From positions 1 to 64,000 of the forward strand of contig JAMPGX010000003.1 in the NCBI GenBank assembly GCA_023663725.1: a stretch of 64,000 bases of DNA. Reading direction: 5' to 3'. Every line of letters starts with the position of its first letter. The first letter of the stretch is position 1. Positions 1 through 64,000 of this stretch are shown piece by piece. The notes beneath the pieces are model-generated. The model searched no databases and had not been told where the DNA came from. It saw only the letters and a list, made by a program, of their open reading frames with translations. The DNA is from a bacterium. Lineage in GTDB: Bacteria; Bacillota; Clostridia; Lachnospirales; Lachnospiraceae. A program made the position numbers and the translations under genes.

Positions 1-184
1 TCATAATGTCATGCAGACAGATGCTCCCATCTGTTTTGTTGGCGCGCTATAAAATCCTGTTTCCCTGAGCCGCCTCCTTAAAATCTGAATATACTGGATT
101 TTTCACACTCAGAATCAGTGGTTTTACTTTGTTTCGCAATTACCTAATAAACAAGTTTAAATAATCATACTTGGAGAAGAGGAC

Positions 185-293
185 ATAAAAAACCATAGAG
201 ACAGTGACAATGCCCTGAACAGATACAGTCAGGGCATTGTTTATAAGTTTACGGATGGCATCGTGGAGGTAACTCTGGAGGACTACCTGCACG
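185..293 (+). pseudogene. N-terminal remnant of an element-encoded sigma-like protein
   Basis: The frame opens at ATA (185-187), just after a good GGAGAAGAGG ribosome binding site, where an ATG would be expected. It reads through HRDSDNALNRYSQGIVYKF and then VEVTLEDYL. This resembles the N-terminus of the small sigma-70-like helix-turn-helix proteins carried by clostridial conjugative elements (from memory, not searched). The match stops near 293, where the sequence switches to a helicase tail in another frame, and the original frame ends at 353-355. An internal deletion that fused two element genes explains both the lost start and the junction. The 184 bases upstream hold no gene I can support. 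Confidence 0.45.
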
Positions 294-641
294 ACATTGG
301 CCGGGGATATTCTTTCCTCTCTGGTGGTGGTAAAGCTGCCGTTTCCCACGCCTGATCCGGTGCTGGAGTATGAGAAGTCCCAGTATGAGGATTTTCATGG
401 CTATCTGTCGGAGGTGATTGTGCCGGGGATGCTGATGAAACTGCGTCAGTGGATCGGGCGGGGCATCCGCAGGGAGTTGGATACCTGTGTGTTCTCCATA
501 CTGGACTGCCGTGCCGGTGGGCGGTACAGGAATGATATTCTGGCGGCGCTGCCGGACATGCCTGTAACGGACAGGATCGAGGATGTGGGGCGGTTTATCA
601 AGAGCAATAAGCCGGATGGATATTTTGAGGATGAGGGATAG
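294..641 (+). pseudogene. C-terminal remnant of a DinG/Rad3-type helicase
   Basis: Only about 115 residues remain. They contain GDILSSLVVVKLPFPTPDP, a RQWIGRGIRRE-like arginine-finger helix and the SILDCRAGGRYRND segment, which match the end of superfamily 2 XPD/DinG-like helicases (helicase C-terminal domain 2). Full proteins are several hundred residues long, so the Walker A, DEAH and iron-sulfur parts are missing. The only possible start is a TTG at 297 without a proper ribosome binding site, so expression is unlikely. It lies directly upstream of small element genes and the recombinases, as expected for the decayed end of an integrative element. Confidence 0.6.
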
Positions 642-673
642 GGTACTTCCGGTGATAGGCCAAACCGGAAAGA

Positions 674-823
674 TTACAGGCGAACTTGGCTGGCCTCCAC
701 AGTGCAAAGAAAGTTTGCCAGGTCTGGGTAGAACCGGAAAGATGAACGGAGGCTTTCAATGTCATTGGCATGGTAAGCGTTCATAAAGGCCAGGCCCAGA
801 CGAAAAAGCTGTGGCATGGTCAT
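674..823 (-). CDS. Small hypothetical ORF, uncertain
   Basis: On the minus strand a 49-residue frame begins MTMPQLFRLGLAFMNAYHAND and looks like a plausible helical protein (LFRLGLAFM, YPDLANFL). A longer version of the same frame runs back to 1096, but that part lies antisense to the better supported gene at 948-1217. There is no clear ribosome binding site before the ATG at 823. I do not recognise a family. It could be a real small element gene or a chance frame in decayed DNA. Confidence 0.25.
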   Translation of the reverse strand: MTMPQLFRLGLAFMNAYHANDIESLRSSFRFYPDLANFLCTVEASQVRL

Positions 824-947
824 AGGACAATCCGGCGGAACAATAAAATAAATATAGGACAGCGCACAACGTCGGAAAAAGCCACAGCGGTGTACCAGTG
901 TACAGTCATTGCAAAAATCAGGCATATCAGGAAAGGGGGCGGCAGCC

Positions 948-1217
948 TTGGAACTGACAGAGGATACCCTTACCCAAATGGCAGAGGTGGATATTCGGAC
1001 AGTGGATATCAATGAACTCACCGACCTGCGGGAGATAGAAATCGACAGCTCGCAGCCAGTGGAGAAAAAGCTGGCTGCTTTTGCCAGACAGACCAAGAAT
1101 GTCTATGTGAACCGGATCGGGGACTATGTGGTAAAAGTCCGGTTTCAGGAGAGCGGAGCCACCATAGATGACAAGATGGCGGAATATCTGCGGAGAATGT
1201 CAGAAATATACCTATAA
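948..1217 (+). CDS. Small conserved element protein, DUF6870-like
   Basis: An 89-residue protein beginning LELTEDTLTQMAEVDIRTVD and containing VEKKLAAFARQTKNVYV and VVKVRFQESG. This pattern matches, from memory, the DUF6870 family of small proteins found beside recombinase genes in Firmicute integrative elements. Function is unknown. I prefer the TTG at 948 because a strong GGAAAGGGGG lies 8 bases upstream; the first in-frame TTG at 909 has no such site. It ends 138 bases before the first serine recombinase and probably belongs to the same element. The gap contains an inverted repeat (CCTGACT near 1287, AGTCAGG near 1345) and a short AAAGCC/GGCTTT hairpin. Confidence 0.6.
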   Translation: MELTEDTLTQMAEVDIRTVDINELTDLREIEIDSSQPVEKKLAAFARQTKNVYVNRIGDYVVKVRFQESGATIDDKMAEYLRRMSEIYL

Positions 1218-1355
1218 AATATTTTTCATTGGGCTTGCACAATAAACATTATTATGTTACTCTGATGGCAGGACAAATCAGTGGAATTCCTGACTTGGGT
1301 TCTCGAAAGCCATCGGCTTTTCTCTGACATGAGAAATTGAGTCAGGAGTGATACC

Positions 1356-3104
1356 ATGAAAGAAGTAAAAGAACAAAAACATTTCTATGCGGCCATGTAT
1401 CTCCGTCTTTCCAGGGAGGACAGCGAAGTGGGAGCCACCGCTGATTCTGGAAACACGGGGGAAAAAGATGGCATATTCAGAGCCGAGAGCAACAGCATCG
1501 GCAGCCAGAGAGAGCTGATCCGCTCTTTTATCAAAGAGCAGACAGATATCGAACTCTTTGACTGCTATGCGGATGACAATTATTCCGGCAGCAATTTCAA
1601 CAGACCAGAATTTAAAAGAATGATGAGCGACATTGAGGCGGGCAGGGTGAACTGTGTCATTGTGAAAGACCTGTCCCGTTTTGGGCGGGATTACATCGAG
1701 ACCGGAAGATACCTGGAACGGGTATTTCCGGCCCTTGGAGTGCGATTTATCGCTCTTACCGACCATTATGACAGCTTTTCAGCCGATGCCGGAGAGCGGA
1801 ACATTGTGCTGCCGGTAAAAAATTTCATCAACGACAGCTACTGCCGGGATATTTCCACCAAGGTCAAAAGCCAGCTCGCAGTCAAGCGGACGAACGGGGA
1901 ATACCTGGCGGCATTCGCCGTATACGGCTACCGGAAATCGCCGGAGGATAGAAACAAGCTGCTGGTGGACGACTACGCCGCCGGTATCGTGCGGAGAATT
2001 TTTGCCTGGAAGATTGAGGGGATGGCGGTCGCCGCCATTGCGGAGAAATTGAACGAGCTCCATATCCTGTGTCCCAGGGAATATAAGAAATCCCTGGGGC
2101 TCAACTACCGAGGCGGCTTTTCAGGGGGCAGCAGTTCCAGGTGGAGCGATATAGCGGTCAAACGGATCTTGACCAACGAGACCTACCTGGGCCATCTGGT
2201 ACAGGGAAAGACAGGGAGGATCAATTACAAGATAAAGAAATGCGTGGAAAAACCGAGGGAGGAATGGGTGCGGGTGGAAAACACCCATGAGGCCATTATC
2301 TCCCAGGACGATTTTGCCATTGTGCAGAACCTCCTTCAATCGGACGGACGCGTCAGCCCGGAGAGGAAAGAGATAAGCCCGTTTATGGGGCTGCTGTTCT
2401 GCGGAGACTGCAAAGAACAGATGGTGAGGAGAGTCAACCGCTATAAGGGGACGGAAAAAATCTATTATATCTGCTCCACAAAGAACCGTGGGGAGGGATG
2501 CAGCCGCCACAGCATCCAGGAGACGGTACTGAAGGAACTGACTGAAACGGCCCTCCGCCGGTATGCCAATGCCTTTCTGCAACAGGAGCGGTTGTTCGCA
2601 CAGGCAAAGGAGCGCGAGGCAAACTTGCAGGCAGTTATCCATTACAACAAGGAAATTGCCCGTCTGAAACAGGAGCAGGATAAATACTACAGCCTGTGCG
2701 CGGGACTATATGAGGATCTGCGCACAGGCGTTATCACAAAGGAGGAGTTTGAGCGGCTCCACGGCGAATTCCAGAGAAAGGCGGATACACTGTCAGCGGC
2801 GGAGGAAAGCCAGGAGCGGCTGGTACGGGAATTGTTTAAGTCCGGCGTACTCAGCGCGGGACGGCTGGAATCCTTTAAAAATTCTCTGGAGTTAAAGGAA
2901 ATTGACCGCCATACCCTTGCCAGCCTTGTGAAAAGGATATGGGTCTATGAGGGAAAGCGGGTGGAGGTAGAATTCTACTTTACCGATCAGTACCGGGCCA
3001 TGGCGGATTTTAACGAAAAGACAGCCTCCGATCCCTCTTTGACATACTTCCATATGGGGAACGCAGTGGAAAATGTACCCGCCGGAATGGAAAGGAGGGC
3101 GTAA
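1356..3104 (+). CDS. Large serine recombinase 1
   Basis: A 582-residue site-specific recombinase of the TndX/TnpX/phiC31-like group. The N-terminal resolvase domain carries the catalytic serine in YLRLSRED (Ser19), the SIGSQR segment and VIVKDLSRFGRDY. A recombinase domain follows around residues 190-300 (YGYRKSPED, ILTNETYLGHLVQG). The zinc ribbon has CGDC and a later Cys pair (YYICSTKNRGEGCSRH). A long coiled coil occupies about residues 410-510. Such enzymes excise and integrate circular elements using a 2-bp crossover. The start has AGGAG upstream. It is the first of three adjacent recombinases with almost no spacing, so they are probably co-transcribed. Confidence 0.93.
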   Translation: MKEVKEQKHFYAAMYLRLSREDSEVGATADSGNTGEKDGIFRAESNSIGSQRELIRSFIKEQTDIELFDCYADDNYSGSNFNRPEFKRMMSDIEAGRVNCVIVKDLSRFGRDYIETGRYLERVFPALGVRFIALTDHYDSFSADAGERNIVLPVKNFINDSYCRDISTKVKSQLAVKRTNGEYLAAFAVYGYRKSPEDRNKLLVDDYAAGIVRRIFAWKIEGMAVAAIAEKLNELHILCPREYKKSLGLNYRGGFSGGSSSRWSDIAVKRILTNETYLGHLVQGKTGRINYKIKKCVEKPREEWVRVENTHEAIISQDDFAIVQNLLQSDGRVSPERKEISPFMGLLFCGDCKEQMVRRVNRYKGTEKIYYICSTKNRGEGCSRHSIQETVLKELTETALRRYANAFLQQERLFAQAKEREANLQAVIHYNKEIARLKQEQDKYYSLCAGLYEDLRTGVITKEEFERLHGEFQRKADTLSAAEESQERLVRELFKSGVLSAGRLESFKNSLELKEIDRHTLASLVKRIWVYEGKRVEVEFYFTDQYRAMADFNEKTASDPSLTYFHMGNAVENVPAGMERRA

Positions 3105-3105
3105 T

Positions 3106-4827
3106 ATGGGGAGAACATCAAAGCGCGCCCATGCCCCCGGCGGCACTGTAGCTGCAGCCCAGGGAACAGGCCAGGAAAAACAGCAGGGAACCAGGCTGTA
3201 TAAGGCGGGCATCTATGCCAGACTGTCCTCAGATCAGGATATGAAAAAGAATGAATCCGCAGAAGTGCAGATCGAGATTGCGGAGAAATATGTGGAGGAC
3301 TGGAACCGGCGGCACAGAGATAAGATAGAAGTCGTTGGCCGTTATACCGACTTGGGGAAAACAGGGACGAATTTCGACCGTGACGCCTTTAAACAACTGA
3401 TGCAGGATGTGCGGCTGGGCGACATTAACTGCGTGATCGTAAAGGATCTGTCCAGATTTGGCAGAAACTATCTGGAGGCCGGAAACTACATCGAAAAGAT
3501 ATTCCCGTTTTTGGGCGTCCGGTTTATTGCGGTCGCGGACGGGTACGACACCGGCGCAGACGGCGGCAACACAGGGCAGATGGCATCCGAGATAAAAAAT
3601 CTGGTAAACGACATGTACGCCAAAGACTTTTCCGCCAAGGCAAAGCTGTCCCTGAAACAGCGCAGGGAGGAGGGCTCCTATGTGGGAGGCTTACCGCCCT
3701 TCGGCTACGAGGCATATCAGGAGGGACGGGTCAGACGGCTCCGTCCCGACAGGAACACGGCGGAGATCGTCCGTGTAATTTATGAGCTGTTTGTGGAGAC
3801 GGAAAATTGTCAGGCCGTGGCGGATTGGCTGAATAAAAGAAGAATCAATCCGCCGTCCGCATATAGGAAAAGCGGGGAGGTTTACTGTCCGCCGGGAACA
3901 GAGTACAGAGGCTGGAGCAGGGGAGCCGTGGAACGAATCGTGAAAAGCGAGACCTATATCGGCGCCTTGGTGCAGGGCAAAACTTCTCTTACCGCAAGAA
4001 AGGAAGAAAACCGTATTCGCAAGCCAGAAGAGGAATGGATAAAAAGAGAGCACACCCATGAGCCGTTGATCGACCTGAAATTATACGAACAAGCTAGGAA
4101 TATCTGTCGTAAAATCCAGGAACGCACGAACAGCCACGGGCATCCCACGCAAGGCTGTCCGATCGAAGAAAATATATTTGACAAGGTGCTTTACTGCGGT
4201 GTTTGTGGCAGGAAGATGACCAGAAACAGCCAGGTTCAAGAATATGTGGACGGCAGGCGGGAACGCAGGGAGGGATATTTTTGCCTGAACAGTATGGGTG
4301 CAAAAAGAGAGCACGGTGCGGTTACAAACAGAATTTCCCAGACAGAGCTGATGGATATTCTGTCTGTCCTGTTTCAGACGGAGTTTACTACTTGGTTAAA
4401 AAAGCAAAAAGATTATGTGGAGCAGGGGCAGGCTCTGGTACGGCAGAAACAACAGGAACTGGAGCAGAAACTGCGGCAGACGGACAGGCAGCTTTTGACG
4501 CTTTCAGAGGAAGAGGGCGAGAAATACATGGCATACCGCACTGGAAAGCTGGCCCAGGAGGAATATGTACGCTACCGGCTCTGGAAAGACGAGCGGCTGA
4601 TGGAATTAGAAAAGCAGAAAAGCCAGTATCAGGAGATGGCAAAGAATCTGAAACAGAAAGGGGAAACCTACTTAAAGGCAGTGCGTTCCCTCGTCAAGCT
4701 GAAAACCCAAAGACAACTGACCAGAGATCTGGTGGAGGCATTGATCGAGAAGATCTATGTCTATCCGGGCAAACGGGTAGAGATCATGTTCACCTACGGC
4801 GACATCTGGACAAAGGGGGTGAAGTGA
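3106..4827 (+). CDS. Large serine recombinase 2
   Basis: A 573-residue recombinase. The start at 3106 is one base after the stop codon of the previous gene, with AAAGGAGGG 7 bases upstream; the frame is open further back to 3073 but without a site. The catalytic serine is in IYARLSSDQD (Ser41), preceded by an unusual Ala/Gly-rich, basic extension of about 30 residues. VIVKDLSRFGRNY, FGYEAYQEGR and the KSETYIGALVQGKT block follow, then a zinc ribbon beginning CGVCGRKM. The second half of that ribbon looks degenerate: after YFCLNS no second cysteine is present (AKREHGAV). A coiled coil rich in Gln/Glu follows. It is only about as similar to its neighbours as separate subfamilies are, so this is not a recent duplication. 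Confidence 0.92.
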   Translation: MGRTSKRAHAPGGTVAAAQGTGQEKQQGTRLYKAGIYARLSSDQDMKKNESAEVQIEIAEKYVEDWNRRHRDKIEVVGRYTDLGKTGTNFDRDAFKQLMQDVRLGDINCVIVKDLSRFGRNYLEAGNYIEKIFPFLGVRFIAVADGYDTGADGGNTGQMASEIKNLVNDMYAKDFSAKAKLSLKQRREEGSYVGGLPPFGYEAYQEGRVRRLRPDRNTAEIVRVIYELFVETENCQAVADWLNKRRINPPSAYRKSGEVYCPPGTEYRGWSRGAVERIVKSETYIGALVQGKTSLTARKEENRIRKPEEEWIKREHTHEPLIDLKLYEQARNICRKIQERTNSHGHPTQGCPIEENIFDKVLYCGVCGRKMTRNSQVQEYVDGRRERREGYFCLNSMGAKREHGAVTNRISQTELMDILSVLFQTEFTTWLKKQKDYVEQGQALVRQKQQELEQKLRQTDRQLLTLSEEEGEKYMAYRTGKLAQEEYVRYRLWKDERLMELEKQKSQYQEMAKNLKQKGETYLKAVRSLVKLKTQRQLTRDLVEALIEKIYVYPGKRVEIMFTYGDIWTKGVK

Positions 4828-4828
4828 C

Positions 4829-6391
4829 ATGCGTGAAAAGCAGAGAACAGCCATTTACCTGCGGATCTCCCAGGAGGACGCCCAGCCGGAAATGAGGCAA
4901 AGAGGACGGGAAGAGAGCAACAGCATCGGCAGTCAGAGAAAATATCTGCTGGAATACATAGGCCGCGACACCAGGCTGGCGGACAGTGAAGTGATTGAAT
5001 TTTGCGACGATGGCTTTACCGGAACCAACATGGAGCGGCCTGGGATGCAGGAAATGCTAAAACAGGTCAGGCAGAACCGGATCGGCTGTATCCTGGTGAA
5101 AGATATGTCCCGCTTTTCCAGAGATTATATAGAGATGGGAACTTATCTGAGCCAGATATTTCCCTTTATGGGAGTGGACTTCATAGCGATCAACGACGGC
5201 TATGACAGCAGGGCGCATGACGGCGCAGCAATCACCCTGGACACAGCGTTTCAGACTCTGCTCTATGACCTGTACAGCAAGGACATATCCGTCAAGGTAA
5301 AAGCATCCCTTGACAGCAAATGCGCAGACGGGGAATATGCATTTGGCCAGGTTCCCCTGGGATACGAAAAAGGCAGGGAAGTAAAAAACACTGTGATCGT
5401 CAATGAAAGAGAGGCGGAAATCGTCCGTTATATCTTCTCTCTGGCGGCAGAGGGCATGAGCACCGCACAGATCGTAAAGAAACTTCACGCACAGCAGATC
5501 CCCACGGCGCGCCAACTGCGTTACCCCGATAAAAAGCCCCCAAAGGGAAAACACACCTGGAGCATGAATGCTGTCCGTGGAATTTTGGACAATCGTTTCT
5601 ATCTTGGGGAAATGGCCTACGGAAAGACCGTCAGTAAGTCAGTTGGCAGCAAGGGCAGGATCGCAGTACCTCAAAGTGAATGGAAAGTAATTGAAAACCA
5701 CCATGAGCCATTGGTGACACCGGAGCTGTTTGCCCGTGCCGCAAAGAAAGCTCTGGGGCACTCCACGAAAAGAAAGCGGGAAAAACATCCGCTGACAGGA
5801 AAAATATATTGCGGTGGGTGCGGATATGCTCTGAAGTATAAGCCCAAAAGAGAAAGATTCCCACGCCATTTCTGGTGCAGCCAACATGCCATTTTGCAGA
5901 TACCGGAGTGCTGCACCTATATCAATGCGTTTATACTGGAGGAAATAGTACTCACACTATTAAACCAGGAACTGCTGCGCAGGGGCGATCTGTTAAGGCA
6001 GCAAGGGGATCTGGAGCAGTTTCAGAAACAGGCGCTGGAGGGACTTGCCAGAAAAGCCAGGCAGTACAGGAAACAATACCACGATATGCAAAAAGAAAAG
6101 GATTCCCTGTACGAAAACTATGCGGATGGCCAGATAGATGCTGAGAGATACCGCAGCAGGGCCGATCAGTTGGACGGGCAGATGGAGGAACTGGCGGGTA
6201 AAATAAAGGCGGTAGAGACGGAATATGACAGGGTGGAGGAAGAGACGGGGAAAAATATTCAGGATATGAAACAGATTATACGCTATTCGCATTTGGAGGA
6301 GCTGACGCAGGAGGTGGTGGATGTATTTATTAAAAAGGTGACGGTATATAAGGGAAAACGGGTGGAGATTGAGTGGAATTTTTCGGAGTGA
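4829..6391 (+). CDS. Large serine recombinase 3
   Basis: A 520-residue recombinase starting one base after the end of gene 2, with GGGGGTG upstream. The catalytic serine is in IYLRISQED (Ser14), and SIGSQR and ILVKDMSRFSRDY are intact. The recombinase domain contains LGYEKGREVK and ILDNRFYLGEMAYGK. The zinc ribbon has CGGCGYAL and a Cys-Cys pair in PECCTYI. A C-terminal coiled coil ends in VTVYKGKRVEIEW, a tail shared by all three proteins. Three tandem enzymes suggest that they act as a set, or that they recognise different sites. The AT-rich sequence right after this gene is the likely element end. Confidence 0.93.
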   Translation: MREKQRTAIYLRISQEDAQPEMRQRGREESNSIGSQRKYLLEYIGRDTRLADSEVIEFCDDGFTGTNMERPGMQEMLKQVRQNRIGCILVKDMSRFSRDYIEMGTYLSQIFPFMGVDFIAINDGYDSRAHDGAAITLDTAFQTLLYDLYSKDISVKVKASLDSKCADGEYAFGQVPLGYEKGREVKNTVIVNEREAEIVRYIFSLAAEGMSTAQIVKKLHAQQIPTARQLRYPDKKPPKGKHTWSMNAVRGILDNRFYLGEMAYGKTVSKSVGSKGRIAVPQSEWKVIENHHEPLVTPELFARAAKKALGHSTKRKREKHPLTGKIYCGGCGYALKYKPKRERFPRHFWCSQHAILQIPECCTYINAFILEEIVLTLLNQELLRRGDLLRQQGDLEQFQKQALEGLARKARQYRKQYHDMQKEKDSLYENYADGQIDAERYRSRADQLDGQMEELAGKIKAVETEYDRVEEETGKNIQDMKQIIRYSHLEELTQEVVDVFIKKVTVYKGKRVEIEWNFSE

Positions 6392-6791
6392 AATAAATTT
6401 TTACAAATATATAGTATAAAGCACCCTTTTACATAGTCACAATAAGTAGTTTAATGTAGTATAAAGCGTAAGAAACAAAAAGGTGTTCAGTAAAACAGAA
6501 GACCTTTTTATTTTTTTATTTTTGGGGTGACGTAGATAAATATTTTTGGTACAATATATTACAGTTTAAAAAGTGATTTTGCGAATAAAATAGTCTTAAT
6601 ACAAAAATTTTTGCTGATACAGAGAAAGATGAAGTAGAAAGTGATTTATGAATTTTTTATAGGGGTATGAATTAGTATTATAAATACATTCTTTGAAAAA
6701 TATGAAAATCTAGCTATAAATATAAATCAGGAAAGTATTTTGAAGTACAAAGAGTGGTAATAATGTATAGCAAAAAATAAAGGAAAGGGAT
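6392..6791. other. AT-rich spacer, possible element boundary
   Basis: No gene is visible in these 400 bases. GC drops sharply just after the third recombinase. The 11-base word TAGTATAAAGC occurs twice (6412-6422 and 6457-6467), in a position where a recombinase attachment site would be expected; that role is inferred only. A terminator-like hairpin lies at 6477-6509. The remainder is low-complexity AT sequence leading to the next gene. Confidence 0.5.
6477..6518 (+). terminator. Terminator-like hairpin after the recombinase operon
   Basis: AAAAAGGT (6477-6484) pairs with ACCTTTTT (6502-6509) across a 17-base loop, followed by ATTTTTTTAT. The loop is long and the stem has only three GC pairs, so it is moderate rather than strong. 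Confidence 0.45.
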
Positions 6792-6827
6792 ATGCACTTT
6801 TCGTGCAAGTGCTGTATATTTAAATGA
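6792..6827 (+). CDS. 11-codon Cys-rich leader or peptide ORF
   Basis: ATG at 6792 follows AGGAAAGGGA and encodes MHFSCKCCIFK, with three cysteines in eleven residues. Its TGA overlaps the ATG of the downstream IucA/IucC-like gene (ATGA at 6824-6827), a classic arrangement for translational coupling. The good ribosome binding site belongs to this ORF rather than to the larger gene, which has no separate one. A GCACTT/AAGTGC hairpin (about 6795-6812) lies inside it. It could be a leader that sets translation of the next gene, a cysteine-responsive attenuator, or a peptide substrate. Expression is unproven. Confidence 0.45.
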   Translation: MHFSCKCCIFK

Positions 6828-8041
6828 AATTAGAATACATCATTAATAATCCAGAAAATGCTTTAGACTATATGGAACGTTATGTAAATGATGGTTCTCC
6901 CAGTGGATTTTCTCAGAAGTATACTACTTCAGAGCAAACAAGCCCATTTGGTAATAGAGAGTGGTTTTTCCTGTATAGCATAAATTTTCCAACTCAATTG
7001 TCAATATGTATTGGGGATTTACCGTTATTTTTAAGAAAAAAATATCCCCAGGACAGCATATTGATTCATCCCGATAATATTAGAATGCTTGACAAATCAC
7101 AAATAACCCAAACTACTGTTCGGGTAACTCCAACTTCAAGCGCAAGAACTGTAAGGCTGCTGGAAGAAAAGTATTATTTAAAATTAAATTATTTTGGCAT
7201 ATTGGGGAGGGTTAATAGAAATCTCTCATTGAATCATGCATTAGCTAGCTTTGAAATATCAAATATATTATATAATGAATTAGGTAAAAAAAATTTCGAA
7301 AAACTTAGCTTTTTGCCAGAAAGCAGTGCGAAGGTGGTTTTGCAAAATGAACAAAAAATTAATATGGGAATAGTTGTGAGAGATTGCACCCCCTTTGGAG
7401 GCAACAGCACTATAATAAAGTATAAGATACCAATATTTTCTTTGTTTTCAAAAGATAGAAAAAATAAAGACGATACGGAATTGTTGATTCAGCTAATAAA
7501 TCATCATAGTTCTAACCCCAAAGACTATATTTTAAACGAAATAGTATATCCTATAATTAAATATTATTTTCAACTAATCGGTTCTTTGGGATTACAACCG
7601 GAGTGGCATGCCCAAAATCTATTATTGGGATTAGATGATAAAATGAATATTTGCTCTTTTATAATGAGGGATATGGAATCAATTGACATTGACCAAGATA
7701 TTCGTGAAAAAATAGGGTTAGTTCCTCGATTAAATTGTTATCCTTATAAACATATAAATAGAAACCAATATAACTATACAATTAAACATAGCTTTATGTT
7801 TGACTTTAAGTTATGCAAATATTTAATAGAACCCATTATTAAATGTATAAGTGTATATTATAAGCTAGATATTTGTAATCTCATAGAAGAAATTAGAAAT
7901 TTTGTAGATAAGGAAATTAAAGGACTCCCCCCTGCCTTTTTCCCAAGATGCTGGTATTCCTTTCAACCGACGATTATAGATCAAGAAATTGATGTGCGCC
8001 CATATGTCAATAATGGTAAACCTATTTATAGAAGTATATAG
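6824..8041 (+). CDS. IucA/IucC-like (NIS synthetase-like) protein
   Basis: A 405-residue protein with the two landmark regions of NRPS-independent siderophore synthetases: an ATP-site segment TPTSSARTVRLLE (about residues 102-114) and the LQPEWHAQNLLLGLDD block (about 257-272) followed by FIMRDMESIDID, equivalent to the EaHgQN...RDfdg motif of the family. These enzymes adenylate a carboxylate such as citrate and join it to an amine. Known synthetases are near 580-620 residues, so this one is short and lacks much of the N-terminal part. It is AT-rich, unlike the flanking backbone. The next gene follows 13 bases later and encodes a membrane helical-repeat protein. No other siderophore genes or transporters are present, so the product is unknown and need not be a siderophore. 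Confidence 0.6.
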   Translation: MKLEYIINNPENALDYMERYVNDGSPSGFSQKYTTSEQTSPFGNREWFFLYSINFPTQLSICIGDLPLFLRKKYPQDSILIHPDNIRMLDKSQITQTTVRVTPTSSARTVRLLEEKYYLKLNYFGILGRVNRNLSLNHALASFEISNILYNELGKKNFEKLSFLPESSAKVVLQNEQKINMGIVVRDCTPFGGNSTIIKYKIPIFSLFSKDRKNKDDTELLIQLINHHSSNPKDYILNEIVYPIIKYYFQLIGSLGLQPEWHAQNLLLGLDDKMNICSFIMRDMESIDIDQDIREKIGLVPRLNCYPYKHINRNQYNYTIKHSFMFDFKLCKYLIEPIIKCISVYYKLDICNLIEEIRNFVDKEIKGLPPAFFPRCWYSFQPTIIDQEIDVRPYVNNGKPIYRSI

Positions 8042-8054
8042 GAGAGATTACAGT

Positions 8055-9278
8055 ATGGAGTATAAAGATAAAATAAAAAAGAATAAAGCTATTATAATAA
8101 GAATGAATAAGGTGCAAGGCTTTATACTCAGCATATTTGCTAGCTTGAATATATTATGGCTACTTGTACAAATTATTGATTATTTTTTTCTTACTGACGT
8201 ATTGAAAAACTGCATGTTTATAGGTAGTCTTATAATTATTTTTTCGTTCATCATTCCTGGTGTAATAGAATTGGAAGAATATTGGAAAAGGAAAGTGTTA
8301 AAAAGGACATTTCATGATTCACTTTCGTCATTAGACGAAAAAATTGAGGTGTATAAAAAAATAATAGATAGATGCATTTTTAATATAGATGATGATATAT
8401 TGTTGAAATGCATATTAGTTGAAAAGGAAGAAAAAAATTGGGAGGAGGTTATATGTATTGGGAAAATATCTTCTGAATTATATTGGAGAATATCTCGATA
8501 TAAATTAAGGATTAAAAATGGTGAAATAATGCTCGATGCAATTAGAAATATACAAAATGATGACGAAAACGAAAATATGCAATTGTTAAAGGCTAAAATA
8601 TTAATTGATGATATAGGATATACTTTGGCTGAACTTGATATACAACATTATGCAGAAAAAGCAAGGGAAAATATAGAAGAAGGGCTCTCAATTGCGAAGT
8701 GTAAAAGTGACTATTTTTTAATTAGTAAAGCCTATAGACATTTGGCTGGCACATATTTAAAGGAAATACGCTTAATGACGGGACAAGACGTACTAATACA
8801 GGATAAAATAAATTGTTGTGTTAAATATTATGAAATGGCATGTGAGGAAAGTAACAAAATAACGGATAATTATGAAAAAAAGCGAATGAAGGCGTTTTTG
8901 AAATATTTGCACGGCAACATATTATACGTACAAGGAAGTTGGTTTGATGCTTGGGAGGAATATATTTTATCAAAAAAGCAATTTGAACGAATAAAAGATT
9001 TTGGAAGTGCAGTAAAGATATATTATCGCATAGGAAATGTATATGAAAAGCAAAAAGTTAAATCTAAAGCCATTAATACATACATTGATGGGTTTAATGA
9101 ATCTCAAAAACTTGAAAGAAATGATCAGGTTATGAAAAATGGATTAGCTATCTGCCAGTTAGTCAAAGGAAATAATGAGAAAATGTATGAATATTATTAT
9201 ATACAGGTAAGTAAACTTGCAAAAGAGTTTGCGAATCAACAAGTAATTGCAGAACTTGATAAAATTAACAATTCTTAA
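8055..9278 (+). CDS. Membrane-anchored helical-repeat (TPR-like) protein, unknown function
   Basis: A 407-residue protein. I start it at the ATG at 8055 because GGAGAG sits 9 bases upstream and just after the previous stop; the longer frame from 7989 overlaps the upstream gene. Two hydrophobic segments lie near residues 20-40 (FILSIFASLNILWLLVQII) and 48-68 (FIGSLIIIFSFIIPGVIEL), with little between them, so it should be a hairpin anchor with the rest cytoplasmic. The remainder is alpha-helical with repeat-like units (AYRHLAGTYLKE, AVKIYYRIGNVYEKQKVK), consistent with TPR scaffolding. It forms a probable two-gene operon with the IucA/IucC-like gene and may tether or regulate it. No family name is claimed. 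Confidence 0.6.
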   Translation: MEYKDKIKKNKAIIIRMNKVQGFILSIFASLNILWLLVQIIDYFFLTDVLKNCMFIGSLIIIFSFIIPGVIELEEYWKRKVLKRTFHDSLSSLDEKIEVYKKIIDRCIFNIDDDILLKCILVEKEEKNWEEVICIGKISSELYWRISRYKLRIKNGEIMLDAIRNIQNDDENENMQLLKAKILIDDIGYTLAELDIQHYAEKARENIEEGLSIAKCKSDYFLISKAYRHLAGTYLKEIRLMTGQDVLIQDKINCCVKYYEMACEESNKITDNYEKKRMKAFLKYLHGNILYVQGSWFDAWEEYILSKKQFERIKDFGSAVKIYYRIGNVYEKQKVKSKAINTYIDGFNESQKLERNDQVMKNGLAICQLVKGNNEKMYEYYYIQVSKLAKEFANQQVIAELDKINNS

Positions 9279-9367
9279 TTTGACGTAATGATGTTATTTT
9301 GCCTGGTATTTATACGATTGTTCTGGGACAATGCGCCATACGCCAACCAAGAAATAGTTTCTTTGCA

Positions 9368-9571
9368 ATGCATCATAGTTATTTGCTAGGCACATGGGCA
9401 ATCCCTCGAAGAATTATGAGACAATCCGAAGTTGAAGTACATGGCGGCAAGTGATGTTTGGCCACTATTTCTCGCTTTGCTGTTGCAGTTGGAAGATTTA
9501 TTGGTGGAAAATATACTATATTTAACCAATATTTTGGGGCACCATTAGCAGATGGTAGAATGCCTATTTAA
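9368..9571 (+). pseudogene. Unrecognised gene remnant
   Basis: One frame reads MHHSYLLGTWAIPRRIMRQS, meets a TGA near 9452, then continues in frame with ATISRFAVAVGRFIGGKY and FGAPLADGRMPI before its stop. The flow across the stop suggests a broken coding sequence. I cannot name the family. An overlapping frame starting at 9552 (MVECLFKKVKDIINDF) has no ribosome binding site and runs into the 117-bp repeat, so it may be another piece of the same decay. Confidence 0.3.
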
Positions 9572-9726
9572 AAAAGTTAAAGATATCATTAACGATTTTG
9601 GTGGTATTCGAGAGCAGCTATGTTCTATATCTGCATATTGTGGAATGGACATTAAGAAGATTCCAATTGAATTGAGACAATTTATGGCCCAATGGGACAG
9701 AAGTGACCCTGTTAGAATAAACAACA

Positions 9727-9844
9727 TGACACTAATTCTACATCAATTTTCACCCAACTTGACACTAATTCCACATACTCCCAACGAATTTATGCGGTTT
9801 CCCAGACTTTTCCCCTGAAAAAACCTCAAAAAGTTCGTGACACT
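9727..9844. repeat. 117-bp direct repeat, copy 1
   Basis: This stretch recurs almost perfectly at 11798-11914, with one substitution (TTC/TCC) and one T-run indel visible. It begins and ends with TGACACT and contains an internal near-repeat of TTGACACTAATTCCACAT. Repeated TGACACT-type ends recall insertion-sequence termini, but I cannot assign a family. The two copies bracket about 2 kb containing the broken ATPase and the Fic-like gene. Confidence 0.8.
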
Positions 9845-9853
9845 AACTTGACA

Positions 9854-9922
9854 TACGCGGGGTATGGACGACTGAACCTGCGCCGGGTGTTCGACGTGCT
9901 GGCGGGAGTTACGGGAGGATGA
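9854..9922 (+). pseudogene. Short GC-rich coding fragment
   Basis: A 22-codon frame reading YAGYGRLNLRRVFDVLAG and then a TGA. Its GC-rich codons stand out from the AT-rich surroundings. It lies directly after repeat copy 1, so it is probably the scrap end of a gene moved with that repeat. It is too short to name. Confidence 0.3.
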
Positions 9923-10101
9923 GACAACGTGCATTGTTCAGCAATGTTTAGGAAAGAAAATGGTTTTGGTGAAAGAACAGTTTTCATGAGTAAATCATAA
10001 CAGGGCAAGTTCTTTTAGCCCTTATTTATAGATCGCAATATTTGCCCCATGGATAGGAGCTATTTTTATAAAGTTGTAAATTGAAACTCTATTTTTAACA
10101 T

Positions 10102-10147
10102 AATCAACATCTAATTGCAAAAAATCGCAATTAGATGTTGATTTTTT
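10102..10147 (+). terminator. Strong intrinsic terminator
   Basis: A perfect 17-bp stem (10102-10118 with 10127-10143), loop AAAAAATC, is followed by TTTT. The arm ends in an A-run on the other strand as well, so it may work in both directions. It isolates the upstream remnant region from the ATPase pseudogene. Confidence 0.8.
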
Positions 10148-10208
10148 GAAACATGGCTTATAATATAAAAGAGGTTAATTTGTGGGATTTTAAAATGAGG
10201 AGACTACC

Positions 10209-10808
10209 ATGCTGCAATTTCAAGAATTTCAAATCCTTCCGAGATGAGATGTCTCTGGATTTAACAGCGACCAAAATAACGGAGTATGTAGTGGAGGCGG
10301 CTAACGACAAACTGCTGAAAGTGGCAGCGATTTACGGAGCCAATGCGAGCGGTAAGTCAAATGTGCATGACGCATTTGAATATATGGCTATTATGTGGAT
10401 GAATCCTTTATTTTCGGGGATAAAGATGAACGACGCAGGAAAACGGGAGATGCGTATGTGAAAGTAACGCCCTTTCTCTTTGACGAGGAGAGCCGCAATG
10501 AAGAGACCACCTTTGAAGTGTTTTATGTTGACAACACAGAAGATACAGGAAAAACATATCAGTACGGCTTTTCCTTGAAGAATGACGAAGTGGTGGAAGA
10601 GTGGCTGTATTCAAAGGCAAAGACGGCGAGAAATAAGTACAGAACTATTTTTTATAGAAAAAAGGGAGAAGAACTGGAGATGAACGGTTTTTCCAAAAAT
10701 CATGTAGAAAATATCAAGGCATCTCTGAACAAGGAGTCCCTGATCGTGTCTCTGGGAGCAAAATTGCGGATCACAAAGCTGAAAATCAAAGGATTTTATC
10801 TGGTCTGA
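10209..10808 (+). pseudogene. Broken AAA-family ATPase (AAA_15/RloC-like)
   Basis: AGGAG precedes an ATG at 10209, and the frames then give FKNFKSFRDEMSLDL, a Walker A in IYGANASGKSNV, and after a shift PFLFDEESRNEETTFEVF and YQYGFSLKNDEVVEEWLYS. These are the hallmarks of the roughly 400-450 residue AAA ATPases often found in anti-phage and restriction islands. At least two frameshifts are visible: one within the first ten codons (the ATG frame does not reach FKNFKSF) and one near 10400 (IMWMNP versus DESFIFG). Similarity stops near residue 200, so the signature, Walker B and C-terminal effector half are missing. It is not functional. Confidence 0.7.
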
Positions 10809-10866
10809 GATGTGGGAAGTTTGAGTAACTATTATACAAGGTTCCAATTTTTGTATATGTTTTACT

Positions 10867-10895
10867 TGATGCAACGTTTTTATTCTGGTATTATA
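10867..10895 (+). promoter_or_regulatory. Promoter of the Fic-like gene
   Basis: TTGATG (10867-10872), 17-base spacer, TATTAT (10890-10895). It lies 88 bases before the ATG at 10983, leaving a moderate leader. Confidence 0.6.
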
Positions 10896-10982
10896 AATTT
10901 CATGTAATATATGGATTTGTTATGTAGCAAATATAGAACTGAGAATTTATAGAATTTGTTTTGTGAGGAAGGGCTTATTGTT

Positions 10983-11687
10983 ATGGATGCGAAATATCAT
11001 ATGACACGGGAAGAAAATATTTTCGTTGCCAAGCGGAATATTGTTGATTATATTTGGAAAAGTGCAAAGTTGGAGGGGCTGGCAGTGACGTATCCTGATA
11101 CGGAGGCAATATATAATGGGATGAGTGTTCAAGGAGTTAAGGTTTCGGACATCATTGCAGTAAATAATTTGAAACATGCATGGCAGTTTGTGTTGGACAC
11201 GCTGGACTATCCCACGGATTATCCTTTTGTCTGTAAAATCAACCAATGTGTGGGCGGCGACAGCCTGATCATCCGGGCCGGATATCTACGCAATGTTCCT
11301 GTCAGCATTGGGGGCACAACATGGAAACCGGACATGCCTATTGAATCGCAGATAAAAGAGGAAATGGCAGAAATTGATCAAATTAGCAATCCCACGGACA
11401 GGGCTCTTACTATGATGCTCTACCTTGTTCGGAAACAGCTGTTTCTAGATGGCAACAAGCGGACATCTATGCTGGCGGGTAATCATATAATGATTTCAAA
11501 CGGGTGTGGTATTATCTCCATTCCAATTGAATTGCAGGCTACTTTTACTAAACTGTTGATTACTTTCTATGAATCTAATGATATGGGGGAGATCAAACAA
11601 TTCCTGTATGAGAATTGTGTTGATGGCATAGAGTTTATGCCTCTTCCGGAACAGGATAGGGGACAGTTGGAAAGTTGGGAGCGGTAA
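10983..11687 (+). CDS. Fic-fold protein with Gln in place of the catalytic His
   Basis: A 234-residue Fic/DOC-family protein. The fold signature is QLFLDGNKRTSML (residues 152-164). The phosphate-binding DGNKR part is intact, but the position of the essential His of HPFx(D/E)GNGR is Gln152. Canonical Fic enzymes transfer AMP or other phosphate groups using that His, so this protein is probably inactive as an AMPylator or uses another chemistry; I recall a Fic subgroup with this change. The start at 10983 is chosen for the AGGAAGG upstream; the frame is open to a TTG at 10956. It stands alone between the broken ATPase and repeat copy 2 with its own promoter. No partner antitoxin gene is seen. 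Confidence 0.8.
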   Translation: MDAKYHMTREENIFVAKRNIVDYIWKSAKLEGLAVTYPDTEAIYNGMSVQGVKVSDIIAVNNLKHAWQFVLDTLDYPTDYPFVCKINQCVGGDSLIIRAGYLRNVPVSIGGTTWKPDMPIESQIKEEMAEIDQISNPTDRALTMMLYLVRKQLFLDGNKRTSMLAGNHIMISNGCGIISIPIELQATFTKLLITFYESNDMGEIKQFLYENCVDGIEFMPLPEQDRGQLESWER

Positions 11688-11797
11688 AACAGAATGCAAC
11701 CGATTCTTTATTGGTGTAACGACATCATTTCAAGGCTTAGAGAGCGGAGTAGTTATCATCTGTCTTGCTTTATATTCCATCTCTTGGCTAAATTACT

Positions 11798-11914
11798 TGA
11801 CACTAATCCTACATCAATTTTCACCCAACTTGACACTAATTCCACATACTCCCAACGAATTTATGCGGTTTCCCAGACTTTCCCCTGAAAAAACCTCAAA
11901 AAGTTCGTGACACT
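11798..11914. repeat. 117-bp direct repeat, copy 2
   Basis: Near-identical to 9727-9844 and in the same orientation. The boundaries are TGACACT at both ends. The bases outside the repeat differ between the copies, which fixes the repeat length. It lies 110 bases after the Fic-like gene. Confidence 0.8.
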
Positions 11915-11945
11915 GTAAGCGTCAAATAAGATAGTGGATAGAAAA

Positions 11946-11984
11946 ATAACCACCAACCCTCTATACTAAAAGAATGGTGGTTAT
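11946..11984. repeat. 10-bp inverted repeat
   Basis: ATAACCACCA (11946-11955) pairs with TGGTGGTTAT (11975-11984) across 19 bases. There is no T-run, so it is not an obvious terminator. It covers the first possible start of the small ORF downstream. Confidence 0.5.
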
Positions 11985-12012
11985 CTGCACCGTTCCTGTA
12001 CTATGGGATCCC

Positions 12013-12210
12013 ATGGCAGATAGTCATCCAGATATTCCGGATTTGGAAAAAGGGATATATGACGGACTCAGTATTTATGATGATGAAATCAACGTCTGTA
12101 GCATTAAATGTGATAATGGCAATGAAATTATTTGCGTGTTGATCAATAAAGAACGTGCAATTATCCATATTGAGCAAGGCTGGTTCATGCTGGCCAGGAA
12201 AGAAGCTTAG
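12013..12210 (+). CDS. Small hypothetical protein or C-terminal fragment
   Basis: A frame of about 65 residues (MADSHPDIPDLEKGIYDG, then IKCDNGNEIICVLINKE). It looks protein-like in composition, with alternating hydrophobic residues. No ribosome binding site precedes the ATG at 12013, and the frame continues back to 11974 inside a hairpin. It may be the tail of a truncated gene. I do not recognise a family. Confidence 0.35.
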   Translation: MADSHPDIPDLEKGIYDGLSIYDDEINVCSIKCDNGNEIICVLINKERAIIHIEQGWFMLARKEA

Positions 12211-12509
12211 TATGGTATTACACATCCTCCAGCGGCTTGGGAAAGGATAAAATATACATAAGTTGATTGCGGAACTTTCCCCACAAGTGACGGAATTGGC
12301 CAATATAGACAAGATGGACGTCAGCCCCGTCCTTACCGCAAACAGGGAAAAGAGATCAGAAATCCCTTTTCCCTGTTATGATATTGCTTCCCTTTTACAC
12401 TTTTTCTCCGTGATACCTTTTAAGCTGCTGTCCAAACCAGCTCGAAAAACCTTCGGAGAATTCTTTTTTGTAACTACATACACAGTATATCCCTTCTACA
12501 AAATATCTG
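12211..12509. other. Non-coding stretch with an inverted repeat
   Basis: No gene can be supported here. AACAGGGAAAAG (12341-12352) pairs perfectly with CTTTTCCCTGTT (12366-12377) over a 13-base loop. No clear T-tract follows on either strand. The core CAGGGA resembles the CAAGGGACAG arm of the operator-like repeat at 12510, which may be coincidence. Confidence 0.4.
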
Positions 12510-12563
12510 CAAGGGACAGAATTGTTGACAAAAAAGGTGAATTGTAAACAACTCTGTCCCTTG
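12510..12563. promoter_or_regulatory. Long inverted repeat overlapping the peptide promoter (candidate operator)
   Basis: The arm CAAGGGACAGAATTGTT (12510-12526) matches the reverse complement of 12547-12563 at 16 of 17 positions. The arms are centred 37 bp apart, about 3.5 helical turns. The right arm ends inside the -35 element of the promoter for the 53-codon peptide. It could be an operator for the HTH regulator encoded next door, or a terminator-like RNA hairpin (TTTT follows). Confidence 0.5.
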
Positions 12564-12589
12564 TTTTGGCTGATGTCTTTCAATATAAT
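12561..12589 (+). promoter_or_regulatory. Promoter of the small exported peptide
   Basis: TTGTTT (12561-12566), 17-base spacer, perfect TATAAT (12584-12589), 35 bases before the start codon. Its -35 overlaps the right arm of the long inverted repeat. Confidence 0.65.
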
Positions 12590-12624
12590 TAATATATTAT
12601 TGAAAAACAGGAGGCTATCTCAAA

Positions 12625-12786
12625 ATGGGAAAACATTCATTCAAACAGTTACTTCGTTCCACTGCCGTTATCTTGGCATTTTTAGCAGTCCTTGTCGATC
12701 TCCTTATGGGGGGAGCTAATTTCGACAAAACAGGAGGTGTCGCTCCCCTGAACGATAAGGAGCCATATGACTATACTTACAATTAA
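12625..12786 (+). CDS. Small exported-peptide precursor, candidate signalling peptide
   Basis: A 53-residue ORF with AGGAGG 10 bases upstream and a well-formed promoter. The start MGKHSFKQLLRS is basic. Residues 13-31 are strongly hydrophobic (TAVILAFLAVLVDLLMGGA), as in a signal peptide or small membrane anchor. The tail is polar and ends EPYDYTYN. There is no double-glycine plus Cys pattern, so it is not an obvious bacteriocin or AgrD. The stop is 4 bases from the end of a convergent gene encoding a large HTH/TPR-like regulator. Small exported peptides beside such regulators are the pattern of RRNPP quorum sensing (Rgg, PlcR, Rap, ComR). Function here is inferred from context only. Confidence 0.6.
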   Translation: MGKHSFKQLLRSTAVILAFLAVLVDLLMGGANFDKTGGVAPLNDKEPYDYTYN

Positions 12787-12790
12787 TGTC

Positions 12791-14695
12791 CTACTTAGTG
12801 CCTGTTTGCTCTAACATTTTTCGGAAAAAGGTTTCATTATTTTTCTGTTTGTCAAGCCTGCTGAGCAACAAGCATTTATACAATTCTTTCTTCTCATCCA
12901 GAGAGAGACTTGTCGGTATGCTCCTGCGTCTCCGCTCCGCGTGATTCCAGCACCGATTATACAGGCTGTTGCTAAGCTCGCCCAGTCTGCGGAACCGCAG
13001 GCATCCCGTGGTGGTGATGTCAGAGTATTGGTCAGAACGGTCGAATTCGCCCTTATTTCCCAGCTCACTTGCAACCAGATTCATAATCAAGTTATATATT
13101 CCTGCATACGCACCCTGCAGCTCGCTGTCTATGATGGGGCGGTACATATCCTCAAAGCGTTCTATCGCTGTCCAAAATTCTGCACTGTCTCTGTCCATTC
13201 CCTGTAGCATACTGTGGATACAGGACTGCTCCTGATAAGTCAGATATTTTTCTCCCTCTTTCAGAAAAGCTTCAAATGGGAGCGTCAACTCCAATACCTC
13301 GCGCATTGCCCGGCAAAACGCATCGCTTTCCATTTCTCTGTTTTTCCAACGGCTGAGCACATTTTCTCTCATCAAAGTCTGCTTGTTGTGGGGAAAATCC
13401 ATGGAGACCCGCAGCTCAAGTTCATTGAACAGTTCCGCGGCCTGTTCCCATTGCATATCATTTACCAGCCTCCGTATCTGTTCCATCAGCTCCTTGGCCT
13501 CTGGGTCGTCCGTGATCAGTTCCGTGCGGGTGAGCTCCCCGGAGAGTCCCAGGCGCGCAAACAGCTCCTCGACGATTGCCCGCTGGGGTATTGTTGTGCG
13601 GCGTTCCAGACGCCGCAGGGTCTTGACGTCACAGATGCCTTCACACAGCTCGCCCGGCGTCATCCCCAGCATCATACGCCGGATACGGATGACGTCGTTG
13701 ATGCAATATACCCCATGCATCACATAGAGATAACAGTATTCAAAGGTCTCCTTCGGCACCTGATATTCCCTATAGAGCTGTTCCAATACTGTTTTCCATT
13801 CCGCGTTTTCTGACTGTGTTGCGCGCAGAGCGTCGGCTTTCTCCGGCTCTCCCTGGTGGCGATAGCTTCCCGCCAGCTGTTCCAGGAGTAGCCCGCGTAT
13901 ATCCAGAAGCTCCCAGAGGAAGTACATCCGATAGTTATCCCGCAGGATGTCCACGGCGCGGTTGCAGAGCTTAAGGAGTTCCTCCGACTCCGAGAGGGAT
14001 AACGGACTTCCCATGGCTGCCGCCAAACGCTCCCGACAGAGGAAGAAGACAGCCTTGGGATAGATCTTGGCCATGCCGCGCCCGTCCAGGCCGACTCCCT
14101 CTATGTATGTCAGGATTTCTTCATATTGCGAGAGCCGTGCTTCCTCCCCACGGTACTGCTCAATCTCCAGGAGCAGATTCAGTTCTTTGATGGAAAGCAC
14201 CAGGTGGGAGAGCGGTTTGTGTTCCAATGCAGGCACGGTCAGACGGAGCGCCTCATCAAACAGGGCGCGCAGCTCATCGCCGGAAGCACCCTCATAGCTT
14301 CGGATCTGCGCCAGCATACTCAGATAGAACTGTCTCTCCAGCTTCTCTTCTATGGTGGAATTTCCTTTCCCATATCCGGCGTAGTATTCTTCCAACAATC
14401 TTTTTGCCCGCTCTGTCTCCTCCCACGTGATACAGTGGAGGATCCTCTGACGGGCCTCCCAGCGTCCATATTCCGCATAGCTGAGAAAGTGCTCATAATC
14501 CTCCGCGCCTACGCCCAGCCTCTCCACGATGACGTCCTGCAGTAGCTTGCTTGGTAGCCGCTGACCGTTCTCCAGGAAAGAGATCTCCTGAGAAGTACAC
14601 AGCCCCTCACAGATCTGCCTCATGGAAATGTCGCGTTTTCTGCGCATTCTGGCAATATACATATTGAATTGCCTGCTTTCCAAACTATCCATCAT
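12791..14695 (-). CDS. Large double-HTH, TPR-like transcriptional regulator (RRNPP-type candidate)
   Basis: A 634-residue protein. An XRE-type HTH occupies residues about 12-72 (MRRKRDISMRQICEGL, SQEISFLENGQRLPS). A second HTH-like unit lies at about 333-393 (IRRMMLGMTPGELCEGI, VKTLRRLERRTTIPQ). Each is followed by helical segments of TPR type (LFDEALRLTVPALEHKPLS; AELFNELELRVSM), so the protein reads as a tandem duplication of an HTH-TPR module. The start has AGAGGA six bases upstream. RRNPP proteins use a C-terminal TPR domain to bind a re-imported peptide; most are 280-320 residues with one HTH, so the doubled form is unusual. The convergent small peptide gene is the likely ligand source. 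No oligopeptide permease is in the window. Confidence 0.7.
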   Translation of the reverse strand: MMDSLESRQFNMYIARMRRKRDISMRQICEGLCTSQEISFLENGQRLPSKLLQDVIVERLGVGAEDYEHFLSYAEYGRWEARQRILHCITWEETERAKRLLEEYYAGYGKGNSTIEEKLERQFYLSMLAQIRSYEGASGDELRALFDEALRLTVPALEHKPLSHLVLSIKELNLLLEIEQYRGEEARLSQYEEILTYIEGVGLDGRGMAKIYPKAVFFLCRERLAAAMGSPLSLSESEELLKLCNRAVDILRDNYRMYFLWELLDIRGLLLEQLAGSYRHQGEPEKADALRATQSENAEWKTVLEQLYREYQVPKETFEYCYLYVMHGVYCINDVIRIRRMMLGMTPGELCEGICDVKTLRRLERRTTIPQRAIVEELFARLGLSGELTRTELITDDPEAKELMEQIRRLVNDMQWEQAAELFNELELRVSMDFPHNKQTLMRENVLSRWKNREMESDAFCRAMREVLELTLPFEAFLKEGEKYLTYQEQSCIHSMLQGMDRDSAEFWTAIERFEDMYRPIIDSELQGAYAGIYNLIMNLVASELGNKGEFDRSDQYSDITTTGCLRFRRLGELSNSLYNRCWNHAERRRRSIPTSLSLDEKKELYKCLLLSRLDKQKNNETFFRKMLEQTGTK

Positions 14696-14790
14696 TAGTG
14701 TCCTCTTTAATTATGCTCTGTGGCAGAGTGTATGATACCTTGATTATAGTTTACAATATCACAGACAATCTTACAATGAATTTTTGCTCA

Positions 14791-15660
14791 TCAGTCAGCC
14801 ATAAGTTTTCTTTTTACAGGCAGCCAGATTTCCACAATGGATTCATCACTGCTCTCATCAAATCGTGCATCATAATGTTCGATGCAATACAGTTTTCCTT
14901 CCCACAAATTCCTGACATATCCCTTTTCATTGGAGACCAGCCACTCCTCCATGGCGTTGTTTTCGCTTTCATACCCTTCCTTCACATACACGTCAAAGGA
15001 AGCATACTCGGAAGAGGGAATTTGAAAGATTTCATATTCGCCGCAGCTGTCGCAGTCGCTATTTATTTCACAGCCGACAAATACGCTTTCTTTCTCCGTC
15101 TTACTGTCAAAGATGCGGACTTCATAGCTGTCATCCGACAATTTGTCTGTGAGAGGGGTGTCCTCATAAAGCTTCATAAAACGCTTCCATATTTCCGCCG
15201 TTTCTGTACCGGCGCCCGATACTCCAGCCAAAATCATTTTATCCCTTTTTATCATGCCAGGGTTCATTACAATACCTCCTTTTAATCTGTTGGTAAACTG
15301 CTTTACAAGCTCAGACGCAGGCACGATGCACGGCACTATTTGCCTGGCACGGTACTCCGTAGGGGACATTTCTGTAATCGACTTAAAAGCTCTGGAAAAA
15401 CTCTGCGCGGAGTCAAATCCCAAATCGAGCGCAATGTCCAACACCTTTCGGTCCGTTTCATTCAGCATCTTGCAAGCATAGGCAATCCGTCTGTCGCGAA
15501 CATAAGCAATCATAGATTTACCGACAATAGATGTAAACAACCTGTGAAAATAATAGGGAGAAAAAGCGAATTGTTCCGCAATCAATTGCACGGATAACGT
15601 CTCATTGAGATGAGCATCAATATATTTGATTGCCTCGCTGATTTTGTGAAAATTGTTCAT
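14791..15660 (-). CDS. AraC-family regulator with GyrI-like effector domain
   Basis: A 289-residue Rob/SoxS-type protein. The AraC DNA-binding domain is at residues 1-105: first helix-turn-helix SVQLIAEQFAFSPYYFHRLF, second VLDIALDLGFDSAQSFSRAF, ending SPTEYRARQ. The C-terminal half (about 130-289) resembles the GyrI-like/bacterial effector-binding domain (YEVRIFDSKTEKESVFVG, YASFDVYVKEGYES, VEIWLPVKR), which binds small amphipathic ligands. The start is at 15660. A perfect 12-bp palindrome lies 24 bases upstream and could be its own operator. The target is not evident; the divergent gene at 15875 is a candidate. Confidence 0.85.
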   Translation of the reverse strand: MNNFHKISEAIKYIDAHLNETLSVQLIAEQFAFSPYYFHRLFTSIVGKSMIAYVRDRRIAYACKMLNETDRKVLDIALDLGFDSAQSFSRAFKSITEMSPTEYRARQIVPCIVPASELVKQFTNRLKGGIVMNPGMIKRDKMILAGVSGAGTETAEIWKRFMKLYEDTPLTDKLSDDSYEVRIFDSKTEKESVFVGCEINSDCDSCGEYEIFQIPSSEYASFDVYVKEGYESENNAMEEWLVSNEKGYVRNLWEGKLYCIEHYDARFDESSDESIVEIWLPVKRKLMAD

Positions 15661-15683
15661 TCACATTCCCTCCCATAATAATG

Positions 15684-15695
15684 CAGTTGCAACTG
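15684..15695. promoter_or_regulatory. 12-bp palindrome upstream of the AraC gene
   Basis: CAGTTGCAACTG is a perfect palindrome in the divergent intergenic region between the AraC-type gene and the gene at 15875. It is operator-like in size and place only; no binding data. Confidence 0.35.
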
Positions 15696-15874
15696 TTTAT
15701 AGATATTATATCACGCATATTTATCCCTGCTTAACATTTCTTGCTTTGTACAGCCATAGGATATTTTTGTCCTAATTGCAGTTACTTACAGGTGACAGAA
15801 GCCGCCGGTTTATGGTAAGATAAGCCTAGGAGAAAATTGAGGATTTAGCGGGAAAAGCTGGAAGGGGGAGTTCT

Positions 15875-16594
15875 ATGAGAAGAAGCATCAAAAATGCCAT
15901 ACTTATCCTGTCGATTCTGCTCCTGAGCCTCTCCACTGCTCTGCTGGCGTATCTGCATTTCTTCGCACCGGATGATGCGGACCTCTCCGGAGAGTGGACG
16001 GCGGAGTTGGATATGACACAACAGGCTGCAGTCACAGCTCTCGCCTGGCTGCAAGATATAGAGGCCGTCTCCGTCACCCTGGAGGATATGGAGACCTACA
16101 TGCAGGACCTGACGGTTCAGCTCAATCTGACGCTGGAGCAAACCGCTCGCTCTGGGGGAACCTTTTACTGCCATATCCTCCCAGAGAGCTACGAGGCTTG
16201 CAGACAGACTTCCTATGAAGCACTTGCCAGAGCCTTCCACGATCTTCTGACCGAGAGACTTCACATGGCCGGCTATGCGGGCAGCACAGACCCGAATTCC
16301 ATTGAAGCCCTGGTGAGCGAGACCTTCGGGATGTCAACCGTCTCCTACCTGATGGCCTACGGTCCAGCCCTGCTCCCAGCCCTGGACGAGCTACGGGCCG
16401 AATACGACGGCAGCGGCGTCTATGAGACAGCAGAAGACATTCTGATCAGGCGATATGAGACCGGACAGCCCGAAGCCGTCAAGGAGGAGCACTATATTCG
16501 TAAAGCCTCCACCCTGATCCTGACCGGAGAGACCGCCCCTGCCCCCCAAGACCTCTTTCCCGACTACTACCCGATGATCTATACATTAGAATAA
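15875..16594 (+). CDS. N-terminally anchored extracytoplasmic protein, unknown function
   Basis: A 239-residue protein with GGAAGGGGGAG upstream. A basic start (MRRSIKN) is followed by a single hydrophobic helix (residues about 8-31, ILILSILLLSLSTALLAYL), so it should be anchored with the rest outside. No lipobox is seen. The exported part is acidic and helical (TAELDMTQQAAVTALAW, MQDLTVQLNLTLEQT). I do not recognise a domain. It precedes a D,D-carboxypeptidase in the same direction but is separated from it by more than 500 bases of repeats, so co-transcription is doubtful. Confidence 0.65.
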   Translation: MRRSIKNAILILSILLLSLSTALLAYLHFFAPDDADLSGEWTAELDMTQQAAVTALAWLQDIEAVSVTLEDMETYMQDLTVQLNLTLEQTARSGGTFYCHILPESYEACRQTSYEALARAFHDLLTERLHMAGYAGSTDPNSIEALVSETFGMSTVSYLMAYGPALLPALDELRAEYDGSGVYETAEDILIRRYETGQPEAVKEEHYIRKASTLILTGETAPAPQDLFPDYYPMIYTLE

Positions 16595-16688
16595 ACAACT
16601 GTAAAACCATCTTTTACTGAAACAAAATGTACAACATACGCAACATAATCAGCGAAGCAATTGCATTTCTCAAGCGCCAATAAGCTGT

Positions 16689-16862
16689 AATAGGCAATTG
16701 CAAAATAATATTTTTTCAGTACCGAATTGTGCATATTGTATATTCCATAAGTGGGTTTCATGTTACGGTTTGCAACCGTAACACCACGAGCTTAGTACCA
16801 CTACAGTGAGAACAAAGCGAGAGCGTGCCCGCGCTGAAATATACCATATACACAGTGGCACT
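16689..16862. repeat. Structured intergenic element, copy A
   Basis: About 174 bp that is similar to 16903-17094. It shares AATAGGCAATTGC at the start, CAGTACCGAATTGTGCATAT, CACGAGCTTAGTACC, an AAGCGAGAGCGTGCCC block and AATATACCATATACACA near the end. The outer parts form an inverted repeat. A central perfect hairpin GTTACGGTT-TGC-AACCGTAAC sits at 16762-16782. Confidence 0.75.
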
Positions 16863-16902
16863 CGTAATTCAACTAAATTTTGCAATGGTCCAATTGAGTT
16901 CG

Positions 16903-17094
16903 AATAGGCAATTGCGAACCCCTTTATTGCCAGTACCGAATTGTGCATATGGTATGTTCCATAAGAGGGCTCTTTCGAACAGTCGGTACTTAGCGAGGTT
17001 TGCCGAATTCATTCGGCACGAGCTTAGTACCGCTACAGTGAGAACGAAGCGAGAGCGTGCCCTCGTTGGAATATACCATATACACAATGACACT
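16903..17094. repeat. Structured intergenic element, copy B
   Basis: About 192 bp, same orientation as copy A, with TGTGCATATGGTAT (16942-16955) pairing with ATACCATATACACA (17073-17086) at 13 of 14 positions. At the place of the copy A hairpin it has a different perfect hairpin, TGCCGAAT-TC-ATTCGGCA (17001-17018). The stretch 16595-17152 holds no gene; these two copies fill most of it. Confidence 0.75.
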
Positions 17095-17152
17095 AGCAAA
17101 GTAACCGATTTCCGCAATAGCCTAATCCCCTAGTACACAGAAAGGAGCCCCC

Positions 17153-18586
17153 ATGAAAAATCCTTTGCAGAAAATCCTCCTCCTGCTCCTGTCCATATCC
17201 CTACTCTGCCTCTCCCTGTCCAGCAGCGCACAAGCAGGCTATCAAATCCCCGGCACCTGTCAGGCGCAGACGGATACCGGCGCCGCATATACCGTAAAAA
17301 CCCTGGACTGCGACTATGAGCACAACAGGTATCTCTCTCTGCGAGACATCGCAGTGCTGCTTGCGGATACGGACTGCTCCTTCTCTCTGGAGATCACCAA
17401 AAACACGGTTTCCATGAATCTGGGAGAGCCCTATATGCCCGTGGGAGTGGAGAATGCTCCCTGGGAAAATGACGAGAATCCCGACATATCCCTGAGGCGG
17501 AACGAATTCAAGATAAATGGGCAGACCGCATATTACTATACCCTGATCATGAAGCTGCCCTCCGGCCATTATGACTGCTTTATGATGGCCGTCGATCTGG
17601 CCATGATCCTGGATGCGAATATTGCTGTTTCCTCTGCGGGCGCTGTGGAGATTCGCACAGGAGAGCCCTTTGCCATCTCCCCTGCCGCCCTGGAGCAGAC
17701 AGGCTATTTTGGCGGGGTCAACAGTGTGCTGGTCGGAGATGCGACCACCGGTGAACTCTACTACCAATATCAATCCGACATGCCCTATCCCATAGCCAGC
17801 ACCTCCAAGCTGATGACCTGCCTTCTGGTCATGGACGCTATCGCGGCGGGGCAGATCGACCCTGCGGATACGGTCACGATCTCGGAGGCGGCGCAGGCGC
17901 TGGCCGAGTCCAATGATGGCGTGCTTCCCCTGGAGGCGGGGGAACAGATCAGCGTGCGGGAGCTTTTGCTGGGAGCCCTTCTGCCCTCCAGCAACGAGTG
18001 CGCGCTGTGCCTGGCGGAAGCTGTCGCCGGCTCGGAGGAAGCCTTTGTGCGGATGATGAATCAGAAGGCGCAGGAGCTGGGACTGTCCCAGGCGATCTTC
18101 TATAACAGCCACGGCCTGCCCTCCTACACGGAAGACTCTGTACCTGCTAAGCGTCAGAACCGCATGAGCGCGGAGGATATGTTCCGGCTGGTGTCTTACC
18201 TGCTGCGGGTCTATCCCCAGATCACGGACATCACCTCCCTGAAAAACGCGGAGATACCGTCCCTCGATCGGGAGGTGCGCAACACCAATCCGCTGCTATA
18301 CAATCTGTCCGGAGTCACCGGCCTGAAGACCGGAACGACCAACAGGGCCGGAGCCTGTCTGGTCACATCACTGACCACGGACGGCGGGGGCAGTGCGCAT
18401 GACCTGGTGGTCGTCGTCCTTGGCACCGAGGATTCCATAGAGAGAGGGCGTGTCTCAGGGATGCTGGCCAGATATGCCCTGCGCGCCTTCTCGGAGGGGC
18501 TGGAGCAGGCCGAGAGCGAAGCATATCCAGACTACCCCACACATGCGGAGGCGGCGGTGGAGTGGATTCTGCGCACAGCGAGATAG
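17153..18586 (+). CDS. dacF: D-alanyl-D-alanine carboxypeptidase (S11, DacF-like) with N-terminal stalk domain
   Basis: A 477-residue low-molecular-weight penicillin-binding protein. The signal peptide is residues 1-28 (ending SSSAQA). Residues about 45-170 resemble a copper-amine-oxidase-N-like stalk domain (YLSLRDIAVLLADTDCSF). The S11 peptidase domain carries all three active-site motifs: STSK in PIASTSKLMTC, SSN in LLPSSNECAL, and KTG in TGLKTGTTN. It trims the terminal D-Ala from peptidoglycan stem peptides outside the membrane. The usual C-terminal membrane helix is not obvious. AGGAGC precedes the ATG. The gene symbol is by family resemblance; paralogues are common in Clostridia. Confidence 0.88.
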   Translation: MKNPLQKILLLLLSISLLCLSLSSSAQAGYQIPGTCQAQTDTGAAYTVKTLDCDYEHNRYLSLRDIAVLLADTDCSFSLEITKNTVSMNLGEPYMPVGVENAPWENDENPDISLRRNEFKINGQTAYYYTLIMKLPSGHYDCFMMAVDLAMILDANIAVSSAGAVEIRTGEPFAISPAALEQTGYFGGVNSVLVGDATTGELYYQYQSDMPYPIASTSKLMTCLLVMDAIAAGQIDPADTVTISEAAQALAESNDGVLPLEAGEQISVRELLLGALLPSSNECALCLAEAVAGSEEAFVRMMNQKAQELGLSQAIFYNSHGLPSYTEDSVPAKRQNRMSAEDMFRLVSYLLRVYPQITDITSLKNAEIPSLDREVRNTNPLLYNLSGVTGLKTGTTNRAGACLVTSLTTDGGGSAHDLVVVVLGTEDSIERGRVSGMLARYALRAFSEGLEQAESEAYPDYPTHAEAAVEWILRTAR

Positions 18587-18645
18587 GGCAAATGAGATAT
18601 AACAAATGAGATAGAGCAAATCAGATGGAGGAGGAGAGAAGCGTT

Positions 18646-19734
18646 ATGGGACTGTTTGGAAAAAGCAAAGCGAAGCCGGAGAAAGAGCAACAGGAGATGA
18701 AGACATATATCCGGGGAGCGGGGGGAACCATAGTCACCAAGTCTATATTAGACGGCACGTCAAAACTCAAATGGATGTTCAGGCAGGACGGAGGACCGGG
18801 AAACGGCTGGGTGGCCTTTGGGGACAAGGACAGCCAGGAGTATGTGGATGACGCCAACAATATGGCGGTCGTGGACTTCAATACGCTGGCCAACATCGAG
18901 CCGACGGTTGTAAATGTATTCTATATGCCGTATGGCAGCGATCTCGAATTCTGCTGTGACAAGACCGGCAAATATTTTATTGACACCAGGACCGGGGAGG
19001 AGATACGGGAGCCGGTAAAACACCCGGCGCAGATCGCCTTTGAGAAGAATCTGAAATTCCTGAACCAGAAGACATATCCGGCGGAGTTTTTTGAGCATCT
19101 GTTTACCAGGGGAGGCAAAATAGATGTGGTTCGGGCGGGAGAGGTAGATTTTCCCACAGGGGAGGTCGTTCTCGCGGACCCGCTCGCCTATCTGGGAACA
19201 AAGTATGAGACAGTCTTAGGCAGGAGGATTGCGGCGGGGAGTTATCCGGTGGAGCTGTCGATCTGTCGTTCCGAGATCGCCGGTCTGCGGATCGCCGCCG
19301 CAAGGCTGCTTGTCAGTGACCGGCCCGCCGTCCGCTATGAGATTGCCATGCCGAAGGGGAACAAGCCAGAAGAGCTGGGAAAGCCGGGAGTATTCACCTT
19401 CTTTGGCGTGGATGCGGGACTCGCCTGCTTTGCGGACGCGCAGAGCTCGCAGGAATACAGGGACTATTCTGCAAAGTGGAAGCGCGAGAATCCGGACAAG
19501 AATCCCTATGTGGATTATTTTCAGGCATTATTTCGAAAAAGCTATGAGATGCATCCGCAGGTCCAGACCTCGGACGGGAACTTCATCGAATGGCAGATAC
19601 CTGGGAGCGAGCACCGGCTTGTGCTGTTTTCCAGCGGCATGGGGGATGGTATATACAGCGGATATTGGGGCCTGGACGCGGAGGGGGAGACCGTCTGTCT
19701 GGTGGCGCCCTTTATGAATCCGGAGCTGTTTTAA
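18646..19734 (+). CDS. DUF2185 (Imm33-like) plus DUF4241 fusion protein
   Basis: A 362-residue soluble protein. Residues about 20-105 match DUF2185/Imm33 (GGTIVTKSILDGTSKLKWMF, GWVAFGDKDSQEYVDDANN). Residues about 150-362 match DUF4241 (VDFPTGEVVLADPLAYL, GSYPVELSICRSE, GVFTFFGVDAGLACFAD, SGMGDGIYSGYWGLD, VCLVAPFMNP). Both families are known mainly as immunity-type domains in polymorphic toxin systems, but no toxin is adjacent. The start at 18646 is chosen because GGAGGAG lies upstream; 18625 is the alternative. The next gene, an HD-HSP90-like fusion, starts 16 bases later, so the two are probably one operon. Confidence 0.75.
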   Translation: MGLFGKSKAKPEKEQQEMKTYIRGAGGTIVTKSILDGTSKLKWMFRQDGGPGNGWVAFGDKDSQEYVDDANNMAVVDFNTLANIEPTVVNVFYMPYGSDLEFCCDKTGKYFIDTRTGEEIREPVKHPAQIAFEKNLKFLNQKTYPAEFFEHLFTRGGKIDVVRAGEVDFPTGEVVLADPLAYLGTKYETVLGRRIAAGSYPVELSICRSEIAGLRIAAARLLVSDRPAVRYEIAMPKGNKPEELGKPGVFTFFGVDAGLACFADAQSSQEYRDYSAKWKRENPDKNPYVDYFQALFRKSYEMHPQVQTSDGNFIEWQIPGSEHRLVLFSSGMGDGIYSGYWGLDAEGETVCLVAPFMNPELF

Positions 19735-19750
19735 ATGGGGGGAACGGAAG

Positions 19751-22700
19751 GTGAAACACGCAAAGCAACTGAGAGATACAGCGCTGTGGCAGGCGTACCG
19801 AGAGACGGCATCCGCAGAGGGGGAGAGAGCTCTGTGGGTAGAGAAGGTATATGACGCGTCCGCCGCGTATTTGAGCGACGTGCGGCGGGCTTTTATCAAC
19901 TATACGCTGCACGATGAAACACATGTGCTGAATGTGCTGGACGCTATGGCCGGCCTGCTCGGAGATCAGATCGGTCGGCTGACGGTCGGCGAGCTGGAGC
20001 TGTTGATTCTGGCGGCCTGTATGCATGATCTGGGCATGGTCTATACAGACGAGGAGAGACAGTCCTGGCTGGAAAATGAAACCGAATGCAGGCAGTTTGC
20101 CAGAGAGTACTGTCCAGAGCTGCTGGGATGTCCTGTGGAGGACTGGCCGGAGGGTACGAGGCAGTGGTATCTGCGCACGCTCCACCCCTTTCGACTCCCG
20201 GAGGTGCTCCAGAACCGCGAGTGGAAGGCGCTGATGGCTCAACGTCCCTTGGAGGTAGTGTCGCTGCGGTGCATTCTGGCGGTCTGCAGGGCCCACGGGG
20301 AGGAGCCGGAATCTCTTCGCGGCAATGGGGATCTGGAATATCAGGCGGCCAGTGAGACCGATCCTCTGTTCTGCGCGCTGCTGCTGCGTCTGGCCGATCT
20401 GCTGGATTTTGACGATACCCGTGCGCCGAGAGTGCTGTATGACTATGTGACAGGCAATAAAAGGAGTCGTGAGGAGTGGGACAAGCATCAGGCGTCGGCG
20501 GGCTTTTGTTATCCTGCCACTCCCTCCTCGGAGAAATTGCCCTATAAGGCCCGCTGCGGCAATCCCACGATAGAACACACTGTGAGAGGCTTTCTGGACT
20601 GGGTGGATGAGGAGCTTGGCAACTGCAACATGCTGCAGAGGTACTGCAAGGCCCAGTGGCAGCAGCAGTTCCCGTTTCCGCGGGAAGTCTCGCGCGCAGA
20701 GATCGAATCCGACGGCTTCAAGAGCGGAGATTTCTGCCTGACTATGGATCAGGAACAGCTCCTAAAGCTGTTGATGGGCGAAAACCTCTATGACAATCGG
20801 GACGTCTTCGTGCGGGAGCTGCTGCAGAACGCGATTGACGCCACGCTGCTTCGCGGCAGCATGGATCAAGACTTTGTGCCGGAGGAATCGCGCATTGATT
20901 TCTGGGAGTGGAGCGACAGGGAGGGCAATCTATGGCTGCGCGTGGACGATCAGGGGACCGGTATGACTCTGGGAATGCTGCAGAGATACTTTCTGAAGGT
21001 CGGCAATTCCTACTACACCTCGCAGGAGCTCAGGAGAGACCTGCGCGACCACGGACAGACTGGGAATTATCAGGGCATCAGCAGATTTGGCATCGGTTTT
21101 CTGTCCTGCTTTCTCTGCGGGGATTACGCGGAGGTCTCCACCCTCTATTTTGACCCGCAGAAGAACTGTCGGGAGGAGAGCGCCGGCGGGACTTCCGGGG
21201 TGGCGAGCTATGGGCTGCGCCTGCAGGTGACGGGGCTGAAGGGCTACTATACGCTCAAGAGCCAGGCGGAGGGGCATCCGGCCGAAGGCCCTCTGCCCAT
21301 GCCGGAGGAAGCTGAGAAAGCGGGGTACAGCGGGCAGGAGAGGCTTGGATACCGCTTGAAGCCGGGAACCTCCGTCGTGATTCGCCTGAATCCGGGCAGA
21401 CTCGGCGTGCTGGACCTGCGCAATACGCTGGAGAGATATCTGTGCGGCGCCAGAGTGCCGGTGTATTACAACAATCGGAGGATTGGGAAGACCTATCGGG
21501 AGGTGATGGAGGAGGCTCACGAGATGGCGGGGGAGCGGCTCTACGAGCTGAGCCCAGAGTTAAAGCGCGAATTTGACGACGCCTTCCCACATATCAAAGG
21601 GCAGTATCCCCAGGTGGCGGTCAGGGTGACTCCGCTGGACACGGAGGACAGTCAGCCCATCGACGGTCTCTCAGGGGTGCTGGTCAAGTATGAGGTGCGC
21701 TACGAGCGAAAGCCGGAGTGGGAGGCAAAGGATCAGAGGTATGAAGTCTGTACCAGCATAGATGACACGGAGACAACACTGACAGTGGAACTGCGAAGCA
21801 GAAATAAAAATATGGAGTTATTTTCCTATAAGAATGAGGATAGCCTTGACAATATATTCTGGCCAGCATTAATCAATAAGTATGGCTCTGCGAAGATAGC
21901 CTCTCTGGAGGATGCGTTCGGGAGTTTTTCCTCCTGTCCGCAGACGGCGGAGGAGCTGGGAGAGGCGTGGCAGCCATTTGCGGAGGATATAAATATATAT
22001 GCAGCGTGGAAAGCGTATTGCGACGCTCAGAATGAAGGGGAAATTCTGCTTGACATTGCGGACTGCGGATGCCCGAACCTGGATATCGGGCGTGGCCAGG
22101 CGTCAACTCTGGAGACGGTATTTGCGTATCAGGGGGTGGTGGCGGACAGTCGAGAAGAGGTCTATTCTCGTTACGGTCAGGGAATCGGGGGCAGAGCGAT
22201 ATTTTTTCTGGAGGGAGAATGCAAGCCCGCTGTGGAGGTCAGCCGTTCGAAGATAACGGGACTACCACTGCGGACGATGATGGCAATTTGCGGAGTTTGC
22301 CATAAATATGGTTCGGCTTTCGCTATAGAGCGGATATTGGAGGAAATTTGCTGGCATGATGCGACTCTGCAGGAGTGGCGGCAGGCGCGGGAGCTGACGC
22401 TTGACCAATGGATGAATGGGAATGTGGGAGAGTATTTTGAGAATTTCACGCAGGAACTTCGGGAATACAGGGATAGAGCGGAAAGCCACGCGTTTCAAAC
22501 AATTTTTTCGGATGCGCGTCATACTTATCTGTTTTTGGATCAATACCACAGGGCCTATCTACAGGACAGCTACTCCATGACAATCTGCTATGAGGAGGGG
22601 CAGGTCATTGCGTTTCAGGATAAGGCAGGGGAGGAGCAGGGGGCGTATGATATCTTCCCGCCGATGATGTTCTGCAGGGCGGCCAGTGAGAAGAGCCGCA

Positions 22701-22993
22701 GATATCTCTGTCATGCAGATTCGTATGAGCGTCGGGGAATCACCTCAGATCATCCCTTTGCAGTGTGGCTGCTGGACAATGCCGTCCGGCTGAACCGCTA
22801 TTTTCAGAGACAGCTGGGGCAGCTCATCGAGTGCCTGCGCGTGAAAGATGCGGACGAGATCGTGGAGGAGTGCGAGGCGGTCCGCGAGCAGCTGTTGTCG
22901 CTGACGGACCGTCACGGGGTGGATGCAGGCGCCATGCCCCGACTGAGCGAGGATGATTTCTGGATAAAGTGGAAAGAGGAGGACGACGCATAA
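19751..22993 (+). CDS. HD domain plus HSP90-like ATPase fusion
   Basis: A 1080-residue cytoplasmic protein starting at GTG with GGGGGGA upstream. The N-terminal HD phosphohydrolase-like region has HDETHVLNVLDAM (from residue 55) and ACMHDLGMVYTDEE (His92, Asp93). A GHKL/HSP90-type ATPase follows from about residue 330: FVRELLQNAIDATLLRG (N box), VDDQGTGMT (about 397-405), and GISRFGIGFLSC (about 442). The long C-terminal part resembles HtpG-like middle regions but is not assignable further. HD enzymes cleave phosphoesters; HSP90-type ATPases act as clamps. HD-HSP90 fusions are sparsely characterised and often lie in conflict or stress islands. The partner upstream is an immunity-domain protein. 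Confidence 0.75.
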   Translation: MKHAKQLRDTALWQAYRETASAEGERALWVEKVYDASAAYLSDVRRAFINYTLHDETHVLNVLDAMAGLLGDQIGRLTVGELELLILAACMHDLGMVYTDEERQSWLENETECRQFAREYCPELLGCPVEDWPEGTRQWYLRTLHPFRLPEVLQNREWKALMAQRPLEVVSLRCILAVCRAHGEEPESLRGNGDLEYQAASETDPLFCALLLRLADLLDFDDTRAPRVLYDYVTGNKRSREEWDKHQASAGFCYPATPSSEKLPYKARCGNPTIEHTVRGFLDWVDEELGNCNMLQRYCKAQWQQQFPFPREVSRAEIESDGFKSGDFCLTMDQEQLLKLLMGENLYDNRDVFVRELLQNAIDATLLRGSMDQDFVPEESRIDFWEWSDREGNLWLRVDDQGTGMTLGMLQRYFLKVGNSYYTSQELRRDLRDHGQTGNYQGISRFGIGFLSCFLCGDYAEVSTLYFDPQKNCREESAGGTSGVASYGLRLQVTGLKGYYTLKSQAEGHPAEGPLPMPEEAEKAGYSGQERLGYRLKPGTSVVIRLNPGRLGVLDLRNTLERYLCGARVPVYYNNRRIGKTYREVMEEAHEMAGERLYELSPELKREFDDAFPHIKGQYPQVAVRVTPLDTEDSQPIDGLSGVLVKYEVRYERKPEWEAKDQRYEVCTSIDDTETTLTVELRSRNKNMELFSYKNEDSLDNIFWPALINKYGSAKIASLEDAFGSFSSCPQTAEELGEAWQPFAEDINIYAAWKAYCDAQNEGEILLDIADCGCPNLDIGRGQASTLETVFAYQGVVADSREEVYSRYGQGIGGRAIFFLEGECKPAVEVSRSKITGLPLRTMMAICGVCHKYGSAFAIERILEEICWHDATLQEWRQARELTLDQWMNGNVGEYFENFTQELREYRDRAESHAFQTIFSDARHTYLFLDQYHRAYLQDSYSMTICYEEGQVIAFQDKAGEEQGAYDIFPPMMFCRAASEKSRRYLCHADSYERRGITSDHPFAVWLLDNAVRLNRYFQRQLGQLIECLRVKDADEIVEECEAVREQLLSLTDRHGVDAGAMPRLSEDDFWIKWKEEDDA

Positions 22994-23010
22994 TTGTACG
23001 CTTCCCGCTC

Positions 23011-23039
23011 TTGCAATGCGGGCGGGCTTTCGATATAAT
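23011..23039 (+). promoter_or_regulatory. Promoter of the signalling/chemotaxis block
   Basis: TTGCAA (23011-23016), 17-base spacer, perfect TATAAT (23034-23039), 21 bases before the HPt start. This is the best promoter between the HD-HSP90 gene and the che genes. Confidence 0.7.
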
Positions 23040-23060
23040 AGAATGACAGAGGAATTGAGC

Positions 23061-23468
23061 ATGGAAGAGAGAAAGGAAAACGGAGCGATGGACGAACAGT
23101 TTAAACGCGATTTGATCGAGAACGGGGCGGACGTGGAGGGCACCCTTCACCGCTTTATGGGCAATGAGGCTTTATTTCATAAGTTTCTCCTGAAATTCAA
23201 GGATGACACCAACTATGCGGGGTTGACCGAAAGTCTGGACAGGGGGGACTATGAGCAGGCTTTCAAATACGCGCACACCTTGAAGGGCGTGAGCGCGAAT
23301 CTGGGGCTTGACCCGATTGGCAGGCCAGTTTCGGCCCTGACGGAGCTACTGCGGGGCAAGGCTGCGGCAGAGGTGGACTTAGAGCAGGTGACAGAGCAGC
23401 GAGCCGCGTTGCAGGAGGCGTATGAGCGCTTTTTGAGATTGATTGAAAATCAATCAGCCTCGCACTGA
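23061..23468 (+). CDS. Stand-alone HPt phosphotransfer protein
   Basis: A 135-residue single-domain HPt protein. The phospho-accepting histidine is His72 in AFKYAHTLKGVSANLG, a near-textbook HPt motif. It would carry phosphate between a kinase or receiver and a response regulator. AGAGGA precedes the ATG at 23061; an ATG at 23088 is a possible alternative. The genes downstream give a kinase without its own receiver and two REC-HD proteins, so this HPt may be the shuttle among them, though the direction of flow is not visible from sequence. Confidence 0.85.
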   Translation: MEERKENGAMDEQFKRDLIENGADVEGTLHRFMGNEALFHKFLLKFKDDTNYAGLTESLDRGDYEQAFKYAHTLKGVSANLGLDPIGRPVSALTELLRGKAAAEVDLEQVTEQRAALQEAYERFLRLIENQSASH

Positions 23469-23570
23469 TTATTGACAATTATTAACGAACATGGTAGAAT
23501 CGTTGATAAGATTGTGCGGTATTTATATGTTGCCTGAAGTGAATCTGTGAGATGTATGGAGAGGTATGAG

Positions 23571-24707
23571 ATGGATAACCAGAAGATTATCATTGTGGAC
23601 GAGGAGACCAGCAAGGTCAGCACAAACAGGCGGAAGCTTTTGATTGTGGACGACGAGGAAGTGAACAGAGCCATATTGGAGAACCTGTTCCAGGATGAGT
23701 ACGATATTGTCCAGGCCGCCAACGGCCAGGAGGCGATCAGCCAGATCGAGGGGAATGATGATTTGGTTCTGATTCTGTTGGATATCGTCATGCCCGTCAT
23801 GGATGGCTTTGGCGTGCTGGAGTATATGAAGAATAAGGATCTGATTGAGCATCTTCCGGTGATCCTGATCACCAGCGAGACGGTCAGGAACAGCGAGGAC
23901 AGGGCTTACGCCTACGGCATCGCGGATGTGATTCACAAGCCCTTCTACCCTGATATCGTGAAGCGCAGGGCCAGCAATATTATCGAGCTGTATCAGAACA
24001 AGCACAATATGGAGGTGCGTCTGAAGGAGCAGGAGATTGAGATACTGGCGCATCAGAAGAAGATTCAGGACAACAATGAGTTTATGATTGATGCCCTCAG
24101 CTCCGTGGTGGAGTTCAGAAGCTCCGAGACTGGCGAGCACATCAGGCGCATCAAATACCTTACGCGTATTCTGTTGAAATACATGGAGAAGTATTTCCCC
24201 AAGTATAATCTCACTAAATCGCAGATCGACATGATTGCCAGGGCATCCGCGCTGCATGATATCGGCAAGATCGGTATTCCCGACGCCATCCTGCTCAAGC
24301 CTGCCCGTCTGACGCCGGAGGAGTACGAGGTGATTAAGACCCACTCCGTCATTGGCTGTGAGATCCTGGAGAAGTTCCGCAAGAGTCAGTCGGATGAGTT
24401 CTACCGTTACTGCTATGAGATCTGCCGCTGGCATCACGAGAGATGGGACGGCAACGGCTATCCGGATCACCTGGTGGGCGACCAGATTCCTCTCAGCGCA
24501 CAGATTGTTTCCATCGTGGACGTGTATGACGCGCTGGTCAGCGAGAGGGTATACAAGGGTGTATACGGTAACTCTCTTGCGTATCAGATGATTCTTGGCG
24601 GGGAGTGCGGACAGTTCGCACCGGATGTGTTGGAGTGCTTCCAGTTGGCCAAGGAAGATTTCTTTAATATTGTAGAAGTGATCAAAATGTTTGATTTTAC
24701 CAGCTAG
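23571..24707 (+). CDS. Response regulator with HD-GYP c-di-GMP phosphodiesterase domain
   Basis: A 378-residue two-domain protein. The receiver (about 20-135) has the acidic pair DDE, phospho-acceptor Asp71 in LLDIVMPVMDG, and Lys123 in HKPF. The output domain has all HD-GYP landmarks: GEHIRR, HDIGKIGIPDAIL (His229, Asp230), WHHERWDGNGYP (288-298) and a following IVDVYDALVS. Such enzymes hydrolyse c-di-GMP to pGpG or GMP with a metal centre. GGAGAGG sits six bases before the ATG at 23571, so I reject the longer start at 23547. It pairs functionally with the GGDEF gene at 61737 only by theme, not by position. Confidence 0.9.
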   Translation: MDNQKIIIVDEETSKVSTNRRKLLIVDDEEVNRAILENLFQDEYDIVQAANGQEAISQIEGNDDLVLILLDIVMPVMDGFGVLEYMKNKDLIEHLPVILITSETVRNSEDRAYAYGIADVIHKPFYPDIVKRRASNIIELYQNKHNMEVRLKEQEIEILAHQKKIQDNNEFMIDALSSVVEFRSSETGEHIRRIKYLTRILLKYMEKYFPKYNLTKSQIDMIARASALHDIGKIGIPDAILLKPARLTPEEYEVIKTHSVIGCEILEKFRKSQSDEFYRYCYEICRWHHERWDGNGYPDHLVGDQIPLSAQIVSIVDVYDALVSERVYKGVYGNSLAYQMILGGECGQFAPDVLECFQLAKEDFFNIVEVIKMFDFTS

Positions 24708-24800
24708 GTCTTTTGTACATAAAACAGCGGAGCCATCATGTGGATTCGTTGTTTTTCATGCGGACAGATTGTTAGGGATACATATTGGAGGGATATTTCC

Positions 24801-26243
24801 ATGTGTCAGCAGAATATAGATATGCATCTCTTTGATCATGTGCTGGAGATCATACTGGCGCATGACAGGGAAGGTAAGATCATATATGACAATGCCGCCG
24901 CAAGAGAAAAGCTGGGATACAGTCAGGGACTTGCAGGATTGCCTGTAGGCAATGTCTTTCCGGGCATGTTTTACGGGGAGGAAGAGCAGACGGGGGCATC
25001 GCAGTCGCTGGAGGTCCATCACACGACAGCCTACCGCAAGAATCAGACCTGTTTCCCCGTCGAACTGCGAGTGGTGCGTCAGGAATCGGCGGACTGTTAT
25101 CTCTGTATGGCGAATGACGTTCTGGAGAGAGATTTCCTGAGCCGCGAGGTGGAACAGGTCAGGCAGGAGGCCCAGAATGCCCTGCGGGTCAAGTCGGAGT
25201 TCGTTGCAACAGTCACGCATGAATTGCGCACGCCGGTCAACGGTATTTCTGGCCAGATCAGAGAGCTGATTCCTTTAGAGACAGAGAAGGATAAGCTGCG
25301 CAAGCTGCAGTTGATTGAGCGCTGCTGCGGCGAGATGAACAAGATTATCAATAATATTCTGGATTTTTCCAAGCTGGAGGCGGGCAAGTTCACGCTGGAG
25401 CAGCGCCGCTTTTCGCTTCGCGGTATGATAGACTATGTGGTAGCCAGCCACAAGGGGCGCATCACGGAGAAGGGATTGGATTTCTTTGCGACAGTGTCTC
25501 CGGGCGTTCCCGAGTATGTGGTGGGCGATGAATTGCGGATTGTACAGGTCCTCAACAATCTGTTGTCCAACGCGCAGAAGTTCACCAGTGTGGGCAAGAT
25601 CACGATGGAGGTTATCAAGACTGCCCAGACGGGAGAGTCTATGGAGCTCTTTTTTCTGGTCAGCGATACGGGAATCGGTATCGACGCCAAGGATCAGGAG
25701 AAGCTGTTCCAGAGCTTTTCTCAGGTGGATGCCTCCACGTCCCGCAAGTATGGCGGGACAGGGCTGGGTCTCTCCATCAGTCGGCAGCTCGTGGAACTGA
25801 TGGGCGGCAGCATCAATGTGGAGAGCGCGAAGGGCAGAGGGACGACATTCTCCTTTTCCATCTGGGTGGGAAGAGACCCTGAGGAGGATGCGTCGGCAGG
25901 TGAGGAGAGCTTCGTTGCGCCGAGGCCCGAGATCACCTTTGGGTCGGATGCACTGCAGGAGGAGCAGGACGCCGCCCGATATGGAACAGCTCCCAACCGC
26001 GAGGCGCTGCAGAAGAACCTTTCCAAGCTGATTCTCTCCGTGGAGATGGAGAACTGGGAGAAGGCTGAGATGTTCATGGAGACAATCCGGCAGCTCACCG
26101 CAGATGCACCTCAGGAGGTGAGCCGCGCGGCGCTGCGCCTGAAGATGGCCATTCAGAAGGAGAACTATGAGAAGATATCCACAGGGACGGAGGTCCTGCA
26201 GGCTCTGATCGAGGCGGAAGGGGGGGCTGGGTGTGAGGGATAA
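24801..26243 (+). CDS. PAS-containing sensor histidine kinase
   Basis: A 480-residue kinase without membrane segments. A PAS-like sensor covers residues about 8-110 (LEIILAHDREGKIIYDN). The dimerisation domain has the phospho-accepting His140 in ATVTHELRTPVNG. The catalytic domain has the N box LNNLLSNAQKFT, G1 SDTGIGID, F box and G2 GGTGLGLSISRQL. A C-terminal helical extension of about 100 residues (KNLSKLILSVEMENWEKAEMF) has no receiver. The start at 24801 has GGAGGG 8 bases upstream; the open frame before it lacks a site. It overlaps the next response regulator gene by a few bases, implying coupling and a cognate pair. Confidence 0.88.
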   Translation: MCQQNIDMHLFDHVLEIILAHDREGKIIYDNAAAREKLGYSQGLAGLPVGNVFPGMFYGEEEQTGASQSLEVHHTTAYRKNQTCFPVELRVVRQESADCYLCMANDVLERDFLSREVEQVRQEAQNALRVKSEFVATVTHELRTPVNGISGQIRELIPLETEKDKLRKLQLIERCCGEMNKIINNILDFSKLEAGKFTLEQRRFSLRGMIDYVVASHKGRITEKGLDFFATVSPGVPEYVVGDELRIVQVLNNLLSNAQKFTSVGKITMEVIKTAQTGESMELFFLVSDTGIGIDAKDQEKLFQSFSQVDASTSRKYGGTGLGLSISRQLVELMGGSINVESAKGRGTTFSFSIWVGRDPEEDASAGEESFVAPRPEITFGSDALQEEQDAARYGTAPNREALQKNLSKLILSVEMENWEKAEMFMETIRQLTADAPQEVSRAALRLKMAIQKENYEKISTGTEVLQALIEAEGGAGCEG

Positions 26244-27294
26244 TTCGCACGGTGTTGTTCTGATCGTGGATGATGTGGAAGCCAACAGGGTGATACTCGG
26301 TGAGATTGTCGGCAGTATGGGCTGTAAGACTGTGCTGGCGGAGAATGGCGTGCAGGCTTTGCAGTGCGTGCGGGAGGAGTTGCCCAACCTGGTGTTGACG
26401 GATATCTCCATGCCGGAGATGGACGGCTATGAGTTGTGCCGGAGGCTCAAGACCAATGTGGCTACCAAGGACATCCCTATTATCTTTATCTCCGCGTTTG
26501 ACAACCCCAAGGATATTGTGAAGGGCTTTGACCTGGGCGGCGGAGATTATATCACGAAGCCCTTTATCCCTGAGCTGGTGCAGGCCAGGGTCAATGTCCA
26601 TCTGCGGCTGTACGAGGCCACGGTGGGAATCCGCGAGGCCAACCGCAGGCTGCAGGTATCCGTCAACGAGCAGCTCCGGCAGATGGAGCAGGAGCGCAAG
26701 AATGTGCTGTATGCCCTGGCTGGCGTGGCGGCGGAGAATTCGCTGTACGGCAGCGGCTACATAGAGCGGATGAAATACAATTGCAGGATTCTCGCGCAGA
26801 GCATGCAGCTCTCCCCGCTGTTTGAGGATCAGATATCAGACAGCTTTGTGGAGACGGTGGAATTTGCCGCTCCGCTGTGCGATATCGGTAATCTGGGCAT
26901 TCCCAAGGAGATTCTGCAGAAGACATCCAAGCTGGACGAGAGTGAGTGGGAGCAGATGAAGAGTCATACACGAATTGGCACGAAGCTGCTCGAGGACCTG
27001 AAAGTTACGAAAGACTATAATGATTTTATACAGATTTCAGCGGATATTACTCATTTCCATCACGAGAATTGGGATGGAAGCGGTTATCCCGAGGGAAAGA
27101 GAGGAAATGAGATACCACTGGCTGCACAGATCGTTGCCATGTCAAGCATGTTTTGCGCACTGACGGAGGAGAGAAGCTATCGTCAGAGCTATGACAGGGA
27201 GAAAGCGCTGGAGATAATGCAACAGGAGGCCAGACAAAAATTTAATCCTGATATTTTCAGCATATTCTGCAAAGTCGCAAGGCAGCTGCGATAG
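26233..27294 (+). CDS. Response regulator with degenerate HD-GYP domain
   Basis: A 353-residue protein starting at GTG inside the end of the kinase gene. The receiver is intact (VDDVEANR, Asp57 in LTDISMPEMDG, Lys109 in TKPF). In the output domain the metal-binding His-Asp is changed to Cys216-Asp217 (APLCDIGNLGIP), and the earlier conserved His is absent (SGYIERM), while HHENWDGSGYP (276-286) remains. It should therefore not hydrolyse c-di-GMP normally. It may bind the nucleotide or a partner instead. It is the immediate neighbour and presumed partner of the kinase, whereas the catalytically complete paralogue sits upstream. Confidence 0.85.
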   Translation: MRDNSHGVVLIVDDVEANRVILGEIVGSMGCKTVLAENGVQALQCVREELPNLVLTDISMPEMDGYELCRRLKTNVATKDIPIIFISAFDNPKDIVKGFDLGGGDYITKPFIPELVQARVNVHLRLYEATVGIREANRRLQVSVNEQLRQMEQERKNVLYALAGVAAENSLYGSGYIERMKYNCRILAQSMQLSPLFEDQISDSFVETVEFAAPLCDIGNLGIPKEILQKTSKLDESEWEQMKSHTRIGTKLLEDLKVTKDYNDFIQISADITHFHHENWDGSGYPEGKRGNEIPLAAQIVAMSSMFCALTEERSYRQSYDREKALEIMQQEARQKFNPDIFSIFCKVARQLR

Positions 27295-27406
27295 TGCGCT
27301 TCACTTCTGACCTGAGCCGTCCTGAGGCGGCGGGCGGATGGTATGTTAAATACATGCAAGACAGCGATTTAATAATACAAAGAAGATGCATTGGAGGAAT
27401 GGAAGT

Positions 27407-28219
27407 ATGATGACGGATGAGGAGTTTTTAAGGATTGCGCGCTATATGAAACAGCGCTATGGTATTGACCTGGGCCAGAAGAAGGTCATTATGAATGGCA
27501 GACTTGAAAACCACATTAAGTCAGGGGGATGGAGCAGCTTTACTGCATTTATGAATGACATGGAGAAGGATAGCTCCGGTCAGCTGGAGAAGGAAATGGT
27601 CAATCTGTTGACCACGAACCATACTTACTTCATGAGGGAATTTGAGCATTTTGAGTTTTTTAAGAGCCAGGTGTTGCCACAGCTGAGACAAAAAGAGCAG
27701 AATACGAAGGATCTGCGGATATGGTGCGGCGCTGCCTCTACCGGCGAGGAGCCGTATATGATTGCTATGGTGTTGCAGGATTTTTTTGGACTGGAGGCAA
27801 AATACTGGGACACCAAGGTTCTCGCCACGGACATCTCAACCAAGGTGTTGCAGCAGGCGATAGCCGGCGTCTATGAGGAGGAGCATCTGAAGGACATTCC
27901 GGATCAGTGGAAGAGGCACTTTTTTAAGAAGACGCCGGAGGGGGCCTATCGCGTTAAGGATGAGCTGAAGCAGGAGGTCATATTCCGCCAGTTCAATCTG
28001 ATGTCTCCTTTTCCCTTCAAGAAGAGAATGCATACTATCTTTTTGAGAAATGTTATGATATACTTTGATGAGGACACCAAAAATGAGCTGCTCCGCAAAG
28101 TATACAATTTTCTGGAACCGGGAGGGTATCTGTTTATCGGTATGACGGAAACTCTGGACAGGGCGCAGGTGCCTTTTGAGTTGGTGCAGCCATCCATATT
28201 TAGAAAGCAGGGGGGATGA
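27407..28219 (+). CDS. cheR: Chemoreceptor methyltransferase CheR
   Basis: A 270-residue S-adenosylmethionine-dependent methyltransferase that methylates glutamates of chemoreceptors. The small N-terminal helical domain (about 1-75) is followed by LTTNHTYFMREFEHFEFF, IWCGAASTGEEPYMIAM (SAM loop), ATDISTKVLQQA and IFLRNVMIYFDED. GGAGG sits 9 bases before the ATG at 27407. It begins the che gene run cheR-cheB-cheY-cheA-cheW-mcp, all in one direction. Confidence 0.93.
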   Translation: MMTDEEFLRIARYMKQRYGIDLGQKKVIMNGRLENHIKSGGWSSFTAFMNDMEKDSSGQLEKEMVNLLTTNHTYFMREFEHFEFFKSQVLPQLRQKEQNTKDLRIWCGAASTGEEPYMIAMVLQDFFGLEAKYWDTKVLATDISTKVLQQAIAGVYEEEHLKDIPDQWKRHFFKKTPEGAYRVKDELKQEVIFRQFNLMSPFPFKKRMHTIFLRNVMIYFDEDTKNELLRKVYNFLEPGGYLFIGMTETLDRAQVPFELVQPSIFRKQGG

Positions 28220-28226
28220 TAGATGT

Positions 28227-29261
28227 ATGCAGCCGATTAAAGTGTTGATAGTAGAAGATTCCATGGTGTTTCGGGAGTTGCTGGTACAGAATCTCAACTC
28301 TGATCCGGCGATTCAGGTGGTGGCCACCGCAAGAGATCCTTATGAGGCAAGGGACGCTATTCTGGCGCATAAACCGGATGTTATGACTTTGGATATAGAG
28401 CTTCCGCGGATGAGTGGCATCGAGTTTCTGCGCAAGCTGATGCCTCAGTATCCGCTTCCGGTGGTAGTGATCAGTTCTCTCAGCGATAAAGTGTTCGACG
28501 CTTTGAATGTGGGGGCGGTGGACTTTGTGGCAAAGCCCGCAGTGTCCTCAAGGGAACAGCTCGAGGCGTTCATCAAGAATGAATTGCTGGTGAAGATTAA
28601 GATTGCGTCCACGGCGAATATCAGCCGGATTAAACAGAAGGTCATGCAGCAGCAACAAGAAGAAAGCGCGGTTTCTCTCAAGAGAAACGATCTGGTGGTT
28701 GCCATAGGAGCGTCAACTGGTGGAACAGAGGCGATATTCTCCGTGGTGCAGGGATTTGGCCCCGATATTCCCGGCGTGGTGGTGGTGCAGCACATGCCTC
28801 CCGGATTTACCAATATGTATGCTAAGCGATTGGATAACCAGTGTAATGTGGTGGTCAAGGAGGCGGAGACAGGGGATCAGGTAAGACCTGGTCATGTGCT
28901 GATCGCGCCTGGGGGCGATCGGCATATGCGGCTGGTAAAGGTAAATGGCGTTTATCAGGTGGAGTGCAAGGCAGGGCCGAGGGTAAACGGCCATTGTCCC
29001 TCCGTAGATGTGCTGTTTGACTCTGTGGCCAGGGTAGCCGGCCCCAAGGCATTAGGTATCATTCTGACAGGCATGGGAGGAGACGGCGCCAGAGGCTTGC
29101 TGGAGATGCGTAAAGCCGGAGCGAGGACCATCGGACAGGATGAATCCTCCTGCGTGGTGTACGGTATGCCCAAGGTAGCATATGATCTGGGGGCGGTGGA
29201 GTTTCAGGAGAAGCTTCAGGATATTTCCAAGAGAACCTATGCAGTGCTGGGAAAGATGTAG
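28227..29261 (+). CDS. cheB: Chemotaxis methylesterase CheB
   Basis: A 344-residue receptor methylesterase/deamidase. The N-terminal receiver has VEDSMVFRELL and the acceptor Asp in TLDIELPRMSG. The C-terminal esterase has the Ser of GASTGGTEAI, the His of VQHMPPGFTNMY and the Asp of GMGGDGARGLLEM, forming the catalytic triad. I start it at the ATG at 28227; GGGGGG lies 11 bases upstream, and the longer open frame would overlap cheR. It counteracts CheR to reset receptor adaptation when phosphorylated by CheA. Confidence 0.93.
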   Translation: MQPIKVLIVEDSMVFRELLVQNLNSDPAIQVVATARDPYEARDAILAHKPDVMTLDIELPRMSGIEFLRKLMPQYPLPVVVISSLSDKVFDALNVGAVDFVAKPAVSSREQLEAFIKNELLVKIKIASTANISRIKQKVMQQQQEESAVSLKRNDLVVAIGASTGGTEAIFSVVQGFGPDIPGVVVVQHMPPGFTNMYAKRLDNQCNVVVKEAETGDQVRPGHVLIAPGGDRHMRLVKVNGVYQVECKAGPRVNGHCPSVDVLFDSVARVAGPKALGIILTGMGGDGARGLLEMRKAGARTIGQDESSCVVYGMPKVAYDLGAVEFQEKLQDISKRTYAVLGKM

Positions 29262-29286
29262 AACAGAAAGGAAGGGACAAGGAAAT

Positions 29287-29679
29287 ATGAAGATCTTATT
29301 GGCTGAGGACGATTTTGTCACAAGAAAATTTATGGTTGGCTTTCTGTCCAAATACGGGGAGTGCGATGTGACGGTGGATGGCATGGAGGCGGTGGACGCG
29401 TTCATGATGGCGCTGGAAGACGGAGAACCCTATGATCTGGTGTGTCTGGATATCATGATGCCGGTTATGGATGGCTATCAGGCGTTGATGGGCATACGCA
29501 ATCTGGAAAAGGAGCGAGGCATTGCTGAGGATAAGAGGGCGAAGGTTATCATGACTACCGCGCTGAACGATGAAAAGAACGTAAAGATGGCATTTGAGCT
29601 GGGATGTACGATCTATTCCGGCAAGCCTATTGACAAGGAGAGATTTGAGCAGGCCATGAAAAAACTGGGTCTGATATAA
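29287..29679 (+). CDS. cheY: CheY-like single-domain response regulator
   Basis: A 130-residue receiver: AEDDFVTRKFM, phospho-acceptor Asp in VCLDIMMPVMDG, Thr/Ala switch TTALNDEKN and the Lys of SGKPIDKE. There is no output domain. AGGAAGGGACAAGG precedes the ATG at 29287. It sits between cheB and cheA and is the probable diffusible output of CheA. The loop after the acceptor site is somewhat extended, and no flagellar gene is nearby, so the target may be a non-flagellar function. The symbol is by position. Confidence 0.85.
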   Translation: MKILLAEDDFVTRKFMVGFLSKYGECDVTVDGMEAVDAFMMALEDGEPYDLVCLDIMMPVMDGYQALMGIRNLEKERGIAEDKRAKVIMTTALNDEKNVKMAFELGCTIYSGKPIDKERFEQAMKKLGLI

Positions 29680-29710
29680 TCTGATAAAAATTTACAGGAA
29701 AGGAGAAAGT

Positions 29711-31846
29711 ATGGCTGAAGAATTTAACACAGAGGGAATGTTGGACATCTATCTGTTTGAAAACGGACAGCTCCTGGAACAGCTGCAGGAAATAGTGCTG
29801 GAGCAGAAGGATGCGGAGTGCTTTGATGAGGACAGCATCAATGAGATATTCCGGACTATGCATACCATCAAGGGTTCCTCGGGCATTATGATGTTTGACG
29901 ACATTACCGCGGTGGCCCACAAGCTGGAAGACGTTTTCTTCTATCTGAGAGAGTCCCATCCCGAGCATGTGCCACATCTACAGCTGGTGGAGCATGTGCT
30001 GGAAGTGGCGGATTTCATTACTGCGGAGATGGAAAAGATTCGCAACGGAAACGCAGCCGACGGAGATTCAAAGGGCATTATCAAGGAATTGGATGCCTTT
30101 CTGGAGGCCATCAAGAAAGGGGTGGGTGAGGATGCGCTGATGCCTGAGAACGTGCATGAGGAACCCAAGCAGTTTTATATAGCCCCTGTTGCCACGGATG
30201 CAAGCCGCTTCTACAAGGTGTATATCACGTTCTCGCCAGATACGGTGATGGCGAACGTCCATGCCTACAAGGTGGTCTACGCAATGAAGGAGATTGCGGA
30301 GGATCTGTTGTATTCGCCTGAGGATATTATTTCAGATGAGTCCAGCGGGGACGTTATCCTGAAGGAGGGCTTCAAGATCCTGTTGCAGGCTCAATGTACA
30401 GAAGCAGAGATCCGTGATCTGATCGGTGTTGGCTATGACATTGAGAAGGTTGATATCTACGAATGTAAGGCGGAGGAATTCCTGCTGGGCTTTGACTTCG
30501 GAGATCAGGCGCCCAAGATTGATCTGGATTCCAGCGTGGAAGACATAGAAGCTAAAGCGGAGAAGGAAGCGGAGAAGAAGGAAGAAGCTAAGCCGCAGAT
30601 GGCTCCCGGCGACTTTGTTATCCAGACCAAGGAACCTGGACGTCCCAAGAAGCTTGCGAAGGATAAGCAGAAGGGTGCTAAAGAGGCCTTTATCAGCGTA
30701 AATGTCAACAAGATGGATCAGCTGATGGATCTGATCGGCGAGCTGGTTATTGCGGAATCCGTAGTGCTGCAGAACTCTGATCTGAAGGTGCCGGGCCTGA
30801 ACCTTTCCAATTTTAACAAGGCGGCGGCGCAGATGTCCAAGATATCAACGGATCTGCAGAACGTGATCATGTCCATGCGTATGATGCCTCTTACCAATCT
30901 GTTCCAGAAGATGAACAGGATCGTCTTTGACGTCTCCCGCAAGCTGGGCAAGGACATCGACTTTGAGATGATCGGCGAGCACACGGAGGTTGACAAGAAT
31001 ATCATCGAGAATATCTCAGACCCGCTGATGCATCTGGTGCGCAACGCGGTGGACCACGGCATCGAGACCAACGAGGAGCGCAAGGAGAGCGGCAAGCTGG
31101 ACAAGGGCAAGGTTACGCTTACCGCCAAGACAGAGGCAGGCAAAGTCTGGATCAGCGTGACGGACAACGGAAAGGGGTTGGATCGGGAGAAAATACTGAC
31201 GAAAGCCAGAAAACAGGGCTTGCTGGACGAGGGAAAGCTGGAGAGCGAGTACACGGACAAGGAAGTGTTCAAGTTCATTACGTTGCCTGGCTTTTCCACC
31301 AACGAACAGGTCACGGAGTATTCCGGCCGTGGCGTGGGTATGGACGTGGTGGTACAGAACATCCAGGCCATAGGCGGAGCGTTGGAGATCGAGAGTACTG
31401 CGGGCATGGGGAGTTGTATGACTCTGAAGATTCCCCTGACATTGGCGATCATAGACGGCATCGTCATGGAGACGGGTACCTCTTCCTTTGTGGTGGAGAC
31501 CGGCGTTATCAAACAGTTTGTCAGCGTGAAGGAGGACATGATGATTCACGAGCCCAACGGCGACGAGTACATCATGATCCGGGGAGAATGTTATCCCGTA
31601 CTTCGGCTGGGAGAATGGTATGGCTTGAAGGATTACCGCAAGTCGGTAGAAGATGGTATGATGTTAATTTTTGAGGTGGAAGGGAAGGCCATATGTCTCT
31701 TCGTGGACAGATTGATAGGCGAGCAGGAGATCGTGGTGAAGCCCATTCCCTCTTATATCAAGAAAGTTAAAGGTCTGTCCGGCTGTACACAGTTGGGTGA
31801 TGGCAGCATTGCACTGATACTTGATCCGGTAGGATTGATAGAGTAA
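29711..31846 (+). CDS. cheA: Chemotaxis histidine kinase CheA
   Basis: A 711-residue kinase with the classic order. P1 HPt has His51 in RTMHTIKGSSGIM. A P2-like segment covers about 155-275 (VYITFSPDTVMANVHAYK). A Lys/Glu linker follows, then P3 dimerisation (VNVNKMDQLMDLIGELVIA) and the P4 ATPase with HLVRNAVDHGIE, VTDNGKGLDREKI and GRGVGMDVV. P5 is the CheW-like domain at the end (GEWYGLKDYR, LFVDRLIGEQEIVVK). It autophosphorylates under receptor control and feeds CheY and CheB. AGGAAAGGAG precedes the ATG. The P1 start IYLFENGQLLEQLQEI is normal length. Confidence 0.95.
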   Translation: MAEEFNTEGMLDIYLFENGQLLEQLQEIVLEQKDAECFDEDSINEIFRTMHTIKGSSGIMMFDDITAVAHKLEDVFFYLRESHPEHVPHLQLVEHVLEVADFITAEMEKIRNGNAADGDSKGIIKELDAFLEAIKKGVGEDALMPENVHEEPKQFYIAPVATDASRFYKVYITFSPDTVMANVHAYKVVYAMKEIAEDLLYSPEDIISDESSGDVILKEGFKILLQAQCTEAEIRDLIGVGYDIEKVDIYECKAEEFLLGFDFGDQAPKIDLDSSVEDIEAKAEKEAEKKEEAKPQMAPGDFVIQTKEPGRPKKLAKDKQKGAKEAFISVNVNKMDQLMDLIGELVIAESVVLQNSDLKVPGLNLSNFNKAAAQMSKISTDLQNVIMSMRMMPLTNLFQKMNRIVFDVSRKLGKDIDFEMIGEHTEVDKNIIENISDPLMHLVRNAVDHGIETNEERKESGKLDKGKVTLTAKTEAGKVWISVTDNGKGLDREKILTKARKQGLLDEGKLESEYTDKEVFKFITLPGFSTNEQVTEYSGRGVGMDVVVQNIQAIGGALEIESTAGMGSCMTLKIPLTLAIIDGIVMETGTSSFVVETGVIKQFVSVKEDMMIHEPNGDEYIMIRGECYPVLRLGEWYGLKDYRKSVEDGMMLIFEVEGKAICLFVDRLIGEQEIVVKPIPSYIKKVKGLSGCTQLGDGSIALILDPVGLIE

Positions 31847-31869
31847 ATATACGAAAGGGAGGTAGCTGC

Positions 31870-32421
31870 ATGGACGTAACCAATGGAGTTAAGAGTCAGA
31901 CAGACAGTGGACAGACTGCCCGTGACGAGCGTGATGCGCAGAAGGGCAAGTACATGACTTTCAAGTCGGGCAACGAGTATTTTGGCTTGAAGATCCAGTA
32001 TGTCAACGAGATCATACAGTTTCAGGCTATAACGGCGATTCCGGAGACAGCGGATTATATCAAGGGATTGATCAACCTGCGCGGAAAGATCATTCCGGTC
32101 ATAGACATCAGTCTTCGCTTTAAGCAACAGCCGTTTGAGTATGATGACAGAACGTGTATCATTGTGATCAATGTGCAGTCCACGGTGGTGGGGCTGATCA
32201 TTGAGAAGATTGCCGAGGTGGTGGAGATTCGGGAGGAGAACATCCTGCCGCCGCCGAGCATCGGTAAAGCGGATAAGATTCAGAACAAGTATGTATACGG
32301 CATCGGTAAAGTAGGTGATTCGGTAAAGCTTTTGCTGGATCCTGAAAAACTACTGAATGACGAGGATATGTCGGTTTTGGAGCAGGCAAACAATTTAGAA
32401 GCGGAAGAGAGAGAGGTATGA
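31870..32421 (+). CDS. cheW: Chemotaxis coupling protein CheW
   Basis: A 183-residue CheW adaptor linking CheA to the receptor. After a polar N-terminal stretch of about 30 residues come [38 protein letters not shown] and [11 protein letters not shown], then [18 protein letters not shown]. It is slightly longer than common CheW (about 160 residues) because of the N-terminal extension. GAAAGGGAGG lies before the ATG. Only 4 bases separate it from the receptor gene. Confidence 0.93.
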
Positions 32422-32425
32422 TGAT

Positions 32426-33898
32426 ATGAAAAATATGAAGATGAAGACAAAAATGATTATTGGTTTTGCGATTCCTATTATACTGACGATAATTAACGTA
32501 CTGGTAGGTATAACTTCCGTGAAGAGGATTGAGAATGCTATCGTGGATATGCAGACAAAACAGTTCTCTACGATCACGAAGACCATGGAAGAGATCGGAG
32601 CGGACGAGGCGAAAGCCAAGGTCGTTACAGATACCCTTAAGGAGTCCATGGTGCATGACAATGAACTTATTACGAGAACCGCCAATATCTCCAATCTGGT
32701 CAGCGTGGGAATGATCGTTGTTTCTATCGTAATCACCCTGATTATTGCATATTCACTGATTAAGACGATCAATAAGTCTGTGGCACAGCTGTCTAGAGCT
32801 GCCGGTGAGATCGCCATGGGTCGTGTGGATGTTGAGATGGTGAAATATAACAATGACGAGTTCGGTGAGCTGGTTGACGAATACAAGCAGGTGATCGATA
32901 ATATCAAGTATCAGGCAAGCATCGCGGAAGAAGTGTCCAAGGGCAATCTGACCATAACCGTAAATCCCAAGTGTGCTGAGGATCTGATGGGTCAGTCCCT
33001 GAAGAAGCTGGTTGAGGACAACAACCATGTTCTGAGCAGCATCAGCGATGCCGCATACCAGGTGAGCATCGGCTCCTCTCAGATGGCAAGCGCCAGCCAG
33101 TCTCTGGCTCAGGGTTCCACAGAGCAGGCAAGCGCCATTGAAGAGATTACCGCTTCCATGGATGAGATCGTTGAGGCTACCGCGCAGAATGCGGAGCAGG
33201 CTAATAAGGCAGCGGCTCTGGTTGAGACCGCGATCAAGGATGTCAAGCAGGGCAATGTGCGTATGCAGGATATGATGGCGGCTATGCAGGATATCAACAA
33301 GTCCTCCGAGAGCATTTCCAAGATCATCAAGGTGATAGACGATATCGCGTTCCAGACCAATATCCTTGCTCTGAACGCAGCTGTTGAGGCAGCCAGAGCC
33401 GGCGAAGCAGGTAAGGGCTTTGCGGTAGTAGCAGAAGAGGTGAGAAGTCTGGCGGCCAAGAGTGCGGCGGCGGCTTCCGAGACAGCAGGTCTGATTGAGG
33501 ATTCCATTCAGAAGGTCGGCCAGGGCTCCCAGATGGCGGATGAGACAGCCAAGGCTCTGGATATGATCACGGATGTTGTAAATCAGAGTGAAGTGCTGAT
33601 CCACAGCATCGCGCAGGCTTGTAACTATCAGGCGACCAGCGGCGCGCAGATCAAGCAGGCCATCACCCAGGTGTCCCAGGTGGTGCAGACCAATTCCGCG
33701 ACCAGCGAGCAATGTGCTTCCGCGAGCGAGGAGCTTTCCAACCAGGCAGACAGAATGCGCGAGAAGCTCTCCATTTACCGTCTCAGCAATGCGGCGGTTG
33801 CCTCCTCCTCCAATTCCAGCATCGGTTCCTTTACCGCATCTCCCAGCGCGAATGAGCAGATCATCTCCCTGGGTGGCGACAGCTTCGGGAAATACTAA
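32426..33898 (+). CDS. Methyl-accepting chemotaxis protein with minimal external loop
   Basis: A 490-residue chemoreceptor. TM1 is residues about 9-29 ([19 protein letters not shown]). TM2 is about 91-115 ([20 protein letters not shown]). The exported loop between them is only about 60 residues and helical ([19 protein letters not shown]), too short for a usual sensor domain. HAMP follows, then the signalling domain with the conserved tip [20 protein letters not shown] and [15 protein letters not shown]. It may sense through partner proteins or membrane state. It closes the che operon, and a strong terminator follows. Confidence 0.92.
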
Positions 33899-33923
33899 TT
33901 ACACTTGAGTATATCAGGGAAAT

Positions 33924-33958
33924 GGCTGTGCGAAGGTATTCGCACAGCCGTTTTCCTT
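33924..33958 (+). terminator. Terminator of the chemotaxis operon
   Basis: A perfect 11-bp stem GGCTGTGCGAA/TTCGCACAGCC (33924-33934 with 33939-33949), loop GGTA, then GTTTTCCTT. It begins 25 bases after the receptor stop. Confidence 0.85.
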
Positions 33959-34027
33959 GCCTGCGCCGGCATGAGAAACCCGGCGGGCATCTTGCACAGG
34001 TATCAGCATAATAAAGGAGGAACTCGC

Positions 34028-35023
34028 GTGGCATCAATTAAGGATGTGGCTATGAGGGCAGGAGTAGCCGTTTCCACCGTATCAAAGGTATTAAATCATT
34101 ACCCCAATATCAGTCAGTCTACCAGACAGAAGGTGAATGCGGCCATCGAGGAACTGGGCTTTGTGCCCAATGCGGTTGCGGCGGCTCTCTCCTCCAAGAG
34201 GGCGGGTAGGATTGCCCTGCTGATTCACCTGCAGACCAGCACGCAGGCTATTGACGAGATCAGCATGCAATATCTGGCAGGTGCGCTGGAGAGCGCCAGG
34301 ACGCGTAATCTGGATGTGGTGACAGTATTCTTTTCCATGCTGGAGGGTATGGGAGTGGAGGAAATCATCGGCTACTTTCGTTCCCAAAGCATCAACGGTA
34401 TTATTATCTATGGCATATCCAAGGAGGATATAGTGTTGCAGGAGTTGATTCGGCGGGAAATCTTTCGGATTGTGCTGGTGGACGCTCCTCTGGTCAATAA
34501 CAGCACCTCCTGCGTGTGGATTGATCAGGCGGCCGCTCAGTACGCCGTGGCGGAGAAGACCATGCTGATGGACACCATACCCTATGAGAAAGTATTGTAT
34601 ATCGCGGGAAAAAGCAATGGTTATGTGACCGAAGAACGGATCAAGGGCATGGAGCGCTTTGCCAAAAATTATGGCCTGAAGATGATTGTACAGGGTGGAG
34701 AATTCTCAGAGAGAAGGGCCAGAGAGATAACCATCCAATATGCCGAGGAGCAGGATATGATTGTCTGTGCCTCAGATCTGATGGCTATCGGCGCTATGCG
34801 GGCCCTGATGGATATGGATATCTTTCGGCCGGTGTGCGGCTTTGACGGACTGACCCTGATGGGTTATGTGGGACAGCAGATGAACACGGTACGCCAGGAC
34901 TTTGCCAGGATATCCCGCGAGGCAGTGGAAGAGCTGGGGAATCTGATGAAGGGAGGCGGCGGCAGAGAAGTGGTGCTGGACTATGCGTTGGCCAGGTTAA
35001 AGTATGAGGAGATTATTCGGTGA
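34028..35023 (+). CDS. LacI-family transcriptional regulator
   Basis: A 331-residue regulator. The N-terminal HTH is typical: SIKDVAMRAGVAVSTVSKVL, then NHYPNISQSTRQKVNAAIEE. The hinge and periplasmic-binding-protein-like core follow (RIALLIHLQTSTQAIDEIS, SQSINGIIIYGISK, VCGFDGLTLMGY). I choose the GTG at 34028 with AAAGGAGG seven bases upstream; upstream ATGs read through the terminator hairpin. The ligand is unknown. It lies just before a solute-binding-like lipoprotein, which it may control. Its ligand core diverges from classical sugar-binding sequences. Confidence 0.88.
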   Translation: MASIKDVAMRAGVAVSTVSKVLNHYPNISQSTRQKVNAAIEELGFVPNAVAAALSSKRAGRIALLIHLQTSTQAIDEISMQYLAGALESARTRNLDVVTVFFSMLEGMGVEEIIGYFRSQSINGIIIYGISKEDIVLQELIRREIFRIVLVDAPLVNNSTSCVWIDQAAAQYAVAEKTMLMDTIPYEKVLYIAGKSNGYVTEERIKGMERFAKNYGLKMIVQGGEFSERRAREITIQYAEEQDMIVCASDLMAIGAMRALMDMDIFRPVCGFDGLTLMGYVGQQMNTVRQDFARISREAVEELGNLMKGGGGREVVLDYALARLKYEEIIR

Positions 35024-35052
35024 GTGTTTTCCATGCATAAGGAGGCTTATAA

Positions 35053-37281
35053 ATGAAAAGAATCCGGTTATCAATCTTGCTGCTCCTGTCTGCGGTACTG
35101 TATTTGTCTGGATGTACGCATGAGGATAATGCCCGTGAGAATAATATTCTCGATCCCGCCCAGGAAGAATACTGGTACGACAGGGATATTGAATTAGAAT
35201 CCTTACCGACAGGATACATGAAACATGATATTCTTCTCACTGAAACGAGCGTTATGGAGTTCGCTGTATATGAAAATGATAATTCCACAGGATATGACTG
35301 TGAACTAAGCGTTACCGATTTTGAGGGGCAGCAAACCACGATGGAGTGGAAGTGCGGCCCAGGAGAATCGGTAATGGGAATGGGATATATCATAGGTTCA
35401 GATGACTTTCTGACAGTAGAAGGTAACTGTCGGATGCAGGATAAGCCGGAAAGGTGGTCTTTGTGTACATATGACAAAAAAGGCGCAAAGAAGAACGAAG
35501 TAGAGGTAACGGACGCATTTCAAAACAGTTCGCTCACGGCAATATGCAGGATTGCCAAGGATAAAAATGGAAATGCTCATATTTTCGTTTACGACTGGGC
35601 TTCCGGTCAATCGGAATATAAGATCCTGAAAGAAGATAAAGTGATTTTTTCGATCGATTTGGAAGATTGTTCTTTTGAAAAATTCATTCCGGTAAATGAG
35701 GGAAGAATTGCTTTTGAAACAAAGGAAGCTTCTGCAAATGCCGCGAATCGGGAGAATGGACAGTATCTTCATAAAGTCAGCGTGTTTGATGAAAGCACAG
35801 ATGCCGTTACTCTTCTTTACGAATATGATGAAATTGATCAGGAAGGGAAAAATAGAATAGACGCGACAGGAGTTCTTGACAGTGAACGGCTTATCTATGC
35901 CACAAATGCAGGTCTTTATTTAGCAGATTATTTTTTGGGAAATTCCGTACAGATCAGTTCCTATGACACTCAGGCGTTTGGGGCAAGTCCCAGGGTGATC
36001 AGCATGATTCGCGGCGGCTCGGAGGGCTTTTGGGTGTTGATGGAAAGAATCATGACGGGTGGGGCAAAGCCTTATTTGCAGCATTATTCAAAACTGTCTG
36101 ATCAGATGCAGACGGTAGAGCTGGCTCTTAATATGACTGCCGGAGCCGATATATACAGTGAGGCGATCGTCGAATATAACAAGGAGCATCCTGACAAAAA
36201 GATTGTAGTTAAATCGGATTATGATCCCACAACTTTACGCACAAAGCTGATATCGGGCGACGGCCCTGTGCTTGTCGACTCTTCCCTGCTGTCTTTTGCG
36301 GGAAACGAGGATATGTGGGAACCTCTGGATTCCCTGTACGGTGAGGACGAAGTGGCAGGGAATATCCGTGAGGAAGTGAAGGAGCTCCTGTCTGTCAATG
36401 GCAAAAGCTTTGCCGTATCGGTTGATTACTATATAAGCACAATGGTTTCTTCGGTTATAGGGGAGGATATGAATTATTCACAACTTCTCCAGTATCTTTC
36501 TGAGAATAAAAACGTCAAGTATCTGATGAACAACGAGCTTGTGCCGGATGTACCGAATTGGCTGGCGGTGGGTATGTTTGGCGGCAATACGGAGGATAGT
36601 TTTTTTATTGATAAAAAAACTGGTGAAACACGGTTTAAGAGTGATGATTTCGATACGATGCTTGCCGCTATCGATGCCTTATCGCCAAAGGGCGGAGAGG
36701 TAAAATATTTTGAAGGAATGGAAAGCGGCGAAGTTCTCTACAATTTTGTGAGCATCAATACGCCAATCGATTTATTCTTCTGGAATGAAATGAGTAAACA
36801 GGGAATCAACATAGTAGGAATACCTAAGAATGACGGCGCTAAAAATGAGATTTGTATTTCACACTCCCTGATGATCAGAAAATCCGCGTCGGCTGAGGAA
36901 AAAGAAACGGCGATGGAATTCTTAAAGCTGCTTCTTTCCAAGGAAATGCAGCTCAAGATGATGCAGAGTCCCAATTTTCATTTAAGTATCCGAAATGATG
37001 TATTGGCGGAGCAAATTCTGTCGGTTCAAAAAGGAGACCGCATATCCATGAGTTTCTTTACTACAGAGAGGGACTTTTTGGTAGAGAATCCGGATTATTC
37101 CGAGGTGGAGTCCTTCTGGAATCATATTATGGCAGATGCCGTTTCGGGCGTTCATAGCGAAGAGGGCTATAAGAGCATACTGAGTGAAGAGTTTGAAGAT
37201 TACTTTAAGGGAAACATTACGAGAGAGATGTTAAAAGATCATCTGGAAAACCGAGTGAATCTATATTTGCGCGAGCAATGA
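35053..37281 (+). CDS. Large lipoprotein with extracellular solute-binding-like C-terminal domain
   Basis: A 742-residue lipoprotein: signal peptide with lipobox LYLSGC (Cys at about residue 21). Residues about 50-350 are beta-rich with short repeated strands (RWSLCTYDKKGAKKNEVEV, LIYATNAGLYLADYF), propeller-like in look. Residues about 360-742 resemble a family 1 solute-binding protein (AIVEYNKEHPDKKIVVKSDY, LSSKE-type ASAEEKETAMEFLKLLLSKE near the end). Ordinary binding proteins are near 450 residues, so this is a two-part version. AAGGAGG precedes the ATG. No ABC permease genes follow, so it may deliver to a distant transporter or act as a sensor with the neighbouring LacI gene. Confidence 0.75.
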   Translation: MKRIRLSILLLLSAVLYLSGCTHEDNARENNILDPAQEEYWYDRDIELESLPTGYMKHDILLTETSVMEFAVYENDNSTGYDCELSVTDFEGQQTTMEWKCGPGESVMGMGYIIGSDDFLTVEGNCRMQDKPERWSLCTYDKKGAKKNEVEVTDAFQNSSLTAICRIAKDKNGNAHIFVYDWASGQSEYKILKEDKVIFSIDLEDCSFEKFIPVNEGRIAFETKEASANAANRENGQYLHKVSVFDESTDAVTLLYEYDEIDQEGKNRIDATGVLDSERLIYATNAGLYLADYFLGNSVQISSYDTQAFGASPRVISMIRGGSEGFWVLMERIMTGGAKPYLQHYSKLSDQMQTVELALNMTAGADIYSEAIVEYNKEHPDKKIVVKSDYDPTTLRTKLISGDGPVLVDSSLLSFAGNEDMWEPLDSLYGEDEVAGNIREEVKELLSVNGKSFAVSVDYYISTMVSSVIGEDMNYSQLLQYLSENKNVKYLMNNELVPDVPNWLAVGMFGGNTEDSFFIDKKTGETRFKSDDFDTMLAAIDALSPKGGEVKYFEGMESGEVLYNFVSINTPIDLFFWNEMSKQGINIVGIPKNDGAKNEICISHSLMIRKSASAEEKETAMEFLKLLLSKEMQLKMMQSPNFHLSIRNDVLAEQILSVQKGDRISMSFFTTERDFLVENPDYSEVESFWNHIMADAVSGVHSEEGYKSILSEEFEDYFKGNITREMLKDHLENRVNLYLREQ

Positions 37282-37367
37282 ATCAAATCAACACAGTTGA
37301 CTTTGTGTCGGTGCCTGCACGAGCATAAAGCCAACAGAGTTGGCATGACGAATGCCGCGAGAATCAG

Positions 37368-37402
37368 ATACCCCGTCAGCTTGCGGCGGGGTATTTGATT
37401 TC
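37368..37402. terminator. Bidirectional terminator between convergent genes
   Basis: ATACCCCG (37368-37375) pairs with CGGGGTAT (37387-37394), followed by TTGATTT. Read from the minus strand the hairpin is followed by CTGATTCT, which is weaker. It lies between the lipoprotein gene and the convergent helicase. Confidence 0.65.
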
Positions 37403-37426
37403 CACGAACAGGAGTGACAGTGAAAT

Positions 37427-39517
37427 CTAGTGATTTAGCACATATAGCTCGTGGAGGGCACGGGTGGCTGCCACATACAGGAGCTTGGCCTGACGGGGAT
37501 CGTCCGGTCCGTGTGCCATGTCCAGATTCCACAGGATTACGGCGTCGAACTCCAGACCCTTGACCAGTCGGATCGGCAGTATCATTGTGCCTGTGGAAAA
37601 GTTGGTGTCAACGCCCTCCGTCAGAGGGGTCAGGGGAGAGAGCAGTTCTCTGGCTCTGGCGACTTGTGCTTCGTCCTGACAGATCACCGCGGTAGTGCGA
37701 TAGCCCCTGAGACCGATAGCTGTGATGAGTGTGGCCACATGCTCCGCCATCTCCAGGTCGCTCCAGAATTTTTTCTCCTCTACCGGGATGCCGTGGCGGA
37801 TCACGGGCTGTATCCGGTAGCGGCCGGAGGACGCTTTCTCCAGGATACGTCCGGCGTACTCGGAGATCTCGATCGTATTCCGATAACTCTTCTGTAATAG
37901 CAGGAACTGGTCTCTCTCATTTTTTAGAAACAGCTTCTGCAGTTCATACCAGTCATTCAGTCCCGTGTCATAATGGATGTTCTGGGACACATCTCCCATG
38001 ATTGTAAAATAGGTGGCGGGCAGCAGCGTCCGCAGCACATAGTAAATGCTGATGCCAAAATCCTGAGCTTCATCTAAAAACAACAGGCCAAATTCCTGGT
38101 TGGGCGATTTCTGATACACCCGATAGTGGATCAGCGCCAGGGCTGCGATATCGTACACGTCGAATTCTCCGCGGCGCAGGCGCTCCAGGTGCCTCTGCCA
38201 GATCAGAGAGAGGCTACTGCCATCAGCCTGCGGTTCGCAGCAGGGAAGCGAGGCGGAAGCGCCGACAGTATTCCACCATTGCTCCAGAAAATCGAGGTAA
38301 AGATGGTAGATGCTGAGGCCAGGCCGCATTGCCTTATAGTGACCGGCATGCTGGCGTAGCTTTGCCTGTAACCGATCCTTATCCTCACCGGCCATCAGGA
38401 ATTTGATCCTGGTCCTGACCCGCTCATCCAGAGTGGTCAACAGCGTGCATATGCTGAATGTAGGATTTTCTCGGTAGAGCGTGAGGTTGTTGCTCTCCGA
38501 CAGAATGGAACCGATCTCTCTGTCCTGTAGAGCGGAGAGATCAACTGTCTCTTCCCGCAGATGCAGCAGATAGAGCTCCAGCTGTTGGATAAAAGGGAGA
38601 TTGCAGCGCAGGAAAGCGGTCTCATCTGGCTCCAAAGTCTTGTTTTTCTTCAGCCAGTCTTTTTCACACAGGCGGGTAAAGATCTGATCCATGCGCATAT
38701 GCTTGATATTGGGTACATCCAACTCCGGCAGGCCGCTGGTGATATAGTTCAGCAACAGGTCGTTGCTGCCCACGATGCAGTACTCGTTGGACTCGAAGCG
38801 GTGCTTGTAGTTGTAGAGCAGATAGGAGATGCGATGCATGGCCACCGTAGTTTTTCCGCTGCCCGCCACCCCCTGTACAATGAGATTGGCAAAGGGAGTC
38901 TTGCGGATAATGGAGTTCTGTTCCTTTTGGATAGTGGCAATGATCTCTCCCAGCACGGCATCCTTATTTTTGGAGAGGTATTGCACTAACAGCTCGTCGT
39001 TGGAGGCCACGTCGCTGTCGTAGTATCCCAGGAGCCGGCCCTGCTCCACGCTGTAGGTGCGTTTCAGATGCAGATCGATGGAAATGGGCTTTTCATCCGG
39101 CAGACCATATTCGCCCTCCCCCAGTTCGTTCTCGTAATAGACGCTGGAGATGGGGGCGCGCCAGTCGGCGATCAGTACATCCGTCTTGTTCCGGAACACG
39201 CCGTTCTTGCCGATATAGACCTGCTGTTCCTCTTCCACGCCGCTCTCCTTGTAGTCGATGCGCCCGAAATAGGGTTTGTCCATGGCCGCCCGATTCCTGC
39301 GCAGAGAGGCCGCCGCGTGTTCCTCCAGGCTGGTCGTGGTCATCAGCTGATTGTACAGCTCCACATCGCCGCTGCTTACCGCCTTATATAGCTCCTGTGC
39401 CTGAGCATGACGCTGCTCGTACTCCTGCTCATAGCGAATGACATTCTGCCCGATGATGTCCAGACATTCCTGAAAATGCAATTGCTCCTGGCGCATATCC
39501 TGTTCCTGATTGTGCAT
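37427..39517 (-). CDS. helD: HelD/UvrD-like superfamily 1 helicase
   Basis: A 696-residue protein of the HelD group. The N-terminal coiled coil (residues about 1-110, QECLDIIGQNVIRYEQEYEQ) is typical of HelD. The helicase domain has Walker A in IVQGVAGSGKTTVAMHRISY, Walker B LLFLDEAQDFGISIYY, SYRNTIEISEYA and VKGLEFDAVILWN near the end. HelD releases stalled RNA polymerase from DNA in Firmicutes. The start at 39517 has AGGAGG upstream; the longer frame to 39616 runs into a palindromic repeat and has no site. The leader contains that repeat, which may regulate the gene. Confidence 0.88.
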   Translation of the reverse strand: MHNQEQDMRQEQLHFQECLDIIGQNVIRYEQEYEQRHAQAQELYKAVSSGDVELYNQLMTTTSLEEHAAASLRRNRAAMDKPYFGRIDYKESGVEEEQQVYIGKNGVFRNKTDVLIADWRAPISSVYYENELGEGEYGLPDEKPISIDLHLKRTYSVEQGRLLGYYDSDVASNDELLVQYLSKNKDAVLGEIIATIQKEQNSIIRKTPFANLIVQGVAGSGKTTVAMHRISYLLYNYKHRFESNEYCIVGSNDLLLNYITSGLPELDVPNIKHMRMDQIFTRLCEKDWLKKNKTLEPDETAFLRCNLPFIQQLELYLLHLREETVDLSALQDREIGSILSESNNLTLYRENPTFSICTLLTTLDERVRTRIKFLMAGEDKDRLQAKLRQHAGHYKAMRPGLSIYHLYLDFLEQWWNTVGASASLPCCEPQADGSSLSLIWQRHLERLRRGEFDVYDIAALALIHYRVYQKSPNQEFGLLFLDEAQDFGISIYYVLRTLLPATYFTIMGDVSQNIHYDTGLNDWYELQKLFLKNERDQFLLLQKSYRNTIEISEYAGRILEKASSGRYRIQPVIRHGIPVEEKKFWSDLEMAEHVATLITAIGLRGYRTTAVICQDEAQVARARELLSPLTPLTEGVDTNFSTGTMILPIRLVKGLEFDAVILWNLDMAHGPDDPRQAKLLYVAATRALHELYVLNH

Positions 39518-39534
39518 GCTGTTCCTCCTAATTG

Positions 39535-39707
39535 AATCGCTGCGCGATGGCTCTAAAGGGTAAAGTCCCTTCGGCGCGCCCCTGTGAGAGAAACTTTCAT
39601 GAGGGAATACATTCATGAAAATTTCTCTCGTGCGCCTTCGCGACTTTACCGTCCAGCTTGATATTGGACTAAATAAAATCGCTGCGCGATGGCTCTAAAG
39701 GGTAAAG
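39535..39707. repeat. Palindromic element with 31-bp direct repeats
   Basis: A 31-bp unit containing ATCGCTGCGCGATGGCTCT and then AAAGGGTAAAG occurs at 39535-39565 and 39677-39707. Between and overlapping them lies a large imperfect palindrome: GGTAAAGTC (39559-39567) with GACTTTACC (39642-39650), GAGAGAAA with TTTCTCTC (39586-39593, 39622-39629), and TTTCATGA with TCATGAAA (39595-39602, 39613-39620). It sits in the leader of the helD-like gene. It could be a small mobile element or an RNA regulatory structure. Confidence 0.75.
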
Positions 39708-39760
39708 CCACGTTTCTGATGGATTATAAAAAACATTATATAGAAAAAATGAAAAAAGAC

Positions 39761-39789
39761 TAGACTTTATTTTTCAACTATGTTATACT
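39761..39789 (+). promoter_or_regulatory. Promoter upstream of the LspA-like gene
   Basis: TAGACT (39761-39766), 17-base spacer, TATACT (39784-39789). It lies upstream of a hairpin with T-run, so transcripts may end early. Confidence 0.5.
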
Positions 39790-39812
39790 GCATAATGAAG
39801 TGTCGAATAAAG

Positions 39813-39841
39813 AAAGCTGTCGCAGTGGCGATAGCTTTTTG
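39813..39841 (+). terminator. Attenuator-like hairpin in the LspA-like leader
   Basis: AAAGCTGTCGC (39813-39823) pairs with GCGATAGCTTT (39828-39838) with one G-T wobble and an AGTG loop, followed by TT. It is placed between a promoter and the gene start, as an attenuator or as the end of a short RNA. Confidence 0.5.
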
Positions 39842-39903
39842 ACGTTATATTGACAATATGCGCACGGGAATAGAAGCAGGAGAGAAACAGAAAAGGAGCG
39901 GAA

Positions 39904-40431
39904 ATGATCAATTTCTTTGTCAGCCTAATCGCGGGCATATTTATGGGAGACAACTATGTGAAGGATCGTATGGAGAGGGAGCTTGAACCTGGGGAGACCA
40001 GGGAGGTGCTGGGCGGCAGGCTGTTGCTGCGCAGACATCACAATGCGGGCGCCATGCTGGGACTGGGGGAGCGAAAGGGCGTCATCGTGACAACCTTGTC
40101 ACTGTTATTGACGGCTGCCGCCACCCTGGTATTTGTTCTGAGCCTGAGCATGTATGGCAGCAATGTGCTGCGTGCAGGGTTATCGCTGCTGCTGGGAGGC
40201 GCTTTCAGCAACACATATGACAGGCTGAAACAGCAATATGTCACAGACTACGTCAGCTTCAATGTAAAATGGGAGCCGTTTCGCAGGCTGGTATTCAACG
40301 TATCGGATTTCTGTATAATCATCGGGGTGGTGCTGTCTGCCCTGGGTCTGAAGCATCAGGAGAGGAAGCTGGGCAAGCTGGCGAAGAAAAAGCGGAGAGC
40401 CCGAACAAAGCTCTCCGCGACAGGAAAGTAG
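39904..40431 (+). CDS. Signal peptidase II (LspA)-like membrane protein
   Basis: A 175-residue integral membrane protein with four hydrophobic segments. The lipoprotein signal peptidase landmarks are present: RRHHNAGAMLGLGE (equivalent to the hNxGaaFG loop), GGAFSNTYDRLKQQYVTDYV with catalytic Asp115, and FNVSDFCIIIG with Asp135. It would cut prolipoproteins below the diacylated Cys. It departs from usual LspA: the first helix region is atypical, and a long basic tail (KKKRRARTK) follows. It may be a divergent paralogue. The end of this gene overlaps a terminator for the opposite-strand carbamate kinase. AAAGGAGCGGAA precedes the ATG. Confidence 0.75.
   Translation: MINFFVSLIAGIFMGDNYVKDRMERELEPGETREVLGGRLLLRRHHNAGAMLGLGERKGVIVTTLSLLLTAAATLVFVLSLSMYGSNVLRAGLSLLLGGAFSNTYDRLKQQYVTDYVSFNVKWEPFRRLVFNVSDFCIIIGVVLSALGLKHQERKLGKLAKKKRRARTKLSATGK
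40385..40418 (-). terminator. Minus-strand terminator of carbamate kinase inside the LspA-like gene
   Basis: GCGGAGAGC (40392-40400) pairs with GCTCTCCGC (40410-40418), loop 9. On the minus strand it is followed by TTTTTCTT. It ends the minus-strand transcript inside the last codons of the convergent gene. Confidence 0.7.
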
Positions 40432-40441
40432 TCTCTGATGT

Positions 40442-41377
40442 CTAAGCGGTGATCACTGTGCCGCCTTTGCCCCGCAAAGCGTCTTTTAGCGCGTCCATCG
40501 AGGTAATCAGCACTTTTCCCTGCGGATTGGCGCTCAGATAGGTGATGGCTGCCTCGATCTTGGGAAGCATAGTGCCAGCCTCGAACTGTCCCTGAGCCAT
40601 GAGCTCCTGAGCTCTGGACACCGTCATGACAGAGATGGGGCGCTGCTCCTCTGTCCTGTAATTCTCGTAGACCTGTTCCACTCCGGTCAGGATAATCAAC
40701 TCATCACTCTGAAGCTGCTGTGCCAGCTTGCCGGCAATAGCATCCTTCTCAATGACTGCGGAGGCCCCTTTTAGCACATGCTTCTGCTCGATGACAGGGA
40801 TTCCACCGCCGCCGCAGGCGATGACGATCTGGTCAGCCATGGCCAGGGTGCGAATCGTCTCCAGCTCCACGATGTCTATAGGCTTTGGCGCCGCCACCAC
40901 CCTGCGGAAACCCTTGCCAGAGAACTCCTTCACGTAATTTCCCTTCTTCAGCTCCACCTCCGCATCCTCCGAAGACATATAGCGGCCGATGACCTTGGAG
41001 GGCTCATAGAAGGCCTCGTCGTAAGGGTCAACCGTCACTTGTGTGAGGATAGTGCTCACCGGTTTGGAGATACCTCTGGAGAGAAGCTCGCTGCGCAGGG
41101 CATTCTGGATGTCATAGCCCACATAGCCCTGACTCATGGCGGAGCAGACGCACATGGGCGCGGGAGTATAGTCGGCATAGACGCGACGTAGCTCTGTCAT
41201 GGCCTTATGTATCATGCTGACCTGAGGGCCGTTGCTGTGGGTGATGGTCAGTTGGCAGTCCGCCTCCACCAGATCGGCCAGGGCGCGTGCGGTCCGTTTC
41301 ACCGCGTCCCATTGCTCCAGCGTGGTATATCCCAATGCATCGTGTCCCAGGGACACTACGACATGTCTTTTACTCAT
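40442..41377 (-). CDS. arcC: Carbamate kinase
   Basis: A 311-residue amino acid kinase-family enzyme. It makes ATP from ADP and carbamoyl phosphate at the end of arginine or purine catabolism. The family sequence is clear: LTITHSNGPQVSMIHKAM, KEFSGKGFRRVVAAPKPIDI, IVIACGGGGIPVIEQ, SAVIEKDAIAGKLAQQL. The N-terminal phosphate loop, usually LGGNAL, is LGHDALG here; I recall the same in other Clostridia. GGAGG precedes the ATG at 41377. No arginine deiminase or ornithine carbamoyltransferase gene is adjacent, so the substrate source is elsewhere. Confidence 0.92.
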   Translation of the reverse strand: MSKRHVVVSLGHDALGYTTLEQWDAVKRTARALADLVEADCQLTITHSNGPQVSMIHKAMTELRRVYADYTPAPMCVCSAMSQGYVGYDIQNALRSELLSRGISKPVSTILTQVTVDPYDEAFYEPSKVIGRYMSSEDAEVELKKGNYVKEFSGKGFRRVVAAPKPIDIVELETIRTLAMADQIVIACGGGGIPVIEQKHVLKGASAVIEKDAIAGKLAQQLQSDELIILTGVEQVYENYRTEEQRPISVMTVSRAQELMAQGQFEAGTMLPKIEAAITYLSANPQGKVLITSMDALKDALRGKGGTVITA

Positions 41378-41501
41378 ATGTTTGCCTCCGTTTTACTGAT
41401 TTAACTGTCCGCAAAAGCGGACGGATAGAAGTTAATATGGAAAAAGTATAACATAAACCGCTTCAGATGTATAGCGCGAAAGAGTATGTTCACATCCTGA
41501 T

Positions 41502-42896
41502 TTAGTTGTCTGCTGAAGCCGATATCTGAATCAGGCATTCCTCCAGCGTCTCATAGTATTCTTCAAAGGTCTTGCGGCAGCAGCCGGGATTGTCGATGAC
41601 GATTCCGGTTGTTTTGAGACCCGTCAGCGTAAAGCCCATGGCCATGCGGTGGTCCTCATAGGTCTGGACAGTGCAGGGATGGGGCGTGCCTGGATAGATT
41701 GTGATCTGACTGTCTGTGTGTTCACAGCGGATGCCCATGCGACGTAGCTCTGTGACGATGGCGCTTAAGCGATCGCACTCCTGAAAGCGGATGTGGCCGA
41801 TACCGGAGATCGTTGTGGGAGTGTCCGCATAGGGGGCGATAGCAGCCAGCGTGATGGCCTGATCGGAGCAGGCGGATAAGTCCGCGTTCACACCGGATAG
41901 ACGTCCATTCTCAGGGGGCAACAGCAGTATTCCCTCCGCGTCCTCCCGCAGAGAGCAGCCCATGCGCGCCAGGACATCCAGGAAGGCCACATCCCCCTGC
42001 ATGCTTTCCCGCCCCACCTGCAAGACCTGCATCGGAACGCCCAGCACTGCTCCCAGAGCGTAGAAATAACATGCGGCCGACACGTCCGGTTCGATCTGAT
42101 AGTCCAATGCCTGATAATGCTGCCCCGCAGCGACGCGGTATCCCATGGGGCGAGTGCTGTTGACACAGCCGCAGCAGGCGTGGTTATCCCCATTTCCCAT
42201 ACAGTAGTACTGTGGCTCGGCGCACACTCCAAACTGTGCCATCATCTGTGTGGTAATGCCGATATAGGACATGCCATGCTCGCCCTCGATATGGATGGTC
42301 ATATCCTCCGGCGACAGGCAGGAGGATATGAGCAGCGCGCTGAGAAACTGGCTGCTGCGGTCGATGTCCACGGTGATCAGCCTCTTGCCAAAGCCGTGGC
42401 CCCTGACCGTAAAGGGGAAAAAGCCCTCCTCTCCCTCGCAGTGAATCTCGCAACCCAGCTCCCGCAGGGAGGCGATCAGCGGCGCCATGGGCCGTCTGCG
42501 CATCTGCTCCGAGGCGTCCATGTGATAGATGCCATGGGGCGCTACTCCCAGGTAGGCCGTCAGGAACCTGGCGGCGGTGCCAGCGCTGCCCACATAGGGG
42601 CTGGCTTCCGCTTTGGGGATTGCTCCGCCCAGTCCAGTGACCTTGACAAGCCGCTGCGCCTCGTCCACCAGAGTCTCAAAGCCCAGCTCCTGAAGACAGC
42701 TCAGAAAATGTCGGGAGTCATCGGAGAACAGCACGCCCCGCAGAGTGGAGGTGCCGTGGGCCAGAGTCGCCAACAGCAGGGCCCGGTTGGTGATACTCTT
42801 AGAGCCAGGCACCGTCACCCGCAGAGGGGTGCGCTGTGCGCCGGCCTTTATTTTTTCTGACACGCAGGGTACTGCGTAAGATGCCGTTGTGATCAT
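41502..42896 (-). CDS. aroA: 3-phosphoshikimate 1-carboxyvinyltransferase (EPSP synthase)
   Basis: A 464-residue shikimate pathway enzyme joining shikimate-3-phosphate and phosphoenolpyruvate. Motifs: TVPGSKSITNRALLLA, SSQFLSALL, QALDYQIEPDVSAACYFYA, RFQECDRLSAIVTELR, YEDHRMAMGF. The PEP-loop reads GSAGTAARFL, with Ser where class I enzymes have Asn and Phe where they have Pro. It is longer than the usual 427 because of a short N-terminal extension and an insert near CCGCVNSTRPMGYRVAAG. AGAGAGGA precedes the ATG. It is isolated from other aro genes here. Confidence 0.92.
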   Translation of the reverse strand: MITTASYAVPCVSEKIKAGAQRTPLRVTVPGSKSITNRALLLATLAHGTSTLRGVLFSDDSRHFLSCLQELGFETLVDEAQRLVKVTGLGGAIPKAEASPYVGSAGTAARFLTAYLGVAPHGIYHMDASEQMRRRPMAPLIASLRELGCEIHCEGEEGFFPFTVRGHGFGKRLITVDIDRSSQFLSALLISSCLSPEDMTIHIEGEHGMSYIGITTQMMAQFGVCAEPQYYCMGNGDNHACCGCVNSTRPMGYRVAAGQHYQALDYQIEPDVSAACYFYALGAVLGVPMQVLQVGRESMQGDVAFLDVLARMGCSLREDAEGILLLPPENGRLSGVNADLSACSDQAITLAAIAPYADTPTTISGIGHIRFQECDRLSAIVTELRRMGIRCEHTDSQITIYPGTPHPCTVQTYEDHRMAMGFTLTGLKTTGIVIDNPGCCRKTFEEYYETLEECLIQISASADN

Positions 42897-42966
42897 TTTT
42901 CAATCCTCTCTCTTAAATGAAGTTTATAATAAGGCGGTTGCCGGTGGAGCTTTCCCTGCGAATGTA

Positions 42967-44346
42967 TCAGCGCCGCCTTTTTGCCAGGCGAATACTGACA
43001 GGGACCAGGATCGTCAGAATGACTGCCGCGGTTGCCAGAATGATCACAATAGTCCTGCGATGCAGTGCGTCAGCCGCATCCAGCCTTGCCAGCTCCAGTT
43101 TTTCCTGCTCCAATGCCTGCTGCTCCAGCCGTTCCTGTTCAAGTCTCTCTTGTTCCAGCCTTGCCTCCTCTTGTCTTTCCTGTTCAAGTCTCTCTTGTTC
43201 GAGTCTTTCCTGCTCCAGTCTCTCCGCCTCTTCCCTTGCCAGCCACTCCTGCTCATCATAGAGGATGATGTTGTCCAGCATACTGCCTGCCGTATCGTTC
43301 CCCACCATAGTGCGGTAGAGACCGAAATTCGCGCAGCTATACTTGTTGGTATCTGAGACATAGAACCAGCACCACTGCTGCGAGACATGCTGGAGGTAAG
43401 CGTCCTTGGCCACCTCCAGAGCCGTCATGCCGCCCATGGATGCGAGAGGCACATGGAGGTCCATGCGGATGGAACGCTCCGGGTAGAGATGAAAGTAAGC
43501 CTTGGGAACGCTCCAGGCGCCCTGAGACGCATATATTTCGGTGGTGTTTCTCACGGTATCGTCCGCCGCGTCGTCCAAAGCCAGGGCCACAGCCTCCGCG
43601 GTGAGCTGATGGAAGCCATGCCCGTACTCTCCGTTGAAATCATGCGTTACGACGATCTGCGGCTGATAAAGACGGATGGTGTCGGTGAGATAGTCCGTCA
43701 TGGCCTGCAGATCGTAGAGCTTCAGAGCGCTTTTCTTATCCTCGGCGTACAGGTCAGGGAAATCTCCGCACACAGGATATGTGCGGAGCCCGTCAGTCCA
43801 TAGGCCGTCAAGCTTCTCATGCTCGCGGATGGGAGTGGTGCTCCAGAACTCCGTCATGTAGACCACCTGCACTCTGGCGCCGCATTCGGCGGCGTAAGTG
43901 GGGATGATGCCGCCCATAAACAGGATTTCGTCGTCGGCATGCGCGGAGACGAGCAGGATATCAGCTCTCTCGCAGGGAGGTTGCCAGAGCTGCACATCCG
44001 ACGGCACATTTTCATCCTCAAAAAGCCGCAGCTCATAGATTTCCATATGTTGTTCGGGCAGCCTGATGGTCAGGGAGACGCTCTTGTGGTCTAAGGCAAT
44101 GAATTCATGCAAAAAATGGTTCTGTCCGCAACTCAGGATGCCGTCATCTGTCACTATTTCATAGGGGACAACGGGGGTGTTCCATTTGATGTAAACCGCG
44201 CCTATCGCCTGGCCCTCCTGAGCGGTGACAGTGACCGTGCTGCCGTCAGAGCTGATCACAGGGCTCCACTCCTGAGCGTGGCAGGAGAGCGCCGGTGCGT
44301 GAAGCAGCGCCAGGAAGAGAACGAATATGGGAATTGCTTTGTTCAT
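42967..44346 (-). CDS. Exported PIG-L-type deacetylase with heptad-repeat tail and C-terminal anchor
   Basis: A 459-residue protein, start at 44346 with GGAAAGG upstream (a longer frame to 44388 has no site). The signal peptide is residues 1-25 ([20 protein letters not shown]). The PIG-L/LmbE domain has the zinc motif [13 protein letters not shown] and [21 protein letters not shown] enzymes remove N-acetyl groups from sugars. The last 70 residues before the anchor are near-perfect Glu/Leu/Arg repeats ([13 protein letters not shown]), a rigid coiled coil, then one TM helix ([20 protein letters not shown]) and a basic tail. It should be displayed outside, held on the coiled coil. Confidence 0.85.
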
Positions 44347-44509
44347 ATGGGTATCGCGTGCCTTTCCGGAAGGTGGTGTTTTACTCATAATACCGCAATT
44401 TCGTGCGCTTCAGCGCACTTTCTGTTCAGCAGAGTTAAATGCGCAGCATTTTACTTATTATACCACAAAAGGAAACGGGAGGAAAAGCTTTGATGTTAAA
44501 GAAATATTT

Positions 44510-45343
44510 CTAAATTTCGGCTTCAAATCCCAGCATAATTCCCCCTTTTTCTGCGTAATAGCTGCACAGTCCCAGGGTGGGGGAGATACGAATATCGGCA
44601 TCAGCATAGGTATGATGTATCAGATCAGCCAGCTTGCCGGCCGCATCTTCGTTCTGATCATGCATGATGCGGACCGCACCGCCGCAATATCCCGCCTTCT
44701 CCATAACCTTGACCATGCTGGCGAGGGCGCCGGCTTCGCCGCGGCATTTGTGCAGGATTTCCAGCGTACCCCGAGCACTGGCCTGTCCTACGATGCGGAT
44801 GCCCAGAATCTCGCAGAGCTTGGCCACGGAGGGGCTGACCCGCCCATTGCTTGCCAGATTGCGGAGAGATTTCAAGCAAAAGAGAAGGTGGGAGCGGTGG
44901 GTATAGTTCCGAATGTGCTTGAGGATATCTTCCTCGTCCATACCTGAATGGATCAGATCGCGTAGCTTCTCGACGATTAGAGCCATCTCGGGTCCAGCGG
45001 AAAGGGAGTCAATAATATGGACGCGCCGTGCGGGGAACTGCTCCTCGTACTCATCCTTGGCGACCCTGGCGGCGGAACAGCTTCCCGACAGAGCGCTGGT
45101 AATGGTGACACAGAAGATTACATCGGCATCGCCAAAGGTCTCCAGCCAGTCTCCGATGCCGGGACAGGCTGTGCCGGATTCCTGACCGCTGGCAAGTGCC
45201 TGATTCATCTTGACCAGATCCAGAGAGTCATCGTCCGCAAAATCTATTTCGCCCGCAATGATGTGGAGCGGAGCATAAGCGAAGGGGACATTTTCCAGGG
45301 TGCGGATATTGGATGCAGAGTCCGATACGATTTTATATTTCAT
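44510..45343 (-). CDS. DegV family fatty-acid-binding protein
   Basis: A 277-residue DegV/FakB-type protein: YKIVSDSASNIRTLENV, a domain 1 SGTACPGIGDWLE loop, VTITSALSGSCSAARVAK, RVHIIDSLSAGPEMALIV and a C-terminal FYYAEKGG-like end (SYYAEKGGIMLGF). These bind a fatty acid and present it for phosphorylation by FakA. AAGGAGG precedes the ATG. A promoter on the minus strand (45397-45425) and an AAAAGGTA/TACCTTTT inverted repeat (45356-45376) over the RBS region lie in front. Confidence 0.9.
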   Translation of the reverse strand: MKYKIVSDSASNIRTLENVPFAYAPLHIIAGEIDFADDDSLDLVKMNQALASGQESGTACPGIGDWLETFGDADVIFCVTITSALSGSCSAARVAKDEYEEQFPARRVHIIDSLSAGPEMALIVEKLRDLIHSGMDEEDILKHIRNYTHRSHLLFCLKSLRNLASNGRVSPSVAKLCEILGIRIVGQASARGTLEILHKCRGEAGALASMVKVMEKAGYCGGAVRIMHDQNEDAAGKLADLIHHTYADADIRISPTLGLCSYYAEKGGIMLGFEAEI

Positions 45344-45355
45344 GTGAGCCTCCTT

Positions 45356-45376
45356 AAAAGGTAATTAATACCTTTT
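45356..45376. repeat. Inverted repeat at the DegV ribosome binding site
   Basis: AAAAGGTA (45356-45363) pairs perfectly with TACCTTTT (45369-45376) over a 5-base loop. It borders the AAGGAGG of the DegV gene, where it could mask or space the site in RNA or act as an operator. Confidence 0.45.
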
Positions 45377-45396
45377 TAACGGTTTTTAAATAACTT

Positions 45397-45425
45397 ATTA
45401 TAGAAATAAGATATCAGATATTCAA
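45397..45425 (-). promoter_or_regulatory. Promoter of the DegV gene
   Basis: On the minus strand, TTGAAT (45425-45420), 17-base spacer, TATAAT (45402-45397). Confidence 0.65.
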
Positions 45426-45455
45426 AAACCTGTCAAGAGATTAGAAAAAACTTTA

Positions 45456-45484
45456 TTGAGGTTTCTATTTTTTTCGTGTATAAT
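45456..45484 (+). promoter_or_regulatory. Promoter of the DUF1836 gene
   Basis: TTGAGG (45456-45461), 17-base spacer, perfect TATAAT (45479-45484). Confidence 0.7.
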
Positions 45485-45544
45485 GATTAAAATAAGTTGT
45501 TCATATCTTGATTGGAATGCCTGCGGGCAGATTGGAGTAGACGT

Positions 45545-46063
45545 ATGAGTGTGGCAATCGATCAGTTTCATATGCCTAAGTATCAGGAGTTGCCCGACGT
45601 GGGCTTGTATCTGGAGCAGACGGCCAAATATATCAACGGATATCTGGAACCGTTGGGCTGCATGGAGATCACCACATCCATGATCAGCAATTATGTGAAA
45701 AAGGGGTATGTAGCAAGTCCGGTCAGGAAACAGTATTACCGGAAACAAATCGCTCAGCTCTTTTTCATCGCCATGGCCAAGAATGTTCTGTCCATGGAGA
45801 ATATTGGTAAATTGTTTGCGCTGCAGGAAAAGACATATGCAACCCAGGTGGCCTTTGACTATTTCTGTCAGGAATTGGAGAGTATGCTATATGTGATATT
45901 CGGCCTGAGGGAGCCATCCTCACAGGACGGGAGCCTGGCGAACAGTCCCAAAAAGATGTTGCACAGCTGCGTCATTGCCATAGCGAATATTATTTATCTC
46001 AGCCATCAGTTTGAGGAGATAGAAAATTATATGGCATTTGAGGCCTGTGAAAAAAATAATTGA
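45545..46063 (+). CDS. DUF1836 family protein (HTH-like)
   Basis: A 172-residue protein of DUF1836, common in Firmicutes. The N-terminal part looks MerR-like: MEITTSMISNYVKKGYVASP with RKQYYRKQIAQLFFIAMAK. This suggests DNA or nucleic acid binding, but function is not established. The rest is helical. GGAG lies before the ATG at 45545; the frame from 45512 is not needed. A cysteine synthase gene begins 78 bases later under its own promoter. Confidence 0.8.
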   Translation: MSVAIDQFHMPKYQELPDVGLYLEQTAKYINGYLEPLGCMEITTSMISNYVKKGYVASPVRKQYYRKQIAQLFFIAMAKNVLSMENIGKLFALQEKTYATQVAFDYFCQELESMLYVIFGLREPSSQDGSLANSPKKMLHSCVIAIANIIYLSHQFEEIENYMAFEACEKNN

Positions 46064-46088
46064 CAACAGGAGGCAAAGGGTATATCCT
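46060..46088 (+). promoter_or_regulatory. Promoter of cysK
   Basis: TTGACA (46060-46065), 17-base spacer, TATCCT (46083-46088). The -35 overlaps the stop codon of the preceding gene. The -10 is imperfect. Confidence 0.5.
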
Positions 46089-46140
46089 ATTCATAACATT
46101 CATATAGAATAACTAGGAAATGAATTGGAGGGGTTATATC

Positions 46141-47076
46141 ATGGCAAAAATTTATCAAAAAGCAACAGAACTGATCGGACGCACACCGCTGCTCAAGGTG
46201 GAGAATTATATGCGGGCGGAGGGCATACAGGATGCTACCCTGCTGGTGAAGCTGGAATATCTGAATCCGGCTGGCAGCGTCAAGGACAGAATCGCCCTGT
46301 CCATGGTGGAGGACGCGGAGAGAAAAGGCATCCTGAAGCCGGGCGCTACGATCATTGAACCTACCAGCGGCAATACCGGCATCGGTCTGGCCAGCGTAGC
46401 GGCGGCCAAGGGTTATCGCACGATTCTGACACTGCCGGATACTATGAGTGTGGAACGGCGCAATCTGCTCAAGGCCTACGGCGCGGAGCTGGTGCTGACG
46501 CCGGGCGCTCAGGGCATGAAGGGAGCCATTGCCAGGGCTGAGGAGCTGCGGCGGGAGATAGCGGGCGCGGTGATTCTGGGTCAGTTTGACAATGGGGCTA
46601 ATCCGGCCGCTCACGCGGCGTCCACCGGCCCTGAGATCTGGGAGGATACGGACGGACAGGTGGATATCTTTGTAGCCGGCGTGGGCACCGGCGGCACCAT
46701 CACCGGTGTTGGCACCTATCTGAAATCCAGGAATCCCAAGGTGCAGATCGTGGCGGTGGAGCCGTCGGACTCTCCGGTGCTCTCCGGCGGTACCCCCGGC
46801 CCTCACAAGCTGCAGGGGATTGGAGCGGGCTTTGTTCCCGCCGTCCTGAACACGCAGGTGTATGACGAGATATTCACGGTAACTACGGAGCAGGCTTTTG
46901 CCACGGGCAGAGAGATCGCCCGCAGGGAGGGCGTGCTGGTGGGCATCACATCCGGCGCTGCGCTGTACGCTGCATCCCAGTTGGCACGGCGACCTCAGAA
47001 CAGGGGGAAGACTATTGTGGCGCTGCTTCCGGATTCCGGCGACCGATATCTGTCCACAGCCATGTTTTCCGAGTAG
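46141..47076 (+). CDS. cysK: Cysteine synthase A (O-acetylserine sulfhydrylase)
   Basis: A 311-residue PLP enzyme that makes cysteine from O-acetylserine and sulfide. The PLP lysine is Lys48 in LNPAGSVKDRIALS. EPTSGNTGIGLASVAA and GVGTGGTITGVGTYLKS (phosphate loop) are intact, and GITSGAALYAA is near the end. GGAGGGG sits upstream of the ATG at 46141. The next gene is an Rrf2-family regulator. In Bacillus the Rrf2 protein CymR is controlled by complex formation with CysK, so the pairing here may be regulatory. Confidence 0.93.
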   Translation: MAKIYQKATELIGRTPLLKVENYMRAEGIQDATLLVKLEYLNPAGSVKDRIALSMVEDAERKGILKPGATIIEPTSGNTGIGLASVAAAKGYRTILTLPDTMSVERRNLLKAYGAELVLTPGAQGMKGAIARAEELRREIAGAVILGQFDNGANPAAHAASTGPEIWEDTDGQVDIFVAGVGTGGTITGVGTYLKSRNPKVQIVAVEPSDSPVLSGGTPGPHKLQGIGAGFVPAVLNTQVYDEIFTVTTEQAFATGREIARREGVLVGITSGAALYAASQLARRPQNRGKTIVALLPDSGDRYLSTAMFSE

Positions 47077-47141
47077 ACGAATAGATTGACACATTGGCGC
47101 GATATCGCGGGCGAACCTGCGGTATCGCGAGGGAGATAGCC

Positions 47142-47582
47142 ATGAAAATATCAACCAAGGGCCGCTATGCGGTGCGGGTCATGCTGGACCTGGCGCTGAA
47201 CGACAGCGGGGAATGTATCAAGGTCAAGGAGATCGCGGGCAGACAGGGCATCTCCGAGAAATATCTGGAGCAGATTATCGCCGTGCTCAACAAGGCGGGC
47301 TATGTCAAAAGTGTTCGGGGAGCGCAGGGCGGCTATCGCCTGGCCAAAGCACCGGAGACCTATACTGTGGGTATGGTGCTGCGGCTGACAGAGGGCTCTC
47401 TGGCTCCGGTGGCCTGTCTGGAGGAGGACTATGATACCTGCGAGCGCTGCGATACCTGTGAGACGCTGCAGGTCTGGAAGGATGTGTATGAGGCGATTAA
47501 CAACGTGGTAGACAATGTGACCATCGCTGATCTGGCTGCAAGACACAGGCAGCGGACGGGGGCTATGGACTATTCCATTTGA
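47142..47582 (+). CDS. Rrf2-family regulator with IscR-like cysteines
   Basis: A 146-residue Rrf2 regulator. The winged HTH reads MKISTKGRYAVRVMLDLAL, VKEIAGRQGISEKYLEQII, VKSVRGAQGGYRLAK. Four cysteines cluster at 92, 100, 103 and 106 (ACLEEDYDTCERCDTC), close to the iron-sulfur ligand region of IscR, whereas CymR lacks such a cluster. It may sense iron-sulfur or sulfur status. It follows cysK, so sulfur or Fe-S control is the likely theme. An imperfect inverted repeat CGCGATATCGCGG/CTGCGGTATCGCG lies just before the start and could be an autoregulatory site. Confidence 0.88.
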   Translation: MKISTKGRYAVRVMLDLALNDSGECIKVKEIAGRQGISEKYLEQIIAVLNKAGYVKSVRGAQGGYRLAKAPETYTVGMVLRLTEGSLAPVACLEEDYDTCERCDTCETLQVWKDVYEAINNVVDNVTIADLAARHRQRTGAMDYSI

Positions 47583-47593
47583 TTGGATACTGT

Positions 47594-47665
47594 CTTTATG
47601 TTCAATTTACTACAATATCCAGAGTGCCATAAGCGCTTTTTAACGGTTGTTCGATTGGGCTTATA
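47594..47665. repeat. 72-bp repeat, copy 1
   Basis: Same length and orientation as copy 2 at 48382-48453, with about a dozen differences. Both end ATTGGGCTTATA. In copy 2 the minus strand forms a clear promoter; here the matching elements (TTATGG and TAAATT) are weaker, suggesting a vestige of a similar cassette. Confidence 0.65.
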
Positions 47666-47745
47666 AGTAGAACCTGTTCAGGTAATCGGAATCAGCAAAC
47701 GGGTATCTGAGCAGGGAAAATAAAATGGCGGAAAAAGGAATGAAC

Positions 47746-47958
47746 ATGAAAAAGCGTATGAAATGGTGGCACGTTTTTTTACGCTTCCTCGTTCTGTACC
47801 TTGTCGCCCAGCTGAATAGGGAAGTCCTCAGAAGTCGTTACGATCTCAACAGACAAACCCAAAATCCAGGAATCGCAAGCCGCACGCTGCACATGTACAT
47901 AGTCAATAGTTACGTCCCTACACATAAAACCTACCTTTCACAGGTTTTGATTTTTTGA
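47746..47958 (+). CDS. Small basic membrane-type ORF, uncertain
   Basis: A frame of about 70 residues beginning MKKRMKWWHVFLRFLVLYLV, with one hydrophobic segment and a polar tail. An ATG at 47725 is also in frame. No strong ribosome binding site is seen. The 3' part overlaps a terminator hairpin AAAACCT/AGGTTTT (47926-47948) followed by GATTTTTT, so the true product, if any, may be shorter or the region may encode an RNA instead. Unrecognised. Confidence 0.3.
   Translation: MKKRMKWWHVFLRFLVLYLVAQLNREVLRSRYDLNRQTQNPGIASRTLHMYIVNSYVPTHKTYLSQVLIF
47926..47956 (+). terminator. Terminator hairpin
   Basis: AAAACCT (47926-47932) and AGGTTTT (47942-47948), 9-base loop, then GATTTTTT. Confidence 0.55.
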
Positions 47959-48035
47959 CTTGGGCCAAACCCTCTCGATCTCTTGTTAAGATCAATTTTA
48001 CATTCAACAAATATCGTACACAGTGAATAATTATA

Positions 48036-48064
48036 TTGAACTTCCTGTCGAATCATGGTAGCAT
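48036..48064 (+). promoter_or_regulatory. Promoter of the type I toxin-like mRNA
   Basis: TTGAAC (48036-48041), 17-base spacer, TAGCAT (48059-48064). It gives a leader of about 100 bases before the small ORF, with paired sequence CCCTCCCCGGAGGG in it that may fold. Confidence 0.5.
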
Positions 48065-48173
48065 TTAATTGGGACTGCCAAGATGGTAGGCGGTTAGCCC
48101 TCCCCGGAGGGACTGTGACCCTCCGATTACATAGAAACCGGAAACGGAATCTGGGAAAGGAGGGCTGAAGCGA

Positions 48174-48278
48174 ATGTTGACGATAGAAGGATTGATTTCA
48201 GTGCTTGGCTTATGCCTGACCTGTTTCGGTCTCGGATACGCCATCGGCAGCAAAGATAATGATAAGACGCAGAAATAG
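48174..48278 (+). CDS. Type I toxin-like small hydrophobic peptide
   Basis: A 34-residue peptide with AAAGGAGGG nine bases upstream. MLTIEGLISVLGLCLTCFGL is strongly hydrophobic, and the end is polar (SKDNDKTQK). Length, start and charge pattern match the small holin-like/type I toxins of Clostridia. A leader with pairing potential, a hairpin ending the message (48356-48379) and a minus-strand promoter just downstream complete the usual arrangement. Toxicity is inferred by pattern only. Confidence 0.6.
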   Translation: MLTIEGLISVLGLCLTCFGLGYAIGSKDNDKTQK

Positions 48279-48386
48279 CCGCCCTCCCCGACCAAAGGAC
48301 ACGGCTATAGCTGTAACTGACTAATCGGGCTAACCGTCTATCGGTAGCTCCTGTTGGGCATCTGTTAGCGCAGATGTCCTTCTTTA
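48279..48386 (-). ncRNA. Candidate antisense antitoxin RNA
   Basis: A minus-strand promoter (TTGCAG at 48420-48415, 17-base spacer, TATATT at 48397-48392) would start an RNA near 48386 running left across the 3' part of the toxin message. The overlapped region has stable paired elements (GGGCATCTG/CAGATGTCC). The left end is not defined. Convergent antisense is the usual type I antitoxin layout. Confidence 0.5.
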
Positions 48387-48453
48387 TGTTCAATATACCA
48401 CAATATCCGGAGTGCTGCAAGCGTTTTTTAGCGGTTATCCAATTGGGCTTATA
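48382..48453. repeat. 72-bp repeat, copy 2, with minus-strand promoter
   Basis: Direct repeat of 47594-47665. It contains the minus-strand promoter described for the antisense RNA. The duplicated unit looks like a promoter module that travels with such cassettes. The stretch 48454-48701 to its right has no gene that I can support. Confidence 0.6.
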
Positions 48454-48701
48454 TTGGCAACAGTCTGATGGGAACGGATAACTTCAAATCTGTTTTTTGC
48501 GTATTCCAGAAGGCGTTCCGCAATAGGGGTTAATACCTGATACTTTTTCCAGATCAGATATATTTGTCAGAATATGGTATTGAAGAGGGAAATCATCGAG
48601 ACAGAAGAAAAGCTGAAGAATCTTGAAAACCAGGCTGGCGAACCAGTCAGCGGTGGCAATCCAGAAGATAGCTGCAACGGGTGAGGACTTAAAGAACTTA
48701 G

Positions 48702-48806
48702 GGGATAAGTTTGGTGGTCGAGGAAAAGGACGGTTGGGGGCTGCTCAAAGTCTATCAGGAAAAGCGGGACGGGTGGATATCGCTTCCGTTCACCACAAGG
48801 ATATAG
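48702..48806 (+). pseudogene. SH3-like C-terminal remnant, possibly of an endolysin
   Basis: A frame reads VVEEKDGWGLLKVYQEKRDG and then WISLPFTTRI before its stop. The GWG...DGWISL pattern resembles SH3-type wall-binding tails of phage or cell-wall amidases. No upstream catalytic domain is present. It is likely a relic of a prophage or element. Confidence 0.3.
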
Positions 48807-48832
48807 ACGGAAAGGAAGGGGAATTTATGTAG

Positions 48833-49078
48833 GAAAGAATCCAATCAATAAAAACAGAAAATGTGTCGGTGCCGGTCAGTGAAAAATATATGTTGACCAT
48901 CCGGGAGGCATCAGTCTACTTTAATATCGGGGTCAAGAAGATGAGACATCTGGCGGAAGATAATGCCGGACGTTTTGCAGTTTTCAGCGGGAACAGGTAG
49001 CTCAACATCCGCACAAAATTTGAGAAGTTCGTGGAGGAATGTTCCGCGCTATATATCCCTTTTATTTGCCGTAAGTAG
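48833..49078 (+). pseudogene. Broken Tn916-type excisionase
   Basis: The frame contains SEKYMLTIREASVYFNIGVK and then MRHLAEDNAGRFAVFSGNR, the pattern of Tn916 Xis-like proteins (helix LTIEEASKYFRIGxxKLRxL). A TAG at 48998-49000 interrupts it, and the same frame continues with LNIRTKFEKFVEECSAL. One nonsense change, and a poor start, mark it as inactive. No integrase is found downstream; AT-rich unrelated genes begin instead, so the element was cut or replaced here. Confidence 0.6.
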
Positions 49079-49153
49079 TTGACTTTTTCCGGCTTTAGAG
49101 TGACAGATGTCATGACCGGAAAATACGGCTACAGGAAAGGAGGAAATGCAACG

Positions 49154-49255
49154 ATGAGAAAACCCTGGCTAATATTGAAACTGAAAGAAGAAATACAAAA
49201 GCAAGTTTTAAATGTAGGAAAAAAAGGAAAGCATAGCTATAATTCTATTAAATAA
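49154..49255 (+). CDS. 33-codon basic peptide, candidate RiPP precursor
   Basis: A strong AGGAAAGGAGG lies upstream of ATG at 49154. The peptide starts MRKPWLILKLKEEIQKQVLN, with the Lys-Pro-Trp opening seen in many ribosomal peptide precursors, and ends KKGKHSYNSIK. It is followed by a promoter, a 77-residue protein resembling the N-terminal domain of SPASM maturases, and two ABC exporter genes. No Cys is present, so thioether chemistry is excluded; Lys/His/Tyr are possible modification sites. It could instead be the truncated start of an integrase gene, since it follows an excisionase. Confidence 0.45.
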   Translation: MRKPWLILKLKEEIQKQVLNVGKKGKHSYNSIK

Positions 49256-49269
49256 TTTCCAAAACTATG

Positions 49270-49298
49270 TTGACTTATTAAATAATATGTCGTATCAT
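49270..49298 (+). promoter_or_regulatory. Promoter of the RRE-like/ABC genes with dyad
   Basis: TTGACT (49270-49275), 17-base spacer, TATCAT (49293-49298). The -10 region sits in a dyad ATATGTC...GACATAT (about 49286-49312), which may be an operator. Confidence 0.6.
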
Positions 49299-49345
49299 AT
49301 GGATGACATATAGAAACAGACTTATAATCAATAAGAATAAGAAAA

Positions 49346-49579
49346 ATGAGAGTATCAAAATATAATATACTTACTGAAATTAAGGAGGATGCTCTTGCAT
49401 ACGTTTATAATACGTTAAACAATGCTATTAAAAAAATCTGTGACCATTGTGCTAAGGAGCACTATAATATTTTATCTGATGCCGGGCGAGAAGTCATTAA
49501 TGAGGAATTTATTGATACTTATAAAGAGTTTTTAGCGGAAAACTCCGAGGATGAGGATATTCTTATTGGTATTTTATAA
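49346..49579 (+). CDS. Small protein resembling the N-terminal domain of SPASM peptide maturases
   Basis: A 77-residue protein: VSKYNILTEIKEDALAYVYN followed by TLNNAIKKI. The KYN...YNTL(s/n)xAxxKI pattern resembles the peptide-recognition N-terminus of radical SAM/SPASM maturases. The radical SAM core (CxxxCxxC) is absent. The rest is acidic and helical, ending LAENSEDEDILIGIL. The RBS is weak. It lies 37 bases before the first ABC gene and probably shares its transcript. If the resemblance holds, it would be a free-standing recognition element for the small peptide upstream. It could also be a truncated maturase. Confidence 0.5.
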   Translation: MRVSKYNILTEIKEDALAYVYNTLNNAIKKICDHCAKEHYNILSDAGREVINEEFIDTYKEFLAENSEDEDILIGIL

Positions 49580-49616
49580 AAACATCAAGGGATGTTTAGT
49601 TGGAGGTCTGAAATAT

Positions 49617-51434
49617 ATGATTAAGCGAATCACAAGATTTTGTAAACTAACTTTTTTGTCATCTCCACTCTATTTTATATTTAATATAATATGTATGTTA
49701 GGGTTTTCATTGGTTCAGTTGGGAATACAATATTCCTTTAAATATGCAAGTGATACCATTATTTCCATACAGAACAGTGGATCAATAAGTCCTTCTTTTG
49801 CATTACCAATTATTCTTTTTTTTATCTTTATCATAGTTGGGGGAAACACAAATAATGTTAGAAGTATGATAATTTCTCTGTATACAAGTAAAGCAAAAAA
49901 AATTTTCTCCAAAGCATTTATGTATTCCTCTTATAAGAAAGAGCAAGACAGATATTATAATAACGAATTCCTGGATGAATATTATTTCGTAAAAAATTCT
50001 GTAAATAAAACTACAGAACTCTCAGTTACCATATTTAATCATTTGACATATGCAATATTTACCTTGATTATATCGGTATATTTTATTTCGACATTCAATA
50101 TAACTTTGCTGGTATTTATCGCTGTTTCGTCTTTTGTTATGGTTTTTGTAAATTTGTATATTGTTAACAAAAGGATGAACCTGGAAAAAAAGTTTGTGCA
50201 GGATGAGCGAAAAACGGATTACTATACGGGTTTACTTTCCAGCAGGGAACATGCAAAAGAATTAAGAATATTTCACTTAAAAAGCAGACTGCTGAAAATG
50301 TGGCAGGATACTTTTATGAAATTTTCTAAAGAAAAGTGTCGATTTGAAAATAAAGCAATGATTTTGTCAGAATTAACTGGCATTGGACAGGAGATCCTCT
50401 CTGCATTGCTCACCGTATATCTACTGTATTTAGTAAGCATTCGCTCTTTGTCTGTTGGAGATTTTGTTTTTCTAATATCCATAATGTGGTCTTTAGCCGG
50501 AAGCATTATGCAAATTTTAAATATTATAACTCAGGAACTTGTAGCCAACTATAAATATGTAAAAAGTTATGATGGGTTTGTCGGCAATGTGAATCGAGAA
50601 AAACTTGATGAGACAAATTATCATTCTGATTCAGGGCAGCCGGAGTTTAAGGATTTAGTTTTACATAATGTCTCGTATTCTTATCCCAATCAGGAGGGCA
50701 GGGCAGTATCATCCGTCAGCATAAGTATCAAGAAAGGTGAAGTTGTCAGTATCCTGGGAGATAATGGAAGCGGAAAAAGCACGCTGTCAAAAATCATTTG
50801 TGGAATTTTGCAGGATTATGACGGCGATTTACTGTTAAACGGAGAAAATTATCGGACTATTTCTCACGAAGATTTGTCGCGCTTTTTTGGCGTAGCCTTT
50901 CAGGATTTTGCACGGTATAGTTTAAGCGTTAAGGAAAACATCGGGTTTGGGTATATCGAAAAAATAGATAATGACTCTGCAATCGGGCAAGCGGTAAAAG
51001 CCGGTAATTTGACAGAGATAGTTGGGGAACTGCCTGCTGGAATCAACACGGTAATTGGCAAAGAATACGATTCGGGCGGAGAGGAATTATCCGGGGGACA
51101 ATGGCAGCGAATCGCTTTAGCACGTGCCTATATGGAAGAGCCGGAATTCTTAATTTTAGACGAGCCTACCGCCTCCGTTGATCCGTTGGAGGAGATAAAT
51201 ATGCTCTCCCGTTTTCGTGAGATCATTAAAAACCGTACCGCTTTGCTAATCTCACATCGAATTGGATTTGCAAAACTGGCTGATCGGATTTATATCATGG
51301 ATAAAGGGAAGATTGTTGAGAGCGGTACTCATAATGAGTTACTTTCACGAAAAGGTAAATATTATGAGATGTTTAACGCCCAGAAAGGATTATATATTGA
51401 AGATGGAAACGACAGTGAATACGACAATGAATAG
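49617..51434 (+). CDS. ABC exporter subunit 1 (TMD-NBD fusion)
   Basis: A 605-residue half-transporter. Membrane helices are in residues about 12-300. The NBD has Walker A ILGDNGSGKST (381-389 core), Q-loop FQDFARYS, signature ELSGGQWQRIALARA (491-495 core), Walker B FLILDEPTASVDP and H-loop ISHRIG. There is no C39 peptidase domain, so leader cleavage would need another enzyme. I start at 49617 with GGAGG upstream. It is AT-rich like its neighbours. It overlaps the start of the second half-transporter, so the pair should form a heterodimer. Confidence 0.9.
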   Translation: MIKRITRFCKLTFLSSPLYFIFNIICMLGFSLVQLGIQYSFKYASDTIISIQNSGSISPSFALPIILFFIFIIVGGNTNNVRSMIISLYTSKAKKIFSKAFMYSSYKKEQDRYYNNEFLDEYYFVKNSVNKTTELSVTIFNHLTYAIFTLIISVYFISTFNITLLVFIAVSSFVMVFVNLYIVNKRMNLEKKFVQDERKTDYYTGLLSSREHAKELRIFHLKSRLLKMWQDTFMKFSKEKCRFENKAMILSELTGIGQEILSALLTVYLLYLVSIRSLSVGDFVFLISIMWSLAGSIMQILNIITQELVANYKYVKSYDGFVGNVNREKLDETNYHSDSGQPEFKDLVLHNVSYSYPNQEGRAVSSVSISIKKGEVVSILGDNGSGKSTLSKIICGILQDYDGDLLLNGENYRTISHEDLSRFFGVAFQDFARYSLSVKENIGFGYIEKIDNDSAIGQAVKAGNLTEIVGELPAGINTVIGKEYDSGGEELSGGQWQRIALARAYMEEPEFLILDEPTASVDPLEEINMLSRFREIIKNRTALLISHRIGFAKLADRIYIMDKGKIVESGTHNELLSRKGKYYEMFNAQKGLYIEDGNDSEYDNE

Positions 51435-53190
51435 AAAAGAAAAAAGATATACATTTTCCGCTATAAAGCAAACCCATAATATTGCTTTGGCTTCCAATAA
51501 AAAGCTGTATATTCTGTATATTACTTTATGTTTGATTTCTACTGGCAGCACGTTTGTTGCTTTGGCGGCCATCCAATATTCAACATCCGGCGCCTATCGT
51601 CTTTTTTTTGAACAGGCGGAACTGACAGATGTATGCAACGGGGTACTTCTCTTTTCTCTTGCTGCAATTTTGTTCCGATTTGTCAGAATAGCACAAAACA
51701 GCACATTCAACAAGTTGTCATTGGATATGAAACGGTATTTCGAATATACAATAAATGACAAGCTAAGCAGCATTCGCTGGGATTATTACGAAACGCATGA
51801 AACCAATATAAATATCTATACAGTCCGCACGAAGTCTTTACAGGCTGTTATGAGAACATTGCAAAGCATTGTATCTTATTTGACTGCGATTCCATACATT
51901 ATTATATATAGTTACTATTTATTCCAAATAAATGTGTTTGCAGTTGTGATTTATGTTGTTCTGCTAATTGTTGTAAACTGTACTGTAGGAAAAAGGCTCA
52001 ATTCGATCTGGAAACTGTGGGATGAGGCACAAGCATACCAGCAACGTGAAAAATATTTTATAAGTTTGACCGGAGATAAGATTACGCATCAGGAATACAG
52101 GCATAATCGTCTGTTTGGATATTTATCTCACAAATGGTCGGAGCTTTTTGATTGTGAATATAAAGTAAATATGAAAATTTATTGGCACTATGAAATTCGT
52201 TTACAGACTGCCAGGTTCATTTTAAATCTCCCCTACATCCTTATGATGATTCTTACCGCTTATGAAATTATCATAGGAAAACATGAGATTGGATTTCTTT
52301 TGTTAGCCAATCGCTTATTCAATAATATTATAGATACTTATATGTCTGTTCAAAATTCAATTATGATAAATCAGACAGAAAGCAAATATCTAAAACTGTT
52401 GACAGATGTTATGTCATACGAAACAGTAGAGCCTGCGTTGGAAAAATATAAGGAAACTGATATTCATGTAAAAGATGTATCATTTGTCTATCCACAGTCA
52501 CAAAGGAACGCTCTGGATCATTTGACAGTTTCCATCAGGCATGGCGAAAAAATAGCTATTGTCGGAGTAAACGGAAGCGGTAAAACGACTTTCTGCAATT
52601 TATTAATGGGATTAACAGATCAGTTCAGTGGATCAATCGTTGATAAAGAAGGCGCACTTGATCTTGGTAAATCTGTCACTTGTATCATACAGGACTTTTC
52701 GCAGTATTAAATGACTATTCGGGAAAACATCGAAATGGGGGATGTGGATAAAGATTTCACAGATGATGAAATTATAGATTTACTTGAGAAAGTTGGGCTC
52801 AAGGAGTATGTCATGTCATTAGCGCAGGGAATCGATACGCCATTGGGACAGCTTGATGAAGGAGTGGAGCTTTCAAAAGGCCAGTGGCAGCGTCTTGCAA
52901 TTGCAAGATTGTTGGCCAACCCGAAAGCGACAATATGGATATTGGATGAGCCAACGGCGTATTTAGATCCTATGTCGGAAATAGATCTTTATAATTTAAT
53001 TTATCAATTATCCGGCTCTCGGACTGTAATATTTATTTCTCATCGTTTGGGATTTGCCAGGAAAGCAAATCGAATTCTTGTATTTGAAAATGGACATATT
53101 GTAGAGGAAGGAACACACGAAAAATTATTGAAACAAGACGGAATATATGCTGGCATGTATGCAAATCAATTGAATTGGTATACGAATTAA
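51403..53190 (+). pseudogene. ABC exporter subunit 2, interrupted by one in-frame stop
   Basis: A 595-codon half-transporter. Membrane region about 30-300, Walker A IVGVNGSGKTTFCN, Q-loop CIIQDFSQY, then TAA at 52708-52710. The same frame resumes at once with ATG (MTIRENIEMGDVDKDF), and signature ELSKGQWQRLAIARL, Walker B IWILDEPTAYLDP and ISHRLG follow to 53190. A single C-to-T change (CAA to TAA) explains the stop. The break falls between Walker A and the signature motif. Possible outcomes: inactivation, readthrough, or restart at the ATG to give a split NBD. The start is uncertain (51403 or 51427). Confidence 0.75.
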
Positions 53191-53277
53191 GAATATGGGC
53201 CTGCAAATAAATAGTCGGGCCAACGGTTCGGTGAAACTATAAATGAAGGTCCACTTTATGATAAAGATGGGTTAGAA

Positions 53278-53436
53278 TTACCGGTAACTCCTCTGCCCCT
53301 TTTGGCAGCTCTCCATAGGCTCATGAAGAATATTCTCCTCCATCCCTTCCATTGTGAATGAAATATCCTTTGGCGGGAACAATTCTTCCAACAAGCGCTC
53401 TATATGCTCCCTGATCTGTGCCGCCATTCCTGTCAT
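53278..53436 (-). pseudogene. Small unrecognised minus-strand fragment
   Basis: A 52-residue frame reads MAAQIREHIERLLEELFPPK then DISFTMEGMEENIL. It looks like real coding sequence by composition. It stops soon after and has no clear RBS. I cannot name it; it may be an N-terminal remnant. The remainder of 53191-53576 has no other gene I can support. Confidence 0.3.
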
Positions 53437-53576
53437 TTTCAGTACACAATATTATATTTTTTCGCTTATTTTCGTTCAATCTCTTTATAAACATCATGTA
53501 GATATTTCTTATGACTCTGAAAAGGCAAGGACGTCAAAACGCTTTACTGTTTCGGAATATCTAAAAATTGTTCCAA

Positions 53577-53605
53577 TTGACTTTGCCACGGTATACCGAT
53601 ATACT
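53577..53605 (+). promoter_or_regulatory. Promoter of the XRE remnant, possibly serving the GH127 operon
   Basis: TTGACT (53577-53582), 17-base spacer, TATACT (53600-53605). The next intact gene downstream is the GH127 gene, 283 bases away. Confidence 0.55.
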
Positions 53606-53628
53606 GAGTAGTAAAAGAAGGGTCATAA

Positions 53629-53884
53629 ATGAATGTGAATGAATTGATGGAGCAGAAGGCAGTCACAAAATGCAAGCTTTCTCAAAACATGCGAAGACAG
53701 TGCATAAGATTGCGGAGGCACTTTATCCATCTGGCATTTTGGCAGCGGCTCTTGTATCTGGCAGCGATGTGCCGAAAGCAAAAGCATTGCAAGAGGCAAT
53801 CCCTGCGGAAATTATTCTGATTGGTGGGGCTGTCAGCGAAAAATGCTCCCAAGCGATAACGAAAAAGAGTAAGGAAGGAGAACA
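53629..53884 (+). pseudogene. Decayed XRE-type regulator
   Basis: It starts MNVNELMEQKAVTKCKLSQN, the typical opening of small XRE HTH proteins (MNVNELMEKKxMTKYxLAK). The frame then shifts near 53670, and the other frame supplies KTVHKIAEALYPSGILAA, as expected for the later helix of that fold. The recognition helix between them is missing. The end of the fragment abuts the GH127 RBS, so a deletion may have brought its promoter next to the sugar genes. Confidence 0.45.
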
Positions 53885-53887
53885 CAG

Positions 53888-56107
53888 ATGAACAGACAGG
53901 ATTTCAGTATGCCCGTGGAACTGAAGCATATCCAGGTGACGGATGCCTTTTGGCACAGGGAGCAGGAGCTGGTGCGCACGCAGGTGCTTCCCTACCAGTG
54001 GGAGGCACTGAACGATCGGGTCGAGGGGGCGGCTCCCAGCTACTGTATGCGCAATTTTCAGGTGGCGGGCCGCATGATGAGGGAAAAGAGGGACAGAGGG
54101 GCGGCTTATGCGGCGCCTGTCTATACGTTTCGGGGCTTTGAGGCTCTTCCGGAGGATCCGGCTCACCCCGATGAGGATAAATTCTACGGCTTTGTGTTCC
54201 AGGACACGGATTTCTCCAAATGGATAGAGGCGGTGGCCTACTCTCTGATGCAGCATCCCGATCCCGCATTGGAAAAGACGGCGGACGAGGCCATAGACAT
54301 CGTCTGCGCCGCCCAGCTGGAGAACGGCTATCTGGATACCTACTATATTATCAACGGGATGGACAGGGCTTTCACCAACCTGCGCGAACACCATGAGCTG
54401 TACTGCCTGGGGCATCTGGTGGAGGGCGCCGTGGCCTATTATCAGGCCACCGGCAAGGACAAGCTGCTGTGCGCCGCAGAGCGGTTCGCGGATTACTGCT
54501 GCCAGGTCTTCGGCCCGGAGCCCGGGCAGCTGAAGGGCTATCCTGGCCATGAGATCGCGGAGATGGCGCTGGTGCGGCTGTGGGAGGAGGACAATCAGGG
54601 AAAATATCTGGAGCTGGCAAAGTTTTTCCTGAATCAGAGAGGGAAGCAGCCCTATTACTTTGAGCAGGAGGAAAAAGAGCGGGCGGCTCACGACGGACAG
54701 CCCTACAGGAATACCACCGACAACGCCTATCATCAGGCCCATCTGCCTGTGCGGGAGCAGTCTGAAGCCGTGGGCCATGCGGTGCGGGCGATGTATCTGT
54801 ACAGCGGCATGGCGGATGTGGCCAGAGAGTGTGAGGACGAGGCTCTTGTGGCGGCCTGTGAGCGTCTGTGGGATAATGTGACCAGGGAGAAACTGTATGT
54901 GACCGGCGGCGTGGGAGCCACCCATATGGGGGAGGCGTTCTCCTTTAACCATGATCTGCCCAACGACACGGCCTACTCCGAGACCTGCGCCGCCATCGGC
55001 CTCGTGTTCTGGGCCAGGCGGATGCTACAGCTAAAGCCACGGGGACAATACGGGGATGTGATGGAGCTGGCTCTGTACAATACAGTGCTGGCTGGCATGG
55101 CGCTGGACGGCAAGAGCTTTTTCTATGTCAATCCGCTGGAGGTGGTTCCCGAGGCCTGCCACAGAGACGCCCGAAAGTTCCACGTCAAGAGCGTGCGGCA
55201 GAAGTGGTTCGGCTGCGCCTGCTGCCCGCCCAACATTGCCCGTCTGGTCGGCTCGGTGGCCGCTTACGCTTACACGGAGTCGGACTGCTGCCCCGCGCCG
55301 CGCTCACAGGAGGGTTCTTCCGCGTTGGAAAACAGCGCGCAGGAAATGCCGGACAGGAAGGCTGTAGATACTCTGTGGATACATCTGTATATGGGCAGCG
55401 TGCTGTCCAAGCAGGTATGGGTAAGCGATAAATTGCAGGAAAAGAAGACGCTGGATATCAAGGTGGAGTCACAGCTCCCCTGGGAGGGGAAGGTGCAGGT
55501 ATCGCTGCGCGGCGATCAGGTGCCCTGCAGACTGGCTTTCCGGATTCCCAGCTGGAGCGATGGCATCAAGGTAAGCTATCGCTGCGGCGGCAGAGAGGGG
55601 CAGGCGGTGATAGATGCCCAGGGACTTACCGTCACGGCGGCAGCGAATCAGAGTGTTCAGCCCGAAATGGTATCCTATCGGGACGGCTATCTGTACATAG
55701 AAGGAACCTGGCAGGATGGGGACGAGGTGAATCTGGAGATGGAGATGCCGGTGCGGATTCTGGAGGCGGACCCCAGAGTGCGGGAGGATATCGGCAAGGT
55801 TGCCATCGCCCGAGGCCCTATCGTGTATTGTCTGGAGGAAGCGGATAACGGCAAGGATCTCCATCTGTGCCGTCTGGATCTGCAGACCCTCAGCCCCACG
55901 GATATCCAGACGGAGACGACGCAGGAGCTGGGCCATCCCATGACCGTGCTGAAGGTGCCCGGCAAACGCCTGATCCCGTCAGAGAGCGGAGCGCTGTACC
56001 GCGCTGCCCAGCCTGTCAGGGAGGAGGACGTCACCCTGCGCATGATTCCCTACTACGCATGGAACAACCGCGGAGAGGGCGAGATGAGCGTGTGGGTGAG
56101 GAGATAA
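53888..56107 (+). CDS. GH127 beta-L-arabinofuranosidase
   Basis: A 739-residue cytoplasmic glycoside hydrolase, near HypBA1 of Bifidobacterium in length plus an extra stretch. The zinc/catalytic site is present: Glu365 and Cys367 in AYSETCAAIG and Cys445-Cys446 in GCACCPPNIAR, matching the Glu, Cys, Cys, Cys set of GH127. The (alpha/alpha)6 barrel covers the first two thirds, and beta-rich domains follow. A short Ser/Glu-rich insert (APRSQEGSSALENSAQE) breaks the region after the Cys pair. AAGGAGAA lies upstream. Being without a signal peptide, it would act on imported arabinosides. It starts a sugar catabolic run. Confidence 0.88.
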   Translation: MNRQDFSMPVELKHIQVTDAFWHREQELVRTQVLPYQWEALNDRVEGAAPSYCMRNFQVAGRMMREKRDRGAAYAAPVYTFRGFEALPEDPAHPDEDKFYGFVFQDTDFSKWIEAVAYSLMQHPDPALEKTADEAIDIVCAAQLENGYLDTYYIINGMDRAFTNLREHHELYCLGHLVEGAVAYYQATGKDKLLCAAERFADYCCQVFGPEPGQLKGYPGHEIAEMALVRLWEEDNQGKYLELAKFFLNQRGKQPYYFEQEEKERAAHDGQPYRNTTDNAYHQAHLPVREQSEAVGHAVRAMYLYSGMADVARECEDEALVAACERLWDNVTREKLYVTGGVGATHMGEAFSFNHDLPNDTAYSETCAAIGLVFWARRMLQLKPRGQYGDVMELALYNTVLAGMALDGKSFFYVNPLEVVPEACHRDARKFHVKSVRQKWFGCACCPPNIARLVGSVAAYAYTESDCCPAPRSQEGSSALENSAQEMPDRKAVDTLWIHLYMGSVLSKQVWVSDKLQEKKTLDIKVESQLPWEGKVQVSLRGDQVPCRLAFRIPSWSDGIKVSYRCGGREGQAVIDAQGLTVTAAANQSVQPEMVSYRDGYLYIEGTWQDGDEVNLEMEMPVRILEADPRVREDIGKVAIARGPIVYCLEEADNGKDLHLCRLDLQTLSPTDIQTETTQELGHPMTVLKVPGKRLIPSESGALYRAAQPVREEDVTLRMIPYYAWNNRGEGEMSVWVRR

Positions 56108-56192
56108 CGAATATAATATGCCAATGACGAATTTAACAGTTTTTCTCTGGGAAAATGTGCATAATTCCGAAAATGCAAAAGCAATATTGATT

Positions 56193-56220
56193 TTGTGCGA
56201 AAAAACGAGTATGCTATAAG
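56193..56220 (+). promoter_or_regulatory. Possible promoter of the kinase gene
   Basis: TTGTGC (56193-56198), 16-base spacer, TATAAG (56215-56220), in the 239-base gap before the sugar kinase. Confidence 0.4.
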
Positions 56221-56346
56221 TAACGTGCTCAAGCGCATCGCAGTGTCAAAAGGACTGAAGCTGCGGCGTGCAAATCAGCGTGAGAATACAGGTACAGTGG
56301 GAGTTTGGCAGCAGTCAGGCTCCGTGTGTGCGGAAAAGAGGTAGAC

Positions 56347-57816
56347 ATGTTATACATCGGTATTGATTTAGGTACATCGGCGGTAAAGCTGCTGCTGATG
56401 GACAGTCAGGGCAAGATTCAGAACATTGTGTCCCGGGAGTATCCCATCTATTTTCCCAATCCGGGCTGGTCGGAGCAGAAGCCCGAGGACTGGTATGAGC
56501 AGACGATGCTCGGCATCGAGGAGCTGCTCAGGGACGCGGACAAGAGCCAGGTGGCGGGCATCAGCTTCGGAGGCCAGATGCACGGACTGGTGATTCTGGA
56601 CAGGGACGACAATGTGATCCGTCCTGCATTATTGTGGAACGACGGGCGTACATATGAAGAGTGCGATTATCTCAACAATGTGATCGGCAAGGAGAAGCTG
56701 TCGGAGTATACGGCCAACATTTCCTTTACCGGATTTACCGCCCCCAAGATTCTGTGGGTGAAAAACAAGGAGCCGGAGAACTTCGCCAGGATTGCCAAGA
56801 TCATGCTGCCCAAGGACTACATCGCCTACAAGCTGACCGGCGTACACTGCACGGACGTGTCCGACGCCTCCGGTATGCTGATCTTTGACGTGAAGAACCG
56901 GAAGTGGTCCAAGGAGATGTGCGAGATCTGCGGTATCACGGAGGACCAGCTGGCAACCTGCTACGAGAGCTATGAGTCCGTGGGCTGTGTGCTGCCCGAG
57001 ATCGCGGACAAACTGGGTATCCCCCACACGGTCAAGGTGGCGGCGGGCGCAGGCGACAACGCGGCGGCGGCTGTGGGCACCGGCACCGTGGGCGACGGCA
57101 TGTGCAATATCTCCCTGGGTACCAGCGGAACCATCTTTATCTCTTCCAGGAATTTCGGCGTGGACAAATACAACGCGCTCCACTCTTTTGCACACGCGGA
57201 CGGCAGCTATCACCTGATGGGCTGTATGCTCAGCGCCGCCAGCTGCAACAAGTGGTGGATGGATGAAATCATCGGCACCAAGGACTATGCGGCGGAGCAG
57301 AAGGCCATTGAAAAGCTGGGCGAGAACCATGTGTACTTCCTGCCCTACCTGATGGGCGAGCGCTCCCCTCACAACAATCCCAACGCCAGAGGCACCTTTA
57401 TCGGCATGACCATGGATACCACGAGGGCCGATATGACCCAGGCCGTGCTGGAGGGCGTGGCTTTTGCTCTGAGGGATTCCTTTGAGGTGGCGAGGTCCTT
57501 GGGCATCAAGATCGAGCGCACCAAGATCTGCGGCGGCGGAGCCAAGAGCCCTCTGTGGAAAAAGATGATCGCCAACATCCTGAACCTGAAGGTGGACGTG
57601 ATCGAGAGCGAGGAGGGACCTTCCCTGGGCGGCGCTATGCTGGCGGCGGTGGCCTGCGGCGAGTTTGAAAGTGTGGAGGAGGCGGCGGCTAAGATCGTCA
57701 AGGTCGTGGATACCGTGGAGCCCGACCCCGAGCTGGTGGCAAAATACGACGAGCGCTACGCCCAGTTCAAGGAGATCTATCCGGCCTGCAAGCCGTTGTT
57801 TGAGATCATCAAGTAA
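56347..57816 (+). CDS. xylB: Xylulokinase-type FGGY sugar kinase
   Basis: A 489-residue FGGY kinase that phosphorylates a pentulose. MLYIGIDLGTSAVKLLLMD is the N-terminal phosphate motif; ISFGGQMHGLVILD, LWNDGRT, AAGAGDNAAAAVGTG (catalytic Asp) and the C-terminal ICGGGAKSPLWKKM follow. The sequence is closest to XylB. In this operon it lies with a GH127 enzyme and an isomerase of the fucose/arabinose group, so the in vivo substrate could be a ketopentose derived from arabinose. The start at 56347 has AAAGAGGT upstream. Confidence 0.9.
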   Translation: MLYIGIDLGTSAVKLLLMDSQGKIQNIVSREYPIYFPNPGWSEQKPEDWYEQTMLGIEELLRDADKSQVAGISFGGQMHGLVILDRDDNVIRPALLWNDGRTYEECDYLNNVIGKEKLSEYTANISFTGFTAPKILWVKNKEPENFARIAKIMLPKDYIAYKLTGVHCTDVSDASGMLIFDVKNRKWSKEMCEICGITEDQLATCYESYESVGCVLPEIADKLGIPHTVKVAAGAGDNAAAAVGTGTVGDGMCNISLGTSGTIFISSRNFGVDKYNALHSFAHADGSYHLMGCMLSAASCNKWWMDEIIGTKDYAAEQKAIEKLGENHVYFLPYLMGERSPHNNPNARGTFIGMTMDTTRADMTQAVLEGVAFALRDSFEVARSLGIKIERTKICGGGAKSPLWKKMIANILNLKVDVIESEEGPSLGGAMLAAVACGEFESVEEAAAKIVKVVDTVEPDPELVAKYDERYAQFKEIYPACKPLFEIIK

Positions 57817-57876
57817 CAACCATATATTAACGCGGTATCGCGGGCTGGGCCTGGGATACGCAGAAAAGAGGAAACC

Positions 57877-58515
57877 ATGAAAATATTACCTATCACAGAC
57901 CCTGCTTTCCGCAAATATGGACGGCAGATCACCAATGTGGACCTGACGGAGCTGGTGGAGGCGCTGAGCAAGCAGCCAGTGCCCGAGGGCGTGGTGTATG
58001 AGCCCAGTGTGGAGGCTCTGGAGGCAACGTCCGCCATGGCCGCGCTGACGACGGCAACCTTCGGCGAGCTGCCGATTCAGATCGGTTACTGCAACGGCCA
58101 CAACGAACTGCTCAATGCGGTGGAGTACCACAGGAACAGCGAGCTGAATATCGCCGCTACCGATGCAATCCTGATCGTGGGTATGCAGCAGGACATCGAG
58201 GAGGATTTCACTTATGACACCGCCAAGATGGAGGCGTTTCTGCTTCCTGCGGGTACGGGCGTGGAGATCTATGCCACCACGCTGCACTATGCGCCCTGCG
58301 GTGTGAACGGCGCTGGATTCCAGGTGGCTATCGTGCTGCCCAAGGGAACGAACTATCCTTTGGATAAAGCACACGCGGATTTGTCTGTGGCCACCACCAA
58401 TGAGGACGCGCTGATCACCGCCAAGAATAAATGGCTGATCGGTCATGCGGAGGGCGGACTGGACGCAGGCAGTTATATCGGATTAAAGGGAAAGAACTTG
58501 AATGTGAACGAGTGA
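57877..58515 (+). CDS. DUF4867 family protein
   Basis: A 212-residue protein of DUF4867, typically found in sugar operons beside fucose/arabinose isomerases. The sequence is beta-rich and cupin-like in look (FTYDTAKMEAFLLPAGTGVE, YATTLHYAPCGVNGAGF, VAIVLPKGTNYPLDK). Possible roles are sugar binding, mutarotation or lyase activity; none is proven. AAGAGG precedes the ATG. The gap of 60 bases before it contains CGCGGTATCGCGGGC, a near-match to a motif upstream of the Rrf2 gene at 47120. Confidence 0.8.
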   Translation: MKILPITDPAFRKYGRQITNVDLTELVEALSKQPVPEGVVYEPSVEALEATSAMAALTTATFGELPIQIGYCNGHNELLNAVEYHRNSELNIAATDAILIVGMQQDIEEDFTYDTAKMEAFLLPAGTGVEIYATTLHYAPCGVNGAGFQVAIVLPKGTNYPLDKAHADLSVATTNEDALITAKNKWLIGHAEGGLDAGSYIGLKGKNLNVNE

Positions 58516-58580
58516 TGCGCTATAATGAAATAGAGAGTGCGCAAAATATATTCAAATAAAAGAAATAGGAGGAAAGTACA

Positions 58581-60065
58581 ATGAACAATGCACCCAAAGT
58601 AAAGATCGGTATTGTGGCTGTAAGCCGCGACTGCTTCCCCGAGAGCCTGTCTGTGAACAGGAGAAAGGCTCTGGTAGCAGCTTACAAGGCCAAATATGAT
58701 GAGACCGATATCTACGAGTGCCCCATCTGTATCGTGGAGAGCGAGATACATATGGTACAGGCTCTGGAGGATGTGAAGAAGAACGGCTGTAACGCGCTGT
58801 GTGTGTATCTGGGCAACTTTGGCCCCGAGATCTCCGAGACCCTGCTGGCCAAGCATTTTGACGGCCCTTCCATCTTTGTGGCTGCCGCTGAGGAGAGCCA
58901 GGCTGATCTGATGGATGGCAGAGGCGACGCCTACTGCGGTATGCTGAATGCCAGCTACAACCTGAAGCTGCGCAATATCAAGGCTTATATCCCTGAGTAC
59001 CCTGTGGGCACTGCCGAGGAGTGCGCGGATATGATCAATGAGTTCGTGCCTATCGCGAGAGCGATTGTGGGTCTCTCCGATCTGAAGATTATCTCTTTCG
59101 GCCCCAGACCGTTGAACTTCCTGGCCTGCAACGCACCGATCAAGCAGCTGTACAATCTGGGCGTGGAGATCGAGGAGAACTCCGAGCTGGATCTGTTCGA
59201 GGCATTTAACAAGCACGCAGGCGATGAGAGGATCCCTGCCAAGGTCGCTGAGATGGCTGAGGAGCTGGGCGCGGGCAACAAGAAGCCTGAAGTGCTGGAG
59301 AAGCTGGCTCAGTATGAGCTGACATTGCTCGACTGGGTGGAGGCACACAGAGGCTATCGCAAGTATGTGGCTATCGCTGGCAAGTGCTGGCCTGCATTCC
59401 AGACGCAGTTTGGTTTCGTTCCCTGCTATGTGAACAGCCGTCTGACCGGCATGGGCATTCCCGTATCCTGTGAAGTGGATATCTACGGTTGCCTGTCCGA
59501 GTTCATCGGTACCTGTGTGAGCCAGGATGCCGTTACGCTGCTGGATATCAACAACTCCGTACCTGCGGATATGTTCAAGGAGTCCATCGAGGGCAAATTC
59601 CCTTACACCCACAAGGATACGTTCATGGGCTTCCACTGTGGCAATACCTGCTCCAAGAAGCTGGCCTTCTGCGAGATGAAATATCAGAAGATCATGGCCA
59701 GGAATCTGCCCATCGAGGTTACCAACGGTACTCTGGAGGGAGACATCGCTCCCGGCGAGATCACCTTCTACCGTCTGCAGTCCACCGCTGACTGCAAGCT
59801 GCGCGCTTACATCGCACAGGGCGAGGTGCTGAATGTACCTTCCAAGTCCTTCGGTTCCATCGGCGTGTTTGCAATCCCTGAGATGGGACGCTTCTATCGC
59901 CATGTGCTGATCGAGAAGAATTATCCTCATCACGGTGCGGTGGCGTTCGGTCACTTTGGCAAGGCGCTGTACGAGGTGTTCAAGTACATCGGCGTTCCGG
60001 TAGAAGATCTGAACTACAATCAGCCGAAGAGTCTGCCTTACCCTACGGAGAATCCGTTCTGCTAA
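58581..60065 (+). CDS. L-fucose/L-arabinose isomerase-family protein
   Basis: A 494-residue aldose-ketose isomerase family member. It shows ALCVYLGNFGPEISETLLAK, AAEESQADLMDGRGDAYC, PVSCEVDIYGCLSEFIGT (likely metal-binding Glu and Asp), TFMGFHCGNTC and AVAFGHFGKALYEVF (likely metal His). It resembles the AraA/FucI fold without being canonical AraA. With the GH127 enzyme and the FGGY kinase the simplest pathway is arabinose to ribulose to the phosphate. No RhaD/AraD epimerase is in the operon. GGAGGAAAG lies upstream. Codon use is highly biased (GAG, CTG), suggesting strong expression. Confidence 0.85.
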   Translation: MNNAPKVKIGIVAVSRDCFPESLSVNRRKALVAAYKAKYDETDIYECPICIVESEIHMVQALEDVKKNGCNALCVYLGNFGPEISETLLAKHFDGPSIFVAAAEESQADLMDGRGDAYCGMLNASYNLKLRNIKAYIPEYPVGTAEECADMINEFVPIARAIVGLSDLKIISFGPRPLNFLACNAPIKQLYNLGVEIEENSELDLFEAFNKHAGDERIPAKVAEMAEELGAGNKKPEVLEKLAQYELTLLDWVEAHRGYRKYVAIAGKCWPAFQTQFGFVPCYVNSRLTGMGIPVSCEVDIYGCLSEFIGTCVSQDAVTLLDINNSVPADMFKESIEGKFPYTHKDTFMGFHCGNTCSKKLAFCEMKYQKIMARNLPIEVTNGTLEGDIAPGEITFYRLQSTADCKLRAYIAQGEVLNVPSKSFGSIGVFAIPEMGRFYRHVLIEKNYPHHGAVAFGHFGKALYEVFKYIGVPVEDLNYNQPKSLPYPTENPFC

Positions 60066-60085
60066 TTAAGGCAAGCTGTGAAATT

Positions 60086-60122
60086 ACAGGCGGGGGCTTA
60101 TGCCTCCGCCTGTTTTGATTTA
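60086..60122 (+). terminator. Terminator of the sugar operon
   Basis: ACAGGCGGGGGC (60086-60097) pairs with GCCTCCGCCTGT (60102-60113) with one mismatch, then TTTGATTT. It starts 20 bases after the isomerase stop. Confidence 0.8.
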
Positions 60123-60215
60123 CTCTGACAGGGGCCGTTTTTTGTAGCTTCCCGACAGCCCAACGACAGGTCGGGCATTGTTCTGTAAAAAGTACAATAT
60201 ACCGATAAAAAAGCA

Positions 60216-60244
60216 TTGCACATTTGCCAGACTGCGCCTATACT
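60216..60244 (+). promoter_or_regulatory. Promoter of the MATE gene
   Basis: TTGCAC (60216-60221), 17-base spacer, TATACT (60239-60244). Confidence 0.6.
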
Positions 60245-60290
60245 CTCTAATTGGCAATGAAAACAGTGTCGTTTGAAGAGGGATAAGACT

Positions 60291-61637
60291 ATGGTTAGGG
60301 ATATGACAAAGGGCTCGCCCATGAGGTTGATTCTGGGGTTTTCCATTCCGCTTTTGTTAGGCTTCCTGTTCCAGCAGTTCTATAATCTGATGGATACGGT
60401 GATTGTGGGGAGGATCCTGGGGCCGGATAATCTGGCGGCGGTAGGGGCGACAGGCTCCATTAATTTCATGATCATTGGTTTCTGTATGGGGATATGCAGT
60501 GGTTTTTCCATCCCTGTTTCCCATAAATTTGGGGCGGGAGATTATGTGGGGCTTCGCTGTGTGGTAGCCAACTGTGTCTGGCTGGCGGCGATATTTGCCG
60601 TCATTATGACGATACTGACCACTATATTGTGTCGTTATATTCTGGTGGCTATGAGGACGCCTGACAATATTCTGGATGCGGCGTATTCCTATATATGGGT
60701 AATCTTTCTGGGAATTCCCGTGACATTTCTGTACAATATGACTGCCGGTGTAATCAGGGCCCTCGGAGATAGCAGGACGCCAGTAATCTTTCTGGTAATG
60801 TCCTCTTTTCTCAACATAGGGCTTGATCTGTTCTTTATTGTCTGTCTGCATTGGGGCGTGCAGGGGGCGGCTTGGGCTACCGTGATTTCCCAGGGCGTAT
60901 CCGGCCTGTGTTGTCTGCTGTTTATGATCAAACGCTTTGACATCCTGCGCATCCGCAGGGAAGAGTGGGCGGTCAATCGGCATCTGATGGGGACGCTGTG
61001 CGGTATGGGGATTCCTATGGGTCTGCAGTACTCGATCACCGCGATTGGCAGCGTCATATTACAGAGCGCCACCAATACGCTGGGCTCCGACGCGGTGGCG
61101 GCAGTGACAGCCGCGGGCAAGATCAGCGGCTTTTTGGCCTGTCCCTTCGACGCCATGGGTTCCACTATGGCTACATATGGCGGACAGAATGTAGGCGCGG
61201 GAAAGCTGGAGCGCATTGGTCAGGGCCTCAAGTCCTGTATTCTGCTGGGGGCAGGATATTCGGTTGTCGCTCTTGGCGTCAGCATATGCTTCGGAAGGTC
61301 CCTTGCCATGCTGTTTCTGGATGCCTCCGAGACAGCGATCATCGAAAATGTAAGGCTTTTTCTTACCCTGGCCACGGCGTTTTATTTCCCCCTGGCCCTG
61401 GTCAATATCATCCGATTCATGATACAGGGAGTGGGATTTCCCACCTTTGCGATTCTCGCGGGCGTGTTCGAGATGGTGGCGAGGGCCCTGGCCGGTTTTG
61501 TGCTGGTGCCGCGCCTGGGCTATACGGGCTCCTGTCTGGGCAGTCCCATCGCCTGGGTTCTGGCGGATATCTTCCTGATTCCCGCATACTTTCATGTCCG
61601 AAAAAAGCTGCAAAAGCGCAGGGAGTCAGAGAAATAG
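60291..61637 (+). CDS. MATE-family efflux transporter
   Basis: A 448-residue multidrug/toxin extrusion transporter with about 12 membrane helices in two similar halves. The N-half has FQQFYNLMDTVIVGRILGPD and AVGATGSINFMIIGF; the C-half has GLQYSITAIGSVILQSATN and AAGKISGFLACPFDAMGS. Such carriers export cationic compounds by cation antiport. GAAGAGGGA lies upstream of the ATG at 60291; the frame from 60273 begins with TTG inside that site. It has its own promoter and is monocistronic in appearance. Confidence 0.9.
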   Translation: MVRDMTKGSPMRLILGFSIPLLLGFLFQQFYNLMDTVIVGRILGPDNLAAVGATGSINFMIIGFCMGICSGFSIPVSHKFGAGDYVGLRCVVANCVWLAAIFAVIMTILTTILCRYILVAMRTPDNILDAAYSYIWVIFLGIPVTFLYNMTAGVIRALGDSRTPVIFLVMSSFLNIGLDLFFIVCLHWGVQGAAWATVISQGVSGLCCLLFMIKRFDILRIRREEWAVNRHLMGTLCGMGIPMGLQYSITAIGSVILQSATNTLGSDAVAAVTAAGKISGFLACPFDAMGSTMATYGGQNVGAGKLERIGQGLKSCILLGAGYSVVALGVSICFGRSLAMLFLDASETAIIENVRLFLTLATAFYFPLALVNIIRFMIQGVGFPTFAILAGVFEMVARALAGFVLVPRLGYTGSCLGSPIAWVLADIFLIPAYFHVRKKLQKRRESEK

Positions 61638-61638
61638 T

Positions 61639-61667
61639 TTGCGTTTTTGCATAATATGAGATATAAT
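61639..61667 (+). promoter_or_regulatory. Promoter of the GGDEF gene
   Basis: TTGCGT (61639-61644), 17-base spacer, perfect TATAAT (61662-61667). The -35 overlaps the end of the MATE gene. Confidence 0.65.
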
Positions 61668-61736
61668 TTGTATGATATTTTCTGGAAGGATGAATGAGCA
61701 TGTGCGGAAAAGTACAGAAAGAGAGGTATATTTTGC

Positions 61737-63227
61737 ATGTTGGTTAAAACGTCAATTGTATGCCTCCTGATGATTCTCTATATGATTGGGTTCTACTACC
61801 GCAAGCCCCATATTCCGGTCAAGTCCACCAGGATCTTTCAGATGCTCACGGTCGTCGCGCTCGTGAATACTCTGTTTGATCTGATTACGATCTATACGGT
61901 CAATCACAGGGATCAGATTCCGGAGGGATTGAATCTGGTTGCTCATATCATCTACCTGTTGTCTATACTGATATTTGTCTATCTCCTGTTTCTGTATTTG
62001 AGAAGCTATCTGGAGGGGGGGCGTGTATTCTCCAGAGCGCTGAGGTTCTGGCAGACTGTTCCGGTTGTCGTGTCGAGCCTGGGAATTCTGATTCTGCCCA
62101 TTACCTATGTGCAGGGCGTGGTGACAGACTATTCTCTGGGTCCCAAGGCATATGCTCTGTATGCGAGTCTTGTGATCTATTTGGTCCTGATTCTGTACTA
62201 TTGTCTCCGGTACTGGGAAGCGCTCGATGGGGATAAGAGATTGACAATCATTCTCGCGATTCCGATCTATGCGGTGGTAGCAGTGATTCAGATGCTTCTG
62301 CCGGAGACGCTGATTGTGATCGTTGCCTCGACGATGATTATGCTGGGCCTTATCCTGAGCAATGAGAATACGGAAAAGTATATGGATGAGAAGACCTCCC
62401 TGTTCAACCAGTTCTCCTTTGAGACGGTTCTGGATGAGACGGACTTTCAGAGGCAGAAGCTGTCCGTGGCAGTTCTGTGCTTCTGTAAGACGGAGAACAG
62501 CATGGATTGGGAGCAAAACAGCCGTATTTTTCAGGATATTTACAGGGAAATCCGACCGTACCGTCTGCAGGGATACCGTATCTGTGAGAATGGTGTGGCC
62601 TTTATCACCAATTCGGAGGACAGAGCCCGAACGGTGTTGGAGGAGGTCAAGAGCGCTCTGGAGGATCACTATGGTCAGGAGAGTCTGATTATCGCGACGA
62701 GACTTCTGTCTGAAGAGAGTACCGTCTCCAAGCAGGACTGCATGCGCAGCGTCATTGCTTTCTGTACGGAGACCGGAAGTCATTTTGCCTATATCGACTA
62801 TCTGACCCATATATATAATCGTAACGCTTTTGAGCGGGATATTGCCAAGCTGCAGGATGGCGACGAGGGATATTATGTTATCGCAGATCTGAACGGTCTG
62901 AAGATGGTGAATGATACCATAGGACATTCGGCAGGAGATGAGCTGTTACAGAGGTTTGCGCGATTGCTGGCTGATGCGGCGGGGACTCAGGGAAGAGTGT
63001 ACCGTCAGGGTGGAGACGAATTCGCGGTACTGTACAACGGGAACGCGGAGGAGTTGGTCCGCGAGCTGAAAAAGCAGTGCGACGTTCATAATCAGACCCG
63101 CAACATACCCATCAGCTACGCTATAGGCTATTGCCATCTCAGCGAAGAAGATTTCCTGAACGTGGCTGACCGGAGAATGTACGAGGATAAGAGAAGAATC
63201 AAGCAGGGCAAGACCGGCGCTTCATAA
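61737..63227 (+). CDS. Membrane-bound GGDEF diguanylate cyclase
   Basis: A 496-residue protein. Six or seven membrane helices fill residues about 1-205 (VKTSIVCLLMILYMIGFYY, IIYLLSILIFVYLLFLYL). A middle domain (about 215-360) is unassigned. The GGDEF domain begins near DYLTHIYNRNAFERDI and has DLNGLKMVNDTIGHSAGDEL and the intact RQGGDEFAVLY (GGDEF at 425-429). There is no RxxD inhibitory site before the motif, so feedback by c-di-GMP may be weak. It would make c-di-GMP from two GTP and so oppose the HD-GYP enzymes at 23-27 kb. AGAGAGG precedes the ATG. Confidence 0.88.
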   Translation: MLVKTSIVCLLMILYMIGFYYRKPHIPVKSTRIFQMLTVVALVNTLFDLITIYTVNHRDQIPEGLNLVAHIIYLLSILIFVYLLFLYLRSYLEGGRVFSRALRFWQTVPVVVSSLGILILPITYVQGVVTDYSLGPKAYALYASLVIYLVLILYYCLRYWEALDGDKRLTIILAIPIYAVVAVIQMLLPETLIVIVASTMIMLGLILSNENTEKYMDEKTSLFNQFSFETVLDETDFQRQKLSVAVLCFCKTENSMDWEQNSRIFQDIYREIRPYRLQGYRICENGVAFITNSEDRARTVLEEVKSALEDHYGQESLIIATRLLSEESTVSKQDCMRSVIAFCTETGSHFAYIDYLTHIYNRNAFERDIAKLQDGDEGYYVIADLNGLKMVNDTIGHSAGDELLQRFARLLADAAGTQGRVYRQGGDEFAVLYNGNAEELVRELKKQCDVHNQTRNIPISYAIGYCHLSEEDFLNVADRRMYEDKRRIKQGKTGAS

Positions 63228-63257
63228 TTAGGTAGAACAGGAGATGGTAAGTCAGGT

Positions 63258-64000
63258 ATGCTATTCAATTCGGTTGTCTTCATCATTATCTTCCTGCCCA
63301 TTGCGTTGCTGGGCTGGTATCTGTTACAGCAGTTGAAAAGCGCTGTGTGGGCAAGGCTTTTCCTGATCGGCATGTCTCTCTGGTTCTATGGGTATTACAA
63401 TATCTATTATCTGTGGATATTGATTGCAAGCGTGTTATTTAATTATCTATGCGGCAAGCTGATTGTCGCCGCAAGGAGAGTCTGCCTGCGAAGGCTGTGG
63501 CTTGCCTGCGGTATCGTGGGCAATCTTGGCTTGCTGTTCTATTTTAAGTACTTCAACTTTTTCCTGGACAATTGCAATTTCCTGCTGCACACGCAGTGGC
63601 AGATCGAAAGCATTGCCCTGCCGCTCGGAATCAGCTTCTACACCTTTCAGCAGATATCCTATCTCGCGGACTGCTGCCGGCAGGATGCGGGAAAGTATTC
63701 CTTTATAGAATATGCCTGCTTTATCACCTTTTTTCCCCAGCTGATAGCGGGGCCCATCGTGCTCCACGGCGAATTTATCCCTCAACTGCGGGAGAGGCAG
63801 AACCGTCGGCCTACCGCCGAGGGCATGTTTGACGGGCTGGGGCTGTTTATTCTTGGGCTGGCCAAGAAGGTGTTGTTGGCGGATGTGCTGGCCATCATTG
63901 TCAATGGAGAATACGGCAGTATTCCCTATCTGGACGCCCTGTCCGCATGGATTACGATTATCTGCTATATGCTGGAGCTGTATTTTGATTTCAGCGGGTA
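63258..64000 (+). CDS. MBOAT-family membrane O-acyltransferase, cut by the window end
   Basis: 247 codons of a multi-helix protein: MLFNSVVFIIIFLPIALLGW, LLFYFKYFNFFLDNCNFLL, then ALPLGISFYTFQQISYLADC and FFPQLIAGPIVLHGEF, ending YFDFSG at the edge. These are landmarks of AlgI/DltB-type MBOAT enzymes, which transfer acyl groups to exported polysaccharides. The catalytic His lies beyond the window. AGGAGATGG lies upstream, and the GGDEF gene ends 30 bases before, so a c-di-GMP-linked exopolysaccharide theme is possible. Confidence 0.88.
   Translation, partial: MLFNSVVFIIIFLPIALLGWYLLQQLKSAVWARLFLIGMSLWFYGYYNIYYLWILIASVLFNYLCGKLIVAARRVCLRRLWLACGIVGNLGLLFYFKYFNFFLDNCNFLLHTQWQIESIALPLGISFYTFQQISYLADCCRQDAGKYSFIEYACFITFFPQLIAGPIVLHGEFIPQLRERQNRRPTAEGMFDGLGLFILGLAKKVLLADVLAIIVNGEYGSIPYLDALSAWITIICYMLELYFDFSG

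Follow-up and report, generated by a model that had tools for sequence, protein, structure and literature searches.

Positions 12510 to 14695 of the window, by which is meant the whole 64,000-nucleotide stretch of Lachnospiraceae DNA analysed here, are likely to hold an RRNPP-type module for peptide quorum sensing, with a PlcR-like receptor that has been duplicated in tandem and fused. The observation at this locus is confirmed. An earlier note on this DNA had described a small ORF for a 53-residue peptide with the ribosome-binding site AGGAGG, a TTGTTT-17-TATAAT promoter, a hydrophobic segment and a tail containing EPYDYTYN, and all of these elements are present. The features of the locus are as follows:

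12510..12531, no strand assigned: left arm of the presumed operator, 22 nt, CAAGGGACAGAATTGTTGACAA, from an inverted-repeat search
12542..12563, no strand assigned: right arm of the presumed operator, 22 nt, TTGTAAACAACTCTGTCCCTTG, overlapping the -35 hexamer by 3 bases
12561..12566, plus strand: -35 hexamer TTGTTT of the peptide promoter, from reading of the sequence
12584..12589, plus strand: -10 hexamer TATAAT of the peptide promoter, from reading of the sequence and also present in the paralogue on contig C3
12609..12614, plus strand: ribosome-binding site AGGAGG, from reading of the sequence and also present in the C3 paralogue
12625..12786, plus strand: presumed signal propeptide of 53 aa, from the ORF, the C3 paralogue and a family-wide position test
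12791..14695, minus strand: regulator gene, 634 aa, convergent with the 53-mer gene
12791..13741, minus strand: C-terminal HTH-TPR module, residues 319-634 and the stop codon, from HTH_31 and the PlcR profile match
13742..14695, minus strand: N-terminal HTH-TPR module, residues 1-318, from HTH_3 and homology to the C-terminal half

The two promoter hexamers are separated by a 17-base spacer. The 53-mer has a basic start, a hydrophobic segment and then a polar tail, GGVAPLNDKEPYDYTYN, which includes EPYDYTYN; its export features, a K/R start and a hydrophobic 12-mer, were read from hydropathy only. The gap between its gene and the convergent regulator gene is 4 bases, and at 53 aa it lies within the 10-100 aa that the RRNPP definition allows an adjacent propeptide. 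A search of NCBIfam with the 53-mer gave no match above cut-off, SecE and one other family falling far below it. When the 53-mer alone was searched against 101 genomes of the genus, the two copies of this genome were recovered and weak matches were seen in 53 other genomes (best E 0.005), mostly within far longer frames.

Pfam places its best HTH_3 match at residues 14-50 of the regulator and its best HTH_31 match at residues 336-390, and in a 24-member family alignment the N- and C-terminal halves proved homologous (hhalign 99.9%, E 2.5e-34), which bears out the earlier description of a convergent 634-residue protein with two HTH/TPR modules. When the family profile of 24 relatives was compared with solved structures, the C-terminal half matched PlcR (2qfc, chain residues 10-286) with an E of 3.3e-20. 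The TPR part of the profile also matches kinesin light chains and further TPR proteins (E down to 1.6e-10); these matches, like those to some HTH proteins, are weaker and partial. The best whole-chain structural match is PlcR, not Rgg; entries titled ‘Transcriptional regulator’, which we take to be Rgg, match only about the first 110 profile positions. Because the halves are homologous and the profile matches PlcR, the regulator consists, as judged from its sequence, of two PlcR-like HTH-TPR modules joined in tandem within one chain, and it thus has the HTH and homologous TPR domain of an RRNPP receptor. An AF2 model of the window regulator, for which one relative (L067) was given as input, had a mean pLDDT of 46.7 and was unusable.

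Relatives of the regulator were found in 32 of 397 genomes of the same family at E 1e-10 or better, and a profile search found them at E 1e-40 in 32 of 392 genomes from the order and at E 1e-30 in 3 of 299 from the phylum, the genome of the window being counted each time. One of the relatives fetched came from the MAG of an uncultured Lachnospiraceae. Among viral contigs there were 16 pattern matches to the regulator, none of which was confirmed. A peptide was assigned to a regulator by a strict rule in which the ORF, of no more than 110 aa, lies on the opposite strand with its stop between -75 and +20 of the regulator stop, is preceded by a ribosome-site-like sequence and has K/R followed by a hydrophobic 12-mer near its start. 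Such an ORF accompanies 39 of 52 double regulators compared with 2 of 178 other genes, these controls being drawn from the fetched loci themselves (Fisher 2e-30, which is not a true probability because the rows are related by descent). The peptide stop lies at -7 to +11 in 34 of the 39 and at exactly -4 in 12. The proportion was 18/24 among regulators collected before the pattern was noticed and 21/28 among later ones. Under a looser rule, with a wider range and any ribosome site disregarded, the figures were 57/85 for regulators of all kinds and 31/174 for controls. The strict rule was satisfied by 6 of 19 single or second-of-pair C-type regulators, 1 of 11 N-type and 0 of 5 others. The convergent exported-looking ORF at 39 of 52 double homologues, together with the diverged copy of the module elsewhere in this genome, supports the earlier proposal of peptide signalling; the small ORF is present beside most of the double-length homologues collected, as that proposal had required. 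The receptor-peptide pairing, repeated next to many distant forms of the receptor, looks like a real, little-noticed signalling family, and the window module is most likely one member of a wider family within this bacterial order.

One of the 39 passing loci, L019, is doubtful. L024 and L130 fail the strict rule solely through the ribosome-site match, and for 11 of the 52 double regulators no peptide gene meets the 3′ end even when that part of the rule is dropped, a point against the signalling reading. One peptide-less regulator, L105, heads a tandem array whose second regulator has a peptide; ten double regulators are orphan-like (L005, L028, L113, L117, L118, L120, L128, L134, L138 and L139).

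The double receptors of the family span about 590-690 aa and the single-module relatives are of about 310 aa. Most of the latter fail the strict peptide rule. It is satisfied by the single-module regulators L089 and L096, and at L087 and L088 a signal-like ORF converges on the regulator from 42 and 54 bases away; at all four of these loci a secreted or radical-SAM-like gene was recognised by eye beyond the peptide. Two adjacent single-module genes are present at L027, L031, L084, L094 and L137, and L027 and L084 satisfy the strict rule. The fused double receptor presumably arose through tandem duplication, and the single receptor, the adjacent pair and the fused double make up a natural receptor series.

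Contig C3 of the same assembly encodes a regulator of 639 residues, which shares 75% identity with the one in the window, and a convergent 53-mer, MGKQSFKPLLRSAAIILAFIAVLIDLLFGGTDFAPEGGIAPMNDLDVRDDLYD, which ends 3 bases from the regulator stop. This paralogous peptide (G000:C3:18022-18177) is about 60% identical to that of the window (62% over 52 residues), with 23 of 30 leader residues and 9 of 23 tail residues shared. The window and C3 modules have different tails and similar operators. A third, distant double regulator of this genome, on C46, has no convergent peptide. The earlier note had held that equal synonymous and non-synonymous change would count against the ORF. Between the window and C3 peptides dN (0.29) is indeed below dS (0.50), a ratio of 0.58, but the result is a weak one beside that for the regulators (dN 0.15, dS 0.69). 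Across nine peptide pairs dN/dS ranges from well below 1 up to about 1 or above (L017/L018, L122/L133 and L123/L125), and the differences per codon position in five pairs were 88, 67 and 103 (chi-square p 0.02), a result that was counted on the negative side. Purifying selection on the peptide is weak, as might be expected of a tail that changes its code, and these comparisons are no proof of coding.

Propeptides of the family are 43-76 aa long with a signal-like start and a polar tail. The tails were examined in a set of 48 peptides, which included L024 and L130, both without a ribosome site, and seven from single, paired or split regulators; removal of L132, L136, L133 and L019 as near-duplicates or doubtful left 44. 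These tails have a median of 33 residues, with D+E at 18% and K+R at 4%. In the clade of the window they share G-[IV]-x-[PT]-x-[NS]-D, as in GVAPLND, GIAPMND, GIAPLSD, GIQPQND and GISTYSD, with the exceptions of L106, which has QVSTYSD, and L110, which is without the motif. The pattern [IV].[PTV].[NS]D, which was picked post hoc, occurs in 9 of the 44 tails where 0.6 would be expected, the maximum in 1000 shuffles being 4. One of these nine tails, L108, may be a chance case. A family-wide search for tail motifs gave results just modestly above shuffles.

The presumed operator consists of two arms of 22 bases with a spacer of 10, complementary at 20 of 22 positions, and ends on the -35 box. The overlap with the promoter that the earlier note had reported therefore stands, and its figures of 17 bp and 37 bp agree with what is obtained if only the 17 outermost bases of each arm are taken and the distance is counted from the start of one to the start of the other. 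The C3 repeat is 78% identical to that of the window over 63 query bases, with 11 bases (10 in the window) between the arms and 60 (61 in the window) to the ATG. Despite this likeness it was missed by the inverted-repeat scan, and the C3 region beats shuffles only with a short, different repeat. The C3 arms pair at only 15 of 22 positions while sequence and spacing are kept, which points to a protein site rather than a hairpin. A search of this genome for the core pattern of the window repeat gave the two known sites and no third copy. At L104, where the regulator has 36% identity to the window regulator, the arm before the peptide, CAAGGGACAGAGTTGTCAAA, is close to the left arm of the window, and other branches of the regulators have arms resembling CCATGAC...GGAAA.

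Taking a score of at least 29 as the definition of a long inverted repeat, one was found within 200 bases before the start of 24 of 40 peptides, the 40 including those of two stop-split regulators (L107 and L108), compared with 11 of 142 other genes. The repeats are centred at -150 to -40 in 21 of the 24 peptide cases and in 8 of the 11 control cases; three of those 11 control repeats, at the duplicate loci L010, L078 and L079, are these same operators again. Genes whose upstream region is also that of a peptide were tallied separately and have a repeat in 9 of 14 cases. Repeats were also found for 4 of 5 peptides of single or paired regulators, and before 3 of 55 of the regulators' own genes. 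Against 12 shuffles each, 33 of 42 peptide upstream regions score above all; at L103, which belongs to the clade of the window, and at others no repeat stood out from the shuffles. Arm similarity correlates with regulator distance (Spearman -0.41, reached in 0 of 2000 permutations) in 24 loci selected for a repeat z of at least 7.5, with L084 (a split pair), L132 (a near-duplicate) and 16 weaker loci omitted. Because the repeat is conserved and its arms correlate with the regulator tree, binding of the repeat by the regulator, a candidate interaction, has support. That doubling of the regulator should call for a doubled operator is made less likely by L089 and L096, single-module regulators that also have long repeats. 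Nine orphans, L028 being excluded, were scanned without a control: L005, L117, L120 and L139 have a repeat no more than 70 bases past their own stop and before a gene on the same strand, that of L113 lies near the start of the downstream gene, that of L128 spans the 3′ end of the regulator gene itself, and none was seen at L118, L134 and L138.

The first gene beyond the peptide is divergent in 25 of 31 loci, the other 8 of the 39 peptide loci having been excluded because they have no gene within 1 kb. In control pairs from the same loci, for which the nearest upstream neighbour at 90-1000 bases was taken, 24 of 86 are divergent (Fisher 4e-7, again from related rows and so not a true probability). 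Nine of the 25 divergent neighbours begin like secreted proteins. Pfam was run on 30 neighbours picked by eye, of which 12 had no match; solute-binding proteins were identified at C3, C46 and L109, radical-SAM enzymes at L122, L127, L129, L133 and L117, and ABC transporters at L127 and L133; GH43, Big_2, EAL, LytTR and a glycosyl transferase each occurred once. The divergent genes at C3 encode a solute-binding protein and a secreted-like protein of 100 aa, and at the orphan C46 locus the regulator is followed by genes for another solute-binding protein and a secreted-like protein of 88 aa. No obvious divergent target gene lies alongside the window copy.

These data are consistent with a mechanism in which the 53-mer would be exported and trimmed outside the cell, and a tail peptide from within the polar tail would re-enter via an oligopeptide permease and bind the TPR part of the regulator. 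Opp-type binding proteins (PF00496) were found above cut-off in this genome and also in 11 of 14 control genomes; they are common, and their presence does no more than allow peptide uptake. The loaded regulator would then bind the long inverted repeat immediately upstream of the -35 box and activate the peptide gene, giving positive feedback if the sign is as we suppose. In many relatives the regulator may in addition activate a divergently transcribed operon whose products are secreted proteins, lipoproteins or of the radical-SAM kind.

Other explanations of the small protein can be considered. It may be a regulated secreted or membrane effector, with the regulator sensing another ligand, and in keeping with this some neighbouring genes themselves encode secreted proteins or lipoproteins and some peptide-less double regulators sit right before such genes. 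ComR, a TPR receptor of the same superfamily, can also answer non-peptide metabolites (PMC12998947). Described RRNPP receptors nevertheless sense a peptide from an adjacent gene (PMC10075063; PMC12700828), and here it is the peptide that recurs at the receptor 3′ end, in 39 of 52 loci, while other neighbours vary. Its tail diverges faster than its leader, as is expected of a signal code, and an effector is on balance unlikely. A role of the 53-mer as a toxin, small and hydrophobic as in type I toxin-antitoxin systems and under antisense control from convergent transcription, would suit a small, hydrophobic, polar-tailed protein encoded tail to tail with its neighbour, but is highly improbable given that the pairing with PlcR-like receptors persists to about 20% identity, that the polar tails are long (the median given above) and that the gene has its own promoter with a conserved repeat.

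The repeat itself might be a hairpin terminator or RNA signal and not an operator. Its arms are perfect or near-perfect in many loci, and in the window T-rich bases follow the right arm. The position upstream of the -35 box, the poorly pairing C3 arms with their conserved sequence and distance to the ATG, and the manner in which arm sequence tracks the regulator tree all speak against this, and leave it a very slim prospect. We therefore favour the quorum-sensing module, with the repeat as its probable operator. A more speculative proposal, and on present data a doubtful one, is that double RRNPP receptors form a separate class, probably of Lachnospirales, in which one chain with two DNA-binding domains and two peptide pockets would read its own and a paralogous peptide, acting at a long shared operator as a gate in the manner of a covalent pseudo-heterodimer. 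The window and C3 modules would then be a cross-talking pair.

Lachnospiraceae are major gut commensals, and a receptor-peptide-repeat family recurrent in many of these genomes would provide concrete candidates for signals, operators and operons. In the open-licence PMC literature no RRNPP quorum-sensing system was found described for Lachnospiraceae. The string ‘Lachnospir’ has no occurrence in the main texts of PMC10075063, PMC12700828 and the RRNPPA study PMC9765709, and the excerpts of PMC10626739 and PMC7876071, papers that mention PlcR and Lachnospiraceae, name no such system in this family.

The module resembles the RRNPPA subfamilies of RRNPP_detector and of the FoldTree study, which takes its candidate subfamilies from that program (PMC12700828), in that the genes for receptor and exported propeptide are adjacent. 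RRNPP_detector has a default receptor length of 250-500 aa (PMC10075063), and because of this limit double receptors fall outside it; the window regulator, at 634 aa, is too long, and each module alone would fit. The limit is a search rule and not a biological requirement. Divergent leaderless peptides have also been described (PMC10518010). The earlier note had seen the convergent layout as unlike Rgg/SHP, which was wrong: in group III of the streptococcal Rgg/SHP systems the peptide gene is convergent with the end of the receptor gene and overlaps it (PMC13361665). The window locus is similar in that a convergent peptide gene meets the receptor end, here with a 4-base gap, but SHPs are rich in hydrophobic residues whereas the tail here is polar, and the receptor here is doubled and PlcR-like rather than Rgg. 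The doubling, which had also been singled out as unlike known systems, does distinguish this regulator from the receptors in the literature compared. The likeness to PlcR-PapR of the Bacillus cereus group lies in an HTH and TPR receptor that is similar over the length of PlcR and in an adjacent small exported propeptide. The PlcR box is short. The module differs from PlcR-PapR in that the peptide gene is convergent, in that the inverted repeat is much longer than the PlcR box, and in that PlcR, a chain of 293 residues, has one module per chain where the receptor described here has two.

The double regulator, a fused tandem of two PlcR-like HTH-TPR modules, and its convergent peptide gene lie in the window among the following features:

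12341-12377, hairpin (arms of 16 nt at 94%, loop of 5 nt) upstream of the presumed peptide operator
14791-15660, minus strand, AraC-type regulator whose effector domain is Cass2/GyrI-like, immediately upstream of the double regulator gene
10956-11687, plus strand, Fic/DOC-family domain protein

The hairpin is strong and terminator-like. The Fic/DOC-family gene is directly preceded by two overlapping ORFs (10153-10461 and 10395-10808) which, judged by eye, resemble fragments of an ATPase gene lying in different frames. Similar translated stretches, compared as ORF translations only, were found at about 9743-9934 and at 11789-11888 of the window and at 9473-9688 of L067, the locus of a regulator relative, and this suggests an intergenic element repeated within this genome group.

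At L067, from a Lachnospiraceae MAG, the regulator and the next gene occupy 5995-7668 and 7556-8998. This regulator shows 69% identity across 506 residues and has an altered C-terminus, and no peptide gene was seen next to it on inspection of the locus. The product of the next gene is a solute-binding protein that shares 57% identity with the one adjoining the C3 module, the paralogous regulator and 53-mer of our genome. The arrangement looks as it might after a deletion. The third double regulator of our genome (L005) is an orphan, lacking a convergent peptide gene; directly past its stop lies a long inverted repeat (L005:3441-3486) that precedes genes for two proteins, one secreted-like (88 aa) and the other a solute-binding protein (813 aa). 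At L105 two double regulators stand in direct tandem (5151-9347), with a convergent peptide gene following the second only.

Radical-SAM genes adjoin double regulators at five loci (L117, L122, L127, L129 and L133), accompanied at L127 and L133 by ABC transporters, and these neighbourhoods suggest RiPP-like operons controlled by the double regulators.
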